Assembly: GCA_020073465.1 (NCBI GenBank)
Contig: JAIQFC010000004.1
Coordinates: 1-64,000, forward strand
Origin: Terriglobia bacterium
GTDB lineage: Bacteria; Acidobacteriota; Terriglobia; Terriglobales; Acidobacteriaceae
DNA length: 64,000 bases
Direction of reading: 5' to 3'
Below, piece by piece: positions 1-64,000 of the stretch. Under the pieces are notes generated by a model. The model was not told the origin of the DNA. It saw only the letters and a list, made by a program, of their open reading frames with translations, and did not search any database. A program made the position numbers and the translations under genes. Position 1 is the stretch's first letter; the number at the start of each line of letters is the position of its first letter.

Positions 1-2
1 TC

Positions 3-470
3 GACTGGGGCATCCGCGACGATGACGGTTATTACTTCATTCTCGGCCGTACCGATGACGTGATCAACGTCGCCGGCCATCGTCTCGGCACGCGCGAGAT
101 CGAGGAAGCAGTCAGCGGGCACCCGGCCATCGCGGAGGTCGCGGTGGTTGGCGTCGGCGATCAGCTCAAAGGCCAGGTGCCGATGGCGTTCGCAGTAGTA
201 AAGGATGCGGCCAAAGTGGCAACGGCCGCGGGGCGGCAGGCGCTGGAGCAAGAAGTGTTCGACGTCGTCGACAATGCCCTCGGAGCGATTGGCAGGCCGG
301 CGCGCGTACATTTTGTGACGCTTCTGCCGAAGACGCGTTCCGGCAAAGTCCTGCGCCGCAGTATCCAGGCGATTGCCGAAGGCCGCGACCCCGGCGATCT
401 GACGACGCTCGACGATCCGACCGCCATCGAGCAGGTGCGCGCGGCGGTGGCGTCCGCGCGGACGAAGTAA
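3..470 (+). CDS. prpE: Propionyl-CoA synthetase PrpE, C-terminal part (5' truncated by window edge)
   Basis: The reading frame is open from base 3 and encodes about 155 residues of the C-terminal (AMP-binding C) domain of an acyl-CoA synthetase. Visible family marks are LGRTDDVINVAGHRLGT, the GQVPMAFAV stretch, and LPKTRSGKVLRR with the conserved catalytic lysine near the end. The run IQAIAEGRDPGDLTT is characteristic of PrpE rather than AcsA. PrpE activates propionate to propionyl-CoA in the cytoplasm with ATP, feeding the methylcitrate or methylmalonyl route. The N-terminal adenylation domain lies outside the window. It is followed 25 bp later by an MFS transporter on the same strand. From remembered family sequences it resembles proteobacterial PrpE most, unlike the exopolysaccharide genes further right. 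Confidence 0.92.
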   Translation, partial: DWGIRDDDGYYFILGRTDDVINVAGHRLGTREIEEAVSGHPAIAEVAVVGVGDQLKGQVPMAFAVVKDAAKVATAAGRQALEQEVFDVVDNALGAIGRPARVHFVTLLPKTRSGKVLRRSIQAIAEGRDPGDLTTLDDPTAIEQVRAAVASARTK

Positions 471-495
471 CGCCGGATCTGCGAGGAAGCATCGA

Positions 496-1674
496 GTGGA
501 ACAGACACGCGTCGCCCAGTTGTTTCTGAATCTCGGGCACGGTGTCGACCATTTGTTGATGCTGATCTTCCCGACCGTGGTGCTGGCGATGGCGCCCGAG
601 TTCGGCCGCTCTTACAGCGAGATGCTGCCGCTGTCGCTGGGCGGGTTCATCATGTTCGGCGCATGCTCGCTGCCCGCGGGCTGGCTCGCCGATCGCTGGA
701 GCCGGCGCGGCATGATGCTAGTGTTTTTTACCGGTATCGGCGCGGCTTCGATGCTGACCGGGCTCGCAGGCTCGACGTTCCAGATCGGGCTGGGGCTGAC
801 GCTGATCGGGGTGTTTGGCGCCATCTACCACCCGGTCGGCATCGCGATGCTGGTCAGCGGCCGTGACAAGGTCGGCCGCGTGCTCGGCGTCAATGGCGTG
901 TACGGCAACTTCGGCGTCGCGCTCGCAGCGCTGATCGCCGGCGCGCTTGCCTATTGGATCAACTGGCGGGCCGCTTTTCTGATACCGGGTGCGCTGTCGG
1001 TCGCAGTCGGCGTTGCGTTTGCGATGCACGTGCCTCCGGTGCCGAAATTGGCGCAGGCATCGCCGCGCGCAGGCGGAGTGGCGATCAGCCGCAATACGCT
1101 GATGCGCGTATTTGTGATACTCACCGTGGCGACGATCTGCGGCGGCGTCATATTCAACGCCACCACGGTCGCGATGCCCAAAATCTTCGACGAGCGCCTG
1201 ACAAAGTTGACCCAGACTACGCTCGGGATCGGTGTTCTGGTGTCGCTGGTGTACGCGTTTGCCGCGATGGCGCAGCTCGTCGTCGGTTATCTGATCGACC
1301 GCCATCCGCTGCGCAGCGTATTCGTGCCGGTGGTGGCGGTGCAGGTGCCGCTGCTGTTTCTGGCCGGCTCGATGGAGAAATATGCGATGCTGCTGGTCGC
1401 GCTGGCGATGATGTTTTTCGTGTTTGGCCAGGTCCCGATCAACGATGCGATGCTGGCGGCCTATACCGACGAGAAATGGCGCTCGCGTGCCTTCGCGGTG
1501 CGCTACGTGATGTCGTTTGGCGCCAGCGCGTGCGGCGTGCCGCTGGTGGCGTCCGTTTACGCGACGACCGGCGATTTCAAGTACTTGTTTTACGTGCTGG
1601 CGGCGATGTCGTGCGTGATGCTGGTGGCGGCAATATGCATGCCGCCGCAAGTACAGAAGCGCGCGGCTGCCTGA
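496..1674 (+). CDS. MFS transporter, fosmidomycin-resistance (Fsr)-like
   Basis: A 392-residue protein almost entirely made of hydrophobic helices, about twelve in total, as usual for the major facilitator superfamily. The start is GTG at 496, 25 bp after prpE. The first transmembrane block carries the LNLGHGVDHLLMLIFPTV stretch, close to Fsr-type transporters. The loop between helices 2 and 3 has the MFS motif A-like segment GWLADRWSRRG (residues ~57-67), and YHPVGIAM follows in helix 4. It likely exports a small toxic or metabolic compound across the inner membrane by proton antiport; the substrate cannot be read from sequence. It may be co-transcribed with prpE. The family assignment is good, the drug specificity is not claimed. 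Confidence 0.82.
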   Translation: MEQTRVAQLFLNLGHGVDHLLMLIFPTVVLAMAPEFGRSYSEMLPLSLGGFIMFGACSLPAGWLADRWSRRGMMLVFFTGIGAASMLTGLAGSTFQIGLGLTLIGVFGAIYHPVGIAMLVSGRDKVGRVLGVNGVYGNFGVALAALIAGALAYWINWRAAFLIPGALSVAVGVAFAMHVPPVPKLAQASPRAGGVAISRNTLMRVFVILTVATICGGVIFNATTVAMPKIFDERLTKLTQTTLGIGVLVSLVYAFAAMAQLVVGYLIDRHPLRSVFVPVVAVQVPLLFLAGSMEKYAMLLVALAMMFFVFGQVPINDAMLAAYTDEKWRSRAFAVRYVMSFGASACGVPLVASVYATTGDFKYLFYVLAAMSCVMLVAAICMPPQVQKRAAA

Positions 1675-1693
1675 AGCGAGAATTAGTTATCCT

Positions 1694-1924
1694 TCTGAAA
1701 TCGGCGTCCCATTTCGAAACGCAATGCGCGTCGTCGATGGCGAACAGTGCGAGCTGGGTTCGCCTCAACAATTCGACGAAACGCGGCGTGACGAGGCGCT
1801 CGGAAGCGACGCAGAACAAGTCGAGCCTGCCAGCCGCAAAATCCCGCTCGGTCTGACAGGCTGCGTGCGCGTCAAGCGAGGAATTGAGTACTGCCGCGGT
1901 CACGCCGGCCTCGGTAAGCGCCGC
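1694..1924 (-). pseudogene. recQ ATP-dependent DNA helicase, internal fragment
   Basis: On the minus strand about 77 residues match the RecQ helicase segment leading into motif II: LTEAGVTAAVLNSSLD, then LDLFCVASERLVTPRF, then LFAIDDAHCVSKWDADFR. Intact RecQ has a DEAH box followed by CVSQWGHDFR; here it reads DDAH and CVSKWDADFR, so the helicase box is damaged. The match is cut at both ends. No Walker A segment lies upstream on the minus strand, because the reading frame runs into the integrase relic, and the helicase C-terminal domains are missing on the other side, where it runs into the 3' end of the MFS gene. It is a non-functional scrap left by a deletion or rearrangement. Confidence 0.7.
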
Positions 1925-1934
1925 GACCGAGGTC

Positions 1935-2132
1935 CTGCATTTCAGCACCCGGCTAGTAAAGGCTGGTGCAGATGCCTTCACGATTCAGAAGCTCGCAGGC
2001 CACAGCAGCATCACCATCTCGCAGCGGTACGTCCACGCCGACCGTGAGGTTAAGGAGTCAGCGATCCGGCTGCTCGACGCGCTGAACGTACCCAAGGGGA
2101 TTGTGCCGAGTGATACCATTAAGGAAATATGA
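1935..2132 (+). pseudogene. Tyrosine recombinase (phage-type integrase), C-terminal remnant
   Basis: About 65 residues at the end of an open frame match the catalytic C-terminus of tyrosine recombinases. FSTRLVKAGADAFTIQKLAGHSS is followed by ITISQRYVHAD, containing the conserved GH(S/T) histidine and the candidate nucleophile tyrosine in RYVH. The upstream catalytic Arg and HxxR parts are absent; the frame upstream is antisense to the recQ scrap. The remnant ends 206 bp before an intact tRNA-Leu gene, the usual position of an island integrase beside its attachment site. A full catalytic domain would need ~150 more residues, so it should be inactive. Confidence 0.75.
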
Positions 2133-2332
2133 GCGACTGTCCCCATCTCGTGATCGACGGGCGAGGGCGCTGCGAATGGTGCTTTGAGTTTGTGGGAAAG
2201 CCGGGGGATGTACCACTCATGGAGCCCAAGAAACCGAATCGGGAGCCACACCCGGACGTGTCTGAAGAAGCGAAAATCTTGGATGCAAAGTGGAACGAGA
2301 TGCTTCAACACATGGACTCTCGACGGCGGTAA
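2129..2332 (+). CDS. Small hypothetical protein (67 aa)
   Basis: A 67-residue reading frame whose ATG overlaps the stop of the integrase remnant (ATGA), a typical translational coupling. It starts MSDCPHLVIDGRGRCEWC: a Cys followed by a CxxC pair could make a small metal site, but a fourth ligand is not obvious. The rest is charged and helical-looking, with no signal peptide or membrane segment. It ends six bases before the tRNA-Leu gene. I recognise no family. The ATGA overlap and the Cys pattern make it more plausible than a chance frame, and it may be cargo of the decayed island. Confidence 0.45.
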   Translation: MSDCPHLVIDGRGRCEWCFEFVGKPGDVPLMEPKKPNREPHPDVSEEAKILDAKWNEMLQHMDSRRR

Positions 2333-2338
2333 CGACGG

Positions 2339-2423
2339 GCGGGGATGGTGGAACTGGCAGACACGCAGCACTTAGGATGCTGTGCCGAAAGGCGTGCAGG
2401 TTCAAGTCCTGTTCCCCGCACCA
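2339..2423 (+). tRNA. tRNA-Leu (anticodon UAG)
   Basis: An 85-nt class II tRNA with encoded CCA. The acceptor stem GCGGGGA (2339-2345) pairs with TCCCCGC (2413-2419), followed by discriminator A and CCA. The anticodon stem is CAGCA/TGCTG, with loop CTTAGGA giving anticodon TAG (reads CUA and neighbours). A long variable arm (TGCCGAAAGGCGT region) and T-loop TTCAAGT are present. It sits immediately downstream of an integrase remnant, so it is the probable attachment target of a former island. Part of its anticodon region, ACTTAGGAT (2370-2378), recurs in the truncated tRNA-Leu copy near 3.8 kb. Confidence 0.95.
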
Positions 2424-2432
2424 ACTTGGCAA

Positions 2433-2849
2433 ATGTCCGACACCAAATGGTTTGAAAAAATGACAGGCAAGTTCTTCTCTCTGTTCTCCCAGAGAGAGGT
2501 AAAGACCCCTTTGTCGTTTTTCTTTCGAATAGTGACGGCATTCTCGGCGATAGTATTGGCTGCGCTGCTTGCCGTTGGCCCCGATCCCATCCTGAGATTC
2601 AAGGTCTTTCTAACAGCAGTCGGCTTCCTAGCGGTGCTATTCGTGGGAGTGTTTCTGTTTGCATGGATCAGGCCGAAGCATCTTGTCTATGGAGAGACAG
2701 GCCACCGGGCCGAAATGAAGTTCGCAATGGGAACAGAAAAGAAGGAACTAGCTGCCGGAGAGATAGCCCTCACAGAGGGGACAACCAATCCCAGCACCTT
2801 GGCGGGGGAAGCAAGCCCTAACGTTTTACCAAAGGCTGGTGGTGCGTGA
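2433..2849 (+). CDS. Hypothetical two-helix membrane protein
   Basis: A 138-residue protein starting at ATG 2433, ten bases after the tRNA-Leu. A longer in-frame reading would overlap the tRNA, so this start is preferred. Residues ~28-48 (FFRIVTAFSAIVLAALLAVG) and ~55-78 (VFLTAVGFLAVLFVGVFLFAW) form two membrane helices. The C-terminal ~60 residues are polar and probably cytoplasmic. Its stop overlaps the GTG of the next gene (GTGA), so the two are probably translated together. I do not recognise a family. The neighbour's SinR/Cas2-like look and the mobile context make a plasmid, phage or defence origin possible, but that is only inference. Confidence 0.55.
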   Translation: MSDTKWFEKMTGKFFSLFSQREVKTPLSFFFRIVTAFSAIVLAALLAVGPDPILRFKVFLTAVGFLAVLFVGVFLFAWIRPKHLVYGETGHRAEMKFAMGTEKKELAAGEIALTEGTTNPSTLAGEASPNVLPKAGGA

Positions 2850-3175
2850 ATCTTCTACTAGTCACATTTTCGCTGCGTAACTCCCAGAAGGATTACAGCC
2901 AGTTTTTTGTGGCTCTGCGCGGAAACGCACTGCAATGGTGGCATTTTATTGAGCAGACTTGCATAGTGACGACGTTGCACGACGTGAACGCGTACACCAA
3001 GCTACTGATACCACACATTGAGAAAACAGATTCGCTCTTAGTTACGAAAATCGTTCCACATGAGTTCCAAGGCTGGTTACCAAAAGACGCGTGGGACTGG
3101 CTTAACAAGGTTTCGAGTGATAGCAAGCAGCTTTCCCTTCCTGCTCCCTTCTCTAACCTGCCTTGGCTCAAGTAG
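2846..3175 (+). CDS. SinR/Cas2-like small protein (family tentative)
   Basis: A 109-residue protein coupled to the preceding membrane protein by a GTGA overlap. The N-terminus MNLLLVTFSLRNSQKDYSQF, then LQWWHFIEQTCIVTT, IPHIEKTDSLLVTKI and finally GWLPKDAWDWL follow the layout of SinR-family or Cas2-fold proteins as I remember them: a first beta strand ending in a polar residue, a WWH..E..C/W core, a 'D-LL-V' strand and a GWLP.DAWDWL tail. That fold is a ferredoxin-like dimer found in Cas2 and VapD-like proteins. No catalytic residue is clear, and no cas genes or repeat array are present. It converges with the recombinase scrap, overlapping it by eight bases. Confidence 0.55.
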   Translation: MNLLLVTFSLRNSQKDYSQFFVALRGNALQWWHFIEQTCIVTTLHDVNAYTKLLIPHIEKTDSLLVTKIVPHEFQGWLPKDAWDWLNKVSSDSKQLSLPAPFSNLPWLK

Positions 3176-3374
3176 TCGCGCGCGGAGTAGTTCGGGAAAC
3201 GATGTTTCCAACGGTCTGCTTAGAGAACTCTTTCCCGTACCGCGTGCGAATCCCTTCCTCGTTCAGCTGCTTCGCGATGCTGTAAGCTGTCACGCCGTCA
3301 GCACTCATCTGCCGAATCCGCTCGACCACAGCCCGCTCTGCGTCGAACTCATGCGACGGATGCTCACGCCACAC
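3168..3374 (-). pseudogene. Serine recombinase C-terminal fragment
   Basis: A 68-residue minus-strand frame has the helix-turn-helix segment found between the catalytic and zinc-ribbon parts of large serine recombinases: IRQMSADGVTAYSIAKQLNEEGI followed by RTRYGKEFSKQTVGNIV. In complete recombinases this follows a ~140-residue catalytic domain with an N-terminal Tyr-x-Arg and a catalytic serine; none of that lies upstream. It is therefore a fragment, although a stand-alone DNA-binding protein from the same family cannot be ruled out. It overlaps the convergent SinR-like gene by 8 bp and lies in the decayed mobile region. Confidence 0.6.
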
Positions 3375-3520
3375 GGCTCAGTGCAGAAGCGCAGAGTCTA
3401 CTGGCAGACTTGGGAGTCTCCATCTCGGAAGGGGACACCGTGTTCAACGTCACCCGGTCGGTGCGCAACCTGCTGGTCGCCAACGGACACAGCTGGTTCT
3501 CCATAGATTCGAAGAGCTAG
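3371..3520 (+). pseudogene. Unassigned C-terminal coding remnant
   Basis: One plus-strand frame ends at TAG 3518-3520 after about 49 codons with a protein-like composition (TRLSAEAQSLLADLGVSI and then SVRNLLVANGHSWFSID). It has no plausible start codon with a ribosome binding site and abuts the start of the minus-strand recombinase scrap. I do not recognise a family. It could be the tail of a gene whose front was deleted when the mobile region decayed. Low confidence; a database search of the 49 residues would settle it. Confidence 0.25.
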
Positions 3521-3739
3521 GGCCTGTGCACACCCTGTGCACTGGAATTTAGGTTTTTTTTAGTGAGGCGAGGATGTCCATCGGCGTCGGAAGCAGCCAA
3601 AGGACGATAGCGAGGATGATCGACCACTCCACGGGGACAATCGTAGCTTGGGGAGCAGGGGGCAGTCAAGCAAGACCTGACTGCATACAATTTTGTCACT
3701 AGTCAGCCCCGGCTGTGAGTAGAACATACGAAACACTAC

Positions 3740-3774
3740 CCGCTGAAACCTGTATTTGGCGTGGGTTTCAGCGG
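3740..3774. repeat. Perfect 11-bp inverted repeat (hairpin)
   Basis: CCGCTGAAACC at 3740-3750 is the exact reverse complement of GGTTTCAGCGG at 3764-3774, separated by 13 bases. No T-run follows on either strand, so it is not a standard intrinsic terminator. It lies between recombinase scraps and the truncated tRNA, where arm-type recombinase sites or a transposon end could be expected. What it binds is unknown. Confidence 0.6.
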
Positions 3775-3807
3775 TTTGGTGTGACAATTGCTGAGAAGGC
3801 TCGCCCT

Positions 3808-3848
3808 GATCCTAAGTCTGGTGCGTCTGCCAATTCCGCCACTTTCGC
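3808..3848 (-). pseudogene. Truncated tRNA-Leu (UAG), 5' half
   Basis: Read on the minus strand from 3848, the sequence begins GCGAAAGTGGCGGAATTGG, then CAGACGCACCAGACTTAGGAT. That is the acceptor 5' strand, D-arm, anticodon 5' stem CCAGA and loop CTTAGGA of a tRNA-Leu with anticodon TAG. After GGATC it stops matching: the anticodon 3' stem, variable arm, T-arm and acceptor 3' strand are missing. It differs at many positions from the intact tRNA-Leu at 2339, so it derives from another copy. Shared core ACTTAGGAT (3809-3817 here, inverted) marks it as a likely leftover attachment site. Confidence 0.75.
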
Positions 3849-4176
3849 AGGTGGCAACAAAATAGAAATAAGTGAGCGCGGTGGCAATGTCAATTGTAAA
3901 GCCGCAGGCGGACCTCAGAAGCAGACGGGTGACGTCGCGGGGCTGAGGCCCGCCGACGAGCCGTGGTTTCTGGCCCTTCCGTGACTCGAGGCCTAGCCAG
4001 CAGCCCCTCCAAGTCCCGCGCAGACCCGCCGAACACGTTACCTGAAACGCTCAAACGGCCCCCGACGAGGCAGGACTGGTTGGCCCCCGCCTGCATGTCC
4101 TTTCGGAACCTTACCTAATCGATTCACAACGGGCAGACTAGAGCTTCGAGTCCAAGTACTTACGAACAGTCGTGTT

Positions 4177-6093
4177 ATGAATTTAACCCCCACACGCTGG
4201 ATCACGCTTCCGACCATACTCGCCCTGGGCGCCATGATGGGGTGCCAGGGATTCAGTTCAGGCAGTTCCCCCCATCCCAACCCCGGGCAAGTCAGTGCGG
4301 CACCGACAAGCCTGAGTTTTGGCAGCGTCAAGGTCAATACCAGCCAGACCAAGCCCGAGACGCTGACCAACGCTGGAGGTTCCAGCCTCACGATTACGCA
4401 GGCGCCGGTAACGGGCGCGGCATTCAGCATCAGCGGGTTGACTCTGCCACTGACGCTGGCGGCCGGCCAAAGTACGTCGTTTAATGTCGTCTTCAGCCCG
4501 AAATCAACGGGAGCGGCAAGCGGAACGGTGTCGCTGGCATCGGACGCATCGAATTCCAGCATGTCGATCGCGTTGTCCGGGACGGGCTCGGCCACCGCTC
4601 CGGGGCAGTTGAGCGTGACACCCGCAACCTTGGATGTGGGCAACGTGGTCGTGGGCAGCAGCGGAACTGCAACCGGGAGCCTGAGCGCAAGCGGGGCCAG
4701 TGTGACTGTCACCGCGGCCAGCAGCAACAATGCGCGATTCACTTTGAGCGGGCTGTCGCTGCCGGTTACGATCGCGGCAGGACAGAAAGTATCTTTCACG
4801 GTGACGTTTAGCCCGCAAACCGCGGGTGCGGCAAATGCGGCGCTGACGTTTACCAGCGATGCGTCAGAAGCCACAACGACTGCTTCAGCAACGGGAACGG
4901 GTATCGCCGCGACGGGACAGCTCTCCGTCACTCCGCCAACCTTCAACTTCGGCAATGTGGTGGTGGGCAGTAGCGGAACGGTATCCGGCACCCTCAACGC
5001 CACCGGGGCCAGCGTAACTGTTACCGCGGCCAGCAGCAACAATGCACGCTTCACTCTGAGCGGGCTTTCTCTGCCGGTAACGATCGCAGCAGGACAGAAG
5101 GCGTCTTTCACGGTGACGTTCAGCCCGCAGACGGCAGGGGCGGCGAGTGCGACGCTAACGTTTACCAGCAATGCATCGCCATCGACGACCACCGCTTCGG
5201 CGACAGGGACGGGTGTCACCGCCACCGGACAGCTTACGGTCACGCCGGCGACCTTCAATTTTGGGAACGTGGCGGTGGGCAGTAGCGGAACGGCCACGGG
5301 GAGTCTGAGTGCCAGCGGGGCAAGCGTGACCGTCACGGCGGCCAGCAGCAACAATGCACGCTTCACGATCAGCGGGCTTTCCCTGCCGGTAACGATCCCG
5401 GCCGGTCAGCAGACCAGTTTCACCGTGACATTCAGCCCGCAGGCGGCCGGTGCGGCGAGTGCGACGCTGACGTTGACCAGCAATGCATCGCCATCGACGA
5501 CCACCGCTTCGGCGACGGGGACGGGTGTCACCACTGCCGGGCAGCTTACGGTCGCGCCAGCGACTTTGAATCTGGGCAACGTAACGGTGGGCAGCAGTGG
5601 ATCGGCTACGGGGAGTTTGAGTGCCAGCGGGGCAAGCGTGACCGTCACGGCAGCCACCAGCAACAACTCGCGCTTCGCCTTGAGCGGGCTCTCGCTGCCG
5701 GTGACGATCCCGGCTGGCCAGCAAACACCGTTCACCGTAACGTTCAGCCCGCTGACTGCCGGTGCTGCCAGCGCAACCCTGACATTCACCAGCAACGCAT
5801 CGCCTTCGACGACTACGAGTTCGGCGACGGGCACGGGGATCGCGGCGCACACGATCAGCTTGTCATGGACCGCCAGCAGTTCCCCCAACGTGGTTGGCTA
5901 CAACGTCTATCGGGCCACATTCGCTACATCCTGCGGCGCGTATTCGAAGATTAACTCGTCCCTCGATGGCTCTACCACCTACACGGACGGCAACGTACCG
6001 GGAGGGCTGACGTATTGCTACGTCGCAACTTCGGTAGATTCGAGCAACCAGGAGAGCTCTTTCTCGGTGCCCGTACAGGCCCAGGTTCCGTAG
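4177..6093 (+). CDS. Secreted/lipoprotein-like protein with ASH ('choice-of-anchor D') repeats and Fn3-like tail
   Basis: A 638-residue exported protein. The N-terminus has a short positive region, a hydrophobic stretch and LGAMMGC, an acceptable lipobox, so it is probably lipidated at Cys23. Residues ~38-555 are five ASH/HYDIN-type beta-sandwich repeats of ~100-105 residues. Each has the pattern 'L(S/T)VTPATLDVGNV.VGSSG', an 'ASVTVTAASSNNARF' strand and 'VTIAAGQ...FTVTFSP'. Residues ~560-638 form a fibronectin type III-like domain (ISLSWTASSSPNVVGYNVYR). Such proteins are common on the surface of Acidobacteriota. The role is probably adhesive or structural; there is no enzyme motif. Repeats 2-5 are also close at the DNA level, so copy number may vary between strains. 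Confidence 0.8.
   Translation: MNLTPTRWITLPTILALGAMMGCQGFSSGSSPHPNPGQVSAAPTSLSFGSVKVNTSQTKPETLTNAGGSSLTITQAPVTGAAFSISGLTLPLTLAAGQSTSFNVVFSPKSTGAASGTVSLASDASNSSMSIALSGTGSATAPGQLSVTPATLDVGNVVVGSSGTATGSLSASGASVTVTAASSNNARFTLSGLSLPVTIAAGQKVSFTVTFSPQTAGAANAALTFTSDASEATTTASATGTGIAATGQLSVTPPTFNFGNVVVGSSGTVSGTLNATGASVTVTAASSNNARFTLSGLSLPVTIAAGQKASFTVTFSPQTAGAASATLTFTSNASPSTTTASATGTGVTATGQLTVTPATFNFGNVAVGSSGTATGSLSASGASVTVTAASSNNARFTISGLSLPVTIPAGQQTSFTVTFSPQAAGAASATLTLTSNASPSTTTASATGTGVTTAGQLTVAPATLNLGNVTVGSSGSATGSLSASGASVTVTAATSNNSRFALSGLSLPVTIPAGQQTPFTVTFSPLTAGAASATLTFTSNASPSTTTSSATGTGIAAHTISLSWTASSSPNVVGYNVYRATFATSCGAYSKINSSLDGSTTYTDGNVPGGLTYCYVATSVDSSNQESSFSVPVQAQVP
4606..5840 (+). repeat. Four ~310-bp tandem DNA repeats inside the ASH gene
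   Basis: Repeats 2-5 of the ASH protein begin near 4606, 4918, 5230 and 5542, with a period of about 312 bp. They share long near-identical blocks; for example the block starting GCCAGCAGCAACAATGC occurs near 4718, 5030 and 5341. The blocks encoding 'GLSLPVTI' and 'FTVTFSP' recur in each unit. The first ASH unit (4290-4600) is more divergent. Such DNA similarity suggests recent duplication or gene conversion. Confidence 0.75.
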
Positions 6094-6208
6094 CACTGAC
6101 GGGCATCTGCCCGATTTCGTTGGGGGTGTTTCTTCTCGTCCGTCAATCAAGGACATTCCTCGTCGGGGGACCCAAAGAGGGTTGAGTACGGCCGTCATCC
6201 CGTCAACA

Positions 6209-6234
6209 TTGCAACGGATTGCAACACGTTGCAA
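6209..6234 (+). promoter_or_regulatory. Triple TTGCAA direct repeat with exact 10-bp spacing (candidate operator)
   Basis: TTGCAA occurs at 6209-6214, 6219-6224 and 6229-6234, each on the same face of the helix (TTGCAACgga, TTGCAACacg, TTGCAAg). The array ends 12 bp before a TTGACA -35 box and 115 bp before the PEP-CTERM gene. In-phase repeats just upstream of -35 are the usual layout for cooperative activator binding. TTGCAA/TGCAAC words also occur near 7853 and 8318-8334 in the same regulatory block. The binding protein is unknown; the flanking NarL-like and AAA+ regulators are obvious candidates. Confidence 0.5.
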
Positions 6235-6246
6235 GAATTATCAGTC

Positions 6247-6274
6247 TTGACACCTGTGGAGTTCGCGGTAGAGT
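6247..6274 (+). promoter_or_regulatory. Candidate sigma70 promoter of the PEP-CTERM gene
   Basis: A perfect -35 box TTGACA (6247-6252) is followed after 16 bp by TAGAGT (6269-6274), a four-of-six -10 match. Transcription would start near 6281, giving a ~70-nt leader that contains a GNRA-capped hairpin and the ribosome binding site. The weak -10 and the repeats just upstream suggest an activator-dependent promoter. Confidence 0.45.
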
Positions 6275-6284
6275 AGTAATCGCA

Positions 6285-6306
6285 AAGCTCGCCGTGAGGC
6301 CTGCTT
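6285..6306 (+). promoter_or_regulatory. Leader hairpin with GTGA tetraloop
   Basis: In the 5' leader of the PEP-CTERM gene, AAGC (6285-6288) pairs with GCTT (6303-6306) and GCC (6291-6293) with GGC (6298-6300) around a GTGA loop, which is a stable GNRA tetraloop. A symmetric TC/CT internal loop lies between the two helices. It may only stabilise the mRNA or tune translation. I looked for a complete riboswitch core around it and did not find one. Confidence 0.35.
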
Positions 6307-6349
6307 GGCTAGTCCTCCCCCCGCAATTAGAGTTGGGAGAGAAGAATTT

Positions 6350-6562
6350 ATGAAGATGTTTTGTCGGGCCTCCTTGTTGGCTTTGCTGTTGTGCAGCACT
6401 CTTTCGCCTGCGGCTGTTGCAGCTGGCCCACAAGGCAAGCGTCATCACAAGAACGTGCCTGAAGGCGGGTCAGCTCTGGCTTACCTATCTTTCAGCGCGC
6501 TGGCCTGCATAGGAGCAGTCGTAGTTCGGTCGCGGCGGGAGCAGGCCAAGCTGCCCAGCTGA
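6350..6562 (+). CDS. Small exported protein with PEP-CTERM (VPEGG-type) sorting signal
   Basis: A 70-residue protein starting at ATG 6350, chosen because a GGGAGAGAA ribosome binding site lies 8-15 bases upstream; an upstream in-frame ATG (6305) has none. Residues 1-25 are a signal peptide (MKMFCRASLLALLLCS...AVAA). After a short basic stretch comes the tripartite sorting tag: VPEGGS, a hydrophobic helix (ALAYLSFSALACIGAVVV) and a basic end RSRRE. This is the PEP-CTERM layout recognised and cleaved by exosortases at the inner membrane before export to the surface. Almost nothing remains between signal peptide and tag, so the mature product is only about 15 residues. An exosortase gene begins at the right edge of this window. 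Confidence 0.8.
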   Translation: MKMFCRASLLALLLCSTLSPAAVAAGPQGKRHHKNVPEGGSALAYLSFSALACIGAVVVRSRREQAKLPS

Positions 6563-6604
6563 GGAACCGAAACGGATTACCCTTAAGGATTTGAACAGAT
6601 CATG

Positions 6605-6641
6605 GAGGCGTACCTATTGCGGGTATGCCTCTTTTGTTTTG
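6605..6641 (+). terminator. Intrinsic terminator after the PEP-CTERM gene
   Basis: GAGGCGTACC (6605-6614) pairs with GGTATGCCTC (6622-6631), one G-T pair, around a seven-base loop, followed by the T-rich tail TTTTGTTTT. It ends the monocistronic PEP-CTERM transcript. It overlaps the stop codon of the convergent regulator gene, for which the same hairpin has no T-run. Confidence 0.75.
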
Positions 6642-7705
6642 GTGGGACGTTTTGGGATGGACGGAGACCCGGCGTCTTTCACCAGGGGCATCGGCTTAAG
6701 GTCGGCCATACCGTCGGTTGGAGGAGCAGACGAGTGCATGCGGGCAAGCCAACTGCTGGCCTGCTTCTGCGCCTCGTCGATCTGGCTGGGCGTCATGGCT
6801 CTGGTCATCAAATCCTTAGCCTGTAATGCACATTCCGTAGCGATCAGGTACCACGAGTAAGCCTGGATAAGGTCCTGCGGATCTCTCCGGCGAGCCCAAT
6901 ACATCTGGGAAAGAGCCAACTGCGCGGCAGGAAGGCCAGCCTCCGCGGCCTTCTGAAACAGGGTGAAGTCGTCCTGCGAACCCCCTACGACAGATCCCGG
7001 AGGCGCCCCTGGGGTTTGCTCGAGAGGAGAAGCGGCATCGCTCAGGGTCATGAACAGCAACTCGACGCGGCTGGAAACGCCGAGCTTGTCGAAGACGCGA
7101 AACAGATAGTTCTTGACCGTGTGTTGACTGAGCTTCAGACGATCGGCAATCTCGCGATTGGTGAGGCCTTCCGCCAGACTGCGGACGACCTGGAGTTCCC
7201 GTTTTGAAAGCAGGTTCATGCCGCTCGCATTCACCGCGCGAACGACCGGAGCGGTCGCCAGCGCTTCGATCGCGACGGCCAGTTCGCGGCCATTTGCCCA
7301 GACCTGGCCCTGATGCACCGAGCGAACGCATTTCCCGAGGATTTGGGCGGGCTCTTCCTTGCTGAAGACGCCCCTGGCACCTGCGCGAAAGGCGCTCACA
7401 ACCGCTTCATCGGTGGACGAGTCCATGAGGATCACGGCACGAATTCCGGGAAAGGCTCCGCGTAATTCACGAAGAACAGCGAATCCCCTGCCCGGCTGCT
7501 CATCCAGGGTGGAATTGATGACGAGTACATCGATGCTCTGGGCCCTGACCGCCTCCGTAAGAGCCTTGGAATTGGAGTCGAACGGGGTTACTTCCAGACC
7601 GGAGTCTCGCTTCAGCGCATCGGCGAGCAGGTGAGTGTGGATCCTAGAACCGTCCGCAACCAGTACACGAATTGGTCTTTCCCCCAACGCCGGGTCGTCT
7701 TGCAT
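6614..7705 (-). CDS. NarL/LuxR-type regulator with atypical receiver (Asn at phospho-site) and C-terminal Sel1 repeats
   Basis: A 363-residue protein; ATG 7705 is chosen because the homologous part begins there, although the frame is open further upstream. Residues ~10-130 are a CheY-like receiver fold (PIRVLVADGS, the switch residues in MDSSTDE, and Lys116 in VFSKEEP). The phosphate-accepting Asp is replaced by Asn64 (LVINSTL), and the acidic pocket is reduced to one Asp. Residues ~162-225 are a LuxR/NarL helix-turn-helix (LSKRELQVVRSLAEGLTNRE, HTVKNYLFRVFDKLGV). Residues ~245-325 look like Sel1/TPR repeats (FQKAAEAGLPAAQLALSQMYW). It probably works without phosphorylation, perhaps through partner proteins bound by the Sel1 part. 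It faces the exopolysaccharide operon divergently and is a likely regulator of it. Confidence 0.82.
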   Translation of the reverse strand: MQDDPALGERPIRVLVADGSRIHTHLLADALKRDSGLEVTPFDSNSKALTEAVRAQSIDVLVINSTLDEQPGRGFAVLRELRGAFPGIRAVILMDSSTDEAVVSAFRAGARGVFSKEEPAQILGKCVRSVHQGQVWANGRELAVAIEALATAPVVRAVNASGMNLLSKRELQVVRSLAEGLTNREIADRLKLSQHTVKNYLFRVFDKLGVSSRVELLFMTLSDAASPLEQTPGAPPGSVVGGSQDDFTLFQKAAEAGLPAAQLALSQMYWARRRDPQDLIQAYSWYLIATECALQAKDLMTRAMTPSQIDEAQKQASSWLARMHSSAPPTDGMADLKPMPLVKDAGSPSIPKRPTKTKEAYPQ

Positions 7706-7784
7706 TGGAACCCTCGCCAGATGGAGTAACGTTTCAGGGTTCGGTCCCAAAATCCGGTGGAATTTGTGGAACAAACGGTAACGA

Positions 7785-7814
7785 ATTCTATCGATATTCT
7801 GGTTACGAAGGCAA
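7785..7814 (-). promoter_or_regulatory. Candidate promoter of the NarL-like regulator
   Basis: On the minus strand TTGCCT (7809-7814) is followed after 18 bp by TAGAAT (7785-7790), a plausible though imperfect sigma70 promoter. It lies 80 bp upstream of the ATG at 7705. A 7-5-7 dyad (7832-7850) sits just upstream of the -35. No experimental support. Confidence 0.35.
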
Positions 7815-7831
7815 GTTCGTTCCCCAAAAGG

Positions 7832-7850
7832 AGTGACAAACTGTGTCACT
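7832..7850. promoter_or_regulatory. 7-5-7 dyad AGTGACA-N5-TGTCACT (candidate operator)
   Basis: AGTGACA (7832-7838) and TGTCACT (7844-7850) are exact reverse complements around AACTG. The site lies in the divergent region between the NarL-like regulator and the exopolysaccharide operon, 18 bp upstream of the regulator's candidate -35. A TTGCAA word follows at 7853. A symmetric site of this size suits a dimeric HTH protein, perhaps autoregulation. The binder is unknown. Confidence 0.45.
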
Positions 7851-8101
7851 AGTTGCAAACGATTACACATGAGGCTTGTGTAGTTTGGTCGGAAAAATGG
7901 AAAAATGGGCCCGATTCGGGTCGATGAATAGAGTAATCCGCCTCTAGGTACGTCTTCCTCTTGCAAGAGCCTGCAACGTGGAGGTACATTGCAGCACAGT
8001 CGGGCAATCGAAAGTTGCGCGCCGCGAATAGGATTCCCCCTCCCGTTGCCCCGATTAGCGAGAATGGTCCCCTGCCCGGAACATGAGCGAGTAATCGCTG
8101 G

Positions 8102-8129
8102 TTGACAAGCTAAGACTATATTCTATAAT
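8102..8129 (+). promoter_or_regulatory. Consensus sigma70 promoter for the exopolysaccharide operon
   Basis: TTGACA (8102-8107), 16-bp spacer, TATAAT (8124-8129): both hexamers are perfect. It points toward the NusG-like gene 550 bp downstream and is the best promoter seen upstream of the export genes. The expected start is near 8136, giving a leader of ~540 nt. Confidence 0.7.
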
Positions 8130-8679
8130 GTCGATAGAGTTAGTAGTAAATGATCGATCACCCCGGGATCTGGCCCCTTCAGTCCAGGGGATCTCTAGTA
8201 TGGGCTTCTCAAAAAAGCCGACGGTAGGCAGTATTGGGCCCCAAGCACAAGCACGAAACAAAAGGAAGCAGGGTTTTATCCTGGTTTCAGAATGCAGAAG
8301 TGCAACGGAGTCCGAGTTTGCAACACTATGCAACTTGGATGAGCGCAATCACAGGCACGGGTATCTGGAGTCACAGAAGGTTAGTTGGCATGGTCCTAGA
8401 ATCAGCACCGGTTTCACGTTCCCGCTTCCACCCCAGGATCATTATCGACACATGCCTTCCGGGCCTCCCCCCGACTCGCGATAGCGAGCGCCCCAGAAGT
8501 TAAAGGATCTCAGGATTTGGCAACAAGACAAGCGATGTAGTGTCGAGTAGAACAAACCGTCCCTCCCCTTAGATGTGCTCGTGTTGTTTTTCTCCCCCGG
8601 ATCTCGAATCGAGATCGCAACAGAACCACTACGCAAGTCTTAGGGTCACCTTGGGAAGTGTGACTCAGAGGGCGAAGCT
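8130..8679 (+). promoter_or_regulatory. Long 5' leader of the exopolysaccharide operon
   Basis: About 550 bases between the perfect promoter and the NusG-like gene, without a convincing gene; the one long plus-strand frame starts inside the -10 box and has no ribosome binding site. It holds a small hairpin GGCTT-N7-AAGCC (8203-8219) immediately followed by GACGGTAG (8220-8227), which has one mismatch to the GGCGGTAG core of the RfaH ops element. It also holds TGCAAC words at 8301, 8319 and 8330, and a hairpin CTCGC-GATA-GCGAG (8475-8488). A long leader ahead of a gene for a NusG-type antiterminator is the setting in which such proteins act. The ops-like match is weak because GCGGTAG also occurs several times inside coding sequence. 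Confidence 0.4.
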
Positions 8680-9237
8680 ATGGCCGCGAACAGCGTACTC
8701 GTTGAAGCAGCGCAGACAGTACCACTGATTGGCGCAGTGGAAGCCGGCAGTTGGTACGCGTTACACACGCGCGCCCGGCACGAGAAGATGGTGACACAGC
8801 GTCTGGCGGAGCATGGAGTTGAAACCTTCCTCCCCATCGTGACCGAGGTTCGACGCTGGAGCGACCGCAAGAAGACGGTCCAACTCCCCTTGTTTGGTTG
8901 TTATGTGTTCGCGAGGTTCGCGGCCAACCGGACCGAGCGTTTGCGCATGCTTCGGGTCGACGGAGTTCTTGGGCTGGTGGGATCTCGAGGTGAGGGATCC
9001 CCGATTCCGGACGAGCAGATTGACGCGGTGCGGATGTTGATCGACGGAGGGCTGCCGTGGTCATCGCACCCGTTTCTGGAGATTGGGCAGCGCGTTCGAA
9101 TCCGTAGCGGAGCCTTGGATGGTGTGGAAGGAATCCTGGTGGGGCGGAATGGAGATCGTACCCTGGTGATTTCGGTGAATGCGATCCAGAGATCGCTGGC
9201 CGTGCGCGTGGAAGGTTACGAAGTCGAACCCGTGTGA
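8680..9237 (+). CDS. NusG-like transcription antiterminator (UpxY/LoaP/RfaH type)
   Basis: A 185-residue NusG paralogue. Residues ~24-125 form the NGN domain: GSWYALHTRARHEKMV, FLPIVTEVRRWSDRKK, and LPLFGCYVFARF, the loop contacting RNA polymerase. Residues ~140-185 form a KOW domain (FLEIGQRVRIRSGALDGVEGILVG). Housekeeping NusG genes sit beside ribosomal protein genes; this copy instead heads a polysaccharide locus, as UpxY, LoaP and RfaH do. It likely loads on RNA polymerase near the start of the operon and suppresses pausing and termination over tens of kilobases. A GAGGGCG sequence precedes the ATG. The UpxY-like family label is from motif layout and context. Confidence 0.88.
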   Translation: MAANSVLVEAAQTVPLIGAVEAGSWYALHTRARHEKMVTQRLAEHGVETFLPIVTEVRRWSDRKKTVQLPLFGCYVFARFAANRTERLRMLRVDGVLGLVGSRGEGSPIPDEQIDAVRMLIDGGLPWSSHPFLEIGQRVRIRSGALDGVEGILVGRNGDRTLVISVNAIQRSLAVRVEGYEVEPV

Positions 9238-9285
9238 CGTAGTCCTGTCCTGAGTGATCCCGTCTTGATTGATCCTAATGCTGCA

Positions 9286-10440
9286 ATGAAACTCCTGAGC
9301 CTGGCACAACCAGATCGATACCTAGGTGCGGAAATGGTAAGTGAAAACGTCGAACAACTCGACCAAGAAGCCTTCTTCGTCAGTGCCAGTCCGGTAATGC
9401 GGAAGCTGCGCGCGCAGGCCGAACTGCTGGCGCAGGCCGACGTTCCGGTACTCATACTTGGAGAGAGCGGCAGCGGCAAAGACGCGGTTGCCCGATTGAT
9501 TCACAAGCTCTCGGTCCGGTCCGGATTCAAGTTCCTCAAATTGAATTGCGCCGCGATGCCCGGCGACATGCTGGAAAGCGAACTGTTCGGCGCGAGGAGA
9601 GCCTTCAACTTGGGGGCCGGCCGGTCGACTTCGGAAACGCTGGAGCTGGCAGAACACGGCACAATCTACCTGGATGAAATTGCAGAAATGCCGTCTGAAT
9701 TGCAGGCGAGGCTGCTGCAAGCGCTGCTGAAAAGCGACCTGGATAGCGAGCATCGCGAAAATGGGCGTCCCGCGGGCGTACGGATCCTGGCAGCAAGCAG
9801 TTCCAACCTGGAACGTGCGCTGGCCGATCAGAAGCTGCGCGAAGACTTGTACTATCGCCTGAGCGCATTCACGGTGCGAGTACCCCCCTTGCGCCAGCGC
9901 AGACCAGAGATTTCTCTTCTGCTACGTTACTCGATGCACAGACTGGCAAAGCACTACGGGCTCTCCGCCCGCGAATTCCCCGCGGCTATGCTGGATGTAT
10001 GCCAGTGGTATTCCTGGCCGGGAAACCTACGAGAACTGGAAGCCTTCGTGAAACGCTATCTCGTGTCGGGCGACCAAGCACTGATTCCAGGGGAATTTGA
10101 TTCAGAAAAAGGCTGCGAGCCCCTCAACTCCTCCCGTGGAACCGAGCGGGTCTCGAGCTCGGCGATTGCAAGGAACCCGGACGAGACCGAGCCTGCACCA
10201 AAGTCGCTGAAGTCCTTCATTCAGGGGATCAAATGCGAAGCGGAAAAGAATGCGATTGGAGCAGCTCTGGAAAAGACGGGTTGGAACCGCAAGGCCGCGG
10301 CACGGCTGCTGAAGGTCAGCTATCGTACGCTGCTATACAAAATCGAGCAGTACCAGATGAACGCTTCCCTGCACTCTCTCAGCGAGCCGTCGATGGTGCG
10401 GTTGGCCGCCCATGAGAAAGGCAACGGGAAAGCAAGTTGA
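9286..10440 (+). CDS. Sigma54-activator-like AAA+ regulator lacking receiver and GAFTGA loop
   Basis: A 384-residue protein from ATG 9286; TTG 9265 and ATG 9334 are alternatives, the latter with an AGGTG before it. After ~30 residues comes an AAA+ domain: Walker A GESGSGKD (~59-66), LNCAAMPGDMLESELFG, Walker B IYLDEIAEMP, and a downstream LRQRRPEI/WPGNLREL region typical of NtrC-type proteins. A C-terminal Fis-type HTH follows (AALEKTGWNRKAAARLLKVSYRTL). The GAFTGA loop that contacts sigma54 should follow ELFG; here it reads RAFNLGA (9598-9618). There is also no receiver domain. It may regulate sigma70 promoters, or need a partner. The stop overlaps an alternative TTG start of the next gene. 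Confidence 0.85.
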   Translation: MKLLSLAQPDRYLGAEMVSENVEQLDQEAFFVSASPVMRKLRAQAELLAQADVPVLILGESGSGKDAVARLIHKLSVRSGFKFLKLNCAAMPGDMLESELFGARRAFNLGAGRSTSETLELAEHGTIYLDEIAEMPSELQARLLQALLKSDLDSEHRENGRPAGVRILAASSSNLERALADQKLREDLYYRLSAFTVRVPPLRQRRPEISLLLRYSMHRLAKHYGLSAREFPAAMLDVCQWYSWPGNLRELEAFVKRYLVSGDQALIPGEFDSEKGCEPLNSSRGTERVSSSAIARNPDETEPAPKSLKSFIQGIKCEAEKNAIGAALEKTGWNRKAAARLLKVSYRTLLYKIEQYQMNASLHSLSEPSMVRLAAHEKGNGKAS

Positions 10441-10487
10441 ATAGGGAGACGGAGAAGCTGGTGCGAAACAATCGCCAAGGAATGCTT

Positions 10488-11141
10488 ATGGATGCCGGCA
10501 CTATGTGGATGAGAACGGTGGTCAAGACCTCCCTCTGTGTTGCTCTGGCAGGTTCCCTCTGGGCACAGGGAGGAGCGGCCAGCAGTCCGAGTCGTCCTTC
10601 AGATCCTGCAAAGGCCACACCAGCGACGGATGCCTCGGCAGGAAAACCGCACGACGACAGTTTCGTGATCGGCAACGACGACGTGCTCGCGATCAACGTC
10701 TGGAAAGAACCGGACATTTCGCGATCGATTCCGGTGCGGTCTGACGGGAAGATCTCGCTGCCGCTGGTCGGCGAAGTGCAGGCGGCCGGGCAAACCCCGC
10801 TGAAACTGGAGAAGGACATCGCCAGCAAACTACAGAGCTACATTTCGGAACCCGAAGTTACCGTGATCGTTCAGCAGATCAACAGCCAGAAGTTCAATAT
10901 CCTGGGCATGGTGGCGAGGCCGGGGTCGTACGCGATTGCAAATTCGCCGACCGTGCTGGATGCGATTGCACTGGCGGGCGGCTTCCGTGACTTCGCAAAA
11001 CAGAAGTCGATCTACATTCTGCGACAGAATCCGGATGGTGGACAGTCGCGGTTTCCCTTCAACTACAAGGACGTAGTCAGCGGAAAGAACCTTTCACAGA
11101 ACATCAAGCTGCAGGCGCGCGATACGATCGTCGTCCCGTAG
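10488..11141 (+). CDS. Polysaccharide export protein (Wza/EpsA family, periplasmic-side part)
   Basis: A 217-residue exported protein. ATG 10488 is chosen because AAGG lies seven bases upstream; ATG 10482 and TTG 10437 are in frame. A signal peptide spans ~1-26 (TSLCVALAGSLWA) without a lipobox cysteine. Then comes a Poly_export domain (DDSFVIGNDDVLAINVWKEP, SDGKISLPLVGEVQAAG) and an SLBB-type domain (KFNILGMVARPGSYAI, TVLDAIALAGGF). Wza-type proteins form the outer-membrane/periplasmic channel for polysaccharide. This one is shorter than Wza (~380 aa) and lacks the C-terminal helix, as is common for exosortase-type loci, where a separate beta-barrel (next gene) is thought to make the pore. 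Confidence 0.88.
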   Translation: MDAGTMWMRTVVKTSLCVALAGSLWAQGGAASSPSRPSDPAKATPATDASAGKPHDDSFVIGNDDVLAINVWKEPDISRSIPVRSDGKISLPLVGEVQAAGQTPLKLEKDIASKLQSYISEPEVTVIVQQINSQKFNILGMVARPGSYAIANSPTVLDAIALAGGFRDFAKQKSIYILRQNPDGGQSRFPFNYKDVVSGKNLSQNIKLQARDTIVVP

Positions 11142-11151
11142 AGGTGGTTCT

Positions 11152-12507
11152 ATGACATCGAAACTATTTCATCGCGTTTGCTTCGGGGCACTCGTACTGG
11201 CGGCGGCGCCGCTGTGCGCGCAAATCGACAACAGTGTTCCTGCGCCGGCGGTGACTGGACTGGTGGACACCGAGGATCGGATGCTGACTCCGCCCGCGGT
11301 GAGCGGACAGGACTATCCAGTCGCACCGGCCTCAGAAACGCGATCCAACTACTTGCGCGGGGGAATCACGTTCAACTCGGCATACTCGGACAATCTTTTG
11401 ACAGGAACCAGCGGCAATCCCTTGAGCGACGTCAGCTATTCCCTGTGGCCGACGCTGGCCATCGATGAAACCACGTCGCGGCTGCATTGGACGCTCTCGT
11501 ACGCACCCGGGTTCACTTTCTATCGGCACACGAGTTCGCTGGATCAGGCGGACCACAATCTAGCAGTAGGCTTTGAATACCGTTTGAGCCCGCACGTTAC
11601 GGTAAGCCTGCGAGACAGCTTCCAAAAGTCATCGAACGCATTCAATCAGCCGGACCAGGGATTGGCCGGGGGTATTTCGGGCTCAACCCAGGGCCCAAGC
11701 AACTTTATCGTCGCACCGGCGGCGGACCGGCTTAGCAACGTGGGGAATGCCGGCATCACCTACCAGTTTGCAGCCAACATGATGGTTGGAGCGAATGGAA
11801 CCTTTGCTAATCTGCACTATCCGGATCAAGCACAGGTTCCGGGGCTTTATGACACGGCGACGCGTGCCGGGTCGGCGTTCTACAGCCTGCGGGTTTCGAG
11901 GAAGCAGTATATAGGCGTGACATACCAGTATCAGAAGTTGCTGGCATATCCGGCCGCAACAACCACGGATACCGAGACTCACGCTTTCTTGTTCTTCTAC
12001 ACTGTGTATCCGACTCCACGGTTCACGATCTCGTTGTTCGGTGGCCCACAACGCTCCGAAACCTCGCAACCGGCGCAGCCTTCGACGCACGACCTGACTC
12101 CGGCGGCGGGCGCCAGTTTGAGCTGGCAGGCACGGCGCACGGCGGTCGCAATCAGCTATACCCATCTAGTGACCGGAGGCGGAGGTCTGATCGGCGCCGC
12201 ACGATCGGACGCGGCGAATCTGGGGCTACGGCAGCAGATTACGAGGAACTTCGGGGCATCGCTTGGCGGCGCCTATTCGAACAGCCAAGTGCTCATCGTG
12301 GGTGGTATTTTCCCTGACACCAGCGGGCATTCCATATCAGGCAGCGCCTCCCTGCAGCGCCAATTTGGGAAGAATCTGAGTGTGCAGCTCGGGTATACGC
12401 GGCTGCATCAGATCTACAATAACGTACCCGCTGTTTCCGCAAATCCCGACACCAATCGGGAGTGGGTGTCTGTTTCTTACGCTTTTACGAAAGCGCTGGG
12501 AAGATAA
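11152..12507 (+). CDS. Outer-membrane beta-barrel protein of the exopolysaccharide locus
   Basis: A 451-residue protein with a signal peptide (residues 1-24, ending PLCAQ). Many alternating hydrophobic/polar strands follow with aromatic girdles (YLRGGITFNSAYSDNLL, VAISYTHLVTGGGG, NLSVQLGYTRLHQIY). The C-terminus EWVSVSYAFTKALGR has the strand pattern of outer-membrane proteins although it does not end in Phe. Size, position between the export protein and the chain-length gene, and strand pattern fit the PEP-CTERM-locus outer-membrane proteins (TIGR03016-like). It may form the polymer exit pore. It lies 10 bp after the export gene and 3 bp before the Wzz-like gene, so the three are co-transcribed. 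Confidence 0.8.
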   Translation: MTSKLFHRVCFGALVLAAAPLCAQIDNSVPAPAVTGLVDTEDRMLTPPAVSGQDYPVAPASETRSNYLRGGITFNSAYSDNLLTGTSGNPLSDVSYSLWPTLAIDETTSRLHWTLSYAPGFTFYRHTSSLDQADHNLAVGFEYRLSPHVTVSLRDSFQKSSNAFNQPDQGLAGGISGSTQGPSNFIVAPAADRLSNVGNAGITYQFAANMMVGANGTFANLHYPDQAQVPGLYDTATRAGSAFYSLRVSRKQYIGVTYQYQKLLAYPAATTTDTETHAFLFFYTVYPTPRFTISLFGGPQRSETSQPAQPSTHDLTPAAGASLSWQARRTAVAISYTHLVTGGGGLIGAARSDAANLGLRQQITRNFGASLGGAYSNSQVLIVGGIFPDTSGHSISGSASLQRQFGKNLSVQLGYTRLHQIYNNVPAVSANPDTNREWVSVSYAFTKALGR

Positions 12508-12510
12508 ATC

Positions 12511-14112
12511 ATGGTTGAAGAGCTGGACGAAAAAGAATCTGGTGGTTTGAACCTCCCGTTCTATCTGGGAGTGGTTCGCCGGCGTCACATGTTATTCCTG
12601 ATTCCGCTGCTAGTGGGATGGTTCGCGGTATGGGGAACGAGTTGGTTGCTGCCGGCACGCTACCGCTCGAGCACGCTGATCCTGGTGGAGCAGCCAACCA
12701 TGCCGAAGGATTACGTTACCCCCAACGTCAATGATGATCTGCAGGAGCGGCTGCAAAGTATTACTCAACAGATCCTCAGCCGCACTCGGCTGCTGCACAT
12801 TATCGAACAGGTGAACCTGTACGGCGATCCGCGCAGCCGCATGACCGAAGATGAAAAAATAGATCGGCTGCGCAAGGACATCGAGATCGAGCTGGTGCAC
12901 AACGCGCAAAACGAGGTCAGTGCCTTTAATGTGTACTTTTCATCACGCGATCCCCGCGTTGCTCAGCAGGTCACGAGTGAACTGACGAACCTGTTTATCA
13001 CCAAGAACCTTGAAGTGCGCCAGCAACAGTCGGAAGGGACAACGAAATTTCTGGAGGATCAGCTGGAGACAGCGCGGCAGGCGCTGTCCGAGCAGGAAGA
13101 AAAGATACGGCAGTTCAAGGGGCAGCACGTCGGCGAGTTGCCGGCTCAACTGAGCAGCAATCTGCAGATTCTGGCCGGGCTGCAATCGCAGCTGCAGACC
13201 GAGGAAGACGCGCTGAACACGGCGAAGCAACAGCGGGTGTATTTGGAGACGCTGGTCAATCAGTACCGAACAATGCAGAGCTCCGCGAGGGTACCCGCCA
13301 ACGGGACGGCGCCGGTCGGACTGCCGTCCCTGGATGCTGAGTTGGACCGTCTGAAGGCGCAGCTGGCAGATCTCAGCTCGCACTATACGGACAAGCACCC
13401 GGACGTCCGCAAGCTGAAAGATCAGATTGCCAAAACGGAAAAGATGCGGGGGCAGATGATTGCAGGCTTGCAGACAACAGATGCCGGCCACCCGGATGCA
13501 GCTACAGTGGACGCCGCGGACGTGCGAGATGGTTCTCCGATGGTTCAGTTGCAGGGCCAGCTGCGTGCCAATCGCGTGGAAGTTGCAAATCGCGAACGCG
13601 GAATCGCGGAACTGAAGGCCAAAGTCGGAGAGTACCAGTCACGCCTCAATCAGGAGCCCGTTCGTGAGCAGCAATTATCGGACCTAACCCGTGGTTATGA
13701 TCAGTCCAAAGCGAACTATGACGCCCTGCTGAAGAAGAAGAATGATTCTGCCATGGCCACGAGCATGGAGTTGCTGCAGCAGGGGGAGCGTTTTCGCATT
13801 CTCGATCCGCCGAGCCTGCCCACGAAGCCTGATTTCCCAAATCGACTGAAGTTCTGCGGCATCGGATTGGGAGTAGGCTTGGTGTTAGGTACGCTTGTGG
13901 CGGGGGCATTTGAGTTTCTGGATGATCGCATCCATGATGAGAAAGAACTGCAGAAGCTGTTGCCGGTGCCGGTGATGTCAGAGATTCCGGCCCTGGTGAA
14001 TCCAGCCGATGCACGGAAAGAGCGCCAGCGGTTATGGCTGGGTTGGGCGACAGCGGCGTTGGTGTCTGCTACCATCCTAGTCGGGTCGGCTATCAGTTAC
14101 TTGCGCGGTTAG
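12511..14112 (+). CDS. Polysaccharide chain-length determinant (Wzz/GumC type, kinase-less)
   Basis: A 533-residue inner-membrane co-polymerase. TM1 at ~27-48 (LFLIPLLVGWFAVWGTSWLL) is followed by the Wzz domain (YRSSTLILVEQP) and a large periplasmic part with coiled coils (~150-260 and 360-410; FLEDQLETARQALSEQEEKI). The Pro-rich PPSLPTKPDFPNRL precedes TM2 (~450-470), and a further helix lies at ~508-530. Unlike Gram-positive or Wzc fusions, no tyrosine-kinase domain is attached; the kinase is the separate gene at 15091. The layout matches the chain-length proteins known from XrtA/exosortase loci (TIGR03007-like). It sets polymer length together with the kinase and Wzy. Confidence 0.9.
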   Translation: MVEELDEKESGGLNLPFYLGVVRRRHMLFLIPLLVGWFAVWGTSWLLPARYRSSTLILVEQPTMPKDYVTPNVNDDLQERLQSITQQILSRTRLLHIIEQVNLYGDPRSRMTEDEKIDRLRKDIEIELVHNAQNEVSAFNVYFSSRDPRVAQQVTSELTNLFITKNLEVRQQQSEGTTKFLEDQLETARQALSEQEEKIRQFKGQHVGELPAQLSSNLQILAGLQSQLQTEEDALNTAKQQRVYLETLVNQYRTMQSSARVPANGTAPVGLPSLDAELDRLKAQLADLSSHYTDKHPDVRKLKDQIAKTEKMRGQMIAGLQTTDAGHPDAATVDAADVRDGSPMVQLQGQLRANRVEVANRERGIAELKAKVGEYQSRLNQEPVREQQLSDLTRGYDQSKANYDALLKKKNDSAMATSMELLQQGERFRILDPPSLPTKPDFPNRLKFCGIGLGVGLVLGTLVAGAFEFLDDRIHDEKELQKLLPVPVMSEIPALVNPADARKERQRLWLGWATAALVSATILVGSAISYLRG

Positions 14113-14123
14113 CGCAATCGCAA

Positions 14124-15107
14124 ATGTACAAGACCTTTTACAGCCTGAAACGGAATCCGTTCGAGATCACGCCAGATCCCTCGTTCCTCTTCCCTACCAG
14201 GAAACACAACGAGGCCCTGGCGGCGCTCTACTACGGCGTTCGGCGGCACAAAGGGTTTGTCGTTTTGACCGGCGAAGTGGGGACGGGCAAGACGCTGCTG
14301 CTGCGCTGTCTGCTGCAACTGCTCAAGAAGAACAACGACGTTGCGTATGCGTACGTTTTCAACGGCCGGATGTCTCCGATTGAGTTCCTGCAGTACATTG
14401 TCGGCGATCTGGGATTGCCGGCCGCGGGCAAGAACAAGAGTGAACTGCTGCTGCAGCTGGCCAGCCACCTCATTTCGCGTAGCCAGAAACGCCTGACGAC
14501 GGTGCTGGTCGTCGACGAGGCGCATCATCTGTCGGCAGAGATTCTGGAAGAAATCAGGCTGCTCACAAATCTTGAGACGACGGAAGAGAAGTTGCTGCAG
14601 ATCCTTCTGGTCGGACAGCCCGAACTGGATGAGAAGCTGGACTCGTTCGAACTGCGGCAGCTCAAGCAGAGAATCGCGCTGCGGTCACATCTGGCACCGC
14701 TGGACCTGAACGAGACCAAAGGCTACATCGAGCGGCGGCTGCATCTTGCCGGAAGCCCTAACCCCTCGACGCTGTTTCCGGAAGAGACGGTTGCTACCGT
14801 GTATCAACACTCGCGGGGGATTCCGCGGTTGATCAATACCATCTGCGAAAACGCCTTGATCGCAGGCTATGCGAACCAAGCTGCAAGGGTGACTCCGGAG
14901 ATTGTCGACACGATTGCAAACGACTTCCGGCTGGGCATACACACGCGCCCAATGGAAGCGAGCAGACCGGCGGGAGAGCTGAACCTGCAGAAGGCAGCCA
15001 GAACCCTGCTGGAGCTCTATGCGCACTTGCAGGATGAACAATCGCGTGCCGATGAGGTACGAACGCGGGTGAGAGTACGAGTTCCTGAACATGAGCCATA
15101 TATTTGA
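14124..15107 (+). CDS. ExeA-like AAA ATPase of the exosortase/EPS locus
   Basis: A 327-residue ATPase from ATG 14124. The frame is open further upstream but that part overlaps the Wzz-like gene. It begins MYKTFYSLKRNPFEITPDP, the signature N-terminus of ExeA-type and PEP-CTERM-locus ATPases (TIGR03015-like). Walker A GEVGTGKT lies at ~49-56, Walker B VVDEAHHLS near 130, sensor LLVGQPEL, and SRGIPRLINTICENAL in the lid. Its partner is expected to be the polysaccharide export envelope complex, energising or remodelling it. The last 17 bases overlap the kinase gene. The C-terminal ~60 residues extend beyond the usual length of the family and are charged. Confidence 0.88.
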   Translation: MYKTFYSLKRNPFEITPDPSFLFPTRKHNEALAALYYGVRRHKGFVVLTGEVGTGKTLLLRCLLQLLKKNNDVAYAYVFNGRMSPIEFLQYIVGDLGLPAAGKNKSELLLQLASHLISRSQKRLTTVLVVDEAHHLSAEILEEIRLLTNLETTEEKLLQILLVGQPELDEKLDSFELRQLKQRIALRSHLAPLDLNETKGYIERRLHLAGSPNPSTLFPEETVATVYQHSRGIPRLINTICENALIAGYANQAARVTPEIVDTIANDFRLGIHTRPMEASRPAGELNLQKAARTLLELYAHLQDEQSRADEVRTRVRVRVPEHEPYI

Positions 15108-16008
15108 CGCCTTACAAAGATCGGAAGCGGAGCATCTGGGAGAGGATATATCCACGCTTTCTCTAGCGACCGAACTGCTGCAAGCGGCCGAAGAGAAAAT
15201 GCGGGATGCAGGCAAGAACGGCCAGGAGCGTGCCAATTTCCCGGCATTCGATCCGAGCCCGTCGGTTTCGGCAGAGCAGTTGGACCAATGCCCCATCCTT
15301 CCCGTTCGCATCCCTCTGGAAAGCCATCTGGTATCGGTTGCCAAAGAGGAAAGCCTGGGTGCGGAGAAGTTTCGTTACCTCGCAGTTCGTCTGCGGCAAC
15401 TTCGGCATAGCCGCCCGCTGAAGAAGATTCTCATCACGAGCTCGATCCCCCAGGAAGGCAAGAGCACGGTTGCGGCGAATCTGGCGTGCACGCTGGCCAG
15501 AAGGAAACAGACTAAGACCCTGCTGCTCGAGGGCGATCTGCGGAGGCCCACTTTGGCGACGCAGTTCGGGCTGGGCAGGGTTCCCGGCCTGAGTGAATGG
15601 TTCCATGGCGAAACTCGCGGAAACAACATTTACCGACTCGAAGGTTTGGGACTGTGGGTTTTGCCGGCAGGCAACGCACCGGAGAATCCTCTGGAGCTGA
15701 TGCAGTCGGGCAAGCTCCCTCCGTTGATGGATCAGCTAGCAGCATTCTTCGATTGGATCGTGATTGATTCTCCTCCCGTGCTGCCCTTGGGCGACACCAG
15801 TATTTGGGCCCGATTGGCGGACGGAATTCTGCTGGTTACGCGAAAGGGCGTGACCGAAAGACAACAGTTGCAGCGAGGACTGGAGGCGCTTGAGCAATCC
15901 AAATTGCTGGGCGCGTTGGTGAACGGTTCGGAAGATGCTGCGCACAGCGACTACTATCAGCGATATGCTCCCCCCGCATCGTCTGCTGTCGGTAGCCCAT
16001 CCAAATAG
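15091..16008 (+). CDS. BY-type tyrosine kinase (CpsD/CapB/EpsG-like)
   Basis: A 305-residue cytoplasmic kinase. It begins MSHIFDALQRSEAE, typical of exosortase-locus kinases (TIGR03018-like). Walker A is ITSSIPQEGKST (~111-122), Walker A' is LLLEGDLRRP, and Walker B is DWIVIDSPPVLPLGD. The C-terminus carries few tyrosines (DYYQRYAPP), enough for a short autophosphorylation cluster. It phosphorylates itself in trans and regulates assembly through the separate Wzz-like protein. It overlaps the ATPase gene by 17 bp, and the sugar transferase follows 128 bp later. Confidence 0.9.
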   Translation: MSHIFDALQRSEAEHLGEDISTLSLATELLQAAEEKMRDAGKNGQERANFPAFDPSPSVSAEQLDQCPILPVRIPLESHLVSVAKEESLGAEKFRYLAVRLRQLRHSRPLKKILITSSIPQEGKSTVAANLACTLARRKQTKTLLLEGDLRRPTLATQFGLGRVPGLSEWFHGETRGNNIYRLEGLGLWVLPAGNAPENPLELMQSGKLPPLMDQLAAFFDWIVIDSPPVLPLGDTSIWARLADGILLVTRKGVTERQQLQRGLEALEQSKLLGALVNGSEDAAHSDYYQRYAPPASSAVGSPSK

Positions 16009-16136
16009 CACGCGGTTGGAAGTAAGGGTTCAGTTCCTGAGTTCTGTATATCCCCACGACAAATAAGAAAGTCTTGCATTGGACAGGTCACTTGTCCTAG
16101 CTGCCGAACCTGGCAGTGGAACAAGCGGAGGTAATC

Positions 16137-17288
16137 GTGAATGTAGTGCGCTCCAACAATGGCTCTCATTTGAGTCCGTTACCGTCGGGACCGGTATCGA
16201 TCACGGAACGCAGCATGTTGAACGAAGAGGCGTTTCGCCGGATGATCTCGCTGGAAAGAAAGCGGAGCGAGCGCTCGCGAAAGCCATTCGTGCTGATGCT
16301 GTTGGATATGGGTCAACGTCTACCCTCGGAAAAGAGCGGAAGGACCCTGAGCAAGATTCTGGCGGCATTATCCACCACAACCCGGGAGACCGACGCAACC
16401 GGTTGGTACCGGGACAACTGCGTGGTGGGAGTCATGTTCACGGAAATCAGCCCGGAAGACCGGGACACAGTGGTGACTACAATGATTTCCAGGGTGAGCG
16501 AGACGCTGCGCAGTAACTTAACCCTTCAGCAGTTCAATCAGCTGAGCGTGTCGTTCCATGTTTTTCCCGAGGATTGGGATGGCAACGCCCAGGCACGTCC
16601 GAGTAATCCCACGCTGTATCCGGACCTGTCGGAGCGGGCGAATGACCGGCGCGCGTTCAACGTGATGAAGAGGACGATGGACATCGTCGGCAGCACGCTG
16701 GCGTTGATTTTATTCTCTCCGCTTTTCCTCATTATTGCCGCTTCCGTGAGATTGACTTCGGAAGGGCCTATCTTCTTTCGCCAGCGGCGAATCGGCCAGT
16801 ACGGCGAGTCCTTCACATTCCTCAAGTTCCGATCAATGTACGTCAACAATGATTCTGCGATCCACCAGGATTATGTGAAGCAACTGATTGCCGGAAAGGC
16901 GACCACGAACTCGAACGGCAATGGCCAGGGAGTCTACAAGCTAACCAAGGATCCGCGCATCACGCGGGTCGGATCGTTTTTGCGGAAGACCAGCCTGGAT
17001 GAAATTCCGCAGTTCATCAACGTGCTGAAGGGGGAGATGTCATTGGTGGGACCGCGCCCTCCCGTGCCTTACGAAGTGGAGAATTATGCGGTTTGGCACC
17101 GGCGCCGCCTGCTTGAGGCCAAGCCCGGAATCACCGGCCTGTGGCAAGTAAGCGGGCGCAGCCGTGTGAAGTTCGACGACATGGTTCGGCTTGACTTGCG
17201 CTATGCCCGGACATGGTCTCCCTGGATGGACATCAAGATTATGGCGCGAACGCCCGGTGCTGTGTTGATGGGCGAAGGCGCGTTCTAA
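16137..17288 (+). CDS. Initiating sugar transferase (polyprenyl-phosphate glycosyl-1-phosphate transferase) with N-terminal GGDEF-like domain
   Basis: A 383-residue protein. GTG 16137 is chosen for the GGAGGT five bases upstream; GTG 16116 is in frame. The C-terminal half is a bacterial sugar transferase: one membrane helix (~180-203, DIVGSTLALILFSPLFLI), FRQRRIGQYGESFTFLKFRSM, LRKTSLDEIPQ and MSLVGPRPPVPYEVENY, ending LDLRYARTWSPWMDIKI. It loads the first sugar phosphate onto undecaprenyl phosphate. Instead of the usual four-helix or CoA-binding front, residues ~15-150 look like a degenerate nucleotide-cyclase (GGDEF-like) fold: a signature-like ERKRSERSRKPFVLMLLDM, then TTTRETDATGWYRDNCVVGVMF. 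The GGDEF motif itself is absent. This could bind a nucleotide or sense c-di-GMP. Confidence 0.87.
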   Translation: MNVVRSNNGSHLSPLPSGPVSITERSMLNEEAFRRMISLERKRSERSRKPFVLMLLDMGQRLPSEKSGRTLSKILAALSTTTRETDATGWYRDNCVVGVMFTEISPEDRDTVVTTMISRVSETLRSNLTLQQFNQLSVSFHVFPEDWDGNAQARPSNPTLYPDLSERANDRRAFNVMKRTMDIVGSTLALILFSPLFLIIAASVRLTSEGPIFFRQRRIGQYGESFTFLKFRSMYVNNDSAIHQDYVKQLIAGKATTNSNGNGQGVYKLTKDPRITRVGSFLRKTSLDEIPQFINVLKGEMSLVGPRPPVPYEVENYAVWHRRRLLEAKPGITGLWQVSGRSRVKFDDMVRLDLRYARTWSPWMDIKIMARTPGAVLMGEGAF

Positions 17289-17396
17289 CGGCAACAGTCC
17301 TATTTCCATCAACTTTTCATCTGCTTTACCTCCCCTTTGTCTACCTGCTTGAGCAGTCCAACCGTAATTGCGGGACAAGATCAAAGGAGTAATGTC

Positions 17397-18398
17397 ATGG
17401 TCAGGTTTGGAGTAATCGGCTACGGGTATTGGGGGCCGAACGTAGTGCGCAACATCGACCGTCTGGATGAGGCCGAAGTGATCGCGGTGTGCGACAAGAG
17501 CGAAGCCGCACGGAAAAAGGTCGAGAAGACCTACCCCGACGTGCGCGTCACAGACGACCCCGCGGAGTTAATGTCCTCTCCGGAAATCGATGCGATCGCG
17601 GTAGTCACTCCGGTATGGACCCACTATGAATTGGCGAAAGCTGCGCTGGAGCACGGCAAGCACATCTTCGTCGAGAAACCATTCACCAGCAATACGAAGC
17701 AAGCAGAGGAACTCATTGACCTGGCGGCCCGCAAGAATCTGAAGATCATGGTCGACCACACTTTCCTGTTTACGGGAGCAGTGCAGAAGATCAAGCAGCT
17801 ACTGCAGGATGGTGCGCTGGGCAAACTCTACTACTACGATTCGACGCGGGTAAATCTTGGGTTATTTCAGCATGATGTGAATGTCCTCTGGGACCTGGCG
17901 CCACATGATCTGTCGATTATGGATCACCTGATTCAGGAAAGCCCCGAAGCGGTGGTTGCAACCGGTCAGACGCACCTGAACGGACACGAAGACGTGGCTT
18001 TTATTACGCTCTATTTTCCCGACAGAGTCATCGCACACATCAACGTGAATTGGTTGTCACCAGTTAAGGTTCGGACCACGCTCATTGGCGGGGAAAAGAA
18101 GATGCTGGTGTGGAACGATCTTGAGGCGGACGAGAAAATCAAGGTTTACGACAAAGGCGTGAACATCGACAGCCGCGAAGGGCTGTACAACCTGCTGGTG
18201 AACTATCGCTCGGGAGACATGTGGGCCCCGCAGATCGCGCAAGTGGAAGCTCTGCATCGCGAACTCGCCTATTTCGTCAACTGCATCGCGAACGATGAAA
18301 TCCCGCTGAATGATGGCAAAGCCGGGCTTCGCGTCGTGAAAATGCTGGAAGCCGCCTCCGAATCACTCCGCCAGCGAGGCGCGCTGGTCTACCTCTGA
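17397..18398 (+). CDS. Gfo/Idh/MocA-family oxidoreductase (WbpB/WlbA-like)
   Basis: A 333-residue NAD(P)-dependent dehydrogenase. ATG 17397 has AAAGGAG seven bases upstream. The N-terminal Rossmann fold starts MVRFGVIGYGYWGPNVVRN. EKPFTSNTKQAEEL carries the conserved EKP lysine. VDHTFLFTGAVQKIK and WDLAPHDLSIMDHL supply the active-site histidine region. With the next two genes (acetyltransferase and aminotransferase) it matches the WbpB-WbpD-WbpE trio that converts UDP-GlcNAcA to UDP-GlcNAc(3NAc)A in Pseudomonas and Bordetella. There the oxidoreductase oxidises C3 before transamination. The assignment rests on the trio; the enzyme alone would fit several sugar nucleotides. Confidence 0.82.
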   Translation: MVRFGVIGYGYWGPNVVRNIDRLDEAEVIAVCDKSEAARKKVEKTYPDVRVTDDPAELMSSPEIDAIAVVTPVWTHYELAKAALEHGKHIFVEKPFTSNTKQAEELIDLAARKNLKIMVDHTFLFTGAVQKIKQLLQDGALGKLYYYDSTRVNLGLFQHDVNVLWDLAPHDLSIMDHLIQESPEAVVATGQTHLNGHEDVAFITLYFPDRVIAHINVNWLSPVKVRTTLIGGEKKMLVWNDLEADEKIKVYDKGVNIDSREGLYNLLVNYRSGDMWAPQIAQVEALHRELAYFVNCIANDEIPLNDGKAGLRVVKMLEAASESLRQRGALVYL

Positions 18399-18480
18399 GT
18401 TGCCTCTCTCGGCAATACCCCTCCCCTAGATGTCGCCCAGGCAGTACTAACGCACAACAACCGGAAAGGCGATTGTAGCG

Positions 18481-18978
18481 ATGAATGAATATGTGTGTAT
18501 TTCGTCGACCGTGAAGCTGGGGCGGGACGTAAAGCTGTCCAAGTTCATCAATCTGTACGGTTGCGAAATCGGGGATGAGACCAAGATTGGAGCATTTGTC
18601 GAAGTGCAGAAGAACGCGACCATCGGCAAACGCTGCAAGATCTCGAGCCATACGTTCGTTTGTGAGGGCGTCACCATCGAAGACAACGTCTTCATCGGCC
18701 ATGGAGTGATGTTCATCAACGACAGCTATCCGCGGGCTACCGCAACCGGCGGGCAACTGCAGACGGAGGCCGACTGGAAAGTCGAGCGGACCCTGATCAA
18801 AAAGGGGGCATCGATTGGCTCCGGAGCCACGATTCTGTCGAAGGTAACAGTAGGGGAAAACGCAATCGTGGGAGCCGGCAGCGTGGTCACCCGGGATGTG
18901 CCCGCCAACACAATCGTCGCGGGGAACCCGGCAAAGTTCTTGCGTCATATTGATGCAGTTATGGAGGTTACGAAGTGA
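18481..18978 (+). CDS. Left-handed beta-helix N-acetyltransferase (WbpD/WlbB-like)
   Basis: A 165-residue hexapeptide-repeat acyltransferase: YVCISSTVKLGRDVKLSKF, IGDETKIGAFVEVQ, TIGKRCKISSHTFV, ATILSKVTVGENAIVGAGSVVTRDVP, ending VAGNPAKFLRHI. The loop FINDSYPRA, between coils, is typical of WbpD/WlbB, which transfer acetyl from acetyl-CoA to the 3-amino group of UDP-GlcNAc3NA. A GAAAGGCG sequence precedes the ATG. The stop overlaps the GTG start of the aminotransferase (GTGA), so the two are translationally coupled. Confidence 0.85.
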   Translation: MNEYVCISSTVKLGRDVKLSKFINLYGCEIGDETKIGAFVEVQKNATIGKRCKISSHTFVCEGVTIEDNVFIGHGVMFINDSYPRATATGGQLQTEADWKVERTLIKKGASIGSGATILSKVTVGENAIVGAGSVVTRDVPANTIVAGNPAKFLRHIDAVMEVTK

Positions 18979-20213
18979 GTCATTCGAACAGCATTCCTTT
19001 TCTTGATCTGGTTACTCCACACGTAGAACTCGAGCAGGAACTTACCGCCGTATTTCACCAGGCCTTGCGGACGGCTGGCTTCATCGGCGGTCGCATGGTT
19101 GAGGACTTTGAGAAGGACTTCGCGACGTTCTGCAGCACGAACTACTCGGTTGCGGTCAACAGTGGCACCGATGCCTTAAGGTTCGCGCTGATGGCGGCGG
19201 GCGTCCAGTCTGGAGATGCTGTGGTTACAGTCCCGCACACGTTCATCGCCACGACTGAGGCGATCTCCCAGGCGGGTGCCTTGCCGGAGTTTGTCGATAT
19301 CGACGAACGCACTTACAACATGGACCCGGAGAAGTTGCGGACATATCTGGAGACGCTGTGTAAACGGGACCCGTCGGGCAAACTCGTCAGCCTACGCAGC
19401 GGACGCCGGGTGACGGCGGTGGTTCCCGTGCACCTCTACGGACAGACAGCGGATATGGACCGGATCCTTGAACTGGCGGAGCGTTTCGGGCTGGCCGTGG
19501 TGGAAGATGCCTGCCAGGCGCATGGGGCCGAGTATTTCTCACAGAGGAATAACCGCTGGATGAAGGCGGGTTCCATGGGCAGGGCGGCGGCGTTTAGTTT
19601 TTATCCTGGAAAGAACCTGGGAGCATGCGGCGAGGCAGGCGCGGTCACCACCAACGACCCGGCAATCATGCAAACCGTCAAGACGCTTCGCGATCATGGA
19701 CAGGCGAAGAAGTACTACCACGATATGGAGGGCTATAACGGACGGCTGGATGCGATCCAGGCAGGGATCCTTCATGTCAAGCTGGCCCATCTGGCGAAAT
19801 GGAACGAACAGCGCCGGAACCGGGCCGCGGACTACACCCGGCTGCTGGCAGACGTGGAAGGAGTAGTCGTCCCCTACGAGCCTTCCTGGTCCCGCGCGGT
19901 TTATCACCTGTATGTGATTCGCACCGCAGATCGCGACGGAATGATGGAGCACTTAAAGACCGCGGGGATTGGCACCGGAATTCACTATCCCATTCCCTTG
20001 CACTTGCAAAAAGCCTATCGCTCGCTCAACTACCCGGCCGGAAGTTTTCCGGTCACGGAGAAAGTTGCCTCGGAGATCGTCTCGCTGCCCATGTTTCCCC
20101 ACCTCACGTTTGAGCAGCAGGCGCGGGTTGTCAACGACATCGCGGGCTTCCTGGGTAGCCGATCCAATACGGTCGAGTCTGATGAACTGGCGACGGTGGG
20201 GGGCAAGCGATAG
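18975..20213 (+). CDS. DegT/DnrJ/EryC1-type sugar aminotransferase (WbpE/WlbC-like)
   Basis: A 412-residue PLP aminotransferase. FLDLVTPHVELEQEL opens the fold; NSGTDALRFALMAAGV binds the cofactor phosphate; VPVHLYGQTADMD and VEDACQAHGAEY precede the Schiff-base lysine in FSFYPGKNLGACGEAGAV. GIGTGIHYPIPLHLQKAY near the C-terminus is typical of the family. It transfers an amino group from glutamate to the 3-keto intermediate made by the 17397 enzyme. GTG start overlapping the previous stop. It is ~45 residues longer than WbpE: there are small insertions (CKRDPSGKLVSLRSGRRV) and a ~20-residue tail. Confidence 0.88.
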   Translation: MSHSNSIPFLDLVTPHVELEQELTAVFHQALRTAGFIGGRMVEDFEKDFATFCSTNYSVAVNSGTDALRFALMAAGVQSGDAVVTVPHTFIATTEAISQAGALPEFVDIDERTYNMDPEKLRTYLETLCKRDPSGKLVSLRSGRRVTAVVPVHLYGQTADMDRILELAERFGLAVVEDACQAHGAEYFSQRNNRWMKAGSMGRAAAFSFYPGKNLGACGEAGAVTTNDPAIMQTVKTLRDHGQAKKYYHDMEGYNGRLDAIQAGILHVKLAHLAKWNEQRRNRAADYTRLLADVEGVVVPYEPSWSRAVYHLYVIRTADRDGMMEHLKTAGIGTGIHYPIPLHLQKAYRSLNYPAGSFPVTEKVASEIVSLPMFPHLTFEQQARVVNDIAGFLGSRSNTVESDELATVGGKR

Positions 20214-20249
20214 GAGTCCCGGTTCTGGCGAGACTTGCTTAGGCTTCCG

Positions 20250-21170
20250 ATGATGACGCTTCCGAGATACGTCCTAATCACGCCAGCGCGGAATGAAGCT
20301 CGATTCATTGAATTGAGCATTCAATCTGTGGTGAGTCAGACCGTTCGGCCCATCAAATGGGTGATCGTCAGCGACGGCTCAACCGACGGTACGGATGACA
20401 TTGTGCGCAAGTATGCGGCGGAGCATCCCTGGATTGAGTTGGTTCGCACGCCGGAACGTAGGGAGCGTCATTTTGCAGGGAAGGTACACGCCTTCAATGC
20501 TGGGTACGACAGAGTAAAGGGCTTGGAGTACGAGGTGATCGGCAGCATGGACGGCGACGCATCGTTTGATAGCGAGTACTTTGCCTTCCTGCTCGGGAAG
20601 CTGGCTGCGGACATAGAGCTGGGACTGGTGGGGACACCGTTTCGGGAAGGCGTGAAGCGAAAGTACGACTATCGCTTTGTCAGCCTAGAGCATGTCTCCG
20701 GAATCTGCCAGCTCTTCCGGCGCCAGTGTTTTGAAGACATCGGAGGATACGTAGCGGTAAGGGGTGGGAGCATCGATCACATCGCTGTGATCAGCGCGAG
20801 GATGAAGGGCTGGAAGACCCGAACCTTCATCGAGAAGGAGTGCGTACATCATCGGGTAATCGGAAAGGCACAAGACGGGGCGCTCAAAACCAAGTTTAAG
20901 TACGGCGGCAAAGACTATGCCTTGGGGAACCATCCCTGTTGGGAATTGTCGCGCGTGGCTTACCAGATGACGAAGAAGCCATTCCTGGCGGGCGGTCTCG
21001 CTCTGGGAGCGGGTTATTTGTGGTCCGCAATCCGGCGAGCGAAAAGGCCGGTATCTCCGGAGTTTGTAGCGTTTCACCGAGGGGAACAGATGGGACGGTT
21101 GAAGCACTTTCTCATGGGTAAGAAGGATCCGTCTCCCAATGCATGGCCTCGGCCTGCGGAGCGTGCCTGA
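20250..21170 (+). CDS. Family 2 glycosyltransferase
   Basis: A 306-residue GT-A type transferase. ATG 20250 is used; a TTG 15 bases earlier is in frame. YVLITPARNEARFIELSIQS, VIVSDGSTDGTDDIV and IGSMDGDASF form the nucleotide-sugar site, the last holding the DxD-like metal motif. The C-terminal half (IDHIAVISARMKGWKTRTF) and HRVIGKAQDG follow, with a short membrane-associated stretch near FLAGGLALGAGYLW. It adds one sugar to the lipid-linked repeat on the cytoplasmic side; donor and linkage cannot be read. Its stop directly abuts the next gene's GTG. Confidence 0.85.
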   Translation: MMTLPRYVLITPARNEARFIELSIQSVVSQTVRPIKWVIVSDGSTDGTDDIVRKYAAEHPWIELVRTPERRERHFAGKVHAFNAGYDRVKGLEYEVIGSMDGDASFDSEYFAFLLGKLAADIELGLVGTPFREGVKRKYDYRFVSLEHVSGICQLFRRQCFEDIGGYVAVRGGSIDHIAVISARMKGWKTRTFIEKECVHHRVIGKAQDGALKTKFKYGGKDYALGNHPCWELSRVAYQMTKKPFLAGGLALGAGYLWSAIRRAKRPVSPEFVAFHRGEQMGRLKHFLMGKKDPSPNAWPRPAERA

Positions 21171-21971
21171 GTGAATTGGAGACTCGCCGTGAACGCAGAG
21201 AAACCAATTCCGACGACAGGCGGACCCTCAGGTCGTCTGATCGTCAACGCAGACGATTGGGGGCGGGACACGGCCACGACCGACCGCACGCGGGAGTGCT
21301 TCGAGGCAAAGGCGATTTCGTCAGCCAGCGCCATGGCTTTTATGGAAGATTCTGAGCGGGCGGCTGACCTTGCCCGGCAGCACGGGTGGGACTGTGGCCT
21401 GCATTTGAATTTCACTAGCGAGTTCTCGGCGTCGGGCTGCCCAGCGAAGCTCCGCGAGCATCAACGGAGAATTACTCGATATCTGAGGCGGCATCGGTTC
21501 GCCTCCGTTTTTTTTCATCCCGGGCTCGCCGACTCATTCAAGTACGTCGTAGCGGCGCAGCTCGAGGAATTCCGCAGGCTTTATGGTGTGGAGCCGAAGC
21601 GCATTGATGGCCACCACCACATGCACCTGTGCGCGAATGTATTGCTAGCAGAGCTAATGCCCGCGGGAACGCTGGTCCGGAGAAACTTCTCGTTCGCGCC
21701 AGGAGAGAAGAGTTGGATTAATCGCTTTTATCGCGAGTCTGTGGACAGGCGGCTAAAGCGGCGGCATCGGCTGGTCGATTATTTGTTCTCTCTGGCGCCG
21801 GTCGAACCTGCCGATCGACTGCAACGGATTGTTTCGCTGGCCCGGCATGCGGTCGTCGAGTTGGAGACACATCCGGTGAATGCCGACGAATATCGGTTCC
21901 TGACTCGAGGCGAGACTCTCAGTAAGCTAGCTGACGTGCCCCCTTCGCCTCGTTTTTGCGTGGCGCGCTAG
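21171..21971 (+). CDS. ChbG/HpnK (YdjC-like) carbohydrate deacetylase
   Basis: A 266-residue protein. LIVNADDWGRD near residue 24 is the metal-binding Asp-Asp motif of the YdjC/ChbG/HpnK family; CGLHLNFT and IDGHHHMHLC supply the metal histidines. The family removes acetyl from N-acetylated sugars (chitobiose, hopanoid GlcNAc). HpnK-like enzymes are about 280 residues, so length fits. It is immediately coupled to the GT2 gene (TGA followed by GTG). In this setting it probably N-deacetylates a lipid-linked or nucleotide sugar. GTG 21189 is an alternative start. Confidence 0.83.
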   Translation: MNWRLAVNAEKPIPTTGGPSGRLIVNADDWGRDTATTDRTRECFEAKAISSASAMAFMEDSERAADLARQHGWDCGLHLNFTSEFSASGCPAKLREHQRRITRYLRRHRFASVFFHPGLADSFKYVVAAQLEEFRRLYGVEPKRIDGHHHMHLCANVLLAELMPAGTLVRRNFSFAPGEKSWINRFYRESVDRRLKRRHRLVDYLFSLAPVEPADRLQRIVSLARHAVVELETHPVNADEYRFLTRGETLSKLADVPPSPRFCVAR

Positions 21972-22006
21972 ATTAGAGTGGTGGTTCGCCCTCATACTTC
22001 CTGGCA

Positions 22007-23047
22007 ATGTCAGAGACACACAAAATGTCAGTCAACGAAACCGTCGAGATTAGCGTAAAGGGGAAGTGGTTCCAGGTTCCGGCCTTACACGTCAACGGAA
22101 CAAGCATTGTTGTCAAAGGAAAATGGATCAAGATCGCTGTTATCCATGACGAAGAGTGGCTTGAGACAGAGGTGGCAGATCCGGCTTTGTGCGTGAAGAC
22201 GTTGAAGGAGCAAGCATTGGGCAAACACCGTGCTGACATCTTTAGCTTTTCGCAGAAACTGCCCGCCACACTGCCCAAATACTCGTACCCGATGGAATGG
22301 GACAGCATTGCCGCCATTCATATCACTACCTATAAGGCGTGGTGGGACAACGTGCCCCAGGAGACGCGCAAGAACGTCCGGAGATCCCAGAAGCGAGGCG
22401 TAATAGTGGGAGTGAAAGAGCTGGATAGCAGTTTAGTTCAGGATCTCCTCGATCTCAATAATGACGCCCCTGTACGTCAAGGGAAGCCCTTCACACACTT
22501 CGGAAAAACTTACGATCAAGTAGCGCGGGACCAATCGTCATTTCTCGACCGGAGCGACTACATTTGCGCGTATGCCGGAGACGAACTGATCGGAGTAGTG
22601 AAGGTAGTCTACAGAGGAGAAGTCGCTTCGATCCTAACTTTCCTTTCCAAGAAGAGCCAGCATGACAAAAGGCCTGCGAACGCCTTGATGGCAAGAGCAG
22701 TCGAACTCTGCGAAAAGAAGAACATATCCTACCTCATTTTTGGTATGTTCAACTACGGAAACAAGCGCGACACGCCGCTGCGGGAATTTAAGATTAGAAA
22801 CGGATTTGAGGAGATATTAGTGCCGCATTTCTTCGTTCCTCTGACGGTTAAAGGAGCAATTAGTCTTAAGCTGAAACTCCATCGTGGTCTTCTTGGGCTT
22901 CTCCCCCATGGTGTGATCACTCTGCTTGTTAACGCCCGTGCGAAATTCCAACAATTTAGAATGAGCCGGTGTAGCTCAATGCTAGAGCCGCCGAACAGTA
23001 ATCGGCAGATGGGGCGTTCAAATCCCCCCGCCGGCTCCAACCTCTAA
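22007..23047 (+). CDS. FemAB/GNAT-like acyltransferase whose 3' end runs through a tRNA gene
   Basis: A 346-residue reading frame. Residues ~95-300 resemble GNAT/FemAB-like 'lipid II:glycine' type transferases: YKAWWDNVPQETRKNVRRSQKRGV, then YICAYAGDELIGVVKVVYRG and KKNISYLIFGMFNYGNK, the strand-helix pattern of acyl-CoA or aminoacyl binding. It may amidate or acylate the polymer. The last ~28 codons (from residue ~319) are the sense strand of the tRNA-like gene at 22965. The natural C-terminus is therefore probably lost, and the protein ends by read-through at TAA 23045. The gene is visibly poorer in G+C than its left neighbours, suggesting transfer. Confidence 0.65.
   Translation: MSETHKMSVNETVEISVKGKWFQVPALHVNGTSIVVKGKWIKIAVIHDEEWLETEVADPALCVKTLKEQALGKHRADIFSFSQKLPATLPKYSYPMEWDSIAAIHITTYKAWWDNVPQETRKNVRRSQKRGVIVGVKELDSSLVQDLLDLNNDAPVRQGKPFTHFGKTYDQVARDQSSFLDRSDYICAYAGDELIGVVKVVYRGEVASILTFLSKKSQHDKRPANALMARAVELCEKKNISYLIFGMFNYGNKRDTPLREFKIRNGFEEILVPHFFVPLTVKGAISLKLKLHRGLLGLLPHGVITLLVNARAKFQQFRMSRCSSMLEPPNSNRQMGRSNPPAGSNL
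22965..23039 (+). tRNA. tRNA-Thr-like gene with odd anticodon loop (AGT, C33)
   Basis: Seventy-five bases with encoded CCA fold as a cloverleaf. Acceptor GCCGGTG pairs with CGCCGGC (one T-G pair) and the discriminator is T. The D-stem is GCTC/GAGC, the anticodon stem GCCGA/TCGGC, and the T-loop TTCAAAT. The loop reads ACAGTAA, giving anticodon AGT (Thr) and C instead of the near-universal T at position 33. The T-stem GGGCG/CCCCC has a C-C mismatch. The GCCGG...TCCA ends match tRNA-Thr. A34 and C33 are unusual for bacterial tRNA-Thr, so it may be a decaying or specialised copy. It overlaps the 3' end of the FemAB-like reading frame. Confidence 0.7.
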
Positions 23048-23078
23048 AGACGCCCACCTCTGTCCAATCCGAGCTGAG

Positions 23079-24902
23079 ATGCCAGGAATCGTAGGACTCA
23101 TCACGAAGATGCCGCGCGCGGTGGCGGAACCGCAGCTCGCGCGGATGGTCGAGGCCATGCGCCACGAGTCTTTTTACGAGACGGGCACGTGGATCGACGA
23201 ATCGTTGGGCGTTTACGTGGGATGGACGGCGCTGAAGAACTCGTTTGCCGACGGGCAGCCTTCGCACAATGAGCGAGGGGATGTTTCTCTTTTTTTTTCC
23301 GGTGAAGACTACGCCAATCCCGAAGTCATGCGTAGACTCAAGCAGCGGGGACACTCGATCGGAGAGAAACAGTCTTCGTATCTCGTACATGTTTACGAGG
23401 AAGATCCGACGTTCCCCGCATGCTTGAACGGAATGTTCCATGGATTGCTGCTGGATCAGACTCGCGGAACGGCGACGCTCTTTAACGATCGCTATGGGAT
23501 GCATCGCGTTTACTATCACGAGTCGAACGAGGCGTTCTATTTCGCAGGAGAAGCCAAAGCGATCCTGGCGGTGCGTCCGGAGTTGCGCACGCCATCCGCT
23601 CAAGGTCTCGGGGAGTTCGTAGCGCTTAGCTGCGTCCTAGAGAACCGGACGATCTTCAAGGATATCCAGGTCCTGCCGGCTGCGTCGGCATGGTCTTTCC
23701 GGAATGCGGCGATTGAGCAGAAAAATACCTACTTCGAGCCCAGCGAGTGGGAACAGCAACCTCCCCTGGACCCGGAAGCTTACTACCAGGAATTGCGGAG
23801 CGCATTTTCGCGCAATCTTGAAAACTACTTCGCGGGACCAGAACGAATCGGAATCGCGCTGACCGGGGGTATGGACACACGGGTGATCATGGCGTGGCAC
23901 AAGTCCGATTCCGGATCGCTTCCCTGTTACACCTTCGGCGGAATGTTCCGCGATTGCCAGGACGTTCGGCTCGCCCGGGAAGTTGCCAGCGCATGTCAGC
24001 AAACCCACCAGGTCATCGAAGTCGGCGATGAATTCCTGCAACGGTTCCCACATTACGCGGAACGCAGCATCTACCTCACGGAAGGGGGCGTCGATGTGTA
24101 TCGCGCCTCGGACCTGTATGTCAGCGAGAAGGCGCGCGCGATCGCACCCGCGAAGGTAGTCGGGACCTATGGCAGCGAGATCGTCCGGCACGCGGTGATG
24201 TTCAAACCGATGGCGCCGGCAGACGGCCTGTTCCGTCCTGACTTTCTCACCCATGTTCACAAGGCGGGAGAAACGTACAAGGCGGTCCGCAGCGCGCATC
24301 CAGTCACTTTTGCTGCTTTCCGGCAATCCCCCTGGTATCACCACGGGATTCTTGCCCTGGAACAGACGCAGCTGACAGTTCGGTCACCCTACCTAGACAA
24401 CAATTTTGTGCGGGCCGTTTACCGCGCGCCCGCGTCGAACAACGGCAACGGCGATGTGCGGCTGCGCCTGATTGCAGACGGCAGCCAGAAGCTTCGACGG
24501 ATTCGGTCGGACCGGGGAGTGGGTGGAGCGTCGGGGCCGGTCACTTCTGCAATTTCCCGTGGTTTCCTCGAGTTCACTTTCAAGGCCGAATACGCCTACG
24601 ACTACGGCATGCCGCAGTGGGTCGCTCGCGTGGATCACATGTTTTCGCCGCTGCACCTGGAGCGTCTTTTCCTGGGAAGACATAAGTTCCTGCACTATCG
24701 AGTGTGGTATCGGGACGCACTTGCCGCGTACGTTCGTGAAATGTTGCTCGACCCCATGACGATGTCGCGGCCCTACCTGGAGCGGAAGAGTCTTGAAACG
24801 GTCGTGAACGGGCATCTCAGGGGAGATCGCAACTACACGACCGCAATTCACAAGATGCTGACACTGGAACTGCTGCACCGGATTTTCTTGGACGCCAGAT
24901 GA
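23079..24902 (+). CDS. Asparagine synthetase-like protein without the glutaminase cysteine
   Basis: A 607-residue protein with the two-domain AsnB layout. The N-terminal Ntn-hydrolase-like domain starts MPGIVGLI: the nucleophile Cys2 of glutamine amidotransferases is Pro here, although downstream NDRYGMHRVYYH and FAGEAKAIL are kept. The synthetase domain has a PP-loop variant, ALTGGMDTRV (~258-268), in place of SGGLDS. SPYLDNNFVRAVYRAP and the C-terminal helices follow. It therefore probably uses free ammonia, or another amine, to amidate a carboxylate such as a uronic acid. The true AsnB-type enzyme is at 56790. It follows the tRNA-like gene by 40 bp. The exact substrate is unknown. Confidence 0.8.
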   Translation: MPGIVGLITKMPRAVAEPQLARMVEAMRHESFYETGTWIDESLGVYVGWTALKNSFADGQPSHNERGDVSLFFSGEDYANPEVMRRLKQRGHSIGEKQSSYLVHVYEEDPTFPACLNGMFHGLLLDQTRGTATLFNDRYGMHRVYYHESNEAFYFAGEAKAILAVRPELRTPSAQGLGEFVALSCVLENRTIFKDIQVLPAASAWSFRNAAIEQKNTYFEPSEWEQQPPLDPEAYYQELRSAFSRNLENYFAGPERIGIALTGGMDTRVIMAWHKSDSGSLPCYTFGGMFRDCQDVRLAREVASACQQTHQVIEVGDEFLQRFPHYAERSIYLTEGGVDVYRASDLYVSEKARAIAPAKVVGTYGSEIVRHAVMFKPMAPADGLFRPDFLTHVHKAGETYKAVRSAHPVTFAAFRQSPWYHHGILALEQTQLTVRSPYLDNNFVRAVYRAPASNNGNGDVRLRLIADGSQKLRRIRSDRGVGGASGPVTSAISRGFLEFTFKAEYAYDYGMPQWVARVDHMFSPLHLERLFLGRHKFLHYRVWYRDALAAYVREMLLDPMTMSRPYLERKSLETVVNGHLRGDRNYTTAIHKMLTLELLHRIFLDAR

Positions 24903-24941
24903 TCCTGCGGACTAACCTTAGCCGCGAATGAACTAGTTAGA

Positions 24942-26405
24942 ATGAATCCTTCAGTTGCCAGCCTAATCTGCGCCTGCGTAATCGCGGGACTGCTGTACCT
25001 TGACCGAGAAAAAACGGTCCACACTTCCAGAGCTCTCTGGCTACCGGGCATCTGGATAGCGATCGTTGGATCAAGGCCCTTATCGGCATGGCTCGATGTC
25101 ACCCCACCCGATAATATGCAACTTGATGGTAGCCCCGTCGATGCTGCTGCTTTCGGAGTCTTGCTGGTCATCGCCATTGGAGTCTTAATCAGGCGCAAGA
25201 GTCGAACGCGCACCTTATTGCTCGCTAACTGGCCAATCTTAATCTACTTCCTGTTCTGCCTCGTCAGTGTTGCTTGGTCATATCATCCGGATGTCACGTT
25301 CAAACGCTGGATTAAAGCCATCGGCGACCTAGCAATGGTCTTGGTTATAGCTACAGACGCCCAGCCAGTGGCCGCTATCAGGCGCTTAGCATCCCGGATT
25401 GGCATCCTCTTGTTTCCCACTTCGGTGCTCTTCATCCGGTACTACGGCGACCTCGGCCGAGGATACACATCCGATGGGTTGCCAATGAATACCGGCGTGA
25501 CAACAAACAAAAACGCCCTTGGCCTCATCGTACTGGTAGTTTTGTCGATTGTGCTGTGGAATGTGCGCTCGCTCATCATTCACAAGGACGAACCCAATCG
25601 AGGCAGGCGCCTGCTGGCTCAAGGTACCCTGCTCGCATTTGGCTTGGCGCTATTCTGGATGGCCGACTGCTCAACCGGCAAAGCATGCTTTATCCTCGGG
25701 AGTTTGCTCATGATCACGTTAAACCTCCGCGCGATCAGAAGACGGCCCGTCCGAGTGCATGCGCTCTGCTTGGCCATCCTTCTCGCTGCGGCCGTCGCTT
25801 TGCTTTTTGGCGGCCAAGGAGACGTTGCAAGTGCTCTGGGCAGGCAGTCAAATCTAAGTGGGCGCACCGAGATCTGGGCGGCAGTGATTCCCACCGTACC
25901 CAATTCAACCGTCGGCGCTGGATTCGAGAGTTTCTGGATCAGTCCCAACGTGCGGGTATTTCAGCAAAAGCTCTTACGCTCAGGATGGTACCCCCCTTTG
26001 GTAGAAGGTCTCAACGAAGCACACGACGGTTATATAGAGATTTACTTGACCTTAGGATGGATTGGCGTATGCCTGATCGCGCTTATTTTGATCGGTGGCT
26101 ACAGGCGGGCTTACAAGGCTTTTCAGCGTAATCCAGAGCTTGGGAGCTTGTTTCTTGCCTATATTGCTACGGGAGTATTTTATAACATCACCGAGGCAGG
26201 CTTCCGGATGCTGAACCCGTCATGGATATTCTTGCTCTTAGCTATAGTCAGTGCGAGTGGCGTTACCGTTGGTCTCTTTGGGGGTGAAAAACCCAAGAAT
26301 CCTGTTTCGCGCGGTGGCACGCTGAGCAGAACGGCTGTTTCCAATAAGATCATCCCGGAGATGGAGACTGTTCACGCTGCCCAGCGTAGATTGAGTGCAA
26401 TGTGA
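24942..26405 (+). CDS. O-antigen ligase/polymerase (Wzy/WaaL-like) membrane protein
   Basis: A 487-residue polytopic protein with about ten to twelve helices. It carries the Wzy_C-type region: after FGGQGDVASALGRQSNLSGRTEIWAAV comes a large periplasmic loop with the conserved HDGYIEIYLTLGWIG motif. Known polymerases join lipid-linked repeat units in the periplasm, while WaaL ligases transfer them to lipid A core; sequence alone does not separate the two. In an exopolysaccharide locus with a flippase next door, polymerase is likelier. Base composition is lower in G+C than in the flanking export genes. Confidence 0.85.
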   Translation: MNPSVASLICACVIAGLLYLDREKTVHTSRALWLPGIWIAIVGSRPLSAWLDVTPPDNMQLDGSPVDAAAFGVLLVIAIGVLIRRKSRTRTLLLANWPILIYFLFCLVSVAWSYHPDVTFKRWIKAIGDLAMVLVIATDAQPVAAIRRLASRIGILLFPTSVLFIRYYGDLGRGYTSDGLPMNTGVTTNKNALGLIVLVVLSIVLWNVRSLIIHKDEPNRGRRLLAQGTLLAFGLALFWMADCSTGKACFILGSLLMITLNLRAIRRRPVRVHALCLAILLAAAVALLFGGQGDVASALGRQSNLSGRTEIWAAVIPTVPNSTVGAGFESFWISPNVRVFQQKLLRSGWYPPLVEGLNEAHDGYIEIYLTLGWIGVCLIALILIGGYRRAYKAFQRNPELGSLFLAYIATGVFYNITEAGFRMLNPSWIFLLLAIVSASGVTVGLFGGEKPKNPVSRGGTLSRTAVSNKIIPEMETVHAAQRRLSAM

Positions 26406-26475
26406 AATCAATCGCGCAACCAATGTCGCCAGATTACCAGCAAGCATAGCACCAACATCGCTAAGGGGATATTAG

Positions 26476-28053
26476 TTGAAACCTTTTCAGTTTGACGGCA
26501 CTTTTCACCCGATCGCCGCAGGCAAGGAACTTCGCCGGAACGCAATCCGTGGTGCCCTGGCGACCGTTACTGGTTCGGCGGGTAACTTCGTTGTGGGGAT
26601 CGGGACGGTGGTCATCCTGGCACGGCTTCTTACTCCGTCTGATTTCGGAATCGTGACCATGGTCACCACCTTTAGCCTCCTGCTTCGCAGCTTCGGTCTG
26701 AACGGATTCACGGAATTGATCATGCAGCGCGAGGAGATCACAGATTCTCTTGCGAGCAATCTTTTTTGGATCAATCTGGGCATCGGTGCGATTCTGACCC
26801 TAGCGTTTGCCAGCTCAGGTCAACTGCTGGCGCATCTCTTTCACAACTCGGCAGTGGTTCGAGTAACTCAGGCCATGTCGCTGACGATTGTGATTGCCTG
26901 CTCAGGCTACATTCATACGGGGCTGTTGCAGCGTGCCATGCATTTCCGAACTACCGCAATCATCAACTTCGTTGGGCAGGTATTCCAATTTGTTGTCTCT
27001 ATCGTCTTAGCGACGGCGGGTTGGCACTACTGGGCGCTGGTTTGGGGCAGCGTGGCGCAGACGGCAACTCTCACCGTGGGTGCTTGGTTGGCCTGCCGAT
27101 GGATACCGAATCCGCCCGGTCGGGTCTCGGGCACTGGGCCAGGGTTCAAATTCGCGATGAATGTCTATTCGCACTATGCTTTCTGGTACATGACTCGTAA
27201 CACAGACAATTTCCTCGTGGGGTGGCGGTTTGGCGCTCAGGCACTTGGGTTTTATAAGAAGGCCTACGATTTGTTTGTTCTGCCACAGACGCAGCTGATG
27301 TCGCCGATGAACGCCGTAGTCGTCAGTACACTCAGTCGCGTCAGCCGGGATCGCGAGCAATTCCAACGCTATCTTCTGCGGGCGATATCGGTTTTGGCGT
27401 TCCTAGGGATGGGGATCGGAGCGGATTTTGCTTTAGAGGGATCGGACATTATTCGATTTCTTTTGGGGCCTGGCTGGGAGGAAGCTGGTCGAATCTTCAC
27501 TTTATTTGGTCCCGGAATCGGAGTCATGTTGGTGTATTACACGCACGGGTGGATTCATCTTTCAATTGGGTGCCCCGAAAGGTGGTTCCGCTGGGGCATG
27601 ATCGAGTTTGCGTGTACCGCAAGTCTGTTCTTGCTCGCACTACGCTGGGGGCCGTCCGGAATCGCTTTGGCTTGGACCGTTTCGTATTTTCTGCTGATGT
27701 TCCCCGGCTTCTGGTACGCCGGGCAGCCGATAGGCTTAGGTATCGGGCCTATATTCGCTGTCATATGGAAGTTCTTTGCGGCATCGGTTGGGGCTGGCTT
27801 GGGGACTGCCCTGATCGTAAGGGCAACGCCGTTTCTTCCGACGGCGTTTGGGACCGCAGGGGCTCTAGGGCGGATAGTGTCTGTTTCGTTGGTGTTTTTT
27901 GCGCTGTATTTCGCCGGAATAATTGGGCTCCACCAGGGCATTAGACCGCTCAGTGAGATCGTTGGCCTGATTCGCGACCTGTTGCCGGAACGTGCGGCCA
28001 GACGAACGTTCCCCGGAGCCGTCGATACCGAGGAAGTGCTGGCCAAGCCGTAA
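26476..28053 (+). CDS. Wzx-type flippase (polysaccharide/MOP transporter)
   Basis: A 525-residue protein with ~14 hydrophobic helices. TTG 26476 is used because AAGGGG lies seven bases upstream. The opening ATVTGSAGNFVVGIGTVVILARLLTPSDFGIVTMV is the classic first helices of the lipopolysaccharide/teichoic-acid exporter family. It moves the undecaprenyl-linked repeat across the inner membrane to the Wzy polymerase encoded just upstream. The C-terminal ~25 residues (LLPERAARRTFPG) are cytoplasmic. Confidence 0.9.
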   Translation: MKPFQFDGTFHPIAAGKELRRNAIRGALATVTGSAGNFVVGIGTVVILARLLTPSDFGIVTMVTTFSLLLRSFGLNGFTELIMQREEITDSLASNLFWINLGIGAILTLAFASSGQLLAHLFHNSAVVRVTQAMSLTIVIACSGYIHTGLLQRAMHFRTTAIINFVGQVFQFVVSIVLATAGWHYWALVWGSVAQTATLTVGAWLACRWIPNPPGRVSGTGPGFKFAMNVYSHYAFWYMTRNTDNFLVGWRFGAQALGFYKKAYDLFVLPQTQLMSPMNAVVVSTLSRVSRDREQFQRYLLRAISVLAFLGMGIGADFALEGSDIIRFLLGPGWEEAGRIFTLFGPGIGVMLVYYTHGWIHLSIGCPERWFRWGMIEFACTASLFLLALRWGPSGIALAWTVSYFLLMFPGFWYAGQPIGLGIGPIFAVIWKFFAASVGAGLGTALIVRATPFLPTAFGTAGALGRIVSVSLVFFALYFAGIIGLHQGIRPLSEIVGLIRDLLPERAARRTFPGAVDTEEVLAKP

Positions 28054-28078
28054 TCGGTTCTGGAACAGGAGTTCTCAA

Positions 28079-29455
28079 ATGGAACAAAACTCCTCAAACG
28101 GAGTACCTATGAGTCGGCTACGCATTTTATTGTTAGCGCCGAATTGTGATCCGACGGAGGTCAGCATTCCCCTTGTCACTTATTCTCATGCGGCAGCGCT
28201 CGCCGAACTCCACGATGTCACTTTGGTTATTGGGTCGGCCGTTGAGGACCGTGTGCGCAGCGCAGGCGCAAACTTTCGCAGCATCGAAGTGGTCCGCATG
28301 CCAATACTCCAGCGCATCTTTGACTGGGGCTTGCGGCGGGTCTTCAGGTACAACTATGCGAGCCAGGCGCTGACCGCGTTCCGTTATCCGTTTGCCCTTG
28401 CCTTTGAATGGTACGCCTGGCGTCAATTGCGACGCCGCATCTTCGCAGGCAACTTCGATGTTGTTCTGCGCCTGATTCCGATGTCTCCGGTGCTGCCGAG
28501 TCCTTTCGCGTTCTTCCTGCGCAAGGGTCCGATACCTTTTGTGCTCGGGCCGCTCAATGGTGGACTCCCATTCGTCCAGAATTTCAGTCAAGCCCAAAAC
28601 CATAAGCAGTGGGTTTCTAACCTGAGATGGGTATACCGATTTCTACCCTTTGCTCGATCCACTTACCGCCACGCGGCGGCGATAATAGCTGCTTCGTCCC
28701 AAGTGTGTGGGGAGTTTGCCAAATATCACGACAAACTGTTTTTTGTCCCGGAGCCAGGTGTAAGTGCTTCTTTATGTTACGGCGACCGGCCCAACAGGGA
28801 GCCCAATGGCAAGACTGAGTTGATCTTCGTCGCCGGGCTGACTCCGAACAAAGGTTGCGATCTCGCGCTGCGCGCGGCTGCTCCGCTTTTGCGTAACGGT
28901 TTGGCGCGATTCACCGTCCTCGGGGATGGTCCTGAACGGAACCGGCTTGAACAGCTCACGAGATTCCTGGAGATAGACAAGGCTGTCTGCTTCTGTGGGT
29001 GGGTCAGCCATGACGAGGTCTTTAGGAGGTTGCGTTCCGCAGATGTGATGGTATTTCCGTCTGTTCGTGACAACGGCGCCGGCGCAATTTTCGAAGCTCT
29101 CGCGTGTGGGGCCGTACCTGTGGTCGCGGACTTCGGCGGGCCCGGAGATATCGTGCGCGCAGATGTAGGTCGCAAGGTGCCTCTTACGAATGAACGCGAC
29201 TTCGTGGCTCAGATGGAACGGGTCCTGACGGAACTCGTCAACGACCGAAGCCTTCTTGAGCGCCTACGAAAGCAGGGTATGTCCTACGCACGGGAACACC
29301 TAACCTGGGATGCGAAAGCGCAGGATACAACTAGAGTCCTGCGATGGGTCTTGCGGCGAGAGCCGAAGCCCGACCTTCTGCCGCCAAAGATATTGGCCGG
29401 CGGATTTGACCCCTCGCGCGAAAGTACCGCTCCTTACGCTGGGAGCCCAGTGTAA
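28079..29455 (+). CDS. Family 4 glycosyltransferase (GT-B)
   Basis: A 458-residue protein. ATG 28079 is preferred (CAGGAG seven bases upstream); the frame extends further 5' into the flippase gene. The N-terminal GT4 acceptor domain begins LRILLLAPNCDPTEVSIPLVTYSH. The C-terminal Rossmann domain has FVAGLTPNKGCDLALRA, VLGDGPERNRLEQL and the E-x7-E region in NGAGAIFEALACGAVPVVADFGGPGDI. It works in the cytoplasm on the lipid-linked oligosaccharide; donor unknown. The downstream gap is 99 bp to another glycosyltransferase. Confidence 0.85.
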   Translation: MEQNSSNGVPMSRLRILLLAPNCDPTEVSIPLVTYSHAAALAELHDVTLVIGSAVEDRVRSAGANFRSIEVVRMPILQRIFDWGLRRVFRYNYASQALTAFRYPFALAFEWYAWRQLRRRIFAGNFDVVLRLIPMSPVLPSPFAFFLRKGPIPFVLGPLNGGLPFVQNFSQAQNHKQWVSNLRWVYRFLPFARSTYRHAAAIIAASSQVCGEFAKYHDKLFFVPEPGVSASLCYGDRPNREPNGKTELIFVAGLTPNKGCDLALRAAAPLLRNGLARFTVLGDGPERNRLEQLTRFLEIDKAVCFCGWVSHDEVFRRLRSADVMVFPSVRDNGAGAIFEALACGAVPVVADFGGPGDIVRADVGRKVPLTNERDFVAQMERVLTELVNDRSLLERLRKQGMSYAREHLTWDAKAQDTTRVLRWVLRREPKPDLLPPKILAGGFDPSRESTAPYAGSPV

Positions 29456-29554
29456 GGGCTTCGACTTGAGAGGCGTTTCAGCCCCTGAAGTGAAGAATGC
29501 TCGGGCCCCGCGAGCCTGTACTTCGAAGAACCTGGTCTAAAAGATCAGGCCTGA

Positions 29555-30832
29555 ATGATCATGCAAACGAACAGCGTTACCGAGGAATCCTCTGCTAACG
29601 AAGTTGAGATTCAGAAGCAGACAATACCCAATTCACCCTTGGGAATCGAGATGGCCTTGCTGACTGGGTGTCAGGACCGGCATTATGCATTCGGGTTGGC
29701 AATGGCGCTTGTTTCGAAAGGCGTGTATCTCGATGTCATTGGCAGCGATGAAATAGACAGCCCCGAGCTACACAATACCCCGAATTTGCGTTTTCTCAAC
29801 TTTCGCGGCGGGCAGAGCAACAACGCGAACTTCGTGCAGAAGTTGTGGAAGCTGCTTGTCTACTACGCGAAGCTTATCCGATACGCCGCGCGCTCCAGAC
29901 CGAGAATATTGCACATTTTATGGAACTATAAACTCGAGTTGTTCGATCGCACGATTCTGATGCTGTACTACAAGGTCGCGGGCAAACAAATAGTCTTCAC
30001 CGCGCACAATGTTAATCAGGCGAAACGAGACTCGAAAGACTCGTGGCTCAATCGCACCACGCTTAAGATTCAATACCGGCTGTGCGATCACATTTTCGTC
30101 CATACGCAAAAGATGAAGCGCGAGCTCTGCCAGGATTTTGACGTGGCTGAAAAGGCGGTCACCGTGATCCGCTATCCGGTTAACAACGCGTTCGCCGATA
30201 CGGAACTTACGCCGGCCGACGCAAAACGGCGCCTGGGTCTCAGGGATGACGAAAAGGCGATCCTATTTCTCGGCAGAATTGTGCCCTACAAGGGCATCGA
30301 ATATCTGCTTCAGGCCTTTCGCCTGCTCTTGGCCGATAAGCAAGCGAAATACAGGTTGATCGTCGCGGGGGAACCAAAGAAAGGATCGGAAGCGTATCTG
30401 CACGAAATCGAACGATCCGTTAAGAGAAATTTCGATCAAGGGCAGGTCATCCTGAGGATGCAGTTCATTCCCGACGACGAAATGGAGTTGTACCTGAAAG
30501 GGGCAGATGTTCTGGTTCTTCCCTATAAAGAGATATTCCAGAGCGGCGTTCTGTTCTTGGCTTATCCCTTTGGCCTGCCGGTGGTCGCGACTGACGTGGG
30601 ATCTTTTCGAGAGGACATTGTCGAGGGCAGCACGGGGTTTCTGTGCAAGCCAGGCGATCAGGCAGAATTGGCCAAAGCCATCGAGACGTACTTCAGAAGC
30701 GATCTGTACAAGAATTCAAAGATCCGGCGACGGGAATTAAAGGATTACGCGAATGCAAACCACTCGTGGCATGCGGTCGCCGAGTTGACCTGTAACGCCT
30801 ACGCGAAAATGTTGAGTAGGAATCCATTGTGA
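29555..30832 (+). CDS. Family 4 glycosyltransferase (GT-B)
   Basis: A 425-residue protein. After ~30 polar residues comes IEMALLTGCQDRHYAFGLAMAL, then the acceptor-side stretch RILHILWNYKLELFDRTILML. The donor domain has ILFLGRIVPYKGIEYLLQAF, FIPDDEMELYLKGADVLVLPY and FQSGVLFLAYPFGLPVVATDVG. The family's conserved Glu region is replaced by a Q-S-G-V variant, as in some GT4 subfamilies. ATG 29555 or the ATG six bases later could start it. It is followed by 248 bp in which I see no gene. Confidence 0.82.
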   Translation: MIMQTNSVTEESSANEVEIQKQTIPNSPLGIEMALLTGCQDRHYAFGLAMALVSKGVYLDVIGSDEIDSPELHNTPNLRFLNFRGGQSNNANFVQKLWKLLVYYAKLIRYAARSRPRILHILWNYKLELFDRTILMLYYKVAGKQIVFTAHNVNQAKRDSKDSWLNRTTLKIQYRLCDHIFVHTQKMKRELCQDFDVAEKAVTVIRYPVNNAFADTELTPADAKRRLGLRDDEKAILFLGRIVPYKGIEYLLQAFRLLLADKQAKYRLIVAGEPKKGSEAYLHEIERSVKRNFDQGQVILRMQFIPDDEMELYLKGADVLVLPYKEIFQSGVLFLAYPFGLPVVATDVGSFREDIVEGSTGFLCKPGDQAELAKAIETYFRSDLYKNSKIRRRELKDYANANHSWHAVAELTCNAYAKMLSRNPL

Positions 30833-31080
30833 AACCCAGGTGTGAACCTCGCTCCTGCGTACAAGTCGGAGGTATCGATATCCGATGCTCTTCTATTCGA
30901 GCGAGAAACGCTTTTTCTTCAGGGCTGCCGATTCGATCGCGCAGACGGCCATGGCCGAAGGATCAGAGGCCACTGTTCTTTGGGAACTGGCCGACGTACT
31001 TCCGTGTCTAGCGCCCGCTGCCTTGGCGTCGCTAAACTCTCCTCAGGACGTAAAGGGTCCTCGTTGGAGGCCAGAGATAA

Positions 31081-33045
31081 ATGAGACGCGGCTATTCGCA
31101 TCTTCCCCCCCTTATCCTGATATGGCTATTGTTTTCTACACTTTCGTATGGGCAGGCATGGTCGGGCATTTTATCGCCTGCTCGCGCGGTGGATTGGACG
31201 CAAGCTGGACTGCCGGGTGGCATTCCCAGCCGAACCACCATCTGCGCCAATGTACTCACTAGTGACAACACCGCCGCTATTCAGAGCAAGATCAATGCCT
31301 GCCCCGCGAATCAGGTAGTGAAATTCCCTACGGGCACATGGAACCTCAGCGGCAACATTTTTGCCAACAAGGGTATTGTTCTGCGCGGAAACGGCCCGAC
31401 GAATACGCTGATAAATCTTGGCAGCGGAAACATCCTTTTGAGCACGGCTGGCTCGGGGTATATGGGCAGTTATCCTTCTAACCTCGGGTCTACCAGTTGG
31501 ACAGGCGGACTCACTCGAGGCAGCACGGTTTTGACGGTAGCTTCTACCGCAGGAATGGCGGCGGCTCAGAGGGTTGTCCTGGATCAGCACAATGCCTCCT
31601 ATGTATTCACTTTGGCCGTCGAGGGAGAATGTACGTCTGGTAACAGTTGTGGCCGTAATGACAGCCCGTTGCAGTTCAATGGTGCTGACTCCCGCGCCCA
31701 AGAGGAGATAGTAGAAATCCAAAGCGTAGACAGTTCCACGCAGATTACCATCGCAGCGCCGGGGATCTCCCATGACTACGCGTCAGGACTTACTCCGCAA
31801 ATCTTTTACTGGAATAAGACTGGATCCCAAGGGCCAGGAAACATTGAGTTCGCTGGCGTTGAGGATATGACAATTAACGCCAATGGAAACGATTTCGCCA
31901 TCAGTATGCCGTTTTGCGATTATTGTTGGGTTAAGAACGTAGCGATCACAAACATAGCTCGTTCCGCAGTGTTCTTCTTTTGGAGCTATCGTGACGAGGT
32001 GCGCGACAGTTATATTTCCGCGTCGAACACATCGGGCGCACCGACTGAGTATGGAATAGAAGTCCTGCAATCGTCCTTTACCAAGATTGAAAACAACATC
32101 TTCTTCGGTGTCACTGCAAACCTGATGCCAGAGAGTTCCTACGGATTGGTTGCCGGATACAATTACGCGCTTAATACTGCTACGGGCCCACAGTTCGGAA
32201 GCTTCGAGCCTCACCTGGCGCATAACTTCCTCCAACTGTACGAAGGAAACGTCATCGATGAAGTCATGTACGACAACAGTTGGGGATCATCCTCGCAGAA
32301 CACTTCATTCCGCAACCGCATGTCGGGACATAGTCCAAATAAGAGCAATTACCGCGCGGCATTGAAAGTCAACGCCCATAACCACTACATGAACATAGTT
32401 GGGAATGTCCTTGGTGACCCGACCTTTCACACCCGTTATCGGTGCGATAACGTGGACACGAACCAAAGCGACAATTTTGTGTACGATTTAGGCTTCTGGA
32501 ACAGTTGCGAGAACGGCATTGATGCTAACAACCCTTACGACACCGTGACTCAGAGTAGCCTGATGAGATGGGGGAACTGGGATGGAGTGACTTGGAAAGC
32601 AAATGGCAACACCAATGGGGTGCGTTGGTGTACCGGAAGTGGAGCGGGTAATTCTGCCTGTACTGCTTCTGAGACAGCGAGCACAGACCCCACCTTTCCC
32701 GGTCTGGCCAGTCCGAGCACCAATCTTCCGGCTTCGTTTTACAACGGGGCGACGTCAGCGTTCCCTTCTTGCGGTACAGGGCTTTCCTTCTGGAAGAATC
32801 CTTCCACCGGAACGTGTCCACTGTACCCTCCCATTGGCCCTGACGTTGCCTGTACCACGAATTGCATTGCCAATACCGCAAATCACGCAGCCATGATTCC
32901 CGCACAACTGTGCTATACGAACACAGCAAAAGACGGCAATGGATTCCTGACGGCTTTCGACGCCAATGCGTGTTATGCGAACGATCCATCCTCTACCGCG
33001 GGTGGTCCGATGCCACCGACAGGTCTTTCGGCCTTGGTCCAGTGA
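31081..33045 (+). CDS. Secreted right-handed beta-helix protein (pectate lyase-like fold)
   Basis: A 654-residue exported protein with a signal peptide at residues 1-25 (LPPLILIWLLFSTLSYGQA). The DNTAAIQSKINACPANQVVKFPTGTW segment is the start of Pectate_lyase_3/GH28-type beta-helices. Repeated short strands with Asn-rich turns follow (GVEDMTINANGNDFAIS, YCWVKNVAITN, FTKIENNIFFG), to about residue 450. The rest has many Cys and Gly/Asn-rich loops. No catalytic set is clear. It may be a periplasmic or extracellular lyase/hydrolase that trims the polymer, as found in alginate and other EPS loci. The C-terminus ends STAGGPMPPTGLSALVQ with no anchor. Confidence 0.75.
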   Translation: MRRGYSHLPPLILIWLLFSTLSYGQAWSGILSPARAVDWTQAGLPGGIPSRTTICANVLTSDNTAAIQSKINACPANQVVKFPTGTWNLSGNIFANKGIVLRGNGPTNTLINLGSGNILLSTAGSGYMGSYPSNLGSTSWTGGLTRGSTVLTVASTAGMAAAQRVVLDQHNASYVFTLAVEGECTSGNSCGRNDSPLQFNGADSRAQEEIVEIQSVDSSTQITIAAPGISHDYASGLTPQIFYWNKTGSQGPGNIEFAGVEDMTINANGNDFAISMPFCDYCWVKNVAITNIARSAVFFFWSYRDEVRDSYISASNTSGAPTEYGIEVLQSSFTKIENNIFFGVTANLMPESSYGLVAGYNYALNTATGPQFGSFEPHLAHNFLQLYEGNVIDEVMYDNSWGSSSQNTSFRNRMSGHSPNKSNYRAALKVNAHNHYMNIVGNVLGDPTFHTRYRCDNVDTNQSDNFVYDLGFWNSCENGIDANNPYDTVTQSSLMRWGNWDGVTWKANGNTNGVRWCTGSGAGNSACTASETASTDPTFPGLASPSTNLPASFYNGATSAFPSCGTGLSFWKNPSTGTCPLYPPIGPDVACTTNCIANTANHAAMIPAQLCYTNTAKDGNGFLTAFDANACYANDPSSTAGGPMPPTGLSALVQ

Positions 33046-33554
33046 GGTTGGCGCAAGACGAGTGAACGATGAAGAATGAGGATTGGTTGCCTCGCGCCGG
33101 AGCCACTGGGTGAGAACCGGGAAGACCAGTTCGACGCTGACGACTGGCGTAACCAGATTCATCAGAACGCGGTTGGTAGGTTTCTCTAGATCGAGACGGG
33201 AATGCGGTCGGCACGTATTGTGCGCCCCGACAATCGTCAACCCACACAACTAGCGAACGTGCGCCTCGTTCAATGTAATCTGCGCGACACCCCGGGAATC
33301 AAAGAGTTCTCCGAAAGGTCTATCTTCACTCGCGTCTTTTTCTTTGGGGCGCAAAGCCTCCCCGCGTCGTCATAGAAGGATCCCGTTTCGACGTTCGAAT
33401 TGAACATTGTGGGTTCAGTCTGAGCACGCAACACGAGCATGCCAACGGGAATGGCTATTCTATGCAGGCATCGTAGAAGTACCGGTGGTTAAAGCGGCCG
33501 GTCGCTTAGAACTCATTGGAATGAGACGATTGTGACACGGGGAAGGTACACATC
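33046..33554. other. Intergenic region upstream of the sugar dehydrogenase
   Basis: About 500 bases without a convincing gene. Short frames on the minus strand overlap the beta-helix gene and have no motifs. Near its right end lie two adjacent inverted repeats (33492-33507 and 33512-33525). No consensus sigma70 promoter is obvious. This is one of the larger gaps inside the exopolysaccharide locus and may hold a secondary promoter. Confidence 0.5.
33492..33525. promoter_or_regulatory. Two adjacent inverted repeats
   Basis: AAGCG-gccggt-CGCTT (33492-33507) and CTCATT-gg-AATGAG (33512-33525) are back-to-back perfect dyads, 30 bp before the TTG start of the nucleotide-sugar dehydrogenase. They may be operator half-sites or short leader hairpins. 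They are short enough that chance cannot be excluded. Confidence 0.3.
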
Positions 33555-34868
33555 TTGAAAATCAGCGTTTTTGGTTTGGGTTATGTCGGGACGGTGACGG
33601 CCGGATGTCTCGCCCATGACGGACATGAAGTCGTCGGAGTCGACCCGGTCCAGACAAAAGTCGATCTGCTCAATCATGGCCGGTCCCCCATCATCGAGGC
33701 AGGGATCGGTGAGATCATCGACTCGAATGTGAAGTCGGGCCGTCTGCGCGCAACCAGCGATCCAGTTGGAGCCATCCGGGAAACCGAGTTGTCATTCGTC
33801 TGTGTCGGTACGCCCAGTCAGGCGAACGGCAATCTGGATTTGAGGTACATCCGGCGGATTTGCGAGCAGATTGGGGGAGCGCTGAAGGATAAGGCGGAGC
33901 GGCACACGGTCGTGATTCGCAGCACCATCCTTCCGGGAACGATGCGCACGATCGTTCTTCCCATCCTGGAGGAATTTTCGGGAAAGAAGGCTGGGGCGGA
34001 TTTCTCAGTTTGTAACAATCCTGAGTTTCTACGGGAGGGATCGGCCGTAAAGGACTTCAACGAGCCTCCGAAGACGGTGATTGGGGAGTTGGACCGAACC
34101 AGTGGCGAGATTCTGGCTGCACTTTATCAGAAACTTGATGCTCCTCTCATCCGGACGAATCTGGAAACCGCCGAGATGGTCAAGTACGTGGACAACAGTT
34201 GGCATGCGTTGAAGATCGGCTTTGCCAACGAGATCGGCAATCTCTGTAAGTCGTTCACAGTGGACTCGCACGAGGTGATGAAGATTTTCTGTCAAGACAA
34301 AAAACTCAACATCTCCCCTGCGTATCTTCAGCCTGGTTTTGCTTTTGGCGGTTCGTGTTTGCCGAAGGACCTGCGGGCTCTTTCTTACCAGGCCAAAATG
34401 CACGACCTGGAACTGCCGATTCTGACATCCATTCTGCCCAGCAACGAAATGCAAGTGAACCGCGGCCTGCAGCTCATCATGGAGAAAGGGCACAAGCGCG
34501 TCGGGATTCTCGGGTTCAGCTTCAAGGCAGGCACCGACGATCTGCGCGAGAGCCCGGTGATCGAAGTCATCGAGCGGCTTCTGGGCAAGGGACACGACCT
34601 GAAGATCTATGACAAGAACGTGAACGTCGCCAGTCTGGTCGGCGCAAATCGGGACTTTATTCTGAACCGCATTCCGCACATCTCCCGGCTCATGGTCAAA
34701 GACGTCGAGGCCGTCCTGGAGCATGCAGAAACGGTGGTGATCGGTAACAAAGATCCCGACTTCAAGGATGTGCCGAAGCGGCTTCGTGCGGATCAGCGAC
34801 TGGTGGATTTCGTGCGTATTAGCGATCAGAGGAGCGGGAATGGCAAGTATGACGGCATCTGTTGGTGA
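33555..34868 (+). CDS. Nucleotide-sugar dehydrogenase, closest to GDP-mannose 6-dehydrogenase (AlgD)
   Basis: A 437-residue UDP/GDP-sugar dehydrogenase. The Rossmann start is KISVFGLGYVGTVTAGCLA; CVGTPSQANGNLDL and RHTVVIRSTILPGTM follow. NNPEFLREGSAVKDF and PPKTVIGELD are close to AlgD. The catalytic Cys lies in FAFGGSCLPKDLRAL. The substrate helix reads KYVDNSWHALKIGFANEIGN (AlgD has KYTCNVWHA). It oxidises the C6 of the sugar nucleotide twice with NAD to a uronic acid, probably GDP-mannuronate. TTG start at 33555. The last 29 bases overlap the next gene. Confidence 0.85.
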   Translation: MKISVFGLGYVGTVTAGCLAHDGHEVVGVDPVQTKVDLLNHGRSPIIEAGIGEIIDSNVKSGRLRATSDPVGAIRETELSFVCVGTPSQANGNLDLRYIRRICEQIGGALKDKAERHTVVIRSTILPGTMRTIVLPILEEFSGKKAGADFSVCNNPEFLREGSAVKDFNEPPKTVIGELDRTSGEILAALYQKLDAPLIRTNLETAEMVKYVDNSWHALKIGFANEIGNLCKSFTVDSHEVMKIFCQDKKLNISPAYLQPGFAFGGSCLPKDLRALSYQAKMHDLELPILTSILPSNEMQVNRGLQLIMEKGHKRVGILGFSFKAGTDDLRESPVIEVIERLLGKGHDLKIYDKNVNVASLVGANRDFILNRIPHISRLMVKDVEAVLEHAETVVIGNKDPDFKDVPKRLRADQRLVDFVRISDQRSGNGKYDGICW

Positions 34869-36057
34869 GCGGTTCGAGCTTCGGGAGGGCAACAGCGAGG
34901 TGAAGTCCCAGATCTATGAATCGATCTCGCGCCTCTCTGGTTGGCTGGAGAGGAACGACTACCGCGGCTACGATACGTTCGATGGCCTTAACGCAAAGTT
35001 CGTGCGCCCATTCACCTTCGAAAACAAGTTTCTGCGCACCGTACTCCAGCAGGGAGTGCGGCGGTTTCCCGTCAATCTGCGTCCTTTCCTGGGAGTTGCC
35101 AAGGGACATTCCACAAAGGGGATGGGTTTCCTGGCGCGAGGTTTCCTGCGTCTTCACCGGGCAACGGGCGAGCAGGTGTGGGCGGATAAGGCCGAGTTTT
35201 GCCTGCAATGGCTGATTGACCACCAGTCCACGGGTTACTCGGGGGCATGCTGGGGGAATCATTTCGACTATCAGTCGCGCAGCTTCTATTTGCCAAAGGG
35301 TGTACCGACCATTGTGTGGACGTCGCTGATCGGACATGCTTTTTTGGATGGGTACGACCAGTTTCAGAAGGATCGTTATCTGCAAATCGCGATTAGCGCT
35401 TGCGAGCATATTCTGCGCGATCTGAACACGTATCCTGACGGCGCGGGAACCTGCATCAGCTATATTCCGGGCCAGAACAGCCAGGTCCACAACGCGAACA
35501 CACTCGGTGCCAGCCTTCTTGCCCGCACCTATTCCCACACGCGGAACGAATCCTATTGGGCGCTGGCACAGAAGGCGATGCAATACACGGCTCAGCACCA
35601 GCGTCCAGATGCATCGTGGTATTACGGCGAGAAAGAGAACCTGAACTGGGTTGACAATTTTCACACAGCATACGTGCTGGACTGTTTCAAGCATTACCGC
35701 GACAGCACCGGTGATCATCGCTTTGACGAGAATCTGAGGAGTGGATACGAATACTGGAAGAAGACCTTCTTCCTGCAGGATGGAACACCCAGATACTACG
35801 ATTACAAAACTCTCCCCCTCGATATCCAGTGCAGTTCCCAGGCGCTCGACACGCTTGTCTTCTTTTCCGACCGCGATCCGGAGAGCTTGAAGCTGGCGCT
35901 GAAGGTTGCACAGTGGACGATCGCGAATATGCAGGATCGATCCGGCTATTTCTACTACCGCCGGTACTCGCCATGGCTGGTCAACAAGACTCCCACGTTG
36001 CATTGGGGGCAGGCGACGATGATGTGTGCCCTCGCGGGACTGTACCAATTGCTGTAG
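34840..36057 (+). CDS. Predicted alpha/alpha-toroid protein of polysaccharide locus
   Basis: A 405-residue protein. ATG 34840 is chosen (GGAGCGGG just upstream, overlap of 29 bp with the dehydrogenase). It is built of repeated paired helices with aromatic and Gly-rich loops: GFLARGFLRLHRATGEQVWADKA, WGNHFDYQSRSFYLPKG, WYYGEKENLNWVDNFHTAYVL and SGYFYYRRYSPWLVNKTP. This pattern is typical of six-hairpin glycosidase or lyase folds (GH88, AGE, heparinase-type). No signal peptide, so it would act in the cytoplasm unless exported otherwise. Related proteins are common in O-antigen loci without a known role. Function not assigned. Confidence 0.6.
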   Translation: MASMTASVGERFELREGNSEVKSQIYESISRLSGWLERNDYRGYDTFDGLNAKFVRPFTFENKFLRTVLQQGVRRFPVNLRPFLGVAKGHSTKGMGFLARGFLRLHRATGEQVWADKAEFCLQWLIDHQSTGYSGACWGNHFDYQSRSFYLPKGVPTIVWTSLIGHAFLDGYDQFQKDRYLQIAISACEHILRDLNTYPDGAGTCISYIPGQNSQVHNANTLGASLLARTYSHTRNESYWALAQKAMQYTAQHQRPDASWYYGEKENLNWVDNFHTAYVLDCFKHYRDSTGDHRFDENLRSGYEYWKKTFFLQDGTPRYYDYKTLPLDIQCSSQALDTLVFFSDRDPESLKLALKVAQWTIANMQDRSGYFYYRRYSPWLVNKTPTLHWGQATMMCALAGLYQLL

Positions 36058-36074
36058 GAGACGAGTTCCCAATC

Positions 36075-37268
36075 GTGAAGAAAAAAGTCCTCATCATCGT
36101 CGAAAATCTACCTGTTCCTTTCGACTCCCGCGTGTGGAAGGAAGCCTGCTCATTGCACGCGAACGGATACGGAGTAACCGTGCTGTGTCCGAAGGGGAAA
36201 GGCTACGAGAAGGGATACGAATACCTTGAGGGAATCCACGTCTACCGGCATCCCACGCCCGCCGAGGGAAGCAGTCCCCTGGGTTACGTGTGGGAATTCA
36301 GCTGCGCCTTATTTTGGGAGTTCCTCTTCTCCTGGTGGATCTTCCTGCGGCGGGGGTTTCACGTCATTCAGGGCTGCAATCCTCCCGATGATATTTTCCT
36401 GGTCGCCCTCCCTTTCAAACTCTTTGGCGTGAAGTACATCTTCGATCATCACGATGCAAACCCGGAGCTCTACATCTCGAAATACGAGAAGCAGGGGCTG
36501 CTGTATAAGGCCCAGGTGCTGCTGGAGAAGCTGACCTACCGCTTCAGTGACGTGGTGATGGCCACCAACAACAGTTACAAGCAATTGGCAATCAGCAGGG
36601 GCGGCCTGGCGCCGGAGGATGTGTTTGTGGTTCGCAACGGGCCCGACCTAGAAACCTTCAGGGCTGTCCAGCCGAATCCAGGTCTGAAGTACGGCAAGCC
36701 TTACCTCGTGGGGTATGTCGGCACCATGAGCACCCAGGAAGGACTGGACATCCTGCTGGATGTGGCGCTGCACATCAAAAACCAAGGACGCCGCGATGTT
36801 CATTTCACCTGTGTGGGCGGGGGTACGGGACTGGCCGGGTTGCGGCAGATGGTCAAGGACAAAGACCTTGAGGACACCGTCAACTTCACCGGCAGAGTTC
36901 CCGAGCAGCAACTGCTGAACATTCTTTGCACTGCCGACGTCTGCGTCAATCCAGACAAACCGTGTGAGATGAACAACATTTCCACCATGATCAAGATTAT
37001 GGAATACATGGCCTTGGGCAAGCCGATCGTTCAATTCAATTTGAAGGAAGGACGATTCAGCGCCCAGGAAGCTTCGCTCTACAGTGACAACGGCAATCAG
37101 GTTAAGGACTTCGCCGACAAGATTCTGTGGCTGCTGGAGCATCCCGAGGAGAGAAGAAGAATGGGCGAACTCGGGCGCAAAAGGGTGGAAACCGAACTGG
37201 CGTGGGAGTATTCGGTCGGGAACCTGTTGGCGGCCCACGAGAAGGCGTTCAGCAAGAGGGCGCGGTAA
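36075..37268 (+). CDS. Family 4 glycosyltransferase (GT-B, WbuB-like)
   Basis: A 397-residue protein from GTG 36075; the open frame upstream overlaps the preceding gene. KVLIIVENLPVPFDSRVWKEACSLHANGY is the typical front of this GT4 group. FHVIQGCNPPDDIFLVALPFKLFGVKYIFDHHDANPELY is followed by LVGYVGTMSTQEGLDILLDV, FTGRVPEQQLLNILCTADVCVNPD and the conserved MIKIMEYMALGKPIVQF. A short hydrophobic stretch (ALFWEFLFSWWIF) probably associates it with the membrane. Donor unknown; likely acts on the growing lipid-linked repeat. Confidence 0.85.
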   Translation: MKKKVLIIVENLPVPFDSRVWKEACSLHANGYGVTVLCPKGKGYEKGYEYLEGIHVYRHPTPAEGSSPLGYVWEFSCALFWEFLFSWWIFLRRGFHVIQGCNPPDDIFLVALPFKLFGVKYIFDHHDANPELYISKYEKQGLLYKAQVLLEKLTYRFSDVVMATNNSYKQLAISRGGLAPEDVFVVRNGPDLETFRAVQPNPGLKYGKPYLVGYVGTMSTQEGLDILLDVALHIKNQGRRDVHFTCVGGGTGLAGLRQMVKDKDLEDTVNFTGRVPEQQLLNILCTADVCVNPDKPCEMNNISTMIKIMEYMALGKPIVQFNLKEGRFSAQEASLYSDNGNQVKDFADKILWLLEHPEERRRMGELGRKRVETELAWEYSVGNLLAAHEKAFSKRAR

Positions 37269-37297
37269 CATTGCAGCAAATTTTGCATTCTGAAGAC

Positions 37298-37768
37298 ATG
37301 AAATTTGTTGAGAGATTGCTGGTCGGCCTTGAAACGCGGCCCTGGGACATGGCCTATCGGGCGGCGATCGGTTTCGCCACACTTTTCTTTGCGCCGCGTT
37401 TGCGGATGAGAGACGGCACACATTCCGAGTGGATGTTGGTCCCAATTCTCCTGGCCGTATTCTTGGCGCTTCGAGTGGTTCCTGCTGTCGTGCGCAAGCT
37501 GGCACCCTTTTCGGATACGGTGCAGTCGGTGTGGGATCAGCGACGCCAAATGGCCAAGCACTACGACAGCTACCAATGGCAGAAGCTGTTGGGGTTCGGC
37601 ATAGGACTGACGCTCTGCACGGTGCTGTCCGGACAGTATTCGGCCGCCAGGGTCGTTGTGCCTTCCGTATGCCTGGTATGCGGCACGGCCGGAGCCATCC
37701 GATGGCGCGCGATTTCCAGGCAAATTGATGCTCTGAAGTTTGCGAAGCGAGCAACCATCTCCGGATGA
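37298..37768 (+). CDS. Small integral membrane protein, unknown
   Basis: A 156-residue protein, start ATG 37298 (a TTG at 37271 is possible). Three or four hydrophobic helices: WDMAYRAAIGFATLFFA, MLVPILLAVFLALRVVPAVV, and LGFGIGLTLCTVLSG and VVVPSVCLVCGTAGAIRW near the C-terminus. A basic loop lies between the second and third (WDQRRQMAKHYDSYQWQK). I do not recognise a family. It sits 30 bp after a glycosyltransferase and before another, so it may help assembly at the inner membrane. Confidence 0.6.
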   Translation: MKFVERLLVGLETRPWDMAYRAAIGFATLFFAPRLRMRDGTHSEWMLVPILLAVFLALRVVPAVVRKLAPFSDTVQSVWDQRRQMAKHYDSYQWQKLLGFGIGLTLCTVLSGQYSAARVVVPSVCLVCGTAGAIRWRAISRQIDALKFAKRATISG

Positions 37769-37834
37769 CAAGCAACCAGGTGACAGGCATTGAATGCTTC
37801 CAAACATAACGGCGCAAGGCGAGAGGGCGTAGAA

Positions 37835-38980
37835 GTGTCCCAATCAGGGTTGAGGCCGCGCATCTGTATGCCAACGGCCAGAGGGTTCACAAAAAGGGCG
37901 TTCCAGTGTGGCCTTTACGAAGCGCAGGATGTCCTCGTCGAGAATGATGCAGTGGACCTCATTGCCTTGGAGCCGGGGCCAGGATTCCGGTTCCGCGAGA
38001 GCTGGCAGAGAAGACTCTTGTATCGAGACATCTCGAGGAGACTCATCTACGTGAATCCCGGGCTCCGCCGGGTGCGGTTGACTGGTGAGTACGATCTATT
38101 CGTGGCCGTATGCCAAAACTACTGGGATCTTCTCTACCTGAATGCCATCGAGGGGTGGGAGGACCAGTGCAAGACGAGCGTGTGCTGGATCGATGAGATG
38201 TGGGCGGCCGAAATACCATTGTTTAAGTATTGGCTGCACTCTCTGCGGCGGTTCGATCACGTGTTCGTCGGGATCAGCAGCAGTGTTGTCCCCCTATCGA
38301 ACGCGATTGGGAAGCCTTGCCGCTGGCTGCCGGGTGCAGTCGACTGTCTTCGTTTTACCCCGTACCCCGAGCCCCCAGAGCGCGTGGTTGACGTGTACAG
38401 CATCGGGCGGAGGTGGGAGGGCATCCACCAGGCTTTGCTGCAGGCAGCAAAGCAGAGAGATATCTTCTACGTTCATGACACATTCCCGGCCGCCTATGCG
38501 GAACCGTACGACCACCGGCAACACCGCGAAATGATGGCCAATATGGCCAAACGCAGCCGATGTTATATGGTGGCGCCTCCTAAGATGGATGCTCCCGAAG
38601 AAACAAATCATCAGAGTGCCATTGGTTATCGCTATTACGACGGAGCGGCGGCAGGCGCGGTAATGATCGGGCAAGCGCCCCATTGCGAAGTATTCAACAC
38701 CATGTTCCCCTGGCCCGACGTGGTAATACCAATCCGGCCTGATGGCTCGGATGTCGTGGAGGTTCTGGCTCGCCTCGGCTCGGAGCCGGAGCGTGTTTCC
38801 GCCATCAGCGGGCGAAATGCGGCTGAGGCCTTGCGGCGTCATGATTGGCTGTATCGATGGAAGGAGATTTTCCAGATCGCTGGCTTGGAACCGTCAGCAG
38901 GGATGATGGCCCGTGAGCGCCGCTTGAAAGACTTGGCTGAGCTTGCGACCAGCGAGATGAGCAGCCGGACACTTTCCTAA
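37835..38980 (+). CDS. Glycosyltransferase-like protein (GT1/CgeB type)
   Basis: A 381-residue protein. GTG 37835 is preferred for GAGAGGG about 8-14 bases upstream; a TTG at 37790 is in frame. The N-terminal half (TKRAFQCGLYEAQDVLVEND, EYDLFVAVCQNYWDLLYL, CWIDEMWAAEIP) has a GT-B-like Rossmann pattern. The C-terminal half has VDVYSIGRRWEGIHQALL and the donor-site-like YRYYDGAAAGAVMIGQAPHC. This ends much as the Glyco_trans_1_2/CgeB group does. No membrane helix. The stop TAA shares bases with the ATG of the following gene (TAATG). Confidence 0.7.
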   Translation: MSQSGLRPRICMPTARGFTKRAFQCGLYEAQDVLVENDAVDLIALEPGPGFRFRESWQRRLLYRDISRRLIYVNPGLRRVRLTGEYDLFVAVCQNYWDLLYLNAIEGWEDQCKTSVCWIDEMWAAEIPLFKYWLHSLRRFDHVFVGISSSVVPLSNAIGKPCRWLPGAVDCLRFTPYPEPPERVVDVYSIGRRWEGIHQALLQAAKQRDIFYVHDTFPAAYAEPYDHRQHREMMANMAKRSRCYMVAPPKMDAPEETNHQSAIGYRYYDGAAAGAVMIGQAPHCEVFNTMFPWPDVVIPIRPDGSDVVEVLARLGSEPERVSAISGRNAAEALRRHDWLYRWKEIFQIAGLEPSAGMMARERRLKDLAELATSEMSSRTLS

Positions 38981-40083
38981 TGGTTACGATGAAAAACAGT
39001 GCGGAGTTACGCGCGGGTGAATGGGTCCAGGTTCGAAGCAAGGAAGAAATCCTCGCTACCTTGGACAAGAACGGGCAATTAGAAGGACTTCCCTTCATGC
39101 CTGAGATGTTTGCGTTTTGCGGCAGGCAGTTCCAGGTATTCAAACGAGCCCACAAGACGTGTGATCCGCCCAATGGCCTGAGTGGGCGCCGTATGCTGCA
39201 TACCGTCCATTTGGAAAGGAACCGTTGTGACGGAAACGCTCACGATGGATGTCAGGCCCGCTGTCTGATCTTCTGGAAAGAATCATGGCTCAAAAGGATC
39301 AGCACCGAGGAGCGAGCTGCGGCTGAGCCCGACCGCACTGTGAAGGGCGCTGGATCGAGAACATCCGGTGCGACCGAGCAGGACGTGGTCGCCGGCACTC
39401 GCAGAGTCCTTTCCCAGACGGATTCCGGCGAGCCGGTTTGGGTGTGCCAGTCCACTCAGATTGCACATGCTAGTCATCCGCTGCATTGGTGGAACCTGCG
39501 CCAGTATGTGGAGGATTACACCTCCGGGAACGTACGCTTATCCCAATTGCTGGCCTCTTTTCTGTTCTTCCTGTATGCACAGCTGGTCTCTGCCGGGTTT
39601 GGGCTGGGATCAGCGCTGCGCTGGGTTTACGACGTTATCCAGAAAATGCGCGGCGCCACTCCCTATCCGATGCGTCTTGGGAAGGTGCCGCGGGGAGCAA
39701 AGACTCCGTCGGCGAAACTGGATGTGCAACCGGGTGAGTTGGTTAAGATCCGAAGCTACGAGGAAATTCTGGCGACCCTCGACGAAAATGGACTCAACCG
39801 CGGGATGTGGTTCGATGCTGAAATGGTTCCCTACTGCGGAGGCACCTATCGAGTGCTCAATCGGGTCAACAGAATCATCAACGAAAAAACGGGAAAGATG
39901 CAGGATCTGAAGAACGATTGCATCATGCTGGACAATGTTGTCTGTCTGGCCTGCTATTCCAAGTTCCGCAGATTCTGTCCGAGGAGTATTTATCCGTACT
40001 GGCGAGAGATCTGGCTGGAGCGGGTCGTTCCGCAGAATTCCGCATCTGAAAATGCACGGGAGAGAGAAACAGTCCCCAGCTAA
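38980..40083 (+). CDS. Cysteine-rich protein with an internally duplicated uncharacterised domain
   Basis: A 367-residue protein whose two ends are copies of one ~100-residue domain. Copy 1 (11-106): RAGEWVQVRSKEEILATLDK, FMPEMFAFCG, RCDGNAHDGCQARCLIFWKE. Copy 2 (249-350): QPGELVKIRSYEEILATLDE, FDAEMVPYCG, VCLACYSKFRRFCPRSIYPY. Each has the EILATLD helix, a conserved Cys-Gly, and three clustered Cys near its end before a W-x3-WL-(K/E)R finish. That would suit metal or redox binding. The middle (155-225) has a WVCQSTQIAHASHPLHWW segment and one hydrophobic helix. Proteins of this layout recur, as far as I recall, in O-antigen/EPS loci as hypotheticals. Function unknown. Confidence 0.7.
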   Translation: MVTMKNSAELRAGEWVQVRSKEEILATLDKNGQLEGLPFMPEMFAFCGRQFQVFKRAHKTCDPPNGLSGRRMLHTVHLERNRCDGNAHDGCQARCLIFWKESWLKRISTEERAAAEPDRTVKGAGSRTSGATEQDVVAGTRRVLSQTDSGEPVWVCQSTQIAHASHPLHWWNLRQYVEDYTSGNVRLSQLLASFLFFLYAQLVSAGFGLGSALRWVYDVIQKMRGATPYPMRLGKVPRGAKTPSAKLDVQPGELVKIRSYEEILATLDENGLNRGMWFDAEMVPYCGGTYRVLNRVNRIINEKTGKMQDLKNDCIMLDNVVCLACYSKFRRFCPRSIYPYWREIWLERVVPQNSASENARERETVPS

Positions 40084-40134
40084 CGCGAGGGGCGTCTTTC
40101 CAGCGGTTAGGCAGCTAACTACAGTTTCGCAAAC

Positions 40135-41175
40135 GTGAATATCCACATTGCCAATCCGCTTTCGGACAGCCGCTGGGATGAACTGGTTGCGCGCCATCCG
40201 CGCGCATCAGCATTTCACAGGCGAGGTTGGCTTGAGTCTTTAGCTCGGACTTACGGCTATGAGCCGTTGGTGCTGACATCCTCGCCAGCCGGCGAACCAC
40301 TGCAGGATGGGATTGTTCTATGTCGGGTGGCGAGTTGGATCACGGGAACTCGTCTGGTCTCACTGCCATTCGCGGACCATTGTGATCCGCTTCTGCAGGA
40401 TGCCGATGAGTCAAGAGAGTTTTCGAATTGGCTACAAGCAGAATGTGACCGCAAGCGGTGGGATTACGTCGAGCTGAGGCCGTTGTCCTGGAATCAGCCT
40501 GCAGACGGCGTCTTGAAGGCTAGCGGTTCGTACTGCTTCCACACCCTCGACTTGACGCCAACTTTGGAGCAACTCTTCCGGAACCTGCATCGAGACTCCA
40601 TCCAGCGAAGAATCCAGCGGGCGGAGAAAGAACGCCTCACCTGCGAGGCCGGCCGCTCTCCAGAACTGGTATCCGAATTCTACCGACTGGTGCGGATGAC
40701 CAGAAGACGTCATCAGTTGGTTCCCCAGCCGCGCAGCTGGTTTCGTAATTTGGTCGAGTGTATGGGCGAGGACTTGCAGATCAGGGTGGCTCGGAAAGAC
40801 GGTTTCGGAGTCGCGGCGATGTTGACCCTGCGACATCGATCCCGGGTCATTTACAAATATGGGTGCTCCGATGAACGATTCCACAATCTTGCCGGTGTGC
40901 CCTTCCTGTTCTGGAGACTGATCGAAGAAAGCAAGACTTCGGGTATCGAGGAAATCGATTTCGGCCGTTCCGATTTGGAGAACCAAGGGCTGATTAGATT
41001 CAAGGATCGGTTCGGAACGAGAAAGACCTTGCTAACGTACTTTCGGTACTCCCCAACGAGCAAAGGCGCAATCGCCTCCAGTTGGGGTTCACAGGCGGTC
41101 CGACAGATCTTGTCCGTATTGCCCGAAGTTGTTTCACCTGCAGCTGGAAGGATTTTGTACAGACACATTGGGTAG
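40135..41175 (+). CDS. FemAB/GNAT-like acyltransferase (exosortase-locus type)
   Basis: A 346-residue protein from GTG 40135. It has the two-GNAT FemAB layout: NPLSDSRWDELVARHPRASAFHRRGWLESL, GIVLCRVASWITGTRLVSLPFADHCDPL, then FRNLHRDSIQRRIQRAEKERL and the C-terminal GVAAMLTLRHRSRVIYKYGCSDERFHNLAGV/FLFWRLIEE. IEEIDFGRSDLENQGLIRFK is typical of FemAB-like proteins of exosortase and polysaccharide loci (TIGR03019-like). The donor (aminoacyl-tRNA or acyl-CoA) is unknown. It may attach an amino acid or acyl group to the polymer. Confidence 0.82.
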   Translation: MNIHIANPLSDSRWDELVARHPRASAFHRRGWLESLARTYGYEPLVLTSSPAGEPLQDGIVLCRVASWITGTRLVSLPFADHCDPLLQDADESREFSNWLQAECDRKRWDYVELRPLSWNQPADGVLKASGSYCFHTLDLTPTLEQLFRNLHRDSIQRRIQRAEKERLTCEAGRSPELVSEFYRLVRMTRRRHQLVPQPRSWFRNLVECMGEDLQIRVARKDGFGVAAMLTLRHRSRVIYKYGCSDERFHNLAGVPFLFWRLIEESKTSGIEEIDFGRSDLENQGLIRFKDRFGTRKTLLTYFRYSPTSKGAIASSWGSQAVRQILSVLPEVVSPAAGRILYRHIG

Positions 41176-41285
41176 CCCTGACGCGGATCCGCGATTTCTT
41201 TGCGTAACTGCTGAGAGGCGAAGCATGAAGCACTCCCACCGCACCCTGTTGCGAGCCAAAGTCGCAGGCCAAATGGAGAAGCGTA

Positions 41286-42695
41286 GTGATTCGTGGCGGG
41301 GAACCATACTCCGGAGCAGCAAATGACGAAGACGCCCCGTTGAGCGGCGTCGTGAGCGAGCGATACCGTTGTCCGGCGGGCTTCCTGGATTTTTATCTGA
41401 GCGGCGAGCTATCTTCTGACCAAGGCTACTTTCGATTCGGCGAGAATGCGATCTGTTACGGTCGAACCTGCTCCGGCACTCGTGAGGCCTCTCCTCAACC
41501 GGTTCTATACGATCGGCTCCAGGATGCCGTAATCGAAGAGGGGAAGGTCAAACTGCCGTTCGATCCGACCGAGATTATCGAGAATCTTCGCCGGGAGCGT
41601 TATCCACAAACCCAGCTGACGGATTATGAGAGAGCACTCAAGAGACTCTATTATCAGCTCAGACCGTTTACCAACCAATGGCTGCGGAAAAGGATCCAGA
41701 GATTCCACGCTCGTCGGTGGAGGAACCTGTCGTTTCCCCATTGGCCCGTCGATACAACCGTTGAGAACATTTGCGAAACACTCCTCTTACTTTCCCTGAA
41801 AGCCAAGAGGACGGACAAGATTCCATTCATCTGGTTCTGGCCGCGCGGCGCCCGTGGCTGTGTCTTGATGACGCATGACGTAGAAACTGAGGCAGGCCGG
41901 AAATTCTGTAACGAATTGTTGGACATCAACGATTCCTTTGGAGTTAAGGCATCTTTCCAGATCGTCCCAGAAGACCGCTATGCGGTTCCGGCAAGCTTTC
42001 TGGACGCAATTCGGAGCCGGGGATGTGAAATTGCGATTCAAGACCTGAACCATGACGGACGGCTGTTTGACGATAAGACAGAATTCCTGCGCCGGGTTGC
42101 ACTCATTCACCGCTATGCGACGGAATATGGCGCGAAGGGCTTCCGGGCCGCGGTCCTTTACCGTAAAGCGGAGTGGTACGGCGCAATCAAGTTGTCGTTC
42201 GACATGTCGATCCCCAATGTGGCGCACCTTGATCCGCAGCGGGGGGGCTGCTGCACGGTAATGCCTTACTTCATCGGCGACCTTCTCGAACTACCAGTGA
42301 CCACGGTTCAGGACTACACGTTATTTCACCTGTTGAATGAGAGATCGATCGATCTGTGGAAGACGCAGGTTGAACTGATCCTCGAGCGGCACGGCTTGGC
42401 CACCTTCATCGTTCATCCTGACTACGTTAGCGGTCCCGATACACGGGGCGTGTACGAGTCTTTGCTTGGTTGGCTGCGCGAAGAGAGTGACAGACACAAC
42501 CTCTGGACCCCGCTTCCGAGTGAGGTCGATTCCTGGTGGAGGAAACGAAGCCGGATGTCGGTCGTGCAAGATGGAGATTCCTGGCGCATTGAAGGTGAAG
42601 GCGCCGATCGCGCAGTGCTTGCGTTCGCACGCAATGCCAATGACAGGTTGGTGTATGAACTGGCGGATACCGGCCGGGCGCACTCGTCGCACTAA
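41286..42695 (+). CDS. Polysaccharide deacetylase-family protein (NodB fold)
   Basis: A 469-residue protein, GTG 41286. The NodB-type domain occupies ~195-390: CVLMTHDVETEAG holds the first metal Asp in THD, FGVKASFQIVPE the second strand, and CEIAIQDLNHDG the metal-histidine region, although canonical H-x3-H is changed to NHDG. FIVHPDYVSG closes the site with the catalytic His. The N-terminal ~190 residues and the C-terminal ~60 (WWRKRSRMSVVQDGDSWRIEGEG) are of unknown fold. It probably removes acetyl from a polymer or lipid-linked sugar. No signal peptide. Confidence 0.75.
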   Translation: MIRGGEPYSGAANDEDAPLSGVVSERYRCPAGFLDFYLSGELSSDQGYFRFGENAICYGRTCSGTREASPQPVLYDRLQDAVIEEGKVKLPFDPTEIIENLRRERYPQTQLTDYERALKRLYYQLRPFTNQWLRKRIQRFHARRWRNLSFPHWPVDTTVENICETLLLLSLKAKRTDKIPFIWFWPRGARGCVLMTHDVETEAGRKFCNELLDINDSFGVKASFQIVPEDRYAVPASFLDAIRSRGCEIAIQDLNHDGRLFDDKTEFLRRVALIHRYATEYGAKGFRAAVLYRKAEWYGAIKLSFDMSIPNVAHLDPQRGGCCTVMPYFIGDLLELPVTTVQDYTLFHLLNERSIDLWKTQVELILERHGLATFIVHPDYVSGPDTRGVYESLLGWLREESDRHNLWTPLPSEVDSWWRKRSRMSVVQDGDSWRIEGEGADRAVLAFARNANDRLVYELADTGRAHSSH

Positions 42696-42731
42696 ATGTA
42701 GACTCATCTGATTTGGTAGCCAGCCGACTTC

Positions 42732-43955
42732 ATGCAAAACAAAGATAGGAATACCTACACGGCGACCGTTCAGGCCTCGTGCATTCTTGTCCTGGGGATC
42801 GTCGCGGTAGCGGGTCTGTGGCCATTTCATGCTCCTCGCAATCGAGTGAAGTGGCTCGAGAACGAGAATGGGCTGCGGTTTGGCTACCGTGGCACGGCGG
42901 TAAGTTCCGGCGCGTTTCGTCCGAATCATGCAGACGATCAGGGCCCCTGCACCCTGGAGATTTGGCTGCGACCGGAGCGGGTCACCGGCGACAGCAGCAT
43001 TCTCGCCATGGATGGATCCGTCAATCCGCGGGAGCCGTTTCTGCTGCGGCAGTATGCCACCGGCATGGCTGTTCAGCGTTATCAGGTCGATGAGCAGGGC
43101 GTAGGCATACACCCCTGGTTCAAGATCAACGGTGTCTTCCACGAGGGAGAGAGCACATTCGTAACGATCACGTCGAGCAAACAGAGGACGACTGTCTATC
43201 TCAACGGAGTTCTGGCCGCAACTTCTTCGGGCGTCGGTATGATCAGCGCTGACCTTACCGGACGCCTGGTGCTCGCGAACTCAACCGTCGATGATAGTTG
43301 GACCGGTCAGATCATGGGGCTGGCGCTCTATGAGACGGAGTTGACATCGACCGAAGTCATGAAGCATTTCGACAGTTGGACGTCGAGTCATCAGCCGGCG
43401 CTCGCGGTAGGGCAACAGCCGCTAGCCGTGTATCTGTTCAACGAGCACTCTGGCAACACCGTTCACAACCAGATTGACCCTGCGACCGACCTGGTCATCC
43501 CGAAGAACTACTTCGTATTACATCCGGCGTTTTTGAATCCGACATGGGTGCAGTACGCGCGCCCAATGAATTTCTGGACGCGCTGGAGTGTCTGGCAGGA
43601 CTTGGGAATGAACATTGCCGGATTCATACCGGTCGGGTTCGTCTTTATGGCTTACTTTTCTTCGGTCAGACAAGCTGGGCGAGCAGTTCCTGCGGTGGTC
43701 CTGCTTGGCTTCCTGTTGAGTCTGAGCATCGAAACACTGCAGTGGTTTCTGCCGACTCGCGACTCAGGAATGACGGACCTGCTCACGAATACGACCGGCA
43801 CGGCTCTAGGAGTGATCCTCTACCGCCAGACGACCGTGCAAGCCCTCTTGGCCAGAGTAGTATCGCGTATCAATGGGCCTCCGAAGATATCAGCGGCGGC
43901 CGCAGCGTTGGCGGCCAATCGTTTGGAAGACGAAACCCTATCGTTTCGAACATAG
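42732..43955 (+). CDS. LamG-type lectin domain fused to a VanZ-like membrane domain
   Basis: A 407-residue membrane protein. One N-terminal helix (TVQASCILVLGIVAVAGLWPF) is followed by an extracytoplasmic concanavalin/LamG-like domain (~45-220: GPCTLEIWLRPERVTGDSSILAMDG, TVYLNGVLAATSSGVG, GQIMGLALYETELTSTEVMKHF). Three further helices form the VanZ-like domain (~290-365: DLGMNIAGFIPVGFVFMAYF, LLGFLLSLSIETLQWFLPTRDSGMTDLLTNTTGTALGVIL). VanZ-like domains occur alone or in teichoplanin-resistance proteins; fusion to a sugar-binding domain fits recognition of the secreted polymer. Biochemical role unknown. Confidence 0.8.
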   Translation: MQNKDRNTYTATVQASCILVLGIVAVAGLWPFHAPRNRVKWLENENGLRFGYRGTAVSSGAFRPNHADDQGPCTLEIWLRPERVTGDSSILAMDGSVNPREPFLLRQYATGMAVQRYQVDEQGVGIHPWFKINGVFHEGESTFVTITSSKQRTTVYLNGVLAATSSGVGMISADLTGRLVLANSTVDDSWTGQIMGLALYETELTSTEVMKHFDSWTSSHQPALAVGQQPLAVYLFNEHSGNTVHNQIDPATDLVIPKNYFVLHPAFLNPTWVQYARPMNFWTRWSVWQDLGMNIAGFIPVGFVFMAYFSSVRQAGRAVPAVVLLGFLLSLSIETLQWFLPTRDSGMTDLLTNTTGTALGVILYRQTTVQALLARVVSRINGPPKISAAAAALAANRLEDETLSFRT

Positions 43956-44044
43956 AACAGCTCCCGAGATTCCGGTAGATTTGCATCGATGTTCGCGCAT
44001 TTACCCGACCACCACTTCTAATACACCCTGAGGCGACAGTACGA

Positions 44045-45247
44045 ATGAAGAATTGCAACATAGCCGTTATCGGGGCAGGGCCCTACGGTCTTTCGATCGC
44101 GGCCCATCTCAAGGCTCACAAGGTTGACTTCCGCATCTTTGGCAATCCAATGCACACCTGGATGACGCAGATGCCGAAGGGCATGAGGCTCAAGTCGGAG
44201 GGCTTCGCTTCCTCGCTCTATGATCCCGAGTCGTCATTCACGCTCAGCGACTATTGCCAGGAACAGAACATTCCTTACTCCGATATCGGACTTCCGGTCC
44301 CGCTGGAGACGTTTACTGCGTACGGGCTGGAGTTCCAGAAGCGGCTCGTGCCGGAGCTCGAGAACAAGCTCATTGCTTCCCTTGAGAAGGTTGCAGAAGG
44401 ATTTCGCATTTCCCTTGAGGATGGAGAAGTCTTTTCTGCAAAAAGAGTTGTGGTCGCCGTTGGCATCTGTCACTTCGGATACATACCTCCGGTCCTCGCT
44501 TCCCTTCCAGAAGAGTTCGTAACGCACAGTTCTCGGCACAGCGATGTTGAGCATTTCAAAGGACGAGAAATCGCAGTGGTTGGCGCAGGAGCGTCGGCAC
44601 TGGATCTGGTGGCCTTGCTCCATGAAGCGGGAGCTTCCGTGCAGCTGATCGCCCGGAAACCGACCATTCGCTTCCATGATCCGCCGGGCAAGAAACCTCC
44701 GACTCTCTCCGAGCGGCTGCGTCGGCCAATGACGGGAATTGGACCCGGCTGGAAACTATTTTTCTGTGCGAACACACCGTGGGCATTTCACCGCTTACCG
44801 GAAGGATACCGGCTCGAATCGGTGAAGAAGATTCTGGGTCCAGCGCCGGGTTGGTTCATCAAAGAGCAAGTCGCGGGTAAGGTGCCGTTCCACCTGGGAG
44901 CCAACATTGAGAAGGCAAGTGTACAGAGTGGTCGCGTCCAGCTTGAGCTCACAAATGGAAACAGCACTCGGAAGACGATTGTGGCAGACCATGTGATAGC
45001 CGCTACCGGCTACAAAGTCGATCTTGGGCGCTTGAGTTTCCTCAGCTCCGATCTGCAGGCGAGTATTCGATCGATTGAGCACACTCCGCTTCTGTCGTCG
45101 AACTTCGAGTCCTCGGTGCCGGGCTTGTATTTTGTGGGAACATCGGCGGCGAATGCCTTTGGACCTGTGATGCGCTTTGCCTTCGGAGCTGGATACACGG
45201 CACGCCATCTTTCAGAGCACCTCGCTAAAGCGTCTTCTCACGCATGA
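44045..45247 (+). CDS. Flavin-dependent monooxygenase-like (FAD/NAD(P)-binding) protein
   Basis: A 400-residue two-dinucleotide protein. IAVIGAGPYGLSIAAHLKAH (FAD), IAVVGAGASALDLVALLHEAG (NADP) and the C-terminal HVIAATGYKVDL ATGY motif resemble lysine/ornithine N-monooxygenases and Baeyer-Villiger-like enzymes. The length is right for a two-domain monooxygenase. It may hydroxylate a sugar amine or a linked amino acid; it is not near siderophore genes. The next gene is an ATP-grasp ligase, which hints at modification of an amino-acid or amide substituent. Substrate unknown. Confidence 0.8.
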   Translation: MKNCNIAVIGAGPYGLSIAAHLKAHKVDFRIFGNPMHTWMTQMPKGMRLKSEGFASSLYDPESSFTLSDYCQEQNIPYSDIGLPVPLETFTAYGLEFQKRLVPELENKLIASLEKVAEGFRISLEDGEVFSAKRVVVAVGICHFGYIPPVLASLPEEFVTHSSRHSDVEHFKGREIAVVGAGASALDLVALLHEAGASVQLIARKPTIRFHDPPGKKPPTLSERLRRPMTGIGPGWKLFFCANTPWAFHRLPEGYRLESVKKILGPAPGWFIKEQVAGKVPFHLGANIEKASVQSGRVQLELTNGNSTRKTIVADHVIAATGYKVDLGRLSFLSSDLQASIRSIEHTPLLSSNFESSVPGLYFVGTSAANAFGPVMRFAFGAGYTARHLSEHLAKASSHA

Positions 45248-45351
45248 GTTTTTGTGCTAACTGCTGCGACTTCGCCCAGGGCGGGGTGCAGCCAGTAAAG
45301 GAAGATTTGCTGAGCCGGATTTAGTTATCGTCTCAGCAGCGTGACTAACAC

Positions 45352-46656
45352 GTGCAATCGAGTCAATCCAATTCGCAGGAACAGCTTGGCGTCAGGCCTA
45401 GAGTCCTATTGACGGATACGGACCGGCGTCCGTATGCGGCGCGTCTCGCAATCGTCCTTTCCGAGGCAGGCTGCGACGTATCGGCCATCTGCTCTAGGCG
45501 CGGCCACCCGCTGCTCAAGACCAGCGTCGCTCGAAGAACATTCTCGTACAGCCCATTTCGTCCGCTGGACGCGTTGACGCGTGCGATCGAGGCAACACAA
45601 CCCGATATCATCGTCCCATGCGACGACCGTGGAGTGCGCCATCTCCATGAACTGTATGCCCGTGCCCGCCGGGAAGAGGGGAACTCCGGCAAGAAGTTAG
45701 TGACCCTCATCGAGCGCTCTCTTGGCGCACCGGAAAGCTACTCCGTCGTGTCAGCTCGTTACGACCTCTTGCAGATTGCCCGGGAGGAGGGGTGCCGCGT
45801 ACCGAATACGGAACTAGTCAACGCGCTTGATGACCTGAAAGCATGTCAGGCGAGACAACCGTTTCCGTGGGTACTTAAAGCAGACGAAACATGGGGTGGA
45901 CGCGGGGTACGCATTGCATATACTCCAGAACAGGGTAAGAAGTACTTTGGCGAGGTCAGCCGTCCGTTTCGATTCCGGCGAGCTGTCAAACGGATGGTTG
46001 TCAATCGCGATCCTTTCTGGATGCAGCCCTGGTGGGAAGGTCGCAAGCCCGCCGTGGTCGTGCAGGCGTACGTGGAGGGGCGTCCAGCGAACTGTGCGGT
46101 CGTATGCTGGGAGGGAAAAGTATTGGCTGGTATCGGCGTCGAGGTGGTCAGCGCCGAGGGGCTAACCGGTCCCGCCAGTATCGTACGGGTACTCAACAAC
46201 TCAGACATGATGCTCTGTGCCGAACGGATTGCGCGACGACTGCATTTGTCCGGCTTCTTCGGCCTGGATTTTATGATTGAGGATAGGACCAACCAAACTT
46301 ACCTCATTGAGATGAATCCACGTTGTACGCCGCTCTGTCATCTTCGACTCGGTACGGGGCGTGACATGATTGCAGGACTGTGGGCGCGGTTGTCAGATCA
46401 GCCTGTCCCGGAAACTCAAGCGATCACCGAGAACGCTATGATTGCCTACTTTCCGCAGGCCTGGAACTCCAAGAACGAGTTCCTCGAGTCGAGTTACCAC
46501 GATATTCCGCAGGACGAGCCAGAGTTGATTAAGGAGTTTCTCCGCCCATGGCCGGAACGGAGTTTGCTTTTTCGAGTGACGAACCACGTACAACGAGTCA
46601 AGGATTGTGCGGACGCGAGCCTGGCGAGCAAGTCCTCCCCCACCGGTGGCTCATAG
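45352..46656 (+). CDS. ATP-grasp ligase
   Basis: A 434-residue ATP-grasp enzyme, GTG 45352. The preATP-grasp part has VRPRVLLTDTDRRPYAARLAIVL and IIVPCDDRGVRHLHEL. The grasp domain shows PFPWVLKADETWGGRGVRIA and VVVQAYVEGRPANCAVVCWEGK, with metal residues in GFFGLDFMIEDRTNQTYLIEMNPRCTP. Relatives are carbamoyl-phosphate-synthase-like and carboxylate-amine ligases. It joins a carboxylate to an amine via an acyl phosphate. The neighbours suggest amide decoration of sugars. The substrate cannot be read. It ends nine bases before the RmlC-like gene. Confidence 0.83.
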   Translation: MQSSQSNSQEQLGVRPRVLLTDTDRRPYAARLAIVLSEAGCDVSAICSRRGHPLLKTSVARRTFSYSPFRPLDALTRAIEATQPDIIVPCDDRGVRHLHELYARARREEGNSGKKLVTLIERSLGAPESYSVVSARYDLLQIAREEGCRVPNTELVNALDDLKACQARQPFPWVLKADETWGGRGVRIAYTPEQGKKYFGEVSRPFRFRRAVKRMVVNRDPFWMQPWWEGRKPAVVVQAYVEGRPANCAVVCWEGKVLAGIGVEVVSAEGLTGPASIVRVLNNSDMMLCAERIARRLHLSGFFGLDFMIEDRTNQTYLIEMNPRCTPLCHLRLGTGRDMIAGLWARLSDQPVPETQAITENAMIAYFPQAWNSKNEFLESSYHDIPQDEPELIKEFLRPWPERSLLFRVTNHVQRVKDCADASLASKSSPTGGS

Positions 46657-46665
46657 ACACGAAAG

Positions 46666-47199
46666 ATGACATTCCACGAAACCAAGCTGCCCGGCATATT
46701 CGAGATACACCTCGAGTCGAATTGCGACGAGCGCGGGTTCTTTGCGCGCACGTATTGTCAGAAAGAGTTCGAGAGTCATGGACTAAACCCTGCCGTGGTG
46801 CAATGTAGCGTTTCACTTAACGTGAAGAAAGGGACACTACGCGGCGTCCACCTTCAGGCGGCGCCTTATGGGGAGGCGAAGCTGGTTCGGTGTACGAGTG
46901 GAGCGATTTACGATGTGGTACTCGATCTGCGACCCCAGTCTGCAACGTTCAAGAAGTGGATTGGTGTGAATCTCACAGCCACGAATCGGTACATGCTCTA
47001 CATCCCTGAAGGCTGCGCCCACGGCTTCCTGACGCTGGAAGACAATACGGAAGTCTTCTACCAGATGTCGGAGTTCTATCATCCTGAGGCGGCGCGAGGT
47101 GTACGCTGGAACGATCCGGCATTCCAGATTGCATGGCCGGAGAGAGTCGAAGTGATTTCCGAACGCGACCGGAATTATCCGGATTTCGAACAAGAGTGA
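46666..47199 (+). CDS. rfbC: dTDP-4-dehydrorhamnose 3,5-epimerase (RmlC/RfbC family)
   Basis: A 177-residue cupin epimerase. FHETKLPGIFEIHLESNCDERGFFAR is followed by the core GTLRGVHLQAAPYGEAKLVRC, with the catalytic His in RGVH. The C-terminal part has MLYIPEGCAHGFLTLEDNTEVFYQMSEFYHPEAARGVRWNDP. The rhamnose genes rmlA, rmlB and rmlD are not in this window, so it may serve another 4-keto-6-deoxysugar, or they may be elsewhere. The stop is TGATG-overlapped by the next gene. The family assignment is good; exact substrate not claimed. Confidence 0.85.
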   Translation: MTFHETKLPGIFEIHLESNCDERGFFARTYCQKEFESHGLNPAVVQCSVSLNVKKGTLRGVHLQAAPYGEAKLVRCTSGAIYDVVLDLRPQSATFKKWIGVNLTATNRYMLYIPEGCAHGFLTLEDNTEVFYQMSEFYHPEAARGVRWNDPAFQIAWPERVEVISERDRNYPDFEQE

Positions 47200-48521
47200 T
47201 GGCCTTGCTGCAACAAGCCGACCAGCGGGACTTGGCAGAAAGCGGCCAGGAGTTGCACCGTTTCGTGTCGGAACTGTATCCGATTTGCCGGAGCATCACT
47301 GGCAACGGCATCCGTCAGACGCTGTCTCTGATCCAGAAACGCATTCCTCTGCAGATTGTCGAAGTGGCGTCTGGCACCCCAGTCTTCGATTGGACCGTAC
47401 CAAAAGAATGGAATATCCGCGACGCGTACATTAAGGATGCCCGCGGCAACCGAGTGGTGGATTTCCAGAAGTCCACCCTGCATGTGCTGAACTACAGCAC
47501 GCCAGTGCATGCGACCATGTCGTTGAGCGAACTCAAGCCGCACCTGTTTACGCTTCGCGACCATCCGGACTGGATTCCCTACCGGACATCGTACTACAAG
47601 CCAGAATGGGGATTCTGCCTCTCACACAATCAGATGCTCGCCCTCGCCGATGGGAACTACGAAGTGTGCATTGACTCCACGCTTGAGGATGGACACCTTG
47701 CCTACGGCGAATATTACCTGCCGGGCCGCTCCAGTGATGAGATTCTGATCTCGGTGCATGCGTGTCATCCGTCCTTGGCGAATGACAATCTCTCTGGATT
47801 GGCCGTAGCAACCTCACTGGCGCAGATTCTTGCAGGACAAGATCTCCGCTACTCGTATCGGTTCCTCTTTGTTCCCGGGACGATCGGTGCCATCACTTGG
47901 CTGGCACGCAACCGCGAGACGGCTTGCCGGATTCGCCACGGACTGGTGCTGACCTGCGTCGGAGACGCAGGTGGTTTCCATTACAAGAAGAGCCGACGTG
48001 GAGACGCCGAGATTGATCGGGCAACGGCGCACGTTCTTCGCCATTGCGGCGAGGCTTTCGAAGTGCTCGACTTTACCCCCTATGGTTATGATGAGCGTCA
48101 GTATTGCTCGCCGGGTTTCAACCTTGCCGTTGGCTGCCTGATGCGAAGCGTTTGGGGCACCTTCCCCGAGTATCACACTTCGGCCGATAATGTTGAGTTC
48201 GTCCGTCCGCAAGCGCTAGCCGCATCGCTTCGCGTCTGCACCTCGATCTTCGACGTGCTCGAAAACAATTACCGGTATCGCAACCTGAGTCCTTACGGCG
48301 AACCGCAGTTGGGAAAGCGGAACCTCTACCGGGCTACCGGCGGCGACGGCATCGGCGTAGAGATCAATGCTCGGTTGTGGGTGCTGAACTTCTCCGATGG
48401 AGAGCACTCCCTGCTGGATATCGCCGAGCGTTCGGGACTATCGTTCGCGGCGATCCGCAACGCCGCTGAGATTCTTCGGGAGGGAGGTCTGCTGGCCCGG
48501 GTTCCTGGTGCCGAAGCCTGA
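47199..48521 (+). CDS. DUF4910 aminopeptidase-like protein (M28-type fold)
   Basis: A 440-residue protein, ATG 47199 overlapping the RmlC stop (TGATG). LYPICRSITGNGIRQTL is typical of the front of DUF4910 proteins. VPKEWNIRDAYIKDARGNRVVDF comes next, and the metal-site ISVHACHPSLANDNLSG. Later CVGDAGGFHYK and GYDERQYCSPGFNLAVG carry further acidic residues. The tail includes a winged-helix-like stretch (SLLDIAERSGLSFAAIRNAAE). Related proteins from O-antigen loci are structurally like M28 aminopeptidases. It may act on peptide-like bonds of modified sugars. Substrate unknown. Confidence 0.8.
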   Translation: MALLQQADQRDLAESGQELHRFVSELYPICRSITGNGIRQTLSLIQKRIPLQIVEVASGTPVFDWTVPKEWNIRDAYIKDARGNRVVDFQKSTLHVLNYSTPVHATMSLSELKPHLFTLRDHPDWIPYRTSYYKPEWGFCLSHNQMLALADGNYEVCIDSTLEDGHLAYGEYYLPGRSSDEILISVHACHPSLANDNLSGLAVATSLAQILAGQDLRYSYRFLFVPGTIGAITWLARNRETACRIRHGLVLTCVGDAGGFHYKKSRRGDAEIDRATAHVLRHCGEAFEVLDFTPYGYDERQYCSPGFNLAVGCLMRSVWGTFPEYHTSADNVEFVRPQALAASLRVCTSIFDVLENNYRYRNLSPYGEPQLGKRNLYRATGGDGIGVEINARLWVLNFSDGEHSLLDIAERSGLSFAAIRNAAEILREGGLLARVPGAEA

Positions 48522-48666
48522 ACAGCAACCCCTCGGGCGCCTCCTCGGGGGCTAGCATCGCAAGACTGTAAGTATAATATAATCAATGCCTTGTAGCTCT
48601 TGCCCGTGGGCATGGACCCCGATATCATCGACTGACCTCCTCTAACTCACAGTCTCGGTGGACGCG

Positions 48667-48691
48667 AACTGCGGTTCCACAGTCCGCAGTT
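48667..48691 (+). promoter_or_regulatory. Leader hairpin upstream of the SDR/CDP-sugar genes
   Basis: AACTGCGG (48667-48674) and CCGCAGTT (48684-48691) form a perfect 8-bp stem around nine bases. It sits in the 239-bp gap between the DUF4910 gene and the SDR gene at 48761. Just upstream is GTATAATATAAT (48571-48582) with a good -10 match, but I find no matching -35. No T-run follows the hairpin, so it may be a leader structure or operator rather than a terminator. Confidence 0.4.
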
Positions 48692-48760
48692 AAATTTCAC
48701 CAGTTCGGTACGGACCTTTATTCCTCATTCGTAGATCATTCTTAGTTCGACAGGAGTCTT

Positions 48761-49813
48761 ATGAAAGTCTTGCTGACTGGCCATAAAGGCTACATCGGCG
48801 CGGTGGCGGCCCCAATCTTGCGATCTGCCGGCCATGAAGTCACCGGCCTCGACACCGACTTTTTTGCGGGTTGCGATTTCGGGAAGGAGTCTCCGTTGCT
48901 CCCGGAAGTTCGCAAGGATCTCCGCGATCTGACGAAAGCCGATCTGGAGGGTTTTGAGGCGGTGGTGCACCTGGCCGCTTTGTCGAACGACCCTCTGGGC
49001 AATCTCGATTCCCAGCTTACCTATGACATCAATCATCGCGCGTCGGTGAAACTGGCAACGTTGGCGAAGGATGCCGGGGTGAAGCGCTTCGTCTTCTCCT
49101 CCTCGTGCAGCACCTATGGCGCGGCGGGTGACGACTTCCTCGACGAAAAGGCTTCGCTGAATCCCGTAACTCCGTATGGGGAGTCCAAGGTTTTAGTCGA
49201 GCGCGACATCACTCCGCTGGCGGACAAACACTTCAGCCCGACGTACCTGAGGAATGCAACCGCCTATGGCGTATCTTCGCGCCTACGGCTGGATATTGTT
49301 CTCAACGACTTGGTGGCTTCGGCCTACACAACTGGGCGCGTCTACATCAAGAGCGACGGTACGCCCTGGCGTCCCATCGTCCACATTCGCGACATTACGG
49401 CGGCGATCGTCGCTGTGCTCGATGCCCCGCAGGATGTCGTCCATAACGAAGTTTTCAACGTCGGGCAGACGGAAGAAAACTACCGCATCCGCGAACTGGC
49501 CGACATCGTTGCCGAAACCGTTCCGGGTTGCCGCGTCGAGTTTGCTCCCGGAGGCGGCCCGGACAAACGCTGCTACCGGGTTGATTGTGCCAAGATACGC
49601 CGCGTGCTGCCAAACTTCCGTCCGCAGTGGAGTGCCCGCAAAGGGGCTCAGGAACTCTACGACGCCTATCGATCCGTCGGACTGACCGCGAACGATATGG
49701 AGCGTGGCCGTTACGTTCGCATCAGCCAGATCCGGCGGCTCCAGGAAGCGGGCCAGCTTGATGACTCCTTGCGCTGGAGTCGTCAACCGGCCGAAACTCC
49801 AGCACTTGCCTAA
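48761..49813 (+). CDS. NAD-dependent epimerase/dehydratase (SDR)
   Basis: A 350-residue extended SDR. The dinucleotide motif [20 protein letters not shown] uses GxxGxx[22 protein letters not shown] and the catalytic YGESK (in [15 protein letters not shown]) follow. The substrate region shows [17 protein letters not shown]. It may be a sugar 4-epimerase, 4,6-dehydratase or reductase. The next genes (methyltransferase, cytidylyltransferase, SDR) suggest a CDP-linked branched or C-methylated deoxysugar. It is the first gene after a gap with a hairpin. Confidence 0.83.
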
Positions 49814-49836
49814 GACTCACCAGACCGAAACAAACT

Positions 49837-51108
49837 ATGACTACGACCATGCCTTCTCTGGAAACTCAGCCGCAAACAGCAGCCAAGCCTTGCCGCTTCT
49901 GCGGTACCGGCCTGCAGCGAACGTTTGTTGATCTGGGAATGTCTCCGCTTTGCGAGACTTATCCGTCCTCTGCCGACCTTAATCGCGGAGAGGTCTATTA
50001 TCCGCTTCACGTCTATGTGTGCGATCACTGCTGGCTGGTGCAGTTGGAAGAATACGAGAGCGCGGAGAACATCTTCAGCGACTACGCCTATTTCTCTTCC
50101 TACTCGGACTCGTGGCTTAAGCACTGTGACAAGTACTGCGAGGCCATGAAGTCACGATTCGGGCTAGGCAGCGAGAGCTTTGTGGTTGAAGTGGCGAGTA
50201 ACGATGGTTACCTGCTCCAGTACTTCGTCAAGCGAGGCGTGCCGGTGATGGGGATCGAACCGGCCGCGAACGTGGCCAAGGTGGCAGTTGAAAAGGGCGT
50301 TCCTACTCTGGTGCAGTTTTTCGGAACCAATCTGGCAAATAAGCTGGCCAGCGAGGGCCGCTGCGCCGACCTTGTTCTAGGCAACAACGTGCTGGCGCAG
50401 GTTCCCGATCTGAACGACTTCGTTGAGGGTCTCAAGATCCTGTTGAAGCCCGAAGGAGTGCTGACGCTGGAGTTCCCACACCTGCTTCAGCTGATCCAGC
50501 ACAACGAATTCGACACGATCTACCACGAGCACTTCTCGTATTTTTCATTGCTCAGCACGGTAAAGATCATGGAAGCACACGGGCTGAGAGTATTCGATGT
50601 AGAGGAACTGAAGTCGCATGGAGGATCGCTCCGCGTGTATGCCTGCCGGGCTGAGGACACGACGCACCGCATCGAACCGAACGTAGAAAAGGTGCTTGCC
50701 GACGAAGAAAGAGCCGGACTCAACAAGGTGGAGGGTTACCAGAGCTTTGCGCGGCAGGTGAAAGAAACCAAGCTCGCGCTCGTGGATTTCCTGTTCACGG
50801 CTGCAAAGCAGGGTAAAAAAGTCGCCGCGTACGGAGCACCGGGCAAGAGCGCTACCTTATTGCACTACTGCGGCATCGGGAAGGATCTGATCGCCTTCAC
50901 CGTGGATCGAAGTCCATATAAACAGGGACGGTTCCTGCCCGGCAATCACATCCCGATCTATCATCCCGACCAAATTCGCGAAATGAAGCCGGATTACGTC
51001 GTGATCCTCCCCTGGAATTTGAAGGACGAGATCATGGAGCAGTTGCAGTTCATCCGGGAGTGGGGCGGACGTTTTGTTGTGCCCATCCCGAAGGTTGCCG
51101 TCTATTGA
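49837..51108 (+). CDS. Zinc-finger SAM methyltransferase (sugar C-methyltransferase type)
   Basis: A 423-residue protein. The N-terminal zinc domain has paired CxxC motifs (CRFCGTGLQ and CDHCWLVQ), as in NDP-sugar C-methyltransferases such as TylC3. The SAM domain has FVVEVASNDGYLLQYFVKRG and LVLGNNVLAQVPDLNDF. The C-terminal C_methyltransf domain has KKVAAYGAPGKSATLLHYC. These enzymes methylate C3 of 4-keto-deoxysugars. Its position before rfbF supports a branched-chain CDP-sugar. Highly confident on family. Confidence 0.9.
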   Translation: MTTTMPSLETQPQTAAKPCRFCGTGLQRTFVDLGMSPLCETYPSSADLNRGEVYYPLHVYVCDHCWLVQLEEYESAENIFSDYAYFSSYSDSWLKHCDKYCEAMKSRFGLGSESFVVEVASNDGYLLQYFVKRGVPVMGIEPAANVAKVAVEKGVPTLVQFFGTNLANKLASEGRCADLVLGNNVLAQVPDLNDFVEGLKILLKPEGVLTLEFPHLLQLIQHNEFDTIYHEHFSYFSLLSTVKIMEAHGLRVFDVEELKSHGGSLRVYACRAEDTTHRIEPNVEKVLADEERAGLNKVEGYQSFARQVKETKLALVDFLFTAAKQGKKVAAYGAPGKSATLLHYCGIGKDLIAFTVDRSPYKQGRFLPGNHIPIYHPDQIREMKPDYVVILPWNLKDEIMEQLQFIREWGGRFVVPIPKVAVY

Positions 51109-51130
51109 GCAAGAAGCGCGGAGGCAAATC

Positions 51131-51988
51131 ATGAAGGTGGTTCTCTTTTGTGGAGGAGCCGGCATGCGGCTCAGGGGATACGCCGACGAGGTCCCCAAAC
51201 CCATGGTGCAGATCGGCACCCGCCCAATTCTGTGGCACTTGATGAAGTACTACGCCCACTTCGGACACAAGGACTTCATTCTCTGCCTCGGGTACAAAGG
51301 CAATGCGATCAAGGACTACTTCCTGCACTACGATGAATCCGTCTCGAACGACTTCGTGTGGTCGAAGGGCGGGACGCAAGTACAGTTCCTGAACCGAGAC
51401 ATCGACGATTGGACGATCACCTTCGTAGAGACCGGCGCGAAATCCAACATCGGCGAGCGACTGAAGGCGGTAGAGCCGTACTTGAAGGGCGAAGAAATGT
51501 TCCTGGCTAACTATGGTGATGGATTGAGCGATGTCCCGTTGCCCGACATGGTCGAAACGTTCCAGCGGAGCAATGCGGTTGCCTCACTGTTGCTGGTGCA
51601 ACCCACCGCGAGCTTCGACATTGTAAACGCCGGGCTGGGTGGAATGGTCGGTGAGATTTGCCCCCTGACCCGGTCCGACATCTGGATCAACGGCGGCTTT
51701 TTTGTCATGCGCAAGGAGATCTTTGGCCATATTCAGCCGGGCGAGGAACTGGTACGCGAACCGTTCCAGCGGTTGATCGAAACCCAAACTCTGTTGGCAT
51801 ACAAGTACAACGGTTTCTGGCAGTGCATGGATACGTTCAAGGACAAGCAGAGCCTGGAAGACCTCAACGAGGGTGCAGCGCCGTGGAAAGTGTGGAATCA
51901 CATCGCGAAGCCGGCAGCCGATCACACGGGGCGGGCTGCCACCGGGGTTTGCTCTGCCATAACCGCAAAGGAGGGCCTAATAAAGTGA
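51131..51988 (+). CDS. rfbF: Glucose-1-phosphate cytidylyltransferase
   Basis: A 285-residue nucleotidyltransferase. ATG 51131 with GGAGG upstream; the frame extends further 5' but overlaps the methyltransferase. The N-terminus VVLFCGGAGMRLRGYADEVPKPMVQIG has the signature GGxG...R and KPM. YGDGLSDV, NAGLGGMVGEI and WINGGFFVMRKEIFGHI are typical of RfbF. It makes CDP-glucose from glucose-1-phosphate and CTP, the first step of CDP-dideoxysugars. It is ~28 residues longer than the usual 257, at the C-terminus. The stop overlaps the next gene's GTG (GTGA). Confidence 0.9.
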   Translation: MKVVLFCGGAGMRLRGYADEVPKPMVQIGTRPILWHLMKYYAHFGHKDFILCLGYKGNAIKDYFLHYDESVSNDFVWSKGGTQVQFLNRDIDDWTITFVETGAKSNIGERLKAVEPYLKGEEMFLANYGDGLSDVPLPDMVETFQRSNAVASLLLVQPTASFDIVNAGLGGMVGEICPLTRSDIWINGGFFVMRKEIFGHIQPGEELVREPFQRLIETQTLLAYKYNGFWQCMDTFKDKQSLEDLNEGAAPWKVWNHIAKPAADHTGRAATGVCSAITAKEGLIK

Positions 51989-52968
51989 GCACAATACTAG
52001 TCACCGGGGCAAGCGGGTTTATTGGATCTCATCTTTGCGCGCGCTTATTGTCGGACGGACATCAGGTTCATGGGGTTTCACGAGTTCATCGGACCGGGCA
52101 ACAAGACGGCGTCCAGTGGTGGCGGGCCGATCTTTGCGAGGCTGAGACCGTTCGGTCGCTTCTAAGAAAGATCCGCCCCCACATTGTTTTCCACCTGGCG
52201 AGCCGGGTTACTGGATCGCGCGAACTGAGCGAGGTGGCACCAGTTTTCCAGGCGAATCTCGCGAGTACTGTGCATGTTTTGGTGGGCGCAGTTGACACGG
52301 GATGCGAGCGCATCGTGTTGGCCGGTTCATCCGAAGAACCGGAGCAAATGGATCGAACAATTCCGTGCTCGCCTTATGCCGCCGCGAAATGGTCATCGAC
52401 CAGCTATGCCCGCATGTTCCAGGCGTTGTTTCATGCGCCGGTGGTAGTGCCCCGCATCTTCATGGCCTACGGTCCGGGGCAGCAAGACGTGAACAAGGTC
52501 ATCCCCTGCACGATTCTCTCCCTCTTGCATGGGGACAGGCCAAAGCTGAGCAGTGGCAGACGGCTGGTCGACTGGGTCTATATCGATGATGTGGTCGAGG
52601 GATTGAGACAGGCGGCTCTTGCTCCGGCAATTCCAGGCAGCACATTTGATTTGGGTTCTGGATCCCGCGTGTCCATTCGTCGGGTGGTTGAACAGATCGC
52701 GGAACTCATCGGCAACGGTGTGGAGCCCGACTTCGGGGCGCTACCGGATCGCCCTTTCGAGCAGGAGCGAGTGGCTGACACCACGTTTATGGAGCGCGCG
52801 TTCTGTTGGAGACCCGGCAAGTCACTACGGGACGGTTTGGACGAGACGGTGAAGTGGTACAAAGACATGCGCAACCTCGCCTTGTACGTGGTGTCTGCCT
52901 TGTGGGCGTTCGGCAGCCTGTCGCCCGACATTTTGGAGTACCAAAGTGCAATATGGCTTCAGGCGTGA
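51985..52968 (+). CDS. NAD-dependent epimerase/dehydratase (SDR) of the CDP-sugar branch
   Basis: A 327-residue extended SDR starting at GTG 51985 and coupled to rfbF by GTGA. The frame is open upstream but that part overlaps rfbF. ILVTGASGFIGSHLCARLL is the NAD motif; HIVFHLASRVTGSREL and SSEEPEQMDRTIPCSPYAAAKW give the catalytic YxxxK. FMAYGPGQQDVNK and RRLVDWVYIDDVVEGLRQAAL follow. It may act as the CDP-sugar 4,6-dehydratase, 3,5-epimerase or final reductase. No classic RfbG is recognised here. The end of the gene has a 25-residue tail after the SDR. Confidence 0.83.
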   Translation: MSTILVTGASGFIGSHLCARLLSDGHQVHGVSRVHRTGQQDGVQWWRADLCEAETVRSLLRKIRPHIVFHLASRVTGSRELSEVAPVFQANLASTVHVLVGAVDTGCERIVLAGSSEEPEQMDRTIPCSPYAAAKWSSTSYARMFQALFHAPVVVPRIFMAYGPGQQDVNKVIPCTILSLLHGDRPKLSSGRRLVDWVYIDDVVEGLRQAALAPAIPGSTFDLGSGSRVSIRRVVEQIAELIGNGVEPDFGALPDRPFEQERVADTTFMERAFCWRPGKSLRDGLDETVKWYKDMRNLALYVVSALWAFGSLSPDILEYQSAIWLQA

Positions 52969-53017
52969 CCCGGATGACGATTCCCGTTCCGGTGCGCTGC
53001 CTGCCTCAAGGTAATCA

Positions 53018-53719
53018 ATGGGCAACTTTCAGGGAGAAATGGCACATGAAGGGGTGCAACGAGGAATGATCCGTCTGAAGTTGGACCGGGGGACCGCTGG
53101 ACCTCTGGAAATCCTGTGTCTGGGCTCGCATTCCGATGACATCGAGATCGGATGTGGAGGCACCGTCCTCCACCTGGCCGAACAGTACCCGGGTAGCCGA
53201 TTCCATTGGGTTGTGTTTAATGCAGTCGGAGTCCGGGAAGCCGAAGCGCGCCGCGCAGCAGAATTGTTCGTGGGGCGCGACCATCTGCAAGGACCCCTGC
53301 TGAAGTCCTTCCAGGATGGCTTCATGCCTTTCTCCGGCGCCGAGGTAAAAGCAATTTTCGAGGAGATGAAGCAGAACGTTTCTCCGGACATCATTTTCAC
53401 CCACAATCGCAAGGACGCCCACCAGGACCACCGTCTGATCGCGGAACTCACGTGGAATACGTTTCGCGACCATCTCGTCTTGGAGTATGAAATTCCGAAG
53501 TACGACGGCGACCTAGGACAGCCGGGCGTTTTCGTGCCGCTATCGCAGGAGATCTGCCAGAAGAAGATCCGCTTCATCATGGATTCCTTTCAATCGCAGA
53601 GCTCCAAGCGGTGGTTCGAGGAAAGCACCTTCTTGTCGCTCATGCGGTTGCGGGGAATGGAATGCAATTCTCCCAGCGGTTACGCCGAGGCCTTCTACGG
53701 CCGCAAGTTGGTTCTGTGA
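53018..53719 (+). CDS. PIG-L family deacetylase
   Basis: A 233-residue LmbE/PIG-L enzyme. LCLGSHSDDIEIGCGG (residues ~34-49) is the zinc motif, a variant of PHPDD, and HNRKDAHQDHR the second metal site. FVGRDHLQGPLLKSFQDGFMPF is typical of family members linked to sugar nucleotide loci. It removes acetyl from an N-acetylated sugar. ATG 53018 has AAGG upstream, but ATG 53039 or 53066 cannot be excluded. It is probably co-transcribed with the CDP-sugar genes. Confidence 0.85.
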   Translation: MGNFQGEMAHEGVQRGMIRLKLDRGTAGPLEILCLGSHSDDIEIGCGGTVLHLAEQYPGSRFHWVVFNAVGVREAEARRAAELFVGRDHLQGPLLKSFQDGFMPFSGAEVKAIFEEMKQNVSPDIIFTHNRKDAHQDHRLIAELTWNTFRDHLVLEYEIPKYDGDLGQPGVFVPLSQEICQKKIRFIMDSFQSQSSKRWFEESTFLSLMRLRGMECNSPSGYAEAFYGRKLVL

Positions 53720-53829
53720 CGGCAAACTACATGCGGCCAGATTCCTTACCCGGGTCTGAAACGGACCTGCGAGAACGGACAAAATTCAAGCCTTCCACAA
53801 TAATCACCGAGAGTCTCCGGTAGTTCCCG

Positions 53830-55476
53830 ATGACAGCTCATCGTAACCTAGGATTCCTCGTTGTTCTGTCCGGCGCATTGATTGTCTTGAATACCTGCAG
53901 CCGCTCCACACCGTTGAGCGTTGCATTTTCTCAATCATCCCTCACAATTGAGGCCTATGATTTCGTGGAAATTAGTGCTAACGTCTCCCGGCCTCGCGCA
54001 GTGAACCCGTTTACTGATGCCACGCTCAGCGGGCGGTTCGAGTCAGCCGATGGAGGCAAACAGTGGCAAGTCGAGGGCTTCTGCGACTCCGATAGTGGAG
54101 ACCTATTCCGCATCCGCTTCATGCCGCCTGCCCCGGGCGATTACAAGTACTCCATTAGCTACCGGCAAGGTGGAGGAGAAAGTACCACGAGCGGAACTTT
54201 TCGTGCGATTGACGGACATCGCCGTGGTCCGCTGCGCCTCGACCCCCAGCATCCGTGGCACTTCATCTGGGAAGGCACAAAGGATCATTACTTTTTCAAC
54301 GGGACGACCGCTTATTGGCTGGTGGGGTGGAAGGACGAGAACGTCATCCAGTCCAGCATCGAGCGGTTGCACCAGCTGAAGATCAACCGGATGCGCGTGA
54401 CCATCGCGGGAAGGACCAACGTCTTCTACGGAGAGCCTGCGATGGTCGGACCAAACTGGACGGTCAACGTTACCGTATGGCCCGCCTCACATCCCGATGA
54501 CATCTTTCATCCCGGCTTCGACTACACGCGTTTTGACCTCAACTATTGGCAAAAGTTTGAGCGCGCGCTCCGATTTGCGCGGGACCGGGACATGATCTTT
54601 TCTCTGGTGTTGGATATGAATGACAGTCGTGTCCACCCGGAAGCCGGCAGTGACGATGAGCGCCGCTTCATCCGCTACGCGGTCGCGCGCTTCGGGGCGT
54701 TCGCCAATATCACATGGGATCTCGGCGACGATCTGGATCAGTATCGCGACTACACCTGGACCCACCAAACGGGCACTCTGATCGAAGACTGGGATCCCTA
54801 CCACCATCTGGCCACAAGCCACCCGGTGAAAAATGCCCAGCAGGATCGGGGTTCTGACTGGTTTGGCTTCACGTCCTATCAGGAATGGTCAAGAGACCAA
54901 CATGCCTTCATGCTCAAGGAGAGAAAGCGGCAGTGGCTGTTTGGTCGAACCATCCCACAAACGAATGAAGAGTATGGCTATGAAGATCACTACCCGATGT
55001 GGGCTCCCGGGCTTGGATCTGAGTCTGCAGATGCTCTGCGCCGGACTGCATGGGACATTGTCACGGCCGGAGGCTATCAAACCACGGGTGAGACGGTGAG
55101 GCGCGGCATCAACGTGTGGCCCGACACGGGCGGCGGCTGGATGAACGGCCGTGGGGATGACAGCATGACCATGCTGCGTGGTTATGCCCACATGGTGGAC
55201 TTCTTCACCAGCTTCGAGTGGTGGGAAACCGAGCCGCACGATGAACTGGTGAACAACGGCAACTATTGTCTCGCAGAACCCGGCAAGATCTATGTGGTCT
55301 ACCTGCCGCACGGTGGCAATGTGAACGTCCGGCTCCAAGCGGGCCGCTATGACGCCGCCTGGTTCAATCCTTTAACCGGCGAACGAACCGCCATACCTCC
55401 AGCTCTGGGTCCTGTTTGGGCTTCCCCCAAGGCTCCGGACAACAACGATTGGGCTCTTCTGTTGCGAAAGAACTAG
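53830..55476 (+). CDS. Secreted DUF5060/DUF4038-type glycoside hydrolase
   Basis: A 548-residue exported protein. The signal region (LGFLVVLSGALIVLNTCSR) has an imperfect lipobox at Cys23. Residues ~30-125 are a DUF5060-like beta domain (SLTIEAYDFVEISANVS, GDYKYSISYRQGG). Residues ~135-440 form a TIM-barrel of the apiosidase/DUF4038 kind: LRLDPQHPWHFIWEGTKDHYFFNGTTAYWLVGW, FSLVLDMNDSRVHPEAG, ITWDLGDDLDQYRDY, NEEYGYEDHYP. The C-terminal part (VYLPHGGNVNVRLQAGRYDAAWFNPLTGE) resembles the collagen-binding-like tail of these enzymes. It may trim or recycle the polymer outside the inner membrane. Confidence 0.8.
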   Translation: MTAHRNLGFLVVLSGALIVLNTCSRSTPLSVAFSQSSLTIEAYDFVEISANVSRPRAVNPFTDATLSGRFESADGGKQWQVEGFCDSDSGDLFRIRFMPPAPGDYKYSISYRQGGGESTTSGTFRAIDGHRRGPLRLDPQHPWHFIWEGTKDHYFFNGTTAYWLVGWKDENVIQSSIERLHQLKINRMRVTIAGRTNVFYGEPAMVGPNWTVNVTVWPASHPDDIFHPGFDYTRFDLNYWQKFERALRFARDRDMIFSLVLDMNDSRVHPEAGSDDERRFIRYAVARFGAFANITWDLGDDLDQYRDYTWTHQTGTLIEDWDPYHHLATSHPVKNAQQDRGSDWFGFTSYQEWSRDQHAFMLKERKRQWLFGRTIPQTNEEYGYEDHYPMWAPGLGSESADALRRTAWDIVTAGGYQTTGETVRRGINVWPDTGGGWMNGRGDDSMTMLRGYAHMVDFFTSFEWWETEPHDELVNNGNYCLAEPGKIYVVYLPHGGNVNVRLQAGRYDAAWFNPLTGERTAIPPALGPVWASPKAPDNNDWALLLRKN

Positions 55477-55562
55477 GCACCCCGATGTCTGAGTCGCTGT
55501 TCTCGCGATTTGTCTCGTGCCAGCGCGGCTTGGTTCAGGCCTGACAAAGACGAGCAAACACC

Positions 55563-56324
55563 ATGTCTGCAAATCGGCAAAGACCCCGAATTGATTTTGA
55601 TGATCCGCTGAGGATGATTCCCCGGATCCTTACCAAGCTCTACAGCCTCTGGGTTCGTCTGACCTATCCGTTCGCTTCCCTGGGCAAGAGTGTTTCGATT
55701 CATTACACCTGTGACTTGCGAAATACGGGCCTAATTGAGCTTGGAAGCTTTGTCACCGTGCACAAGGACACTTGGCTCCAGGCATACGCTTCCGCTGCCA
55801 ATAAGGGCAAAGCGGTGCTGGTCATCGGCGATCACTGTTTCATTGCGCGCCGCTGCCATATCGCAGCTAAAAACGGCATTCACATTGAGCCAAACGTCTT
55901 GTTCGCTGCCTCGGTGCTGGTCCAGGATCACGGACACGCTTTTGGCGATGTCACGCTGCCGATTCGGGACCAAGGAGTTGCAGAGGGCGGCAGGATTCGA
56001 ATCGGACAGGGGAGCTGGATCGGACAAGGCGCCGCCATCATCTGCGACAGCGGAGAGCTGACGCTGGGCCGGAATTGTGTCGTGGCAGCCAACGCCGTGG
56101 TCACACGCAGTGCTCCGCCATACTCCGTGCTCTCTGGCAATCCCGCCCGGATCGTGAAGCAGTTTGATCCTGCAAAAGGGGTGTGGGTGCTGGGATCCAG
56201 CCGGCCGGTTGAAACCGAGGCCACACGAGCGCAGCACGCATCCTTGCAGTCCGGCACCAAGACGTCAGAGCCGCTGGGAGAATCGGGCGCCGAAGACAGA
56301 GCTCAAACTCTCAGCCGAAAGTAA
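55563..56324 (+). CDS. Left-handed beta-helix acetyltransferase (WcaF/NodL-like)
   Basis: A 253-residue hexapeptide-repeat acetyltransferase. The front (DDPLRMIPRILTKLYSLWVRLTYPF) is membrane-proximal. Repeats include LVIGDHCFIARRCHIAAKNGIHIEPNV and IRIGQGSWIGQGAAIICDSGELTLGRNCVVAANAVVTRS, ending VLSGNPARIVKQFDP. DHGHAFGD contains the catalytic His pattern of O-acetyltransferases. It probably O-acetylates the polymer precursor. The C-terminal ~45 residues are a low-complexity tail. Confidence 0.82.
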   Translation: MSANRQRPRIDFDDPLRMIPRILTKLYSLWVRLTYPFASLGKSVSIHYTCDLRNTGLIELGSFVTVHKDTWLQAYASAANKGKAVLVIGDHCFIARRCHIAAKNGIHIEPNVLFAASVLVQDHGHAFGDVTLPIRDQGVAEGGRIRIGQGSWIGQGAAIICDSGELTLGRNCVVAANAVVTRSAPPYSVLSGNPARIVKQFDPAKGVWVLGSSRPVETEATRAQHASLQSGTKTSEPLGESGAEDRAQTLSRK

Positions 56325-56327
56325 GCC

Positions 56328-56750
56328 ATGGTCGTCGACCATATTGGAATCGTCGTCCGGTCATTGGAACAAGGAATCCAGCAGTGGGAAGAACTGTTTG
56401 GATATACCCGGAACTCGGACATCGTCACCAACACCCGCCAAAAAGTAAGGGTCGCTTTTCTCGCCAAAAAGGACTCGGTGACCGTGAAATTGCTGGAAAG
56501 TTCCGACCCCAGCTCTCCGGTGTCTGTGTTTGCCCGAAAAGGTGGAGGACTTCACCACATTTGCTTTCGCTGCGAAAACCTGCAGGTTGAGATTCCTCTT
56601 CTGAAAGCGAAGGGCGCACGATTGCTTGTGCCGCCGCAACCGGGTGAAGCCTTTCGAAACAACGACATCGCGTTCTTTTTCGCCGACAATAATCTCAACT
56701 TCGAGCTGATCGACACGACAGAAAAAGAAGGATGGAGAGGGACCGTCTGA
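56328..56750 (+). CDS. VOC-family protein (glyoxalase/methylmalonyl-CoA epimerase-like)
   Basis: A 140-residue protein with two beta-alpha-beta-beta-beta motifs: VDHIGIVVRSLEQGIQQWEELFG, AFLAKKDSVTVKLLESS, GGLHHICFRCENLQVEIPLLK, FFFADNNLNFELIDT. The metal residues expected of the family are His (VDHIG), Glu (LLESS), His (LHHIC) and Glu (NFELI), all present, as in methylmalonyl-CoA epimerases. Only three bases separate it from the acetyltransferase, so they are co-transcribed. Its substrate here is unclear; an acyl-ACP or acyl-CoA used for decoration is possible. Confidence 0.8.
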   Translation: MVVDHIGIVVRSLEQGIQQWEELFGYTRNSDIVTNTRQKVRVAFLAKKDSVTVKLLESSDPSSPVSVFARKGGGLHHICFRCENLQVEIPLLKAKGARLLVPPQPGEAFRNNDIAFFFADNNLNFELIDTTEKEGWRGTV

Positions 56751-56789
56751 CTTCTCCGAGCTACTTTCGATCAAGACTCTGACTACCCT

Positions 56790-58802
56790 ATGTGCGGAAT
56801 CTCTGGAATCGTTGAACTCCGCGGCGCTCGCGTAGATCGCGAGCAACTCACGGACATGATTGCCACGTTGGGCCATCGCGGCCCTGACGCCCAGGAGATC
56901 TACACCGCCAATGGAACGGGGCTGGCACACGCCCGCCTGAGCATCATTGATCTTGAAGGCGGGCGGCAGCCCATGTCCAGCGCGGACGGTCAGCTCTGGA
57001 TCACTTTCAACGGGGAGATCTTCAACTACGTTGAGTTGCGGGAAGAGCTGATCCAGAAGGGCCACAAGTTCGCCACGCGCTCCGACACGGAAGTCATCCT
57101 GCATCTTTATCAGGAGGAGGGCGAGAACTGTGTCCAGCACCTCAATGGTCAGTGGGCATTCGCGATCTGGGACGCCGTGCGACAGAAACTCTTCATTTCG
57201 CGCGATCGGCTTGGCGTCAGGCCGCTGTTTTACACGCGAACTTCACACAGTTTCTTGTTTGCGTCTGAGATTAAGGCCCTGATTGCCTGCGGGGAGGTGA
57301 CGGCTGAATTGGACCTCCACGCGCTGGATCAGATTTTTACGTTCTGGGTAACGTTGCCGCCGAGAACAGCGTTCAAGAATATCCAGCAACTTCTCCCGGG
57401 ACATTCGCTGGTTCTCAAGAACGGAGAGGTTCGAACCTGGGAATACTGGCGTCCGGAGTATGCTCCTGAATGCGATCGTACTGAGGACGGAGAAGACAGG
57501 CTTACCGAAGAACTGCTGGCGCTGATGCGGGATGCCACTCGCATCCGGCTGCGATCCGACGTGCCGGTGGGGGCGTACCTGAGCGGAGGCCTAGACTCGA
57601 CCTTCATCACCGCTCTGACCAAGTCCCTGGTGGGTGACAAGCTCCGCACGTTTTCCGTTGGTTTTGATGATCCCGAGTTCGATGAGAGTGCATACCAGAG
57701 AGAAGCCAGCGCATTCCTCCACACCCAGCACAGCGACGTGCGCTGCACCCGCGCCGATATCGCCCACGTTTTTCCGGACGTGATATGGCACACCGAACAG
57801 CCAATCCTCCGGACTGCGCCAGCACCGCTCTATATGCTTGCCAAGTTGGTTCGAGAGAATGGTTTCAAGGTCGTTCTGACCGGCGAAGGCGCAGACGAGA
57901 CCATGGGTGGATACGACATATTCAAGGAAGCGAAGATCCGTCGCTTCTGGGGCCGAAAGCCTGAATCCCATGTTCGCCCGCTTTTGCTCAAGCGACTCTA
58001 CCCGTACATGGATGGAATCCAGCGCCAACCGGTCGCATATCTGAAGAAGTTCTTCCACGTTGCTCCGGAAGATCTCGCGAGTCCCTTCTTCTCCCATCTG
58101 CCACGCTGGGAGTTGACGGCCAGGTTGAAGATGTTTCTATCGGAAACAGTTCGCGCCGAAACGCAATCATCGAATGATCTGTCTGAACTGGAACGCTCTC
58201 TACCCAGTACTTACGGTTCGTGGTCTGGGTTCAACCAGGCGGAGTACCTGGAGACCATGTACCTGTTGCCCGGATACATCCTGTCATCCCAAGGCGATCG
58301 CATGGCCATGGCCCATTCGGTCGAGGGAAGGTACCCCTTCCTGGACCACCGCGTCGTGGAGTTCGCTGCGAAGCTGCCGCCGCGGTTGAAGATGAAGGTC
58401 CTTGATCAAAAGCACTTGTTGAAGCGGGCGGCCCACGGACTCATTCCCCGGTCTATTCAGTGGCGTTTCAAGCAACCTTACCGCGCGCCCGATGGAAAGA
58501 GTTTCTTTTCTGGTACACGAAATTGCGCGCAAGACATGTTGTCTGCCGAACATATCAAAAGGGACAGCATTTTCAACCCCGGGTCGGTCGCGGCGCTGGT
58601 GGCTAAGTTCGAGAGTGGCCGGGCCATTAGCGTCAAAGATGACATGGCTTTCGTGGGTATTCTCTCGACCCAGATCCTGCTTGAACAGTTCGTCCACCGA
58701 CGAGGAGCGAGAAGCACCACGTGGAAACAGGGCGCGGTCCCGGCACTGCCCGCGGGAGGAGATCCGTGGAAACCACAGCCGCACCCAGTCCGCACTCACT
58801 GA
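56790..58802 (+). CDS. asnB: Glutamine-hydrolysing asparagine synthetase-like amidotransferase
   Basis: A 670-residue AsnB-type enzyme. MCGISGIVELRG gives the glutaminase Cys2. GHRGPDAQEIY and FNGEIFNYVELREEL complete that domain. The synthetase domain has VGAYLSGGLDSTFI (PP-loop ~265-270) and LTGEGADETMGGYD, then SVEGRYPFLDHRVVEFA. Related amidotransferases in exosortase A and O-antigen loci are thought to amidate uronic acids rather than aspartate. The setting, among uronic acid genes and next to an ACP/ligase module, fits that. It is ~40 residues longer than usual, and the last 37 bases overlap the SGNH gene. Confidence 0.88.
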   Translation: MCGISGIVELRGARVDREQLTDMIATLGHRGPDAQEIYTANGTGLAHARLSIIDLEGGRQPMSSADGQLWITFNGEIFNYVELREELIQKGHKFATRSDTEVILHLYQEEGENCVQHLNGQWAFAIWDAVRQKLFISRDRLGVRPLFYTRTSHSFLFASEIKALIACGEVTAELDLHALDQIFTFWVTLPPRTAFKNIQQLLPGHSLVLKNGEVRTWEYWRPEYAPECDRTEDGEDRLTEELLALMRDATRIRLRSDVPVGAYLSGGLDSTFITALTKSLVGDKLRTFSVGFDDPEFDESAYQREASAFLHTQHSDVRCTRADIAHVFPDVIWHTEQPILRTAPAPLYMLAKLVRENGFKVVLTGEGADETMGGYDIFKEAKIRRFWGRKPESHVRPLLLKRLYPYMDGIQRQPVAYLKKFFHVAPEDLASPFFSHLPRWELTARLKMFLSETVRAETQSSNDLSELERSLPSTYGSWSGFNQAEYLETMYLLPGYILSSQGDRMAMAHSVEGRYPFLDHRVVEFAAKLPPRLKMKVLDQKHLLKRAAHGLIPRSIQWRFKQPYRAPDGKSFFSGTRNCAQDMLSAEHIKRDSIFNPGSVAALVAKFESGRAISVKDDMAFVGILSTQILLEQFVHRRGARSTTWKQGAVPALPAGGDPWKPQPHPVRTH

Positions 58803-59512
58803 CTGATCAGCAGATCTCTGGCCTAACGGCGAAGAAGATCTTCTTTGGGCATCAATCGGTCGGCAACAACATCATCCAGGGCATTAGGGACTTGGCGAGT
58901 GTGGATCCCCGGCTGAAACTGAACCTCGTAAAGTCATCAGATCCGCAGTCAATCTCCGGCCCGGCATTCGTTGAGTGTGAGATGGGGCAAAACGGGAACC
59001 CTCAATCGAAGATTGACGCCTTCTCTGCCCTGCTCGACAAGGGAATGGGAGCACAGGGCGGAATTGCAATGTTCAAGTTCTGCTATGTCGACATTGACTC
59101 TTCGACCGATATTCCCAAGATGTTTGCCAGCTATCGCGATGAGATTGGCTCTCTGAAGGCAGGATTTCCTGCCGTCAGGATTGTCCACGTAACGGTACCT
59201 TTGACAGCGGGGGAACCGGCGGCCAAAGTGTGGATCAAGAGTTTGCTTGGAAGAGAGACGTCGCAGGAGGCCAATTTGAAACGTAACCAGTTCAATGACC
59301 TCGTGAGAAAGACCTATGCGGAAACCGAGCGAATCTTCGATCTGGCAGAGATCGAGTCCACGCACGACGATCGCTCGCGGTCGTACTTCAGACGCGGCAA
59401 CCAATCGATCTACACGCTCGCACCAGAATACACGGACGATGGCGGCCATCTGAATGAAGTCGGACGGCGAACAGCTGCGGAGCGACTGCTGTTCATTCTT
59501 GCCCAGTCATAG
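58766..59512 (+). CDS. SGNH-like hydrolase
   Basis: A 248-residue protein. GTG 58766 is chosen for GGGAGGA five bases upstream; the gene overlaps asnB by 37 bp. KKIFFGHQSVGNNIIQGIRD begins the fold, with FGHQS in the position of the GDS serine block. MFKFCYVDIDSSTDI and VRIVHVTVPLT are further strands. The end DDGGHLNEVGRRTAAERLL carries the Asp-x2-His block V. Only the serine block is unusual (GHQS). It lacks a signal peptide. A cytoplasmic esterase or acyl transfer step on ACP or sugar intermediates is possible. Confidence 0.65.
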   Translation: METTAAPSPHSLTDQQISGLTAKKIFFGHQSVGNNIIQGIRDLASVDPRLKLNLVKSSDPQSISGPAFVECEMGQNGNPQSKIDAFSALLDKGMGAQGGIAMFKFCYVDIDSSTDIPKMFASYRDEIGSLKAGFPAVRIVHVTVPLTAGEPAAKVWIKSLLGRETSQEANLKRNQFNDLVRKTYAETERIFDLAEIESTHDDRSRSYFRRGNQSIYTLAPEYTDDGGHLNEVGRRTAAERLLFILAQS

Positions 59513-59589
59513 CTACATCCTCTCTTGAGGACGCGCCCGGAGCGGGCCAGTGCATCAATTCACTAGTACCGAAAAAGGGGCTAGCACTT

Positions 59590-59898
59590 ATGTTCACAGA
59601 AAAGTCGGTTGGCCAGCATGTACGTGAGTTCATCGTGGAGAATTTTCTCTTCAACCAGGAGCGCACGTTCACCGACGACGATTCCTTCCTTGGCGAAGGC
59701 ATTGTCGACTCTACAGGCGTGCTGCAACTCGTGACGTTTCTGGAGGAAACTTACGGGATCACCGTTGAAGACGAGGATCTGACTCCAGAGAACATGGACT
59801 CGGTCAACAGTGTCGCGGCGTTTCTTTCTCGGAAAATGAATTCCGTTGCAGGATCTGTCCCGCTGGACCAGAAAACCGTGCCAGGAGGACAGTTATGA
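59590..59898 (+). CDS. Acyl carrier protein-like protein
   Basis: A 102-residue ACP. DDDSFLGEGIVDSTGVLQLVTFLEETYGITVEDEDL follows the carrier-protein fold, with Ser41 in the V-D-S-T-G motif as the phosphopantetheine attachment site. The tail after residue 85 is flexible. The following nadE-like gene starts inside its stop (ATGA), so they are translationally coupled. Together with the ligase at 60934 it should carry an activated acid for the decoration step. A dedicated ACP within a polysaccharide locus is unusual for housekeeping fatty acid synthesis. Confidence 0.85.
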   Translation: MFTEKSVGQHVREFIVENFLFNQERTFTDDDSFLGEGIVDSTGVLQLVTFLEETYGITVEDEDLTPENMDSVNSVAAFLSRKMNSVAGSVPLDQKTVPGGQL

Positions 59899-60887
59899 GC
59901 TCGATCTCGATGATTTCGCCCAATATTCTGCAGGTGGATGCTGGGCGCGAAACCGACCGGATTGTTGCCCGCATTCGGGAACTGGTCTTCAGCCAGCTCA
60001 AGCGCAAGGGCGCTGTGGTGGGTGTCTCTGGAGGCATCGACAGCAGCGTAGTCGCCCATCTGTGTGCCCGAGCTCTCGGTAAAGAGCGTGTAGTGGCGCT
60101 TTTCACCCCGGAAGCCGACTCGTCTCCCGATAGCCTTCGTCTTGGCCGCATGGTAGCCGATAATTTGGGAATACGGTCCTTCACCGAAGATATCAGCCCG
60201 ATCCTGAAGGGAGCCCGGTGTTATGAGCGGCGCGATGCTGCCATTCGGACAATGGTTCCGGAGTACGGGGAAGGCTACAAGTGCAAGATCGTCTTGCCGA
60301 ACCTTGTGGACGCGGACCGGTACGCGATTTTCTCGATTGTCGTGCAGTCTCCGAACGGAGAGACCATAAAGGTTCGCCTCAGCCTCGACGCCTATCTGGG
60401 CATCGTTGCAGCCACGAACTGCAAGCAGCGCGCCCGCAAGATCATTGAGTATTACTACTCCGATCTCTACCAGTACGCGGTAGCGGGCACACCGAATCGG
60501 CTGGAATACGATCAAGGGTTTTTCGTGAAGAACGGCGATGGCGCGGCGGATTTCAAACCCATCGCACACCTTTATAAGACCCAGGTGTACCAACTGGCGG
60601 CATATCTTGGGGTGCCCGAGGAAATCCAACGCCGGCCTTCGACGACCGACACTTATTCCCTCGAGCAATCGCAGGAGGAGTTCTATTTTGCAATTCCCCT
60701 TGCCAAGATGGACCTCTGTCTCTACGGCAAGAACAACAATATCACCGCTGCCGATCTCGCTCCCGCCGTCGGCATGGACGAAAAACAAGTGCAGCGGGTG
60801 TACGCGATGATTGAATCGAAGCGTCTGGTGGCACGTTATTTGCGCTCTGCGCCGCTGTTGATCGAAGAAGTACAGGGAATTCAATAA
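59895..60887 (+). CDS. NadE-like amidoligase (NAD+ synthetase family)
   Basis: A 330-residue N-type ATP pyrophosphatase. GAVVGVSGGIDSSVVAHL (PP-loop ~44-51) and ALFTPEADSSPDSL are typical. The second half has NRLEYDQGFFVKNGDGAADFKPIAHLYKTQVYQLA, as in NAD synthetases. But the region where NadE has a P-SADLxPxQTDE motif reads RRPSTTDTYSLEQSQEEFYFA, followed by AKMDLCLYGKNN. There is also an extra stretch near YKCKIVLPNLVDADRYAIF. Coupling to an ACP and an adenylating ligase points to amidation or amide-bond formation on an ACP-bound acid rather than NAD synthesis. NAD+ synthetase remains the alternative. Confidence 0.8.
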   Translation: MSSISMISPNILQVDAGRETDRIVARIRELVFSQLKRKGAVVGVSGGIDSSVVAHLCARALGKERVVALFTPEADSSPDSLRLGRMVADNLGIRSFTEDISPILKGARCYERRDAAIRTMVPEYGEGYKCKIVLPNLVDADRYAIFSIVVQSPNGETIKVRLSLDAYLGIVAATNCKQRARKIIEYYYSDLYQYAVAGTPNRLEYDQGFFVKNGDGAADFKPIAHLYKTQVYQLAAYLGVPEEIQRRPSTTDTYSLEQSQEEFYFAIPLAKMDLCLYGKNNNITAADLAPAVGMDEKQVQRVYAMIESKRLVARYLRSAPLLIEEVQGIQ

Positions 60888-60933
60888 CGCCACCGTTCTC
60901 TTTTCAGCTCAGAGCCAGTTTTTCGGAGCCTCT

Positions 60934-62475
60934 ATGAAAACGAACATGGCTCGCGATAATCTCAACGTCGCCGACTTTCTCCTTGAAGGCAAGCCACCCG
61001 ATCGCATTGCGCTGCGTCTCCCCGATGAGGAACGAACCTACGGAGAGTTGCAAGCGGCGGCGGCCGCATTTTCCCGCCACTTCGACGGACTTGGCTGCCG
61101 CAAAGGCGACCGGGTTGTCCTGGCAGGCGACAACTCATTCTTCTGGGTGGGCGCTTACCTGGGAATTTTGCGCGCCGGCTTAGTCTGCGTACCCCTGCCG
61201 ACGACTGTCACCCCAGAAGACCTTGAACATGTTTTGGCGGTGACAGAGGCACGAGTGGCTGTCCTGCAGGCAGGATTTGCTGCTAAACATGCATCACATT
61301 TCCGGGGCATGCATTTGATCATGGACCGTGAAAGTCAGGCCCTGCCTGATCTGCTGACCAAAGCAAGTTTCGATGAGGTCGCATCGCAGAGTCCAAAGGT
61401 ACCAACTCCGGCGTGCAAGATTGAACCGAGTGATCTGGCCGCTCTGATGTTCACGTCTGGCTCGACGGGAAAACCCCGCGGCGTGATGGTGTCGCACCGC
61501 AATATCATGGCTAATACCGAGTCCATCATCGAGTATCTTGGGCTAACGGAAGCCGATCGCATCATGACGGTCTTGCCCTTCCACTACTGCTTTGGCACAT
61601 CGCTTCTCCACACGCACCTTAGAGTGGGTGCCAGCCTAGTGGTGGACGCTCGATTCATGTATCCAGAACGAATTCTGCAACGCATGTTGGAGACTGACTG
61701 CACAGGCTTTGCTGGAGTCCCCAGCCACTTCCAGATACTGCTGCGAAACTCCAGCCTGCGAAAAAAGACGTTTCCTCGTCTGCGTTATGTGCAACAGGCG
61801 GGCGGCCATCTAGCGCCAGCGTTCATTCAAGAACTCAAAGAAGCTCTACCCGGAACCCAGATCTTCATCATGTATGGCCAGACGGAAGCGACCGCACGCC
61901 TTTCGTATTTGCCGCCCGACCTGCTCGACCAGAAGCTTGGCTCAGTTGGAAAAGGGATCCCCGGCGTTAAATTGTATGTGGTGGACGAGTCGGGCCATAA
62001 AGTCCGACCAGAAGAAGTCGGCGAAATTGTGGCTGAAGGCGACAATGTTGCGCTGGGCTACTGGCGGGAACCAGCAGAGACGGCAACCACGTTTTCTAAC
62101 GGCACACTTCACACCGGCGATTTAGCAACCGTAGACGAAGACGGTTTCATTTATATTGTTGATCGCGCCAAGGACTTCCTGAAGTGCGGGGGCAAGAGGA
62201 TCAGTTGCCGGCAAGTGGAGAGTCAACTACAAGAGTTCGAGTGTCTGCTCGAAACAGCCGTGGTCGCAATGCCGGACGAGGTTCTGGGAGAGGCTGTCAA
62301 GGCATTTCTGGTGGCACGCATGCCTGGTTGTCCGGCATTCGAGGCGTGCTTTCGCGTGTTCTGCAAGGAGCACATGCAACCTCAATTCGTGCCCAGAGAA
62401 TTTGTCGTGACAGATTGTCTTCCCAAGAACAGCGCAGGCAAGGTGCTCAAGCGCAACCTGAGGAGCGTACAGTGA
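60934..62475 (+). CDS. Adenylate-forming acyl ligase (acyl-CoA/ACP synthetase)
   Basis: A 513-residue class I adenylating enzyme. LMFTSGSTGKPRGVMVSHRN near residue 171 binds the ATP phosphates. MYGQTEATARLSYLPP (A5 region) and GELHTGDL-like THTGDLA (here TLHTGDLATVDEDGFIYIVDRAKDFLKCGG) follow. The C-terminal catalytic Lys is in LPKNSAGKVLKRNL. With the ACP at 59590 it should load a carboxylic acid onto the pantetheine arm. XrtA loci are known to carry comparable ligases (TIGR03098-like). ATG 60934 is used; ATG 60946 is possible. Confidence 0.88.
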   Translation: MKTNMARDNLNVADFLLEGKPPDRIALRLPDEERTYGELQAAAAAFSRHFDGLGCRKGDRVVLAGDNSFFWVGAYLGILRAGLVCVPLPTTVTPEDLEHVLAVTEARVAVLQAGFAAKHASHFRGMHLIMDRESQALPDLLTKASFDEVASQSPKVPTPACKIEPSDLAALMFTSGSTGKPRGVMVSHRNIMANTESIIEYLGLTEADRIMTVLPFHYCFGTSLLHTHLRVGASLVVDARFMYPERILQRMLETDCTGFAGVPSHFQILLRNSSLRKKTFPRLRYVQQAGGHLAPAFIQELKEALPGTQIFIMYGQTEATARLSYLPPDLLDQKLGSVGKGIPGVKLYVVDESGHKVRPEEVGEIVAEGDNVALGYWREPAETATTFSNGTLHTGDLATVDEDGFIYIVDRAKDFLKCGGKRISCRQVESQLQEFECLLETAVVAMPDEVLGEAVKAFLVARMPGCPAFEACFRVFCKEHMQPQFVPREFVVTDCLPKNSAGKVLKRNLRSVQ

Positions 62476-62536
62476 GTGTATTGGACCGTGGGCTGGCATC
62501 GTTTCGGTCGTGCCCCTCTTGAGGTCAAACAAATTC

Positions 62537-63595
62537 ATGCATCTGTTGCACGTCGTTGGCGCGCGTCCGAATTTTGTGAAGGCTGCACCCGTCTTGCGCG
62601 CCATCAAGAGACGGGGACTGCGGCAAACACTAGTTCATACCGGTCAACACTACGACCGGAACATGTCCGACGTCTTCTTCACGCAGCTCGAGATTCCCGA
62701 GCCCGACATCAATCTGGAAGTGGGATCTGGCAGTCACGCTTTCCAGACTTCCGAAATCATGCGCCGCTTTGAACCGGTGGTTCTGGAACACAAGCCGGAC
62801 CTCGTTCTTGTGTACGGTGATGTCAACTCCACGGTGGCTGCTGCTCTGGTTTGTGCCAAGCTGGTCGTTCCAGTGGGTCATGTCGAGGCTGGCCTCCGCT
62901 CGTTTGATCGGACGATGCCGGAGGAAGTCAACCGCATCGTCACCGACCGGCTCTCCGATGTGTTATTCACTCCATCTGAGGACGCCGACGCCAACCTCCA
63001 ACTTGAAGGCGTTCCAAGCGAGAAGATCCATCGCGTCGGCAACGTCATGATTGATTCGCTCATCCAGCTGTTGCCGGCTGCCAGGAGCTGTCACACGAAT
63101 GGTTTTCCCGAACGATTGGCTCTGGTGACACTGCACCGTCCTTCCAACGTGGATGACAGCGAGAACCTACGGAGGGTGCTTGATTCGCTGCGCGAAACAA
63201 GCGAGCGCATTGAAATTGTCTTCCCCGTGCACCCCCGGACTCGTCAGCGGATCAAAGAATTTGGACTCTCTGTTCCGAAGCTCCACTTGGTGGATCCCCT
63301 TCCCTACATTGAGTTCCTCGCATTGCAGCTCCGTGCGGCAGTGGTCATCACTGACTCCGGCGGTATTCAGGAAGAGACTACCTATCTGGGAGTGCCGTGC
63401 CTCACACTGCGTGAGAACACAGAACGCCCAATCACCGTAACCATGGGGACGAACATTCTGGTGGGCGAAGACAAGAATCGATTAACCCGGGAACTCCACA
63501 GCATTCTCGACGGGAACGGCAAGAAGGGCGTCATTCCTCCCCTGTGGGATGGACATGCCGGAGACCGTATCGCCGGGATTGTTCAGCGGTTCTAA
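62537..63595 (+). CDS. wecB: UDP-N-acetylglucosamine 2-epimerase (WecB/WbpI type)
   Basis: A 352-residue non-hydrolysing epimerase. ATG 62537 is preferred; GTG 62510 is in frame. HVVGARPNFVKAAPVL, VHTGQHYDRNMSDVFF, LVYGDVNSTVAAAL, GHVEAGLRSFDRTMPEEVNRI, TLHRPSNVDD and TDSGGIQEETTYLGVPCLTLRENTERPI are all present. It makes UDP-ManNAc, or in the WbpI form UDP-ManNAc3NAcA from UDP-GlcNAc3NAcA. With the trio at 17.4-20.2 kb the latter is a reasonable inference. Conserved catalytic residues are intact. The exosortase starts 24 bp later. Confidence 0.92.
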   Translation: MHLLHVVGARPNFVKAAPVLRAIKRRGLRQTLVHTGQHYDRNMSDVFFTQLEIPEPDINLEVGSGSHAFQTSEIMRRFEPVVLEHKPDLVLVYGDVNSTVAAALVCAKLVVPVGHVEAGLRSFDRTMPEEVNRIVTDRLSDVLFTPSEDADANLQLEGVPSEKIHRVGNVMIDSLIQLLPAARSCHTNGFPERLALVTLHRPSNVDDSENLRRVLDSLRETSERIEIVFPVHPRTRQRIKEFGLSVPKLHLVDPLPYIEFLALQLRAAVVITDSGGIQEETTYLGVPCLTLRENTERPITVTMGTNILVGEDKNRLTRELHSILDGNGKKGVIPPLWDGHAGDRIAGIVQRF

Positions 63596-63618
63596 AAGCC
63601 CCACCGACAGCCATACCA

Positions 63619-64000
63619 GTGACTTCAAATCCAAGTAAGGTCTCGGCCGGATTGAGCTTCGCCGTTCTCTGCGCGGTGTCTCTGTTGCTGTGGTTCGGCC
63701 CTCTGCTCAACACGCTCTCCCTTGCGCTTGGGGACGAGAAATACACCCATGTGCTCCTGATTCTTCCTCTGACAGCTGTGCTGATTTTCCTGCAGTGGAA
63801 CTGGCACACCGTGGAGTTCCGGCCCAGCATTTGGAGCGGCGGATTGCTGACGTTTGCACTCTTGCTCGCCGGACTAGCGAGATGGGAAAAGTTGGCCGAG
63901 GTGCCCGACATCCAGCTCTCGGTCAGCATGCTTGGTCTTGTCAGTTGGTGGGTCGGTTCTTTCGCCCTCTGTTTTGGTGTTCGGACATCCCGAACGCTAC
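63619..64000 (+). CDS. Exosortase (EpsH/XrtA-like), N-terminal part, cut by window edge
   Basis: The frame runs from GTG 63619 to the right edge, 127 residues seen. It has several membrane helices (LSFAVLCAVSLLLWFGPLL, LLTFALLLAGLARW, SMLGLVSWWVGSFALCFGV). Between helices is GDEKYTHVLLILPLTAVLIF, matching the exosortase 'D..YSHG..VP' signature, with Thr-His in place of Ser-His-Gly. The catalytic Cys and Arg/His residues lie beyond the window. Exosortases cut PEP-CTERM tags at the inner membrane. It starts 24 bp after wecB, so it is in the same operon. It pairs with the PEP-CTERM protein at 6350. Confidence 0.8.
   Translation, partial: MTSNPSKVSAGLSFAVLCAVSLLLWFGPLLNTLSLALGDEKYTHVLLILPLTAVLIFLQWNWHTVEFRPSIWSGGLLTFALLLAGLARWEKLAEVPDIQLSVSMLGLVSWWVGSFALCFGVRTSRTL

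Follow-up and report, generated by a model that had tools for sequence, protein, structure and literature searches.

The locus raises the question of what a NadE-like ATP-PPase does between the genes of an acyl carrier protein (ACP) and an acyl ligase: housekeeping NAD synthesis, or a step dedicated to these partners. The 64,000-nucleotide stretch of Terriglobia bacterium DNA that was analyzed (the window) carries on its plus strand an ACP of 102 aa with a phosphopantetheine site at D40-S41 (59590..59898; PF00550 22.6 bits, cut-off 20.8), a NadE-like ATP-PPase of 330 aa (59895..60887; PF02540 160.6 bits) whose start overlaps the ACP stop via ATGA, and an AMP-forming acyl ligase of 513 aa (60934..62475; PF00501 272 bits, PF13193 38 bits). 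An earlier sequence-only reading had called all three, including the phosphopantetheine serine, the ATGA coupling and the adenylating ligase, and these calls held. So did the AsnB-type amidotransferase that it placed 5' of the trio, a divergent AsnB combining glutamine amidotransferase and ATP-PPase (56790..58802, plus strand; TIGR01536 535 bits, above cut-off). The AsnB end is overlapped by an accessory SGNH-like hydrolase or transferase (58748..59512, plus strand), giving the order AsnB-(SGNH)-ACP-NadE-ligase on one strand. Two genes absent from the sequence-only reading lie 5' of AsnB on the same strand: HEX, hexapeptide-repeat acyltransferase-like (55563..56324; PF00132 32.9 bits; top NCBIfam model WbbJ-like, under its cut-off), a candidate for the final transferase of this locus, and a VOC-fold, methylmalonyl-CoA-epimerase-like protein (56328..56750; PF13669 74.8 bits), with homologues in 5 of the 82 loci described below (the window, L012, L050, L077, L085), an accessory in this subset. 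Sugar-nucleotide genes surround the window copy; outside the module, WecB, a UDP-GlcNAc 2-epimerase (62531..63595, plus strand; TIGR00236 339.6 bits), and the 5' part of an exosortase gene (63544..64000, to about 64518 on the contig, plus strand; TIGR02602 and TIGR04178 above cut-off) provide polysaccharide context. This exosortase, taken as L134:1145-2119, scored 115.7 bits with TIGR02602 (cut-off 105.55) and 60.5 with TIGR04178 (cut-off 23), and the named subtype models all stayed under their cut-offs.

We compared the NadE-like protein with canonical NadE in fold, residues, and genomic occurrence. It belongs to the database subfamily PRK00876 (NF002048, "NAD(+) synthase"), with 492.5 bits against a cut-off of 313 over positions 5-327 of 330 and no sequence difference from that subfamily. 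Its AlphaFold2 model (pLDDT 91.3, pTM 0.90) has a NadE fold (best Foldseek match 2e18_A, TM 0.84 on the target) plus an insertion relative to canonical NadE within about 109-167. PRK00876 and 31 canonical NadE sequences have in common SGGxDS, N175, R179, R181, E204, G214-D215, and K228, and the ATP-PPase motif SGGxDS is complete and invariant in the family. At three positions the families part: T170, A210, and L212 of E. coli NadE, found in 100% of the 31 canonical sequences and in what we take to be the substrate/P2 loop, are V211, T251, and T253 in 52 of 52 PRK00876 members. The ATP-PPase signature and fold of a housekeeping NadE are thus present, and the invariant residues of its substrate/P2 loop are not. 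The altered loop (TDTYSLEQSQEEFYF) that the sequence-only reading had singled out is a real, family-wide trait, with T251, D252, T253, Q258, Q260, E262, and F263 invariant in 52 sequences.

A separate canonical NadE is encoded elsewhere in the same genome (G000:C4:144664-145413) and also in 28 of the 28 PRK00876-carrier genomes searched (27 of the 30 carriers listed, plus G007). Because every carrier searched also has the canonical enzyme, the NadE-like protein is not the housekeeping NadE, as had been argued from its loop; the second canonical NadE, the changed residues, and the linkage to ACP and ligase together rule out that assignment. A plain second NAD synthetase, supplying NAD within the operon, would share the NadE fold, the complete ATP-PPase motif, and the database name, but it is very improbable given the canonical copy in all 28 carriers, three invariantly changed positions together with an insertion, and a linkage to ACP and ligase seen at 0 of 20 canonical nadE regions. 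The label NAD(+) synthase for PRK00876 is without support from gene context or loops. Francisella NMN synthetase (3fiu), a NadE paralogue with the NadE fold and among the top Foldseek matches to the window protein, exemplifies a NadE copy with a changed substrate; it acts on a nucleotide and uses no carrier protein.

The linkage was measured in 20 hand-picked PRK00876 regions (22 of the 35 PRK00876 places listed, from 19 genomes) and 20 canonical nadE regions (20 genomes, 17 in common with the test set), counting genes anywhere and on either strand in regions of 8 to 17 kb (test) or 4.5 to 17 kb (control). The ligase occurred in 19, the ACP in 16, and AsnB in 11 of the test regions versus none of each in the controls; the ACP match in L197, one of the 16, scores a weak 27 bits in a stretch overlapping the ligase frame, and the test set includes at least one region, L182, from the contig of L017, itself one of the 82 loci whose proteins feed the profiles. 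Because of these counts we regard the gene linkage as real, and the association of NadE-like protein, ligase, ACP, and AsnB is beyond chance. The 82 loci comprise the 80 nearest by NadE similarity, the window, and L092; related species among them are not independent, and L093, a duplicate of L013, was left out of all 82-locus counts (clusters, blocks, identities, transferases). All four genes formed one block on one strand in 56 of the 82 loci, across many phyla and with partner genes on the opposite strand excluded, and in 47 of the 63 loci whose NadE gene has 4 kb or more of sequence on either side. The proposal that ACP, NadE-like protein, and ligase form a dedicated module is therefore borne out by its recurrence across genomes, with AsnB (cluster present in 72 of 82 loci) usually a member of the same module; the commonest block orders (35/82 and 9/82) start AsnB-ACP. 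Across 2145 common pairs, the median pairwise identity was 58.9% for NadE, 50.5% for AsnB, 43.9% for the ligase, and 42.0% for the ACP. With a conserved NadE-like protein beside varying ligases, the substrate of the former is probably what the pathway keeps constant.

Exceptions to the block are of two kinds. By the block rule, 5 of the 82 loci have a NadE gene without a core gene (the partners of L046 and L090 are more distant), and 9 of the 20 regions in the less selected test set, some of them cut by contig ends, yielded no AsnB, so that AsnB may not be essential everywhere. Both observations weigh against the mechanism we favor below. At L046, where the ligase was not detected, genes for a second ACP and FabA-like, SDR, Antibiotic_NAT, and KASIII proteins lie between ACP and NadE.

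Among the partner enzymes, AsnB retains C2, R49, N74, E76, D99, SGG[LI]DS, E366, and K561, which we take to be its glutaminase and ATP-PPase residues, each in 69-74 of 75 aligned rows, the remainder mostly being gaps; R341 is kept in 72 of 75. The TTIR of E. coli AsnB, presumably the aspartate-binding Thr/Arg segment, aligns to R-T-(two deleted)-A-P, with the two residues gapped in 75 of 75 rows. An ordinary asparagine synthetase was rejected on this alignment. The SGNH call stood in part: no Pfam or NCBIfam model matched at E 0.01, but a nearly invariant GHQSVG, N82, and D231-x-x-H234 are largely kept in 14 aligned homologues, Ala replacing Ser in the L017 relative, and the gene occurs in 15 of 82 loci. 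D40 and S41 of the ACP are conserved in 100% of 74 aligned module ACPs. Because PF00550 on S. meliloti pSymB reported two other places and not the module ACP, we counted ACPs with the module's own profile or the window query. Dlt-type D-alanylation was rejected, the ACP scoring 21.3 bits against the DltC model NF003464 (cut-off 68). The window ligase, a proposed acyl-ACP synthetase, is 55-80% identical to 10 module ligases and 34% identical to that of S. meliloti; window-type and S. meliloti-type ligases are about 34% identical.

The closest known counterpart is an AsnB-ACP-ligase-NadE operon on S. meliloti pSymB, which has the same four genes, including a NadE-like protein scoring 532 bits against PRK00876. 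On pSymB of strain 1021, PF00501 matches nothing but the module ligase, which by elimination is SMb20650, and the ACP is SMb20651. According to the published account, SMb20650 is cotranscribed with the ACP SMb20651, its expression in E. coli yields acylated SMb20651, and it cannot replace FadD (PMC7232532). The notion that the ligase loads an acid onto the ACP thus finds support in these homologues. The asnB-SMb20651-SMb20650-nadE operon and the window both group AsnB, ACP, AMP ligase, and PRK00876 into a single block, but they differ in gene order, in ligase subfamily, and in setting, only the window locus being linked to polysaccharide and exosortase genes. Since the same operon occurs on pSymB, it is not new. 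PRK00876, too, is already a recognized database subfamily, a point on which the sequence-only reading needs correction.

Two other systems resemble parts of the module. Loading modules of glutarimide polyketides place an AsnB-like amidotransferase beside a discrete ACP (PMC4853412, PMC8302727), an adjacency also seen in the module, although the window has its SGNH-like gene between the two; the amide is proposed to form on the free carboxylate of the starter, with in vitro validation described as still needed (PMC8302727). These systems use a malonyl-CoA transacylase and a PKS, whereas the module has an AMP ligase together with a NadE-like protein, the latter going unmentioned in the available parts of both papers (PMC4853412, PMC8302727). 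For the XrtA/PEP-CTERM cassette, the curated model that S. meliloti-type ligases match best is TIGR03098 (457 and 505 bits), and TIGR03108 is the second-best model for AsnB after TIGR01536 (448.9 bits, cut-off 817); all module ligase and AsnB scores, including 329.9 bits for the window ligase, fall under the curated cut-offs (592 for TIGR03098), and true membership was rejected on this ground. The NadE-like gene was absent from 14 of 14 TIGR03098 loci examined (20 genomes had a match). A TIGR03098 scan of 15 module genomes gave no match anywhere, its control included, and so carries no weight.

We tentatively favor, at somewhat less than even confidence, a recurrent acid-activation and amide-forming cassette in which the ligase charges the ACP, the two ATP-PPases make an amide, and the group is handed on by an acyltransferase that varies with the locus. 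The ligase would adenylate a carboxylic acid and charge its dedicated holo-ACP, a step backed by experiments on the S. meliloti homologues. Where present, the divergent AsnB would use ammonia from glutamine to form an amide on a carboxylate other than that of aspartate, plausibly on or for an ACP-bound group by analogy with the proposal for glutarimide amidotransferase/ACP pairs. The NadE-derived ATP-PPase, with a pocket that appears to differ from that of NAD synthetase, would adenylate a carboxylate and amidate it with ammonia or an amine. An acyltransferase (hexapeptide or SGNH in the window, tandem GNAT or FemAB-like elsewhere) may then transfer the acyl group with its amide; the acceptor in the window would probably be a sugar within the exosortase-linked polysaccharide. 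Both the amide step and the nature of the product are what we infer here. Ramos-Vega et al. reportedly saw, in 2009, plain C12 or C18 fatty acids on SMb20651, and these would offer no second carboxylate to amidate, which speaks against this mechanism.

The polysaccharide setting proposed earlier holds for the window, with its WecB and exosortase, and an exosortase is also nearby in 10 other of the 82 loci. It is not general, because the Shinella, Mesorhizobium, and S. meliloti operons are outside recognizable polysaccharide loci, and this too counts against the favored mechanism; the rhizobial operons sit among transport, regulatory, and other genes, with a single glycosyltransferase gene some 3 kb downstream in the Mesorhizobium stretch. 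This placement could mean that the product of the module is a lipid-like N-acyl amide, either diffusible or in the membrane, made through acyl-ACP and a tandem GNAT, with the polysaccharide setting incidental or secondary. The acylation of SMb20651 upon SMb20650 expression (PMC7232532) and the KASIII, FabA-like, and SDR genes of L046 would fit, as would the tandem-GNAT gene itself, present in 25 of 82 loci and at most 300 bp from a core-type gene in 21 of these. Its model, of moderate quality (best pLDDT 79.1, five models 60.7-79.1), matched Eis-like and N-myristoyltransferase structures in Foldseek with probability 1.00, the N-myristoyltransferase match by sequence alone being weak (E 0.034). 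However, tandem GNAT was not found in the window stretch 50001-64000, and the exosortases and the sugar-nucleotide genes around the window copy point the other way, so we regard the N-acyl amide as a real but rather unlikely outcome.

Tandem GNAT is found mainly in alphaproteobacteria and planctomycetes, with FemAB-like genes in other loci, and its presence in only 1 of 20 acidobacterial test regions is a further point against the favored cassette. Any of tandem GNAT, FemAB, or HEX occurs in 54 of 82 loci. Module loci with a HEX-type gene number 23 of 82, and none of the 20 control regions has one. Polysaccharide loci often carry HEX and FemAB genes in any case, which likewise counts against the favored cassette.

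The retained N175 and R179, which may line the dinucleotide site of NadE, leave room for a nucleotide-linked acid, or even NaAD, as substrate, which again runs against the favored cassette. They would also suit a NadE-like enzyme that amidates a nucleotide sugar or sugar carboxylate to a uronamide, ACP and ligase serving a separate acylation of the same polymer, and a UDP-glucose dehydrogenase family gene is indeed found by L092 (second copy) and three other loci. We consider this improbable: separate pathways would not need the tight NadE-ligase-ACP linkage, the dehydrogenase cluster is confined to those 4 loci, and no sugar-nucleotide gene is named among the 17 (Shinella) and 20 (S. meliloti) annotated features around these operons, in plasmids whose annotation is incomplete.

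Returning to the ACP-linked cassette, we advance its broader form with more reserve: PRK00876 may be a NadE-derived amide synthetase for an ACP-carried group, working with an exchangeable ligase (at one locus a small fatty-acid-synthase-like set) and acyltransferase in a cross-phylum acyl-amide pathway, in which case many "NAD(+) synthase" annotations would be wrong. If so, soil bacteria and nodule symbionts have a widespread acyl-amide pathway that a primary-metabolism label has concealed, and S. meliloti offers a direct test system, its ACP and ligase having already been coexpressed in E. coli (PMC7232532). A scan of one genome per species identified at least 566 stretches encoding a NadE-like relative. 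On plasmids, 9 of the 40 matches listed have an annotated gene, and all nine are named NAD(+) synthase.

The ACP (59590-59898), NadE-like (59895-60887) and ligase (60934-62475) genes lie on the forward strand at the coordinates assigned by the sequence-only reading, with the ACP stop codon overlapping the NadE-like start as ATGA, as that reading had also claimed, and 46 bases between the NadE-like and ligase genes. Upstream on the same strand are genes for a hexapeptide-repeat acyltransferase-like protein (55563-56324), a methylmalonyl-CoA-epimerase-like (VOC) protein (56328-56750), AsnB (56790-58802), and an SGNH-like protein (58748-59512), which ends 77 bases before the ACP gene; downstream of this one-strand run come WecB and an exosortase gene. 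Farther upstream are a glucose-1-phosphate cytidylyltransferase-like gene (TIGR02623, 217 bits, under the cut-off of 300) and genes for a dTDP-4-dehydrorhamnose 3,5-epimerase family protein, epimerase/dehydratase family proteins, and an ATP-grasp protein. Because of these neighbors, this is a polysaccharide locus. The exosortase (contig 63544-64518; 1145-2119 of the fetched region L134) matched only general models and reached no subtype cut-off, the nearest being XrtC at 152.7 bits versus a cut-off of 300. At E 0.01, neither Pfam nor NCBIfam gave a match to the SGNH-like protein; 14 relatives align with it in a pattern that is likely catalytic. Homologues of the VOC protein share the module's stretch in five loci from different groups (the window, L012, L050, L077, and L085).

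The NadE-like protein scores 492.5 bits against PRK00876 (NF002048; cut-off 313), a family that bears the name 'NAD(+) synthase'. Its AlphaFold2 model, built from an alignment of 52 sequences (pLDDT 91.3, pTM 0.90), had as its top Foldseek hit in the PDB 2e18, which carries the name NH(3)-dependent NAD(+) synthetase (TM 0.84 on target), and all 50 hits shown were either titled as NAD synthetase-family or were 2e18. We compared the family with a canonical set of 31 NadE sequences: that of E. coli and 30 drawn from 28 acidobacterial genomes. PRK00876 retains the ATP-PPase residues and the N175-R179-R181 helix, carries an extra insertion within about residues 109-167, and has V211, T251, and T253 in place of the canonical-invariant residues T170, A210, and L212 (E. 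coli numbering). The loop singled out earlier as departing from NadE is itself conserved, with T251, D252, T253, Q258, Q260, E262, and F263 invariant in the 52 sequences.

The sequence-only reading would fail if the protein proved to be the genome's sole NAD+ synthetase and kept every NadE substrate residue. Against this, a separate canonical NadE was found in the window genome (C4:144664-145413, 250 bits) and, in a TIGR00552 search, in 28 of 28 PRK00876 carrier genomes, namely 27 of the 30 genomes (among 247 of the phylum) that carry the family at E 1e-60, plus G007. The window genome has a second PRK00876 copy on another contig (C17), 57% identical to the window copy. It belongs to a second module (L092:8193-13153; order AsnB-ACP-ligase-NadE), which has a Sinorhizobium meliloti-type ligase and adjoins a UDP-glucose dehydrogenase family gene. 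Close pairs of PRK00876 genes occur at L184 (G185:C118) and L193 (G239:C3), and one G185 copy has internal stop codons in its reading frame. A control genome, Methanosarcina acetivorans, matches NF002048, so the family extends to archaea.

We took the best 80 loci of at least 566 related stretches from a genome_contigs scan and added the window and L092, giving 82 loci. The titles of the best 80 name Acidobacteria, Nitrospira, Alpha-, Beta-, Gamma-, and Deltaproteobacteria, Planctomycetota, Verrucomicrobia, Armatimonadetes, Rokuibacteriota, KSB1, Bacteroidetes, Gemmatimonas, Mycolicibacterium, or genera of such groups. AsnB, ACP, ligase, and NadE formed a single block (same strand, gaps <1.5 kb) in 56 of the 82 loci, and in 47 of the 63 where each end was 4 kb or more away from NadE; AsnB-ACP-ligase-NadE was the commonest order (35/82), followed by the window's AsnB-ACP-NadE-ligase (9/82). 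As a control, we searched 20 canonical nadE and 20 PRK00876 regions, with 17 genomes in common, using the same profiles. The PRK00876 regions held the ligase in 19, the ACP in 16 (one weak), AsnB in 11, and all three in 10, versus 0/20 canonical regions in every case. In this less selected set, the ACP, NadE-like, and ligase trio is therefore the tightest core and AsnB a frequent fourth member; the module proposed from sequence is real and conserved.

The operon is already known in S. meliloti, where Ramos-Vega in 2009 reportedly named it whole and C12 and C18 acyl forms are said to have been observed. The annotation of the pSymB-type plasmid CP050561 reads asnB, acyl carrier protein, acyl--CoA ligase, and nadE, and the same operon lies at 1450357-1455753 on strain 1021 pSymB. 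The only PF00501 match on that replicon (1452018-1453106) falls within the operon. By elimination, then, this operon's pair must be the pSymB-encoded ligase SMb20650 and SMb20651, the ACP cotranscribed with it; the sequence record itself bears no gene labels. Extracts of PMC7232532 state that SMb20651 was acylated in E. coli upon SMb20650 expression and that SMb20650 could not replace FadD; an extract of PMC5686131 says that SMb20651 function needs further investigation, and one of PMC10315480 places smb20650 among genes down-regulated when Myxococcus xanthus attacks.

Across 2145 pairs of four-gene loci, median identity was 58.9% for NadE, 50.5% for AsnB, 43.9% for the ligase, and 42.0% for the ACP, a comparison biased toward NadE, by whose similarity the loci were picked. 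Ten other window-type ligases are 55-80% identical to the window's, and this type is ~34% identical to the S. meliloti type, with a few intermediates. At L046 (2307-8963), no ligase was found; between ACP and NadE lie second ACP, FabA-like, SDR, Antibiotic_NAT, and KASIII genes. The varying or undetected ligase beside a conserved NadE suggests a variable acid and an unchanging target for the NadE-like enzyme. Judged from family chemistry and linkage, the likeliest reading is that this enzyme serves the carrier pathway by making an amide.

In alignment, the module AsnB retains the glutaminase and ATP-PPase residues, and the segment aligned to E. coli TTIR, which we take to be aspartate-binding, is replaced, making an asparagine-synthetase role unlikely. 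Among proteins of solved structure, it scores best with 7ylz, a hydroxyamidotransferase by name (222 bits). A gene for a PrmC/MTS-type methyltransferase is found close to the module in nine of the 82 loci (L024, L036, L038, L061, L064, L074, L081, L084, and L090) and in Mesorhizobium (L098:10036-11873). PrmC methylates glutamine amides, and such neighbors might fit an amide product.

Candidate delivery acyltransferases, whether tandem GNAT (25 loci), FemAB-like (13), or hexapeptide (23), occurred in 54 of the 82 loci, and in 21 of the 25 tandem-GNAT loci no more than 300 bases separated the gene from a core-type gene. Among the 20 acidobacterial PRK00876 regions, tandem GNAT occurred in one; one FemAB profile matched in 4 and the other in 2, and the hexapeptide profiles matched in 9 and in 10. 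None of the three kinds was found in the 20 canonical nadE regions. Because these controls, as far as seen, are not polysaccharide loci, the hexapeptide and FemAB contrast may reflect genomic context alone. By hhalign, the tandem-GNAT proteins fall into two groups that are related to each other (probability 96.9), and a moderate model of one such protein, from Hyphomicrobium (best pLDDT 79.1), matched Eis-like and N-myristoyltransferase structures with probability 1.00.
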